This document shows, piece after piece, positions 1 through 18,149 of a stretch of 18,149 nucleotides of DNA. The stretch comes from Candidatus Binatia bacterium (lineage in GTDB: Bacteria; Desulfobacterota_B; Binatia; UBA9968; JAJDTQ01). The notes beneath the pieces are model-generated. The model made no database searches. It was given only the letters and a program-made list of their open reading frames with translations, and was not told where the DNA came from. How positions within the stretch are numbered: position 1 is the first letter of the stretch; each line of letters starts with the position of its first letter. Position numbers and translations under genes: made by a program. The DNA is taken from NCBI GenBank assembly GCA_022827045.1, contig JAJDTQ010000271.1, positions 1-18,149 of the forward strand, given 5' to 3'.

Positions 1-145
1 CGGGAAACGAAGTCTCTCACAACCGTTCGTCCTGAGCGTAGCGAAGCGAAGTCGAAGGACACCATATACCGGAGCTACACTGGTCCCCATATATCACGGG
101 CAAATGGAAGCCTGCGGACCTTCGCGGAGCGCGGGATAGCATTGC
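1..145. other. Intergenic edge segment with a dispersed repeat
   Basis: No gene is supported in this stretch. It holds one copy of a dispersed repeat (29-60) and then the 3' flank of the molybdopterin-subunit gene, whose TGA stop is at 146-148 on the minus strand. The electron-transfer subunits usually paired with that enzyme, if linked, would lie beyond the left edge. Confidence 0.5.
29..60. repeat. Dispersed GCGTAGCGAAG-type repeat
   Basis: A 32-bp element starts GTCCTGAGCGTAGCG and ends AAGTCGAAGGAC. Its outer five bases, GTCCT and AGGAC, are inverted, and the centre is built from short GCGAAG-like units. A related, diverged copy lies at 3775-3813. Elements with this flavour occur as intergenic dispersed repeats in many GC-rich environmental genomes. 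Mobility is not shown by the sequence. Confidence 0.55.
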
Positions 146-2413
146 TCAACCTCGGCGGTTGATAGCCCGCCAGACCCGCTCGGGCGTTAGGGGCAACTCG
201 CGGATACGGATCCCCGTGAGCCGGGCTATGGCGTTGGCTACGGCGGGTGCCACCGCGACGATGCCGGACTCGCCCATGCCCTTGGCGCCCCAGGGTCCCG
301 GGCCGTCCTGGTTCTCCGTCAGCGCCACCTCGAAGCGGGGCGGCATGTCCGCGAATCCCGGCACCTTGTAGTCGATGAGGTTGGGGTTGAGGGGCTGGCC
401 GCGGTCGTAGAGCAGGCTCTCGCACAGGGTGTGGCCCATGCCCATCATGGCAGCGCCCTCGTCCTGGGCCTCGGCCTGGAGGCGGTTGATGGCCTTGCCC
501 ACGTCGGCGACGCTGGCGTAGTGTGGGACGCGTACCTCGCCGGTCTCTTCGTCCACCTCCACGGCCGCGGCGCCCATGCCGGTCTCCCAGAACACCGGGA
601 ACTGGTTGGGAATGCCCCCGCCCGCGCGCACGTAGCCTCTGCCGATGAACTCGCCGCCGGGCATGGCGAAGTAGGCCCGCACCACCGCGCCGAAGTCCAT
701 GCGCTGCTTGCCGGCCTCGGCCCAGCCGTCCTCCAGGGTCACGTCGGCCGGCTCGCAACCCATGGCCTCCGCGGCCGCCGTCCGGATCTGCCCGGCAAGG
801 TCCTCGGCCGCGAACTTGACGGCGGTCCCCATGACCGTGGTCGAGCGGCTGGCGCCGGTGGATCGATCGAACGGCGTCACGTCGGTATTGGTGGCGCGCA
901 TGACGATGTGCTCCGGCGGTAGGCGAAGGCCCTCGGCCGCCACTTGGCTCAGGACCGTACGCGCTCCCTGCCCCACCTCCGTGCTGCCGGCCATAAGCAC
1001 CACGCTGCCGTCGCTCAGGAGGCGCAGGATGGCGGTGGACACGGGCATGGCCTCGGAGTCGGTGACGCCCACAGCGATGCCTAGGTTGTCCGCCGGGACC
1101 CCCTGTTTCTCATCCCAGCCCACCATGGCGCCGACCGTGCGCAAGTCCATGTGCAGGTCCGCGTCCATGGGCTTGGCCCCCGGCTTGAGTAGCTCGTCGC
1201 GGCGCAGCAGGTTCTTGAGGCGGAACGCCAGCGGATCGATCTCCAGGCCACGGGCGATGTCGTCCATGTGGGACTCCAGCGGGAAGATCGACTGGGGTCC
1301 GCCGATGGAGCGCATGGATCCTGCGGGCGCGGTGTTGGTGTACACGGCGTAGACGTCGATGCGGTAATTTGGGATCCGGTAGGGGCCGTGAATGCGCGTG
1401 GCAACGCGTTTGGCTACCCGCGGGCCGTTGTCGGCGTAGGCGCCAGTGTCGAGGTGCAGTTCCGCTTCGCGGACTACCACGGTGCCGTCCCGCCGAACGC
1501 CTGTCCTGACCCGGCAGCGCGCCGAGTGGCGCCGTATGGTCAGCATGGACTCGGAAGCGCTCTGGGCCAGCCGTACCGGCCGGCCGCCGGCGGTGCGCGC
1601 CAGCGCCACTGCCAGGGGCTCGATCTTGAAGTAGGATTTGCCGCCGAAGGCGCCGCCGACGTAGGGCACCGTCACCCGCACGTTGGGCATCGGCACCCGG
1701 AACATCTGGGCGATCTCGGCGCGGATCAGGAACGGGTGGGCCGAGGAGGTCCATAGCGCGATCTCGTCTCCCTGGAACCGGGCCACCGCGGTGTGGGGCT
1801 CCAGGGAGTAGTGGCAGATCATCGGGAACTCGAAGGTGTCCTCGAAGACCGCGTCGGCCTGATCGAAACCGGCGGCCACGTCGCCGTCTTCGAGCCGCTC
1901 GTGGTGGCAGACGTTGCGCGGGGCTTCCTCCTCCACGGCCGCCATCTCGTGGTATTCCCCGACCAAGGCGTTGGTGTCGTGGAGCACCGGAGCGTCCGGG
2001 GCCAGGGCTTCGTCCATGGTGGCCGCCATCGGGAGCTCCCGGTAGCGCACGCGCACCAGCGACAAGGCCTCGTCGGCGACGTCGCCGGTTTCCGCCGCCA
2101 CCGCCACCACAGGTTCGCCCACATAGCGCACCCGGTCGGTGGCGATGAGCGGCCGGTCCCGCAGGCAGTGGCCGTAGTAGGGATCGATGTCCTTGACGGA
2201 CTCGCGGGTGAGGACGCCGTGGACGCCCGGGAGCGCCTCGGCCGCGCGCGCGTCGATGCTCTCGATCAGGGCGTGGGGGAACGGGCTGCGGAGGACCCTG
2301 CCCTCCAGCAGCCCGGGGAATGCAAGGTCGGCCGTGAACCGGGCCTTGCCGGTGACCTTCTCCACTCCTTCGGTGCGGCGGATGGAGCGGCCGACGGTGG
2401 TGAGTTGAGGCAT
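146..2413 (-). CDS. Xanthine dehydrogenase family molybdopterin-binding (large) subunit
   Basis: A 755-residue protein of the xanthine dehydrogenase / aldehyde oxidase / CoxL family. These subunits hold molybdopterin and hydroxylate N-heterocycles, aldehydes or purines using water. Visible landmarks are the cofactor loop VGGAFGGK (about 252-259), AGSMRSIGGPQ (about 364-374), EVGQG (about 479-483), and GAKGMGES near the C-terminus with the conserved catalytic Glu at about 715. The AYxCSFR loop of true form I CO dehydrogenase is absent, so CO oxidation is unlikely. The start chosen is the ATG at 2411-2413, giving MPQLTTVGRSIRRTEG, the usual family N-terminus; the frame is open further upstream. 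It is last in a minus-strand run after a cupin gene, separated by a hairpin at 2440-2460. No FAD or 2Fe-2S subunit is in the window. The exact substrate is unknown. Confidence 0.93.
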   Translation of the reverse strand: MPQLTTVGRSIRRTEGVEKVTGKARFTADLAFPGLLEGRVLRSPFPHALIESIDARAAEALPGVHGVLTRESVKDIDPYYGHCLRDRPLIATDRVRYVGEPVVAVAAETGDVADEALSLVRVRYRELPMAATMDEALAPDAPVLHDTNALVGEYHEMAAVEEEAPRNVCHHERLEDGDVAAGFDQADAVFEDTFEFPMICHYSLEPHTAVARFQGDEIALWTSSAHPFLIRAEIAQMFRVPMPNVRVTVPYVGGAFGGKSYFKIEPLAVALARTAGGRPVRLAQSASESMLTIRRHSARCRVRTGVRRDGTVVVREAELHLDTGAYADNGPRVAKRVATRIHGPYRIPNYRIDVYAVYTNTAPAGSMRSIGGPQSIFPLESHMDDIARGLEIDPLAFRLKNLLRRDELLKPGAKPMDADLHMDLRTVGAMVGWDEKQGVPADNLGIAVGVTDSEAMPVSTAILRLLSDGSVVLMAGSTEVGQGARTVLSQVAAEGLRLPPEHIVMRATNTDVTPFDRSTGASRSTTVMGTAVKFAAEDLAGQIRTAAAEAMGCEPADVTLEDGWAEAGKQRMDFGAVVRAYFAMPGGEFIGRGYVRAGGGIPNQFPVFWETGMGAAAVEVDEETGEVRVPHYASVADVGKAINRLQAEAQDEGAAMMGMGHTLCESLLYDRGQPLNPNLIDYKVPGFADMPPRFEVALTENQDGPGPWGAKGMGESGIVAVAPAVANAIARLTGIRIRELPLTPERVWRAINRRG

Positions 2414-2426
2414 GGTCGCCGTGGCA

Positions 2427-2462
2427 GCCCTCACCCTGGCCCTCTCCCGGAGGGAGAGGGGA
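2427..2462. repeat. Dispersed palindromic repeat with perfect hairpin, possible terminator
   Basis: CCCTCTCCC (2440-2448) and GGGAGAGGG (2452-2460) form a perfect 9-bp stem with a GGA loop, preceded by GCCCTCACCCTGG. A second copy, with an AAA loop, is at 6828-6861. The position between the cupin gene and the molybdopterin-subunit gene could attenuate transcription. There is no U tract, so calling it an intrinsic terminator would be inference. It fits a REP-like dispersed element. Confidence 0.65.
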
Positions 2463-2497
2463 TCGGACCGCCAATCCGAAAGGGGCCTAGCGGGTCC

Positions 2498-2851
2498 TCA
2501 CTTCTTGTAGTACCGGCACTCGAAGGTGATGCAGCCGTTGGGGCTCCTGTACGGTCCGTGCACCATGCCCGGCGGGCGGCATCCGTACATGCCCTTGGTG
2601 AACTCCTGGTTTAGGCGGGTGTCGATGAGGCTGCCCTCGAGGATGATGACCTCTTCCCAGAAGTCATGCACAACGGTCTCGGTGGTTTCCACGCCCGCCG
2701 GGAAATTGACCATGCGGGCATAGTCTCCCGTGTCCGGGTCCTCGCTCAGGATCTTCTCCATGATCCCCTCGGCGGTGGCTCCGGAGTCCGCGCCCACGGG
2801 ACGCCAGTCGATGGTGTCCGTGTTGAAAAACTCTCGCTCTTCCTTCGGCAT
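2498..2851 (-). CDS. Small single-domain cupin protein
   Basis: A 117-residue protein that looks like one cupin barrel. The segment from about 60 to 104 carries H62 and E66/E67 in the first cupin-like motif and H98 in the second (PPGMVHGPYRS), giving a plausible metal site. Such small cupins act as dioxygenases, isomerases or accessory metal-binding proteins, so no reaction can be assigned. The ATG at 2849-2851 has a strong GAGGAGGAG ribosome-binding site about 8 bases upstream. It lies 61 bp after the amidase gene and 84 bp before the molybdopterin subunit, all on the minus strand, so it is probably part of the same transcription unit. There is no signal peptide, so a cytoplasmic protein is expected. 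Confidence 0.8.
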   Translation of the reverse strand: MPKEEREFFNTDTIDWRPVGADSGATAEGIMEKILSEDPDTGDYARMVNFPAGVETTETVVHDFWEEVIILEGSLIDTRLNQEFTKGMYGCRPPGMVHGPYRSPNGCITFECRYYKK

Positions 2852-2912
2852 CTCTCTCCTCCTCGGTAGTGTGCGGGCGGGTTGAAACCCGTCCCTAAAG
2901 TTCCACGAGACG

Positions 2913-3710
2913 TTAGTCGATCAGAACCCGGTCGTTGAACGCCGAAAACGTAGTCCGGATCTTGGGGATCTGGGCCAGGTCCAACTCTGCGCGCACGACG
3001 CACTCGCCGTCGCCGGCGGCGGCCAGCGGCGTGCCCCAGGGGTCGGCCACGGTGCTGTGCCCGACGAAACCCTTTCCCCGGTTGCTGCCGGTGCAGTTGC
3101 TGGAAACGAGGTAGACCTGGTTCTCCAGCGCGCGCACCCGGTTCAGCAGGAGCCAGGCCTCTAGCCGGGGATACGGCCACGCCGAGGCCACCAGGAAGAC
3201 CTCGGCTCCCGCCACGGCCATCCGGCGGTAGAGCTCAGGAAACCGCAGGTCGTAGCAGGTGGACAGCCCGAACTTGCCCAGCTCGGTGTCCACCACCGTC
3301 GGCGCCTCGCCCCGCTTGAGCAGTCGCGCCTCCTCGGACTGGTAGCCGAAGAGATGGATCTTGCGGTAGGTGCCGATGACCTCGCCCTGCCGGTCGATGA
3401 GGACGCTGGTGTTGTAGTACGCTCCGCCGTCCTCTTCGACGATGCTGCCCCCGAAAAGGTAACAGCCCTTGGCCGCGGCCCTCTCCCGCAGCATGGAGAC
3501 GGTGGGCCCGGACAGGCTTTCGCTCTCGGCGCCGTAGTCGTCGAAGGCGAAGTAGCCGACGTTCCAGATCTCGGGCAACAAGATCAGGTCGGCGCCCTCC
3601 ACGCCGTCGATCAGCGCCGCGGCGCGCCGGATGTTGGAATCCTTGCCCTCGTCGTCCATGCCCATCTGGATGGATGCGACGCGAATCCGTCGTTCTCTAT
3701 TTTCACTCAC
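2913..3710 (-). CDS. Carbon-nitrogen hydrolase (nitrilase superfamily, omega-amidase-like)
   Basis: A 265-residue enzyme of the carbon-nitrogen hydrolase superfamily, which hydrolyses amides, carbamoyl groups or nitriles through a Glu-Lys-Cys triad. All three residues are visible: E47 in LILLPEIW, K117 in YRKIHLFG and C152 in STCYDLRFPELYRR. The STCYDLRFPELYR region and the length resemble omega-amidase and Nit2-like members more than true nitrilases. The frame is open to 3833, but the GTG at 3708-3710 (VSENRERRIRV) is preceded by a GGAGAGAGAGG ribosome-binding site. The extra upstream codons run through a dispersed repeat at 3775-3813 and are unlikely to be translated. It lies between the DUF2848 and cupin genes and probably hydrolyses an amide intermediate of the local pathway. 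Confidence 0.9.
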   Translation of the reverse strand: MSENRERRIRVASIQMGMDDEGKDSNIRRAAALIDGVEGADLILLPEIWNVGYFAFDDYGAESESLSGPTVSMLRERAAAKGCYLFGGSIVEEDGGAYYNTSVLIDRQGEVIGTYRKIHLFGYQSEEARLLKRGEAPTVVDTELGKFGLSTCYDLRFPELYRRMAVAGAEVFLVASAWPYPRLEAWLLLNRVRALENQVYLVSSNCTGSNRGKGFVGHSTVADPWGTPLAAAGDGECVVRAELDLAQIPKIRTTFSAFNDRVLID

Positions 3711-3774
3711 CCTCTCTCTCCGTTCATCTGAGTCGTTCCGCAGGCTCGCGGCACGGCCCTCTCCTGCCGTCGCT

Positions 3775-3813
3775 CCAGAGCGTAGCGACGCGTAGCGTCG
3801 CGACGTCGAAGGG
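3775..3813. repeat. Diverged copy of the GCGTAGCG-type dispersed repeat
   Basis: A run of about 39 bp with repeated GCGTAGCGACG and GCGTAGCGTCG units ends in GACGTCGAAGGG. It resembles the element at 29-60. It sits in the spacer between the DUF2848 gene and the amidase gene, just downstream of the DUF2848 stop. Confidence 0.5.
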
Positions 3814-3820
3814 CGGGCCG

Positions 3821-4519
3821 CTACGCCAGCCACTCCATGGGACGAATGTTGTAGCGGAACGACAGCTCGCGCCCGAGGACGTCATCGGACAGGCGGCCCT
3901 CGAAGGTGGGCGAGAACAGCAACTCACCGCCCAAGCTGGGCATCGTCCCCATGTAGAGCACCATGCCGTCCAGCGCCCCGTCCTTCACCACCGACCTCAC
4001 GCCGTCGAGAAAGTCGTCGATGGTCAGGAAGTCGGCCAAAGACCCTTCCTGGTAGAGCGTCCGCTGCCCGTCCACCTCGATCCAGCTCTGGAGCTGCAAC
4101 CGTTCCCAGTGAGGCTCCACGTCCGCGAGCTTCCACACCTCGCGGGACACCACCTTGGGGCAGATGACCTTGGACTTGGGGATGCTGTCCTTCTCGAGCT
4201 CGCGGTCGGTGTGATCGCTGCCCACCGCGATGTAGGTCTGATCCCCCTTGAACAGGAACACCACCTCCACCTCGCCGGAAGTGTCGTCCCCCAGCACCTC
4301 GATCTCGTCGTCGGTGGTGACCAGCTCCCGGGTCACGGCGAAATAGGCGGGGATGCGGTCCGGCGCGGCCACGCCATGGGCCTTGAGCTCCTCCACGTGC
4401 TTCATGGCCCCTTCGCGGTTCTTGCCCGTGAAGCCCGCATCCAGAATCCGCGCCACCGGGAACTCCAGGTCGGAGCGGCCGTCGGCGGCGTCAACCACCG
4501 TCAGGTTCAGCGTACGCAC
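3821..4519 (-). CDS. DUF2848 family protein (fumarylacetoacetate hydrolase-like)
   Basis: A 232-residue protein recognised as DUF2848 from its overall pattern. This includes GKNREGAMKHVEEL near residue 33, VGSDHTDRELE near residue 100, and a C-terminal region with MVLYMGTMPSLGGELLFSPTFEG. The family is distantly related to fumarylacetoacetate-hydrolase-type C-C bond hydrolases, and its members are mostly uncharacterised. GSDHTDRE offers possible metal ligands. The start is GTG (4517-4519) with an AGGAG ribosome-binding site about 9 bases upstream. The gene begins 19 bp after the LLM oxidoreductase stop, consistent with co-transcription. A role in a hydrolytic or ring-cleavage step is inferred only from context. 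Confidence 0.85.
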   Translation of the reverse strand: MRTLNLTVVDAADGRSDLEFPVARILDAGFTGKNREGAMKHVEELKAHGVAAPDRIPAYFAVTRELVTTDDEIEVLGDDTSGEVEVVFLFKGDQTYIAVGSDHTDRELEKDSIPKSKVICPKVVSREVWKLADVEPHWERLQLQSWIEVDGQRTLYQEGSLADFLTIDDFLDGVRSVVKDGALDGMVLYMGTMPSLGGELLFSPTFEGRLSDDVLGRELSFRYNIRPMEWLA

Positions 4520-4538
4520 GTTCGATTCTCCTGTGGGG

Positions 4539-5534
4539 CTAAGCGAAGTGAGGCGCGATCTTCTCCGCGATGAGATCCACCTGCTCGATGTCGGGCCCCG
4601 CGGGCTGCAGGGTCACGTGCTCCATGCCCGCGTTTTCCAGTATCTTCAGCTTCTCCACGATCTGGTCGATGCTGCCGACCATGTAGCATTCCTGCAGGTG
4701 GTCCCAGCTCCGGTTGCTGCCCATCATGCGCTCGATGTGGGGCCGCTGGAGCCGCAGCGCCTCCTCGGGATCCTGGGTGTCCACCACGTAGATGGCCTGC
4801 ACGTGGGCGAAGCCCAGGGTGGCGGGGTCGCGTCCTTCAGATCTCAGGAACTCGCTTACGGTCTCGAAATCCCGCTTGACCCACTCCAGTTTCCCGGAGG
4901 CGCGGCAGGTGAAGACGTCGGCGTGCTTGGCGATGCGCTTCATCACGGTCTTCACCATGTAGGGCTTGTCCGGCGACAGCTCGTCGGGAATGCGTGAGCC
5001 CCCGGCCACCCACACCTCCGGATACTTGGGCGGCATGGGATCGATGGTGACGTCGTCGAACTCGAAGAACTCGCCCTTGAAGGAGACGTGCTTCTCGGTG
5101 AGCAGCAGCTTGCACGCGTCCAGGATCTCGTCGGTGCGACGCCCCCGCTCGCGCAGGTCGATGCCCATGGCGTCGAACTCGGGCTTGCTCCAGCCCGGCC
5201 CCACGCCGAAGAAGAAACGGCCGCCGGAGATGTAGTCCAGGGTGGCGATCTCCTTGGCCAGGAGCACCGGATGCCGCAACGGCAGCACCAGGATGTGCGT
5301 GCCAAGCTTGATGCGCTCGGTGCACGCCGTTGCAGCCGAGAGGCAGATGAGCGGGTCCATCCAGGAGCCGCCGTAAAGGCCCGGGGCGTCGGTCAGGTGA
5401 TCCCACACGGTCAGGGACTCGAAACCCAGCTCCTCCGTCCTTCGGGCGTAGTCCTGCACGACCGTGTGCGCCATCCGGTAGTCCATGTCCGGCCAGGTGT
5501 AGGTGGGGATGGTTATGCCAAGCTTGAGACTCAC
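4539..5534 (-). CDS. LLM class flavin-dependent oxidoreductase
   Basis: A 331-residue TIM-barrel protein of the luciferase-like monooxygenase family. These enzymes use FMN or coenzyme F420 for monooxygenation or hydride transfer. Family features include LGITIPTY at the N-terminus, the GFESLTVWDHL strand-loop, GTHILVLPLRHPVLLAKEIATLD and SGGRFFFGVGPGW. The first ATG of the open frame (5564) falls inside a dispersed palindrome. The better start is GTG at 5532-5534 (VSLKLGITIP), with AGGAG five bases upstream. The gene heads the minus-strand catabolic run, with the DUF2848 gene 19 bp downstream. FMN versus F420 cannot be settled from the sequence. Oxidative attack on the pathway substrate is a reasonable inference. 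Confidence 0.92.
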   Translation of the reverse strand: MSLKLGITIPTYTWPDMDYRMAHTVVQDYARRTEELGFESLTVWDHLTDAPGLYGGSWMDPLICLSAATACTERIKLGTHILVLPLRHPVLLAKEIATLDYISGGRFFFGVGPGWSKPEFDAMGIDLRERGRRTDEILDACKLLLTEKHVSFKGEFFEFDDVTIDPMPPKYPEVWVAGGSRIPDELSPDKPYMVKTVMKRIAKHADVFTCRASGKLEWVKRDFETVSEFLRSEGRDPATLGFAHVQAIYVVDTQDPEEALRLQRPHIERMMGSNRSWDHLQECYMVGSIDQIVEKLKILENAGMEHVTLQPAGPDIEQVDLIAEKIAPHFA

Positions 5535-5559
5535 GTTCACTCCTCTTGTGGCGCATTTC

Positions 5560-5656
5560 GTCATTCCGGCGAAAAGCCTGTCCTGTACTCGATACGGGGC
5601 CGGAATCCAGAAACATTGAGAAGTGGGCTCTGGATTCCGGTTTTCGCCGGAATGAC
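5560..5656. repeat. Long imperfect palindrome, REP/MITE-like dispersed element
   Basis: Outer arms GTCATTCCGGCGAAAA (5560-5575) and TTTTCGCCGGAATGAC (5641-5656) are perfect 16-bp inverted repeats. Inner arms CCGGAATCCAG (5600-5610) and CTGGATTCCGG (5630-5640) are perfect 11-bp inverted repeats around a 19-base loop. The left side has 24 extra bases (5576-5599) that do not pair. The GTCATTCCGGCGAAA core resembles abundant intergenic repeats in GC-rich bacteria. It encodes no protein. It lies in the divergent spacer between the LLM oxidoreductase and the amidohydrolase. Confidence 0.85.
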
Positions 5657-5787
5657 GGGTCCGCGGAACGGCGGGTTGTTGTATAGATCAGACTCCTTAG
5701 AAAGACTGACCCGCAATGTCAAGGACGCGCTTTTGACACGCCGTCACAACTGGAGTAGGCATTCGAGCAAGGGAGGAGGAGCGATTC
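5657..5787 (+). promoter_or_regulatory. Divergent promoter region with perfect -35 and strong RBS
   Basis: This spacer must drive the amidohydrolase rightward and probably the LLM-led run leftward. On the plus strand a perfect TTGACA is at 5733-5738, but the matching -10 position (about 5755-5761, TAGGCA) is poor. On the minus strand TTGACA occurs at 5722-5717, also without a convincing -10. GGGAGGAGGAG at 5771-5781 is a strong ribosome-binding site for the ATG at 5788. The exact promoter is uncertain. Confidence 0.35.
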
Positions 5788-6825
5788 ATGGCAAGCGTTC
5801 CCATCATCGACGCCGACGGACACATTCTCGAGGACAACGACGAGCTCGAGGATTATTTCGAGGGCCCGTACGAAGGCCATCGCAGGCACAAGGTATTCGG
5901 GCTGTTCCCGTCGCTGGACGGGTGGCCCCGGGGCGCCGTGAAGGGAGTGAAGAAGGCCAGTCAGACCTCGCCCGAGAGCTGGCTGGAGTTCATCGACGGG
6001 GCGGGCATCGAGGCGGCGGTGCTCTATCCCACCGCGGGCCTCGCCTTCGGCCTGATACAGGACTCCGACTGGGCGTGCGGGCTGGCCCGAGCCTACAACA
6101 ACTGGTTTCACGACAAGTACACCCGGAAGAGCCCGCGCCTCAAGGGAGTCGCGATCCTGCCGGTGCACGAGGTGCCACAGGCCGTCGAGGAACTCCGCCA
6201 CGCGGTGACCGAGCAGGGGATGGTGGCAGGCCTGCTACCGGCGGTCAACGTGCTCAACAAGGGCTTCGGCCACTCCGACTTCCACCCGCTCTACGAGGAG
6301 GCGCAGCGGCTGGACTGCCCGCTGGCCATCCACGGCGCGCCGAGCCAGGGGCTCGGGTTCGACTACCTCAAGACCATGTCCATGATCCACACCCTCGAGC
6401 ACCCCATCGCGCAGATGATCCAGATGGCCAGCATGGTGCTGGACGGCGTGTTCGATCTCTTCCCGAAGCTGAAGGTGGGTTACCTGGAGGCCGGCGCCGG
6501 CTGGGTGCCGTACATGATGGAGCGCATGGACGACAAGTTCCACGTGGACCGCAAGCGCAAGCACTTCCCGCTCAAGAAGCTGCCCAGCGAGTACATCAAG
6601 GAAGGCAACGTCTTCGTCACCTGCGAGCTGGATGAGAAGATCCTCGACGTGGTGGCGCGGGAGATGGGCGAAGACGCCCTGATGTACCCGTCGGACTACC
6701 CGCATGAGAAGGCGGTGACGGAGTTCGGCACCGACATCCCCAAGTTCCTGGAACGCCCCGACCTGTCCCAGGGCCTGAAGCAGAAGATCCTCTACGACAA
6801 CGCCAAGCGGTTTTACGGGATCTAG
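5788..6825 (+). CDS. Amidohydrolase-2 family metal-dependent hydrolase
   Basis: A 345-residue TIM-barrel protein of the amidohydrolase-2 family, which includes ACMSD- and gamma-resorcylate-type decarboxylases and various hydrolases. The N-terminal motif is D8-A-D10-G-H12, a DxDxH variant of the metal-binding signature. Further likely ligands or catalytic residues are H182 in PLAIHGAP, H201/H205 in MIHTLEHP, and D303 in YPSDYPHEK, the usual C-terminal aspartate. The length is normal. The ATG at 5788 has an excellent upstream GGAGGAG. It is transcribed divergently from the LLM-led cluster and converges on the carboxyltransferase gene, with a palindromic repeat between them. Whether it hydrolyses or decarboxylates cannot be decided here. 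Confidence 0.9.
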   Translation: MASVPIIDADGHILEDNDELEDYFEGPYEGHRRHKVFGLFPSLDGWPRGAVKGVKKASQTSPESWLEFIDGAGIEAAVLYPTAGLAFGLIQDSDWACGLARAYNNWFHDKYTRKSPRLKGVAILPVHEVPQAVEELRHAVTEQGMVAGLLPAVNVLNKGFGHSDFHPLYEEAQRLDCPLAIHGAPSQGLGFDYLKTMSMIHTLEHPIAQMIQMASMVLDGVFDLFPKLKVGYLEAGAGWVPYMMERMDDKFHVDRKRKHFPLKKLPSEYIKEGNVFVTCELDEKILDVVAREMGEDALMYPSDYPHEKAVTEFGTDIPKFLERPDLSQGLKQKILYDNAKRFYGI

Positions 6826-6827
6826 GA

Positions 6828-6866
6828 GCCCTCACCCCAACCCTCTCCCAAAGGGAGAGGGGGCGG
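6828..6866. repeat. Second copy of the CCCTCTCCC hairpin repeat, possible bidirectional terminator
   Basis: CCCTCTCCC (6841-6849) and GGGAGAGGG (6853-6861) pair perfectly around an AAA loop, preceded by GCCCTCACCCCAA. It begins three bases after the amidohydrolase stop and lies in the 53-bp gap between two convergent genes. That is where a bidirectional terminator or 3'-end-stabilising element would sit. It lacks a T tract. Confidence 0.65.
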
Positions 6867-6878
6867 AGGCGCCAACTG

Positions 6879-8324
6879 CTAGCCCAGGCGAACCGACAGG
6901 TCCGGCTTCCGGATATAAATCTGCTTGGTGTCCGCGCGCTCGGTGAGGGACTTGATCAGCCCCATGAGATTGCTCGTTCCGTTCCGGGGCCGGGCCGGCG
7001 CCTGCTGCATGGCGCGCACGTCGTCCTCGGAGGTGAAGTAGCGCAGCAGCAGCTCGTCGTCGGATACCCCCGGGCCGCCGATCTTCTCCCGCAGCTCCTT
7101 GACTGACGTGTCCGGCGGCCGCCAGCCGGTCAGCTCCTTGGCCCGGGGCCGGTCCAGGATGCGGTCGCGCACGTCCGGGTCCATGGACGAGCTCTCCTCC
7201 TCGCCCCACGCGCCCATGGCATACTGGATCACCTCGTCGGTGACCTGCTCGTAGCGCTTGCCGAGGATCACGTTGATGGCGCACTGGCTGCCGACGAACT
7301 GGGAGTACGGCGTGACCATGATGGGATAGCCGAACTCTTCCCGCACCCGGCAGGCCTCGTCCAGCACCTCGCCGAGCCGGTCGCCCATGCCGATGCCCGC
7401 GAGCTGGTGCCGCAGGTTCGAGATCATGCCGCCGGGCACCTGATGCTGGAAGTGGTACGCGTCATAGTGAAGCGGCTCGCCGATGGGGAAGCCCTCCTCC
7501 TTCGCCACCCGGGTGAAGTGCTCGGACACGGGCCTGAGGCCGTCCTCATCGATGACCGGGGTGTAGCCCAAGGCGCGGGCGTTGCGCGTGATGTTGAACA
7601 GCGACGGATTGGACGACCCGTCCGACAAGGGCGGCAGCGCCGCGTTGGTGATGGGAATGCCGGCCTCGATGGCGTCGAGGGTGCACAGCGGTCCGAGGCC
7701 GCTGTTGCAGTGGGTGTGGAACTCCACCGGGACGCCGGCGGCGTTCTCCAGCACCACCGGAGCCAGCGAGCGGGTGCGGTCCGGCGTGAGCAGCCCACCC
7801 GGGTCCTTGAGGCAGATGCGTTTCACGGGCAGCTTCACGGCCTCGCGGGTCCGCTCCGCGTAGTACTCGTCGGTGTGCTTGGGCGAGATGGAGAAGATCA
7901 GGTTGACGATGGTATCGAGGCCGGCTTCGGTGGCGGTGCGGACCTGCTCGGCCCACACCGCCGGCGTGTTGGAGGGGTCGGAGGTCCGCGCCTCGCCGAT
8001 GCCGTTGGCCGCCAGCCTTTCGAGCCAGAGTTGCTGGATCGCCGGCGGGGTGTGCTGGAACGCCGCCATGTAGCGGTTGCGGATGAGCCGCAACGGCGTC
8101 TTGGGAACCTTCTCCTTGACCCGCCGGATGCGCGCCCAGGGATCGTCCTTCAGCTCCCGCACGCACTTCTTGAAAAAGGCCGAGGCGATGATCTCCATGC
8201 CCAGGAAGCCGGCCTCGTCCATTTGCGAGGCCACCGGCAGGATCATGTCGGTGCGGATTCCCATGGCCCACAGGCTGGACGGGCCGTCCCGAAGCGTGGT
8301 GTCGACGAAGTGGATCTCTTTCAT
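6879..8324 (-). CDS. Pyruvate carboxylase subunit B / oxaloacetate decarboxylase alpha-type carboxyltransferase
   Basis: A 481-residue HMG-CoA-lyase-like TIM barrel with the conserved carboxylase C-terminal region. These proteins move CO2 between carboxybiotin and an acceptor such as pyruvate. Visible features are D8 in FVDTTLRDG, the GIGEARTSDPSN segment (about 108-119), K173 in CLKDPGG (the lysine that is carboxylated in relatives), the metal ligands H203/H205 in EFHTHCNSG, and QHQVPGGMISNL (about 293-304). There is no AMKM-type biotin attachment domain, and no biotin carboxylase is nearby. The ATG at 8322-8324 (MKEIHFVDTTLRDGP) is preferred over the longer open frame. No good ribosome-binding site precedes it, and TTTTATATGCT upstream could be a -10 for a short or leaderless transcript. 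HTHCNSG and CLKDPGG differ from the HTHDTSG and IKDMAG usual in true pyruvate carboxylases, so the acceptor may differ. Confidence 0.85.
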   Translation of the reverse strand: MKEIHFVDTTLRDGPSSLWAMGIRTDMILPVASQMDEAGFLGMEIIASAFFKKCVRELKDDPWARIRRVKEKVPKTPLRLIRNRYMAAFQHTPPAIQQLWLERLAANGIGEARTSDPSNTPAVWAEQVRTATEAGLDTIVNLIFSISPKHTDEYYAERTREAVKLPVKRICLKDPGGLLTPDRTRSLAPVVLENAAGVPVEFHTHCNSGLGPLCTLDAIEAGIPITNAALPPLSDGSSNPSLFNITRNARALGYTPVIDEDGLRPVSEHFTRVAKEEGFPIGEPLHYDAYHFQHQVPGGMISNLRHQLAGIGMGDRLGEVLDEACRVREEFGYPIMVTPYSQFVGSQCAINVILGKRYEQVTDEVIQYAMGAWGEEESSSMDPDVRDRILDRPRAKELTGWRPPDTSVKELREKIGGPGVSDDELLLRYFTSEDDVRAMQQAPARPRNGTSNLMGLIKSLTERADTKQIYIRKPDLSVRLG

Positions 8325-8424
8325 GGCGGGGAGCATATAAAATTCGGCAGGGTATGGACAGCGAAGGCGGTCCAAACCCGCGTTGTGGATCGACAATGGA
8401 AATGGTAGTGGGTCGCGCACGGGC
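8325..8424. promoter_or_regulatory. Divergent spacer between carboxyltransferase and efflux genes
   Basis: About 100 bp that must hold promoters in both directions. On the minus strand TTTTATATGC lies just upstream of the carboxyltransferase start and resembles an AT-rich -10 region. No confident -35 or operator could be picked out for the plus-strand HlyD gene. No regulator gene is adjacent. Confidence 0.3.
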
Positions 8425-9306
8425 ATGGCTGCAAGCGAATCGAGCAAGAAGAGATGGCTCGCGGGGACCGCCGTCGTCGTGCTGCTGGCCGTGGCGGCCT
8501 TCGGCGTCTGGGTGTGGTCGTCGCTGGGCTACATCACCACCGACGACGCCCGTGTCAAGGCCGACATCGTCACCATCAGCACCGGCGTGCCCGGCAGGAT
8601 CAACGCGCTCCCCAAGGAAGAGGGCGACGTGGTGGAGCCCGGCCATATCATGGCGGTGCTCGACAAGCGCGAGGTCCTGATCCGCATCGAGCAGCACAAG
8701 GCCGCGCTGGAGCACGCCCGCAGCCTGCTGCTGCAGGCTGAGCGGGAGTTTCGCCACGCGGCCGACAAGCAGCGGCGCGAGATCAAGGAAGCCGAGCGGC
8801 TGGCCAAGAAGGCCCGGGTGCGGGAAGCCGAAGCGGAGCTGCAGGAACTCCAGTTGCGGCTGGGGCTGATGACGCTGCGCAGTCCGGTGAAGGGCGTGGT
8901 GGTGAAGAAGAACGCCCACAAGGGCGAGTTCGTGCAAGCCGGCCAGCCCGTCTACATGGTGGTGGACTCCAGCCGCTACTGGGTGGAAGCCAACGTGGAT
9001 GAGACCCAGATCCGCTTCGTCAAGCCCGGCAACAGCGCCACCGTGAGGCTGGATTCGTATCCCGGCGTCGAGTTCGAGGGCAAGGTCGTGGACGTGGGAG
9101 GCGCCACCACTTCCGAGTTCTCGCTGTTCTCGCCGCAGAAGCTCACCGGCGTGTTCATCAAGTCGACTCAGAAGCTGCCGGTGAAGATCGCGGTGGAGAA
9201 CACCGACGGCATCCTCCGGGTGGGCATGCTCGCGGTGGTTCGGATCACGAAGCCGGAATCCGGGGAGGACGGACTCCAGGCCAGCGGGCGCCCCGCCAAG
9301 CCATGA
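8425..9306 (+). CDS. HlyD/EmrA-family periplasmic adaptor of an efflux pump
   Basis: A 293-residue membrane-fusion protein. It has a short cytoplasmic tail (MAASESSKKRW), one membrane helix at about 12-31, and a split biotinyl-lipoyl-like domain (YITTDDARVKADIVTISTGVPGRI and LRSPVKGVVVKKNAHKGEFVQAGQPVYMVVD). Between the halves is a charged helical hairpin rich in E, R, K and A, and a beta-barrel region follows. YITTDDARV is typical of EmrA-like adaptors. The hairpin is rather short for an adaptor that reaches an outer-membrane channel. The ATG at 8425 is chosen over a TTG at 8383, as it places the positive N-terminus directly before the membrane helix. Its stop overlaps the next gene's start in ATGA, so the two are translationally coupled. 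No TolC-like channel gene is in the window. Confidence 0.92.
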   Translation: MAASESSKKRWLAGTAVVVLLAVAAFGVWVWSSLGYITTDDARVKADIVTISTGVPGRINALPKEEGDVVEPGHIMAVLDKREVLIRIEQHKAALEHARSLLLQAEREFRHAADKQRREIKEAERLAKKARVREAEAELQELQLRLGLMTLRSPVKGVVVKKNAHKGEFVQAGQPVYMVVDSSRYWVEANVDETQIRFVKPGNSATVRLDSYPGVEFEGKVVDVGGATTSEFSLFSPQKLTGVFIKSTQKLPVKIAVENTDGILRVGMLAVVRITKPESGEDGLQASGRPAKP

Positions 9307-10889
9307 CTCCCGCGGCGCCTCCCGTCCAGACATACGACCCCGCCCGCAAGTGGCCCGTCACCATCACCCTGTCTTTGGGGATGATCAGCGTCGGGCTCGG
9401 CATCACCGGCGTCGACACCGCCATCCCGGCGATGATGTCGTCGCTGGGCACCTCGCTGCACCGGATCCAGTGGGTGCTGATCGCGTTCATGATCACCCGC
9501 ACCGTGCTGATTCCCTGCGTGGGCTGGCTGGGACAACGCATCGGCGACCGCAACCTCTTCATCCTGAGCGCCGCCACCTTCGGCGCGGGCTCGTTCCTCT
9601 GCTCCATCGCCTGGGACGTCAACTCGCTCATCTTCTTCCGCATCATCCAGGGCATGGGGGTGGGGCCGCTCATCGGCGTGTCCATGTCCATCATGTACGA
9701 GGCCTTTCCCCGCAACGAGCGCGGCCTTGCCATGGGGCTGTTCATGACCGGCTGGTCGCTGGGGCCGTTCTTCGGACCTCCGGCGGGCGGCTACCTGGCC
9801 CAGTACATAAGCTGGCGCACGATCTTCTACCTCCCCCTTCCGACCCTGATCCTGGCCGTGATGGCGGCGGTAGTCATCCTTCCCCGGCGCTCCTCGTCGC
9901 ACGAGCCTTCCGCCTTCGACCTGCTCGGGTTCCTGACTCTAACCGGCGGGCTCGTGGTCATGCTCCTGGGGCTCACCCAGGGCCAGGAGGACGGCTGGAC
10001 CAGCCAGAAGATCCTGTCGCTCTTCGGAACCGCCGCGCTGCTCATCGCGGCTTTCGTCATCGCCGAGTTGAGGGCCGAGCACCCCTATGTCCAGATCCGC
10101 TACTTCAGGAACCTGAACTTCAGCATCTCCAGCATGATCGTGCTGATCCGGGTCATGGGGTTCCGCGGCACCAGCTTCATCTTGAACCTGTTCCTGCAGA
10201 AGGCACTCTTCTACCCGCCCCTGCAGGCCGGCATCTTCATGCTTCCCGCCGCCGTCGCCGTGGGCATCGTGTCGCCCTTCGCGGGCATGCTGTCGGACCG
10301 GTTCGGGCCCAAGATCCTGCTGGTGACGGGGCTCGTGCTGCTTACGGTGACGCTCTTCGGCATGGCCAACGTCACCATCTGGACCGGCATGGGCGTGATC
10401 TACTTTCTGGTGATACTCAAGAGCATCGGCCAGTCCACCATCAACGCGCCGCTCAACTCCATCGCCCTGGGCGCCCTGCCCGAGGGCGAGTCGCGCATGG
10501 GCAGCGGCATCCTGGGGCTCGCCCGCGGATTGGGCGAAGCCTTCGGCATTGCCACGCTGAGCTTCCTCCTGGAGCGCCACATCTTCTACAAGGTCGAGGC
10601 CATGACCCCCGAACTCGGCGCCCGCCTGACCGAAAACCTGCGCGACGACGTGATGCTCCAGATCCACGCCCTGCTCCAGCACGCCGGCCAGTTCGGCATC
10701 GGCCTGGAACAACGCGCCGAGTCGCTGCTGGGATTCAGCCTGCTTAGCGAAGGCGTGACCCTGGCCTACCACCAGCTCTTCATGATGATCGGCCTGATGT
10801 ACCTGGGCCTGATCGTGATGGTGTGGTTCCTGAAGACCCAGAGGGGACACCACCCCCCGACGACCCGCACCGCAGAGGCAACCGCGTAA
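9303..10889 (+). CDS. DHA2-family (EmrB/QacA) MFS multidrug transporter
   Basis: A 528-residue inner-membrane protein with about 14 hydrophobic segments, the layout of the DHA2 drug:proton antiporters. Family motifs include GVDTAIPAMMSSLGTS in the first helix, a motif-A-like GWLGQRIGDRNLFI, and the antiporter motif-C-like GPFFGPPAGGYLAQYISWRTIFYLPLP. It starts at an ATG overlapping the HlyD stop. Together the pair should export hydrophobic or amphipathic compounds across the envelope, probably with an outer-membrane factor encoded elsewhere. The substrate is unknown. It ends before a visible change in base composition that marks the accessory island. Confidence 0.93.
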   Translation: MTPAAPPVQTYDPARKWPVTITLSLGMISVGLGITGVDTAIPAMMSSLGTSLHRIQWVLIAFMITRTVLIPCVGWLGQRIGDRNLFILSAATFGAGSFLCSIAWDVNSLIFFRIIQGMGVGPLIGVSMSIMYEAFPRNERGLAMGLFMTGWSLGPFFGPPAGGYLAQYISWRTIFYLPLPTLILAVMAAVVILPRRSSSHEPSAFDLLGFLTLTGGLVVMLLGLTQGQEDGWTSQKILSLFGTAALLIAAFVIAELRAEHPYVQIRYFRNLNFSISSMIVLIRVMGFRGTSFILNLFLQKALFYPPLQAGIFMLPAAVAVGIVSPFAGMLSDRFGPKILLVTGLVLLTVTLFGMANVTIWTGMGVIYFLVILKSIGQSTINAPLNSIALGALPEGESRMGSGILGLARGLGEAFGIATLSFLLERHIFYKVEAMTPELGARLTENLRDDVMLQIHALLQHAGQFGIGLEQRAESLLGFSLLSEGVTLAYHQLFMMIGLMYLGLIVMVWFLKTQRGHHPPTTRTAEATA

Positions 10890-11090
10890 TCGCCCAATCG
10901 AAACCACCGATGCGCCTACCCTTCTCCACATCCCCTGACGCACCTCCCCTTCCGACGATAATCACGCTAACCTGGACCCTCTTTTGCCGACTCCCCTTAA
11001 CCGCCGACGACCAATGATACATCTCCACTAGAAGCCTCGCGCCCGAACCTGTATACTCGTTTCCAGCCATCTCTTTGAAAGGCACCTACA
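10890..11090 (+). promoter_or_regulatory. Left flank of the accessory island with candidate promoter
   Basis: A 201-bp spacer with lower GC than the preceding genes. A TATACT hexamer at 11052-11057 is a plausible -10 for the four-gene cassette, but the -35 position (TAGAAG around 11029-11034) is weak. AAAGG at about 11078-11082 can serve as the ribosome-binding site for the ATG at 11091. No tRNA, direct-repeat attachment site or insertion-sequence end is apparent. Confidence 0.35.
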
Positions 11091-11729
11091 ATGCCCTCTA
11101 CGCTTCCCTACATGTTGTCAACAGGGCTAATCCCCAAAATCCTCGAAAAGATCCAAAATGCCCGGAGACCAGACCGATTCACGCAGGACTTTCTTGAAAC
11201 AAAACTAGGGCACAGCGGCGGCGGCGCGCGTCCCATTATACCGCTGTTGAAACGGATGAAGTTTCTCGGCTCAGATGGCGTTCCGACTCCTCTTTACGAC
11301 CAGTTCCGTAACACCGAGACTCACGGCTTCGCGATTGCTCAAGGGATGAAGAACGCTTTCGGTGAACTATTTGATCGAAATGAATATATCTACGACATGT
11401 CGTCCGATAAGTTAGTAGGACTCGTTGTCGAAATCACCGGTGGTACAAAGGAGAGTAGGCTCACCCGGGGCATCGTTGGAACGTTTCTAGCACTAAATGA
11501 GTTGGCGACCTTCGACGCAGAGCCGCCGATAGCACCGCCCGGGTTAACATCGGACGAGGCCAATTCACTGCCACCCCTGCCTGACGCGAAGACCCCACCG
11601 ATGACCAATAGCGAAAACATCGAATTCAGGGTTGGATACACCATCAACTTAAATCTCCCCGAGACCACCAACCCGGAAGTATTCAACGCAATCTTCAGAG
11701 CGCTCAGGGACAATCTGCTGAGGAACTGA
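11091..11729 (+). CDS. DUF5343 domain protein, first gene of a putative defence cassette
   Basis: A 212-residue protein. Its first 120 residues match the DUF5343 pattern as I recall it: LPYMLSTGLIPKILEKIQ, RFTQDFLETKLGHSGGGAR, IIPLLKRMKFLGSDGVPTPLYDQFR, then MKNAFGELFDRNEYIYD. The arrangement suggests a winged-helix-like N-terminal half, possibly for DNA or partner binding. A proline-rich linker (about 145-172) follows, with a short C-terminal strand-helix segment (EFRVGYTINLNLPETTNPEVFNAIFRAL). Family members are uncharacterised and often found in accessory or defence regions. The stop overlaps the next gene's ATG (TGATG at 11727-11731), so translation is probably coupled. AT-richer codons set it apart from the efflux genes. 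No catalytic motif is evident. Confidence 0.82.
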   Translation: MPSTLPYMLSTGLIPKILEKIQNARRPDRFTQDFLETKLGHSGGGARPIIPLLKRMKFLGSDGVPTPLYDQFRNTETHGFAIAQGMKNAFGELFDRNEYIYDMSSDKLVGLVVEITGGTKESRLTRGIVGTFLALNELATFDAEPPIAPPGLTSDEANSLPPLPDAKTPPMTNSENIEFRVGYTINLNLPETTNPEVFNAIFRALRDNLLRN

Positions 11730-12310
11730 TGCCTAAAGAAAGCCCGATAAGATTCTTTGGGTTGAATAACTTGGCTATAGAATCGAAAATACGACAGGTT
11801 GAAAGGGAGTATGACGTCGATCTTGGTCACACAGAGAGTCACGAACACAGGACGGATCAGACGTACTATCCGCAGTTCAGCGAGCGCCTGCGTGCTGAAG
11901 CCTCTCGTATGACGACGAACTATGCTATCTTTTACTGTCCTGAGAACAGCATTCGGGAGGTAATCGTCCAGCGGTTGGAGGAGCAACATGGTGCCGGGTG
12001 GTGGAACACGGCGGTGCCGGAGAACGTCCGCAAGAACGCGGAGGCAAACCGAAAAAAGGAAGTCTCCTCAGGTGTCACTCCACGATCTACAGAGGAGATT
12101 GATTTCACCACATTCGGGGAACTGAGCGAGATTATCAAAACCAATTGGGATATGTTTGGTGACATGTTTCGCGACCTTCGCGCTGTCGAAAAAGTTCTTG
12201 CGACTCTCAACACACTCAGGGCACCGATAGCGCATTGCAAAGCTCTGGCAGAGGATGAGGAATTGCGATTGCATCTTGGATTGCGTGACTGGTTCCGACA
12301 GATGGAGTAG
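11729..12310 (+). CDS. Swt1-family HEPN-domain protein (putative RNase)
   Basis: A 193-residue protein matching the Swt1-type HEPN domain. The recognisable core runs from about residue 63 (NYAIFYCPENSIREVIVQRLEE) through GWWNTAVPENVRKNAE and IDFTTFGELSEIIKTNWDMFGDMFRD to NTLRAPIAHCKALAEDEELRLHLGLRDWF. The HEPN active-site motif R164-x4-H169 is intact (RAPIAH), so metal-independent RNase activity is plausible. A charged N-terminal stretch of about 60 residues precedes it. There is no PIN or other added domain, unlike eukaryotic Swt1. It starts inside the DUF5343 stop codon. No minimal nucleotidyltransferase antitoxin of the usual HEPN partner type is adjacent. The neighbours suggest it is the RNA-cleaving or sensing part of a multi-gene system. 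Confidence 0.85.
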   Translation: MPKESPIRFFGLNNLAIESKIRQVEREYDVDLGHTESHEHRTDQTYYPQFSERLRAEASRMTTNYAIFYCPENSIREVIVQRLEEQHGAGWWNTAVPENVRKNAEANRKKEVSSGVTPRSTEEIDFTTFGELSEIIKTNWDMFGDMFRDLRAVEKVLATLNTLRAPIAHCKALAEDEELRLHLGLRDWFRQME

Positions 12311-12851
12311 CGCACTGCACGTCCAGTTCTCTACATTCCCGCGCACGCGACCCCCGGCTAGTTTCGTTCCTAAGATCGTGGCAGTATTCGAACGGCACGC
12401 GGACGAAATCGATACAAGTCAGCTAAAGAAGGGTCTCACTAGCGACCAGACGCTCGCCTTGCTCCGATCGGATCTGGTAACACTGGGGTTTGACGTCGAA
12501 ATGGGTAAGCGCGACCAAGACAAAATCAGGCGCCCTGTGTTCTTCGGCGAGAATGCACAGCCGGAACTTCAGTACGAAATCGACGCGTGGCACCCGGGGT
12601 GGAGGGCTGGCCTCGAAGTTGAAGCCGGGCGAGCGTGGATGGGTAACGCCATTTATCGCGACCTTGTGCAGGCCCTGGTGATGGTCGAAATGGACTACCT
12701 ACTCCTCGCAGTCCCGAAAACCTACCGTTACAAGACCAGGGGGAAGGCGAGAATCAGTAGGAATTACGACAACACCGTGTCTGTCGCTCAAGCCCTTTAT
12801 GGCCACTCGCGCATCGCTATGCCGTTTTCACTCTGCGTCATAGGGTATTGA
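12255..12851 (+). CDS. Putative restriction-endonuclease-fold protein with ExE-type active site
   Basis: A protein of up to 198 residues that I do not recognise by a formal family name. The conserved-looking region runs from FSTFPRTRPP (about 25-34) through KGLTSDQTLALLRSDLVTLGFDVEMGKR to YEIDAWHPGWRAGLEVEAGRA and NAIYRDLVQALVMVEMDYLLLAVP. E82, D110 and E121-x-E123, followed by alternating strand and helix, fit a PD-(D/E)XK nuclease fold with an ExE variant (as in BamHI) instead of ExK. The start is unclear. The ATG at 12255 overlaps the HEPN gene by 56 bases. GTG at 12285 is possible. A CTG at 12315, placed after GATGGAG, would begin just before the conserved region and remove the overlap. 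Nuclease activity is inferred. Confidence 0.7.
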   Translation: MRNCDCILDCVTGSDRWSSALHVQFSTFPRTRPPASFVPKIVAVFERHADEIDTSQLKKGLTSDQTLALLRSDLVTLGFDVEMGKRDQDKIRRPVFFGENAQPELQYEIDAWHPGWRAGLEVEAGRAWMGNAIYRDLVQALVMVEMDYLLLAVPKTYRYKTRGKARISRNYDNTVSVAQALYGHSRIAMPFSLCVIGY

Positions 12852-12870
12852 GGTGTCTGGGAAAGACACC
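12852..12870 (+). promoter_or_regulatory. Perfect hairpin at the junction of the two nuclease-like genes
   Basis: GGTGTCT (12852-12858) and AGACACC (12864-12870) pair perfectly around GGGAA, starting one base after the upstream stop codon. The hairpin contains the GTG start (12853) of the next gene and ends just before an in-frame GTG-ATG (12871-12876). It could tune translation of the last gene or limit read-through. Function is inferred from position only. Confidence 0.4.
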
Positions 12871-13476
12871 GTGATGGAACCGATACCGAAGTTGGACGTC
12901 AGAAGGAAGACTGGCGACGAGCCGTTTTACTCTGCTGGATCAGCGAGGGGCTTCGGCTTGCTTGACTACTGGCAATGGGCGAACTCGGACCTTGTCGGCA
13001 ACGTCACCCGAGGTGTTCTGGCCGAGTTCATCGTGGCTCGTGCCGTGGGCATCGCCACAGATGGGGTTCGCGACGAGTGGGCTCCGTATGACCTGGAAAC
13101 GCGTGACGGGATCAAGCTTGAGGTCAAGTCGGCGGCGTATATTCAGAGTTGGTCGCAACAGCGCTTCTCGGATATCCGCTTCGGTACGAAAAAGACTCTT
13201 TTGTGGGACCCCGAGACCAACACCCACGACACGGAGCCAAGACGCAAGGCAGATGTCTACGTGTTCGCTCTCCTGAAACACAAGGACCACTACACGATCG
13301 ACCCGCTGAACCTCGACCAGTGGACGTTCTTTGTCCTTCCCACAGCGGAACTGGATGAGCGGGAGGACAGCCAACATTCGATATCGCTGCCGGCGTTGGA
13401 GAAACTCGCATCGCCCGTCACCTTCGATGAACTCGGCGGTGCGATGCGAAAGGCTTACAGATCACGCCGTCGTTAG
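12853..13476 (+). CDS. Putative PD-(D/E)XK nuclease, last gene of the cassette
   Basis: A protein of up to 207 residues with no family name I can give. A nuclease signature is readable: E58 in RGVLAEFIVARAVG, then D80 in YDLETRDGIKLEVKSA with E90-V-K92, and Q102 in SWSQQR. The D-x9-ExK spacing and the strand around LEVKSA are characteristic of the PD-(D/E)XK fold. RKADVYVFALLKHKD and DQWTFFVLPTAELDER are consistent with later core strands. GTG at 12853 starts one base after the upstream stop; ATG at 12874 (MEPIPKLDV) is an alternative lying just past a hairpin. It probably acts with the three genes before it. The Doc toxin gene ends 40 bp downstream on the opposite strand. Confidence 0.75.
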   Translation: MSGKDTVMEPIPKLDVRRKTGDEPFYSAGSARGFGLLDYWQWANSDLVGNVTRGVLAEFIVARAVGIATDGVRDEWAPYDLETRDGIKLEVKSAAYIQSWSQQRFSDIRFGTKKTLLWDPETNTHDTEPRRKADVYVFALLKHKDHYTIDPLNLDQWTFFVLPTAELDEREDSQHSISLPALEKLASPVTFDELGGAMRKAYRSRRR

Positions 13477-13516
13477 AGTCTGAGTTTGTGATCTCAGGAT
13501 ATGTGAAGTTGGGGCT

Positions 13517-13915
13517 TCAGGTCTTGAGTCCCCGGCGGAACCAGCCAGCGAGATCGGCCTCGCGGATACGGCCGCCAGCGACGTCTTCCATCGTACGGAT
13601 TGCGTCCAACGGGTCGAACTGCAGCCGCTGACCGTTGTCCGCGAGGAACAGGCGCGCGGTCACCCAAGCCGTTCGCTTGTTACCGTCGATGAAGCCGTGG
13701 TTGTTGGCGAGGCCATAGGCATACGCCGCTGCCAAGTCGGCTATATCAGGGCTGCCATAAGCCGCGAGGTTCAAGGGGCGAGCGAGGGCGGATTCGATCG
13801 CCTTGAGGTCGCGGATACCGTCCGGCCCCCCGTGCTCGGCGAGTTGACGGTCATGGATGGCCAGCACGACATTCAGGCCAACCCAGCGCCACTGACTCAG
13901 ATCGTCCTGACTCAC
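13517..13915 (-). CDS. doc: Death-on-curing (Doc) family toxin
   Basis: A 132-residue Fic-fold toxin of the Doc type. The signature H73-G-F75-I-D77-G-N79-K80-R81 matches HxFx(D/N)(A/G)NKR, with lysine where true Fic AMP-transferases have glycine. In characterised Doc this corresponds to phosphorylation of elongation factor EF-Tu, which blocks translation. The start is GTG (13913-13915), overlapping the antitoxin stop (TGA at 13912-13914 on the minus strand). The antitoxin is therefore translated first and the pair is coupled. Length is normal for Doc. All key residues are present, so the toxin is probably functional. It converges with the nuclease-like cassette. Confidence 0.93.
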   Translation of the reverse strand: MSQDDLSQWRWVGLNVVLAIHDRQLAEHGGPDGIRDLKAIESALARPLNLAAYGSPDIADLAAAYAYGLANNHGFIDGNKRTAWVTARLFLADNGQRLQFDPLDAIRTMEDVAGGRIREADLAGWFRRGLKT

Positions 13916-14139
13916 TTCGACAGCGCCCGCAGCACCTCGCGATCATCATGCATGATATCTTCGGCGAGGGCCATCTGGCGTGCAAAGTCAGGATCGTACG
14001 GGGTGAGCCGGTAGCCCCCGTCCGGCGCTTCGGTCAGGTATAGCGTGTCCCCCTTCTTCACCTTGAGGCGAGCCATCGCCTCTTTGGTGAGAATGACACC
14101 GGAAGATGCCCCTACAGTGGTCACTTTGAACGACAGCAT
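13912..14139 (-). CDS. AbrB/MazE/SpoVT-type antitoxin paired with Doc
   Basis: A 75-residue antitoxin. The N-terminal half (SFKVTTVGASSGVILTKEAMARLKVKKGDTLYLTE) is a swapped-hairpin AbrB/MazE-type DNA-binding domain. The C-terminal half (YDPDFARQMALAEDIMHDDREVLRALS) is an acidic, probably toxin-wrapping tail. It differs from the Phd/YefM fold of the classical Phd-Doc pair. The ATG at 14137-14139 has an AGGAGG ribosome-binding site 6 bases upstream. A perfect inverted repeat at 14149-14170 lies just upstream and is the likely site of autorepression. Its stop overlaps the Doc start. Confidence 0.9.
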   Translation of the reverse strand: MLSFKVTTVGASSGVILTKEAMARLKVKKGDTLYLTEAPDGGYRLTPYDPDFARQMALAEDIMHDDREVLRALSK

Positions 14140-14148
14140 CCGAGCCTC

Positions 14149-14170
14149 CTATATAATGGTGATTATATAG
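14149..14170 (-). promoter_or_regulatory. Operator/promoter palindrome of the AbrB-Doc module
   Basis: CTATATAAT (14149-14157) and ATTATATAG (14162-14170) form a perfect 9-bp inverted repeat around GGTG. It includes TATAAT-like -10 hexamers on both strands and ends next to the AGGAGG ribosome-binding site. Binding of the antitoxin or complex here would block the promoter, as in many type II modules. The element is seen; its operator role is inferred. Confidence 0.7.
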
Positions 14171-14190
14171 TCGGGAGTTGTCGGGAGTTC
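14171..14190. repeat. Tandem 10-bp direct repeat beside the Doc-module operator
   Basis: TCGGGAGTTG and TCGGGAGTTC stand head to tail, identical in nine of ten bases, directly beside the palindrome at 14149-14170. On the minus strand they fall near the -35 position of the antitoxin promoter. They overlap the stop of a 45-codon ORF. They could be secondary binding half-sites or a simple local duplication. Confidence 0.5.
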
Positions 14191-14326
14191 AAGCAGTTTC
14201 CACAATGGCCTCAATAAAGATCCCCTGCAGCGAATTCAACGCCTCTGAGTCTTCCGTGGGTCGCGACGGTTTTGGATCGACGGCAGCCTCCAACGCAGCT
14301 ACCCCTTCGTGACGGGCCGAGTCCAT
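14189..14326 (-). CDS. Small ORF (45 residues) downstream of the PemK-like toxin
   Basis: A 45-codon frame starts at an ATG 12 bases after the PemK-like toxin stop and ends at TGA (14191-14189). The product begins MDSARHEGVAALEAAVDPKP and ends IFIEAIVETA, an alanine- and acid-rich, probably helical peptide. Codon choice is compatible with coding, but no strong ribosome-binding site is seen and no family is recognised. It may be a third gene of the toxin-antitoxin operon, a remnant, or chance. Confidence 0.35.
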   Translation of the reverse strand: MDSARHEGVAALEAAVDPKPSRPTEDSEALNSLQGIFIEAIVETA

Positions 14327-14338
14327 TGGCGACGCTGC

Positions 14339-14671
14339 CTATTCGAGGATGGTGGCCAAGCGGGCAAGCACATCGTCGATGATGTGTTCGGGGACGATTT
14401 CGAGGAACTTCCCTTTCCGTGCGGACAGGTCAAGGGTGCGGGGCTGATCGCAACGGATCACGCCGGTGGTTCGGGTGCCTGCGCCCTCGAGAGAAACGGC
14501 GAAGCCGCGTCTGCGTGCGAAGCCTCCACCCGTGGTGATGGGCAAGACGACCGGCGTCCCGGTCAGGTCGTTGAAGGGAGCAGGGGAAACGATCAGTACC
14601 GGGCGGGTGCCCTGCTGTTCATGGCCGGCAGCGGGGTCGAGGTTGACGAGCCAGATGTCACCCCGCTTCAC
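14339..14671 (-). CDS. PemK/MazF-family endoribonuclease toxin
   Basis: A 110-residue toxin of the PemK/MazF family, which cleaves mRNA at short sequence motifs and arrests growth. The diagnostic N-terminus KRGDIWLVNLDPAAGHEQQGTRPVLIVSPAPFN is complete, including the R and G residues of the active region. The middle segment TPVVLPITT and the later TGVIRCDQPRTLDL (with the conserved RCDQPR) are also present. The start is GTG (14669-14671), sharing one base with the antitoxin TAG. Length is standard and nothing is truncated. The cleavage motif cannot be predicted by eye. Confidence 0.94.
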   Translation of the reverse strand: MKRGDIWLVNLDPAAGHEQQGTRPVLIVSPAPFNDLTGTPVVLPITTGGGFARRRGFAVSLEGAGTRTTGVIRCDQPRTLDLSARKGKFLEIVPEHIIDDVLARLATILE

Positions 14672-14928
14672 TACAGCAGCTCTTTGCCCACAGGCTTGGC
14701 GTCAAGCCAGGCGCGATCCTCTGAGGAAGGGGTTTCGTTTTCGTCGCACTGGGCCAGTAGCTCATCGAGCGAGTAGCGTGGACGCGCCTTGGGCTCGATG
14801 ACCAGGCGTCCCTTCTCCACGTCGATATCCACCTTGGCTCCCACGCGGAGGTTCAAGAGGTCGAGGAGGGCCGGAGGGACCGCGAGCATGACGGAACCGC
14901 CGACCTTGCGCAGGTTTGTTGTGTGCAT
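14671..14928 (-). CDS. MazE/PemI-type antitoxin
   Basis: An 85-residue antitoxin for the downstream PemK-like toxin. The N-terminal domain (TTNLRKVGGSVMLAVPPALLDLLNLRVGAKVDIDVEKGRLVIEPK) is a clear AbrB/MazE DNA-binding fold, closest in style to ChpS/PemI. The C-terminal tail (YSLDELLAQCDENETPSSEDRAWLDAKPVGKELL) is acidic and probably occupies the toxin's RNA-binding groove. The ATG at 14926-14928 has GGAGG close upstream. A perfect inverted repeat at 14942-14959 marks the likely autoregulatory operator. TAGTG overlap with the toxin indicates coupled translation. Confidence 0.93.
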   Translation of the reverse strand: MHTTNLRKVGGSVMLAVPPALLDLLNLRVGAKVDIDVEKGRLVIEPKARPRYSLDELLAQCDENETPSSEDRAWLDAKPVGKELL

Positions 14929-14941
14929 GGCATCCTCCAGT

Positions 14942-14959
14942 GTTATACATTCGTATAAC
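14942..14959 (-). promoter_or_regulatory. Operator palindrome of the MazE-PemK module
   Basis: GTTATAC (14942-14948) and GTATAAC (14953-14959) form a perfect 7-bp inverted repeat with a 4-base spacer, 13 bases upstream of the antitoxin ATG. Its TATAAC hexamer can act as a -10, so binding of the antitoxin there should repress the module. The arrangement parallels, but is not identical to, the palindrome of the neighbouring Doc module. Confidence 0.65.
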
Positions 14960-15018
14960 TAAAGTCGCTCTACAATGCAACTCCCAAGGGTTGGCTATCA
15001 AGGACCCGCAGTCACCCG

Positions 15019-17310
15019 TCACCGCACATCTCTGACCGGGTGCTCCTCTTTGACCGTGGTGGTGTAGCGCACGCCGTCCGGTACCGGAACAGCCTGATAC
15101 ACCGTAGTGCCGTGCTTGCCCTCGGTGCGCCGGCTTGCGTCGACCGCGACGAAGGCCGTGTAGTCGGACATCAGGCCGTACTCCAACGCGGTACTCTTGA
15201 TGGCGCCGGCAAGCTCGTTGTGGGGGTCGCGGGTCCAGGCCTGGCGATCCGCGAGGTCGACGATTCGAAGCCGGGCCCACACGTTGGGTATGAACTTGTG
15301 GGCGTCTTCACTGGCCGTCCGGGCCACGACGTATTCGACGCGCTGTCCACCGGCTCGACCCCGCACCACCGGTTCGGCAGGCGCACCTGAAAACTTGCCG
15401 GTGACGACGACGGACCGGCCGACGAAGAGGTCGGGGAGGCGTTGCGGATAGGTGTCGGTCACCTTCATCGTTCCCCAGTCTATCTCGACGTCCGTCAGCA
15501 CGGGACGGCTGATGCGGTTGAAGAAGTACCGCATCACTTCCGCGCCCGAGTCATCCAGTGCCAAGTACGCGGCGGCCCCGCGGCCCACCTTGGCCATGCG
15601 GTTCAGGAGATAGTGGTTGACCGAAGAGCCTACGCCAAAGCTGAAGATGCGCGACTCCCCGATCGACTTGTGGATCGCGTCGAGGATCTCGACCTCGTTG
15701 CCGATGTAGCCGTCGGTCATGAAGGTCACGAAGCGCAGGCGTTCCGGGTCGTGAGGGAAATGGAGCGCGGCGCGAATGCCTTCGATCATCCGCGTGCCGC
15801 CGCCGCCCTGGAGCTGCCGCACATAGCGCCTGGCGCGGGCGATGTTCTCCGGGGTGGCGGGAACCGGGTCCGGCCCGAACCGGCTGGCGTTGTTCGAGAA
15901 GCGGATGACCTGAAAGGTGTCCGAGGGTTCGAGCAGGTCGAGGGCCGCGAGAACGGCGGCCTTGGCTTGCGCGATGGGCTCGCCGTTCATGGAGCCCGAG
16001 CAGTCCAGCACGAAGACCATCTCCATGGGATGCCTCGGCGCGCTCTCCAGGTGCTCGGGCGGATAGAGCACGAGGGTGAAGTAGCCTTGCCCTTTCTTGC
16101 GATCCATGTAGGTCAGGAGGTTCGTCTTGACGCGTCCCCCGGCCACCTTGAACTTGAGGACGAAGTCCCGGTTGGGGATCGTCGCCTGGCCGGCAAGGCG
16201 GATGGTGACGGTTTCCGGACCCGTGCGGGTCTCGTCGATGCGATGGCTGGACTCGATGGCTTCGATGGGCACGCCGGCGTCGAGCTTGACTGTGATGCCG
16301 ATGTCGTGGCCGGAACGCTCCTCGGGACGCAGGTAGCGTACGCCGGCGCCGGCCGAGACAGGCTGGACGTGGGAGCGCCGCAACGCATGCACCGGGTCCC
16401 TGGAACCGGGCGGGTTGTAGCGGGGGCCGACGACCGTGGGGAGCACGAACCTGTACCAGCCGTCACGATACGCCAGGGAGTGGAAGTACCGGATATTGAC
16501 GTCGATACGCTTGCCGGGCTCGATGTTCGCCACTTTTTGCTCGAAGATGTTGGGGCGGTGCTGGGTGAGGAGGCTGGCCCGATAGCCCTGCGCCCGCGCC
16601 TCCCGGTAGATGCGCTCGGCCTCTTCCTTCTCCCGCAGGATGCCACGGATGCGGCGCTCGCCGATGGTCATGACGAACTCGCTCACCGCCGCCTTCTCCG
16701 GCAACGGGAACATGTAGACCGCTTCGATCTTCTCGTCGAAGGGGTTCTCGAACTGTTGAGTGACGTCCACCGTCCCCATGTAGCCGGTGATGGCCGCCTG
16801 GACCTCGGTGCGCTTGAGGGGGAGCGGCACCTTCGTCTTTTCCTCGCCTCCGAAGGGACGGGCCGCCATCAGCGCGCCCGAACCCGGCTGGTCCGGCTTC
16901 GCCGCCTCGGCCGGGGGTGTCGCGGGCCGGGGCGTCGCGATGATCCAGAGCTCTTCGCCCACCGTCATTGGCCCGGCCGCCGCAACACCGGCCCGAGCCA
17001 TTCGAGACCGGAATGCCTCACGCACGATGGACTGGGGCGACAGCATCAAGCTCTTCAGCCGCCCCCGCCCCGAACGGCCTCGACCCATTTGCACCGCCGG
17101 CACCGGAGCATCCGCCACCGCGGCACCGCCGGACGAGCCGGGCGGAGGCGAGTGAGAAACTTCCGAGCTCTCCGGCTTGTGGTGAGACACGGGGCCGGCC
17201 GCACGCGTATCCTCCACCGCGTCATCGCCGAGTGAGCATGCCCCCGCGATCAGGAGCAGACACAGCGCCGTGCCGGTCACCAAACCGCTGCCGATATCAA
17301 GTTTTCTCAT
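15019..17310 (-). CDS. VIT and von Willebrand factor A domain lipoprotein
   Basis: A 763-residue exported protein. A signal sequence runs into LLLIAGAC with a candidate lipidated Cys at about 25; the lipobox has Ala at -3, so it is acceptable but not ideal. A low-complexity linker follows to about 160. A VIT domain spans about 162-300 (KVPLPLKRTEVQAAITGYMG, the FENPFDEKIEAVYMFPLPEKAAV segment, REKEEAERIYREARAQG). A von Willebrand A domain starts at about 430 with an intact MIDAS: D-C-S-G-S at about 436-440, a threonine in GGGGTRM, and an aspartate in FMTDGYIGN. There is no LPxTG or sortase tail, unlike the proteobacterial sortase-target VIT-vWA proteins. The ATG at 17308-17310 is preferred to a GTG six bases upstream, because the AAGGAG site fits it better. 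It is the third gene of an operon with cohesin-like and dockerin-like proteins. Confidence 0.92.
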   Translation of the reverse strand: MRKLDIGSGLVTGTALCLLLIAGACSLGDDAVEDTRAAGPVSHHKPESSEVSHSPPPGSSGGAAVADAPVPAVQMGRGRSGRGRLKSLMLSPQSIVREAFRSRMARAGVAAAGPMTVGEELWIIATPRPATPPAEAAKPDQPGSGALMAARPFGGEEKTKVPLPLKRTEVQAAITGYMGTVDVTQQFENPFDEKIEAVYMFPLPEKAAVSEFVMTIGERRIRGILREKEEAERIYREARAQGYRASLLTQHRPNIFEQKVANIEPGKRIDVNIRYFHSLAYRDGWYRFVLPTVVGPRYNPPGSRDPVHALRRSHVQPVSAGAGVRYLRPEERSGHDIGITVKLDAGVPIEAIESSHRIDETRTGPETVTIRLAGQATIPNRDFVLKFKVAGGRVKTNLLTYMDRKKGQGYFTLVLYPPEHLESAPRHPMEMVFVLDCSGSMNGEPIAQAKAAVLAALDLLEPSDTFQVIRFSNNASRFGPDPVPATPENIARARRYVRQLQGGGGTRMIEGIRAALHFPHDPERLRFVTFMTDGYIGNEVEILDAIHKSIGESRIFSFGVGSSVNHYLLNRMAKVGRGAAAYLALDDSGAEVMRYFFNRISRPVLTDVEIDWGTMKVTDTYPQRLPDLFVGRSVVVTGKFSGAPAEPVVRGRAGGQRVEYVVARTASEDAHKFIPNVWARLRIVDLADRQAWTRDPHNELAGAIKSTALEYGLMSDYTAFVAVDASRRTEGKHGTTVYQAVPVPDGVRYTTTVKEEHPVRDVR

Positions 17311-17315
17311 GCGCA

Positions 17316-17777
17316 CTATCTCCTTGACTGAACGCCAAGATGGACGGAGGCCCGGATGGGTTGGCCCCGGGCATTGCCCGCCGTAACCAGCCGGAGGACG
17401 TAGTCGGGCTCGGCGACGCCCGCGAGGCGAACGTGCACGGTGGCGATGCGGACGTTGCCCGCCGGCAGCTCGGCCGCTGGCCGCAACGTGAAATCGGCGA
17501 CGATGATGCGGTCGGCACGCCCGGCGTTGACCGCCTTCCGGTCGTAGTAGGGAGCCTTGGCGAACGCCGGGCTGTCACCGTTCTCGACACCCACCACGCG
17601 CATCCGGCCGGCTGCTTCCGACAACTCGAACTGCCACGCGGCCACGGGCTCGGCAGTTTCCAGATGGATGTCGAGGGCCGCGAACCGGACCTTCGTTTCG
17701 TCGGCGCGGGACGGGCCGGGCCATGCGGCCGTCCACAGGACCAGGCAGAGCAGGTACATGAAGCGCCAACCGGTCAT
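17316..17777 (-). CDS. Secreted protein, possibly cohesin-like
   Basis: A 153-residue protein with a signal peptide (hydrophobic LLCLVLWTAAW, cleavage probably after PSRA, near 25). The mature part is predicted beta-rich: VRFAALDIHLETAEPVAAWQFELSE, MRVVGVENGD, ADRIIVADFTL, and ELPAGNVRIATVHVRLAG. This pattern, including the self-interacting strand with AWQFEL and the late VRIATVHVR strand, resembles cohesin-type jelly-roll domains. Similarity is judged by eye only. It starts at an ATG overlapping the upstream dockerin-like gene's stop (ATGA). Its TAG ends next to the start of the VIT-vWA gene. The adjacent dockerin-like loop makes cohesin-like binding the leading hypothesis; a generic periplasmic beta-sandwich is the alternative. 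Confidence 0.65.
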   Translation of the reverse strand: MTGWRFMYLLCLVLWTAAWPGPSRADETKVRFAALDIHLETAEPVAAWQFELSEAAGRMRVVGVENGDSPAFAKAPYYDRKAVNAGRADRIIVADFTLRPAAELPAGNVRIATVHVRLAGVAEPDYVLRLVTAGNARGQPIRASVHLGVQSRR

Positions 17778-18149
17778 AGCCTCTCCGCAGTAGCGTCCAA
17801 CGCCACGATGCTCATGGCGAAGGCATCGATCTCGGCCCGCGTCGCCGATGCGCCGTCCGTCCGCGCCATGCGCGGCACGGAATCCGTCTTCGCCCGTGTG
17901 GCCGGCACCGAACCTTCGCGCGCCATCCGTGCCAGGGCGAACGCGTCCAGGATGTCCACCGCACCGGAGCCGTCGATATCGTTGGGAACGGGGGCGACGC
18001 TGGCAACCCGGATGGGTTCCATCGGGGTCTGCGTCCGCCAGAAGAGCACGCCCACCAGGAGACTTGCCGCCAGGCTCCCGGCCATGGCCCAGCGAAGCCC
18101 GGCGGTACGTGCGCGTCTCCGCCGCTGCCCGAAATGAGCCCTGGCGGTC
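17774..18149 (-). CDS. Membrane-anchored protein with dockerin-like calcium loop (5' partial)
   Basis: The frame is open to the right edge, so the N-terminus is missing; about 124 residues are visible. A basic stretch (GQRRRRARTAGLRW) precedes one membrane helix (MAGSLAASLLVGVLFW), suggesting cytoplasm-in, periplasm-out topology like that of anti-sigma-type proteins. After the helix, DIDGSGAVDILDAFALAR matches a dockerin type I calcium loop, with D at positions 1, 3, 9 and 12, and its following helix. A second standard dockerin half is not seen. Instead, an imperfect 19-residue tandem duplication follows (RMAREGSVPATRAKTDSVP, then RMARTDGASATRAEIDAFA). An ATG at 18083-18085 is internal and probably not the start. 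The stop overlaps the cohesin-like gene. Confidence 0.72.
   Translation of the reverse strand, partial: TARAHFGQRRRRARTAGLRWAMAGSLAASLLVGVLFWRTQTPMEPIRVASVAPVPNDIDGSGAVDILDAFALARMAREGSVPATRAKTDSVPRMARTDGASATRAEIDAFAMSIVALDATAERL

Follow-up and report, generated by a model that had tools for sequence, protein, structure and literature searches.

Do four plus-strand genes packed into 2.4 kb of a Candidatus Binatia bacterium contig form a single anti-phage system, or have separate units come to lie side by side? The 18,149-nucleotide stretch of DNA that was analysed is called the window here, and a sequence-only reading had taken the four genes within it for one operon and a candidate undescribed defence system. 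We give an even chance to a horizontally acquired composite defence cluster, in which a PDC-M34 core (g1-g2) is accompanied by two solitary restriction-type DNases (g3 and g4).

g1, 11091..11729, plus strand: PDC-M34A, a DUF5343 protein that would control g2 (PF17278, 4.9e-43; PADLOC PDLC04589, 6e-46)
g2, 11729..12310, plus strand: PDC-M34B, a Swt1-like HEPN protein carrying R164-x4-H169 and the putative RNase effector (PF18731, 6.9e-12; PADLOC PDLC04592, 1.2e-40)
g3, 12315..12851 from a probable CTG start (the ORF from ATG 12255 is also open), plus strand: predicted BglII/BamHI-type restriction endonuclease fold
g4, 12874..13476 from a probable ATG start (the ORF from GTG 12853 is also open), plus strand: predicted PvuII/BisI-like nuclease fold
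Doc-family toxin and antidote, 13517..14139, minus strand: neighbour outside the cassette (TIGR01550, 2.8e-16; TIGR02609, 1.5e-16)
MazF/ChpB-like toxin and MazE/ChpS-like antitoxin, 14339..14928, minus strand: neighbour outside the cassette (PF02452, 3.3e-30; PF04014, 3.3e-07)

The four open reading frames as first listed (11091-11729, 11729-12310, 12255-12851, and 12853-13476) agree with the coordinates found here, no further gene lies between any of them, and the TGATG in which the g1 stop overlaps the g2 start can be read in the sequence. The reported coding overlap of g2 with g3 and one-base spacing of g3 and g4 are probably wrong. Translation of g3 probably begins at codon 21 of the ATG-12255 frame, a CTG at 12315 that lies 4 nt past the g2 stop, because listed relatives mostly start there (residue 21 in 74 of 120 and residue 20 in 14, with 16 starting at residue 1 or earlier), because residues 1-20 of the predicted structure have pLDDT below 50, and because residue 1 of BglII pairs with model residue 21 in the structural alignment. 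Within 12304-12317, GGAG at 12304-12307 stands 7 nt ahead of this rare CTG, and the upstream part also encodes the end of g2. For g4, ATG 12874, 22 nt past the g3 stop, is a likelier start than GTG 12853, since 82 of 120 listed relatives start at residues 7-8 of the GTG-12853 numbering (21 start at residue 1). Tight packing on one strand thus stands as the part of the operon claim that is seen directly, and it suggests that g1-g4 would be co-transcribed; support for a single transcript was not found in consensus scans for promoters (three promoter-like sites against 1.5 expected) and terminators (two against 3.5 expected). One of the three promoter-like sites lies upstream of g1 at 10935-10962.

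The first two genes are what they had been taken for. g1 is a DUF5343 protein, and g2 matches HEPN_Swt1 and keeps R164 and H169 in all 119 listed relatives (the query excluded), which at the level of sequence agrees with the Rx4-6H motif of Swt1-like HEPN RNases. Together they are already catalogued: the PADLOC profiles for PDC-M34 proteins A and B match g1 and g2, adjacent and in the same order. The expansion of PDC as "phage defence candidate" is given in the part of PMC11514479 consulted, and the literature searched yielded no mention of PDC-M34 or DUF5343. A wholly undescribed four-gene system is hence ruled out, and the earlier reading of the combination as unrecognised is not right for its first half; g3 and g4 are not covered by the PDC-M34 profiles. 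The PADLOC accession next after the PDC-M34 B models is PDC-M35A.

The distribution of g2 homologues shows how the pair usually occurs. Across three orders, single-query matches to g2 turned up in 3 of 61, 7 of 390, and 15 of 397 genomes; PDC-M34B model matches were obtained in 3 of 35 g3-bearing genomes (given for 35 of the 46 g3 loci), none of them adjoining g3; some matches of either kind are weak and lie inside far longer frames. The 21 g2 loci taken are full length or nearly so and include a broken copy (L102), with weaker matches left out, among them L103 after inspection. A g1 match is present at all 21 and is directly upstream of g2 in the 19 loci where it was mapped (all but L138 and L102; in L140 a contig end cuts it). 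Neither g3 nor g4 occurs at any of the 21; the DNA examined past g2 spans 4.2-7.3 kb at 20 of them and 0.5 kb at L136. On these two counts, g1-g2 is a self-contained, stand-alone unit, and PDC-M34 differs from the present cassette in this respect. The broken copy (L102:7563-7941) has one TGA and one TAG inside g2, so the module also decays.

The nuclease-like character claimed for g3 is borne out by its structure model, which has a restriction endonuclease fold (TM-score 0.51 to OkrAI, a modest value) and as a prediction falls with the BamHI/BglII type. The ExE signature, E121-x-E123, is kept in 120 of 120 listed relatives; with E82 and D110 (ATG-12255 numbering), likewise invariant among them, it may correspond to the E...D...ExE residues of BamHI. 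In BamHI, a glutamate replaces the lysine, according to the portion of PMC4081073 consulted. From BglII, BstYI, BamHI, and OkrAI, g3 differs in lacking both a sequence match and a cognate methylase in the window. No methyltransferase, the cognate enzyme expected close by in a classical type II restriction–modification system, was found among the 18 window proteins scanned with Pfam. The 1183 relatives found form a family that no entry in the Pfam copy used matched. At g3 loci there is mostly no methylase next door among the neighbour families listed (the best 25 of 81 and 25 of 79). Four loci (L014, L017, L025, and L026) share a neighbour downstream of g3 of about 1260-1280 aa, by its cluster an HTH plus DNA-methylase-like protein, which may serve some g3 proteins as a methylase partner; MTaX1/N6_N4_Mtase families occur in the neighbour-family tally.

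For g4, the proposed D-x9-ExK signature also stands, with D80 and E90 each kept in 119 and K92 in all 120 of 120 listed relatives. The modelled fold is PvuII/BisI-like (TM-score about 0.4 to NhoI, again modest), and E58, D80, E90, and K92 (GTG-12853 numbering) would supply the helix Glu, the Asp, and the (D/E/Q)xK motif shared by PvuII and the BisI family (NhoI and Eco15I). Unlike NhoI and Eco15I, which have QxK, g4 has E90-V-K92, with E in 119 of 120 listed relatives, and so departs from the BisI-family motif. Cleavage in the BisI family is confined to multiply methylated GCNGC. BisI enzymes are without a methylase partner in the part of PMC11347163 consulted, and the same is true of g4. Its family (2207 relatives found) again has no match in the Pfam copy used. 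Sequence searches of g2, g3, and g4 against solved structures returned no nuclease.

Does the four-gene set recur? In the species genomes sampled it does not: in the DNA examined no g2 locus carries g3 or g4, and none of the 46 g3 loci (36 of them with at least 2 kb examined on both sides) has g1, g2, or g4. The sequence-only reading had named near-absent co-occurrence of homologues as grounds for refutation, and this applies to those genomes but not to close metagenomic relatives. Among the latter there is partial recurrence. A g2-g3 junction is present in three of the 21 listed g3 relatives that could be tested, namely those extended at the N-terminus by 8 residues or more; the test could not place 18 of 120 relatives, in which the FSTFPR landmark is missing. 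In P0001 (12 clustered contigs), P0002, and P0027, the second frame of the extension can be read as the g2 tail [R/K]QME-stop, which finishes five codons ahead of FSTFPR in the same register as in the window. Counting the protein of the window itself, 111 of the 120 g2 proteins listed have RQME at the C-terminus, and 19 of 20,000 random 20-mers are compatible with the tail. A longer tail motif fits P0001 and P0027 but not P0002.

Indirect matching of metagenome contigs of equal size, in which roughly one chance coincidence of short sizes is expected for each pair of lists, suggests g2-g4 and g3-g4 linkage in metagenomic relatives. Relatives of g2 and g4 share a size of 26,796 bp, against a control mean of 0.07 above 4,000. 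Top-ranked sizes are also shared by g3 and g4 (1,534 bp, at ranks 3 and 1) and by g2 and g3 (2,128 bp); further sizes common to the lists are 1,461, 3,358, 710, 1,134, and 1,817, and all matches besides 26,796 are near chance. In a draw of 289 genomes of one class, the g2 model PDC-M34B matched 5 (never next to g3), g3 matched 4 (a count that includes two genomes, G016 and G035, first reached via g3, so that rates are slightly biased), and g4 had one distant match. Each family is rare in these draws, and chance is an unlikely source of their joint presence in 2.4 kb. The four-gene set is a local combination and not the usual form of any member, and it is best read as a two-gene module, g1-g2, joined in one bacterial group by two otherwise solitary nucleases.

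Carriage of the cassette by phages was considered and rejected: scans of IMG/VR gave no relatives of g2 (searched by single sequence) or g3. For g4 there are 40 relatives in IMG/VR (identity 33-50%), and the surrounding DNA examined has no match to g1, g2, or g3. Plasmid matches comprise one distant record for g2 (29.5%), 14 records for g4, and none for g3; the surroundings of g4 in two of these plasmid records hold unrelated genes.

Base composition sets the cassette apart from its flanks. GC content is 50-52% in g1-g2 and 56-58% in g3-g4 against 66% in the left flank, and GC3 is 57-71% in the four cassette genes, whereas three genes of the flank have 90-93%; acquired DNA would be expected to show such a contrast. 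The flanking genes are ordinary: on the left, genes for a molybdopterin-binding protein, cupin, carbon-nitrogen hydrolase, DUF2848, luciferase-like monooxygenase, amidohydrolase, HMGL-like protein, HlyD, and MFS transporter, and on the right, a VIT/VWA protein. Only short imperfect repeats flank the cassette as possible marks of insertion, and no structured RNA in the window matched at gathering scores. Both toxin–antitoxin modules that had been noted are present, downstream and on the minus strand, and the defence setting proposed earlier is plausible. The two pairs lie back to back, and their GC content of 62-63% is closer to that of the flanks than to that of the cassette.

The composite reading builds on what was computed: the families, folds, and conserved catalytic residues, the lack of a methylase among scanned window genes, the stand-alone g1-g2 unit, and the recurrent g2-g3 junction. 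From these we infer that g1 controls g2, that the genes are co-transcribed, and that they act against phages; every activity assigned to them is likewise inferred. g1 would keep the HEPN RNase g2 silent and report an infection-linked signal; g2, once freed, would cut RNA and arrest the infected cell; and g3, with its BglII/BamHI-type fold, and g4, with its PvuII/BisI-type fold, would attack incoming DNA. Because no methylase was found in the window, the two nucleases may spare their host either by acting on modified DNA only or through a host methylase encoded elsewhere. Against this reading, the g1-g2 loci of sampled species genomes carry no g3 or g4; the modest TM-scores, the solved-structure searches of g2-g4 that gave no nuclease, the near-chance contig sizes other than 26,796, and the lack of promoter or terminator support for one operon also weigh against it. 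The cassette can plausibly be seen as a new arrangement of part types already known, a catalogued candidate module plus two orphan restriction-like nucleases. Should the four genes protect jointly, PDC-M34 and DUF5343 would gain a function, and RNA and DNA cutting would be stacked in 2.4 kb. Even otherwise, two large families that no entry in the Pfam copy matched now have a placement, one as BglII/BamHI-like nucleases and the other as PvuII-like ones, and the question of what stops methylase-free enzymes from cutting their own host is made testable.

A somewhat unlikely alternative is a defence island in which three independent units (g1-g2, g3, and g4), each working by itself, have accreted beside two toxin–antitoxin pairs with no shared function. 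Each of the three does occur alone elsewhere, and the GC rise from g1-g2 to g3-g4 also speaks for it; the in-register g2-g3 junction of several relatives and the run of four genes unseparated by any other argue against it.

PrrC, a HEPN protein held latent by the type I restriction complex EcoprrI, acts behind that enzyme when phage anti-restriction blocks restriction. What g2 has in common with EcoprrI-PrrC and with HEPN/MNT modules is that an Rx4-6H HEPN protein is accompanied by a partner gene or lies close to restriction genes. The partner in HEPN/MNT modules is a nucleotidyltransferase, whereas that of g2 is DUF5343; EcoprrI-PrrC has a type I complex, whereas the proteins here are solitary and type II-like, and no type I restriction genes were found among the window proteins scanned. 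A coupled machine of this kind, in which the HEPN pair guards the DNases and g1 senses an anti-restriction block of g3/g4 and unleashes g2, would suit the tight gene packing, the recurrent g2-g3 junction, and HEPN proteins known in restriction operons (PMC3710099, consulted in part). It is improbable, given that g1-g2 stands without g3/g4 at every sampled locus (21 of 21), and the lack of g1-g2 at all 46 g3 loci and of type I genes among the scanned window genes also weighs against it. We hold it just as doubtful that the operon is layered, with two methylase-free, probably modification-dependent type II-like nucleases cutting phage DNA and the DUF5343-HEPN pair watching and killing the cell upon their failure; if true, this would be a restriction-guard system whose nucleases are solitary and type II-like, in place of a type I complex.

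Least probable is a plain addiction module (g1-g2) devoid of a defence role beside two selfish or decayed restriction genes, which would explain a two-gene order with a toxin-like HEPN second gene at many unrelated sites and the missing methylase for g3/g4 among scanned window genes, but not why 119-120 of 120 listed relatives retain the catalytic residues of g3 and of g4, or the listing of g1-g2 by PADLOC as a defence candidate.

A further setting of the g1-g2 pair bears on its role. At L129 (5626-9053), in the genus of G717, the pair lies between rplW and rplB of the S10 ribosomal operon (names given by sequence recognition). The rplW-rplB gap is a cargo slot, being 603-3853 bp long with varying contents in 11 of the 14 loci of this genus at which both genes were found (L129, L165-L171, L173, L174, and L176); no account of it was found in the literature searched. 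Among its contents are the PDC-M34 pair (L129), a SMODS cyclic-nucleotide synthetase (L167, 3.7e-34), and a SocA/Panacea antitoxin (L173, 8.9e-21), and this use of the slot favours a defence role for the pair. A partial copy of the rplW 3′ end, 72-92 nt long, lies downstream at four of these 11 loci.
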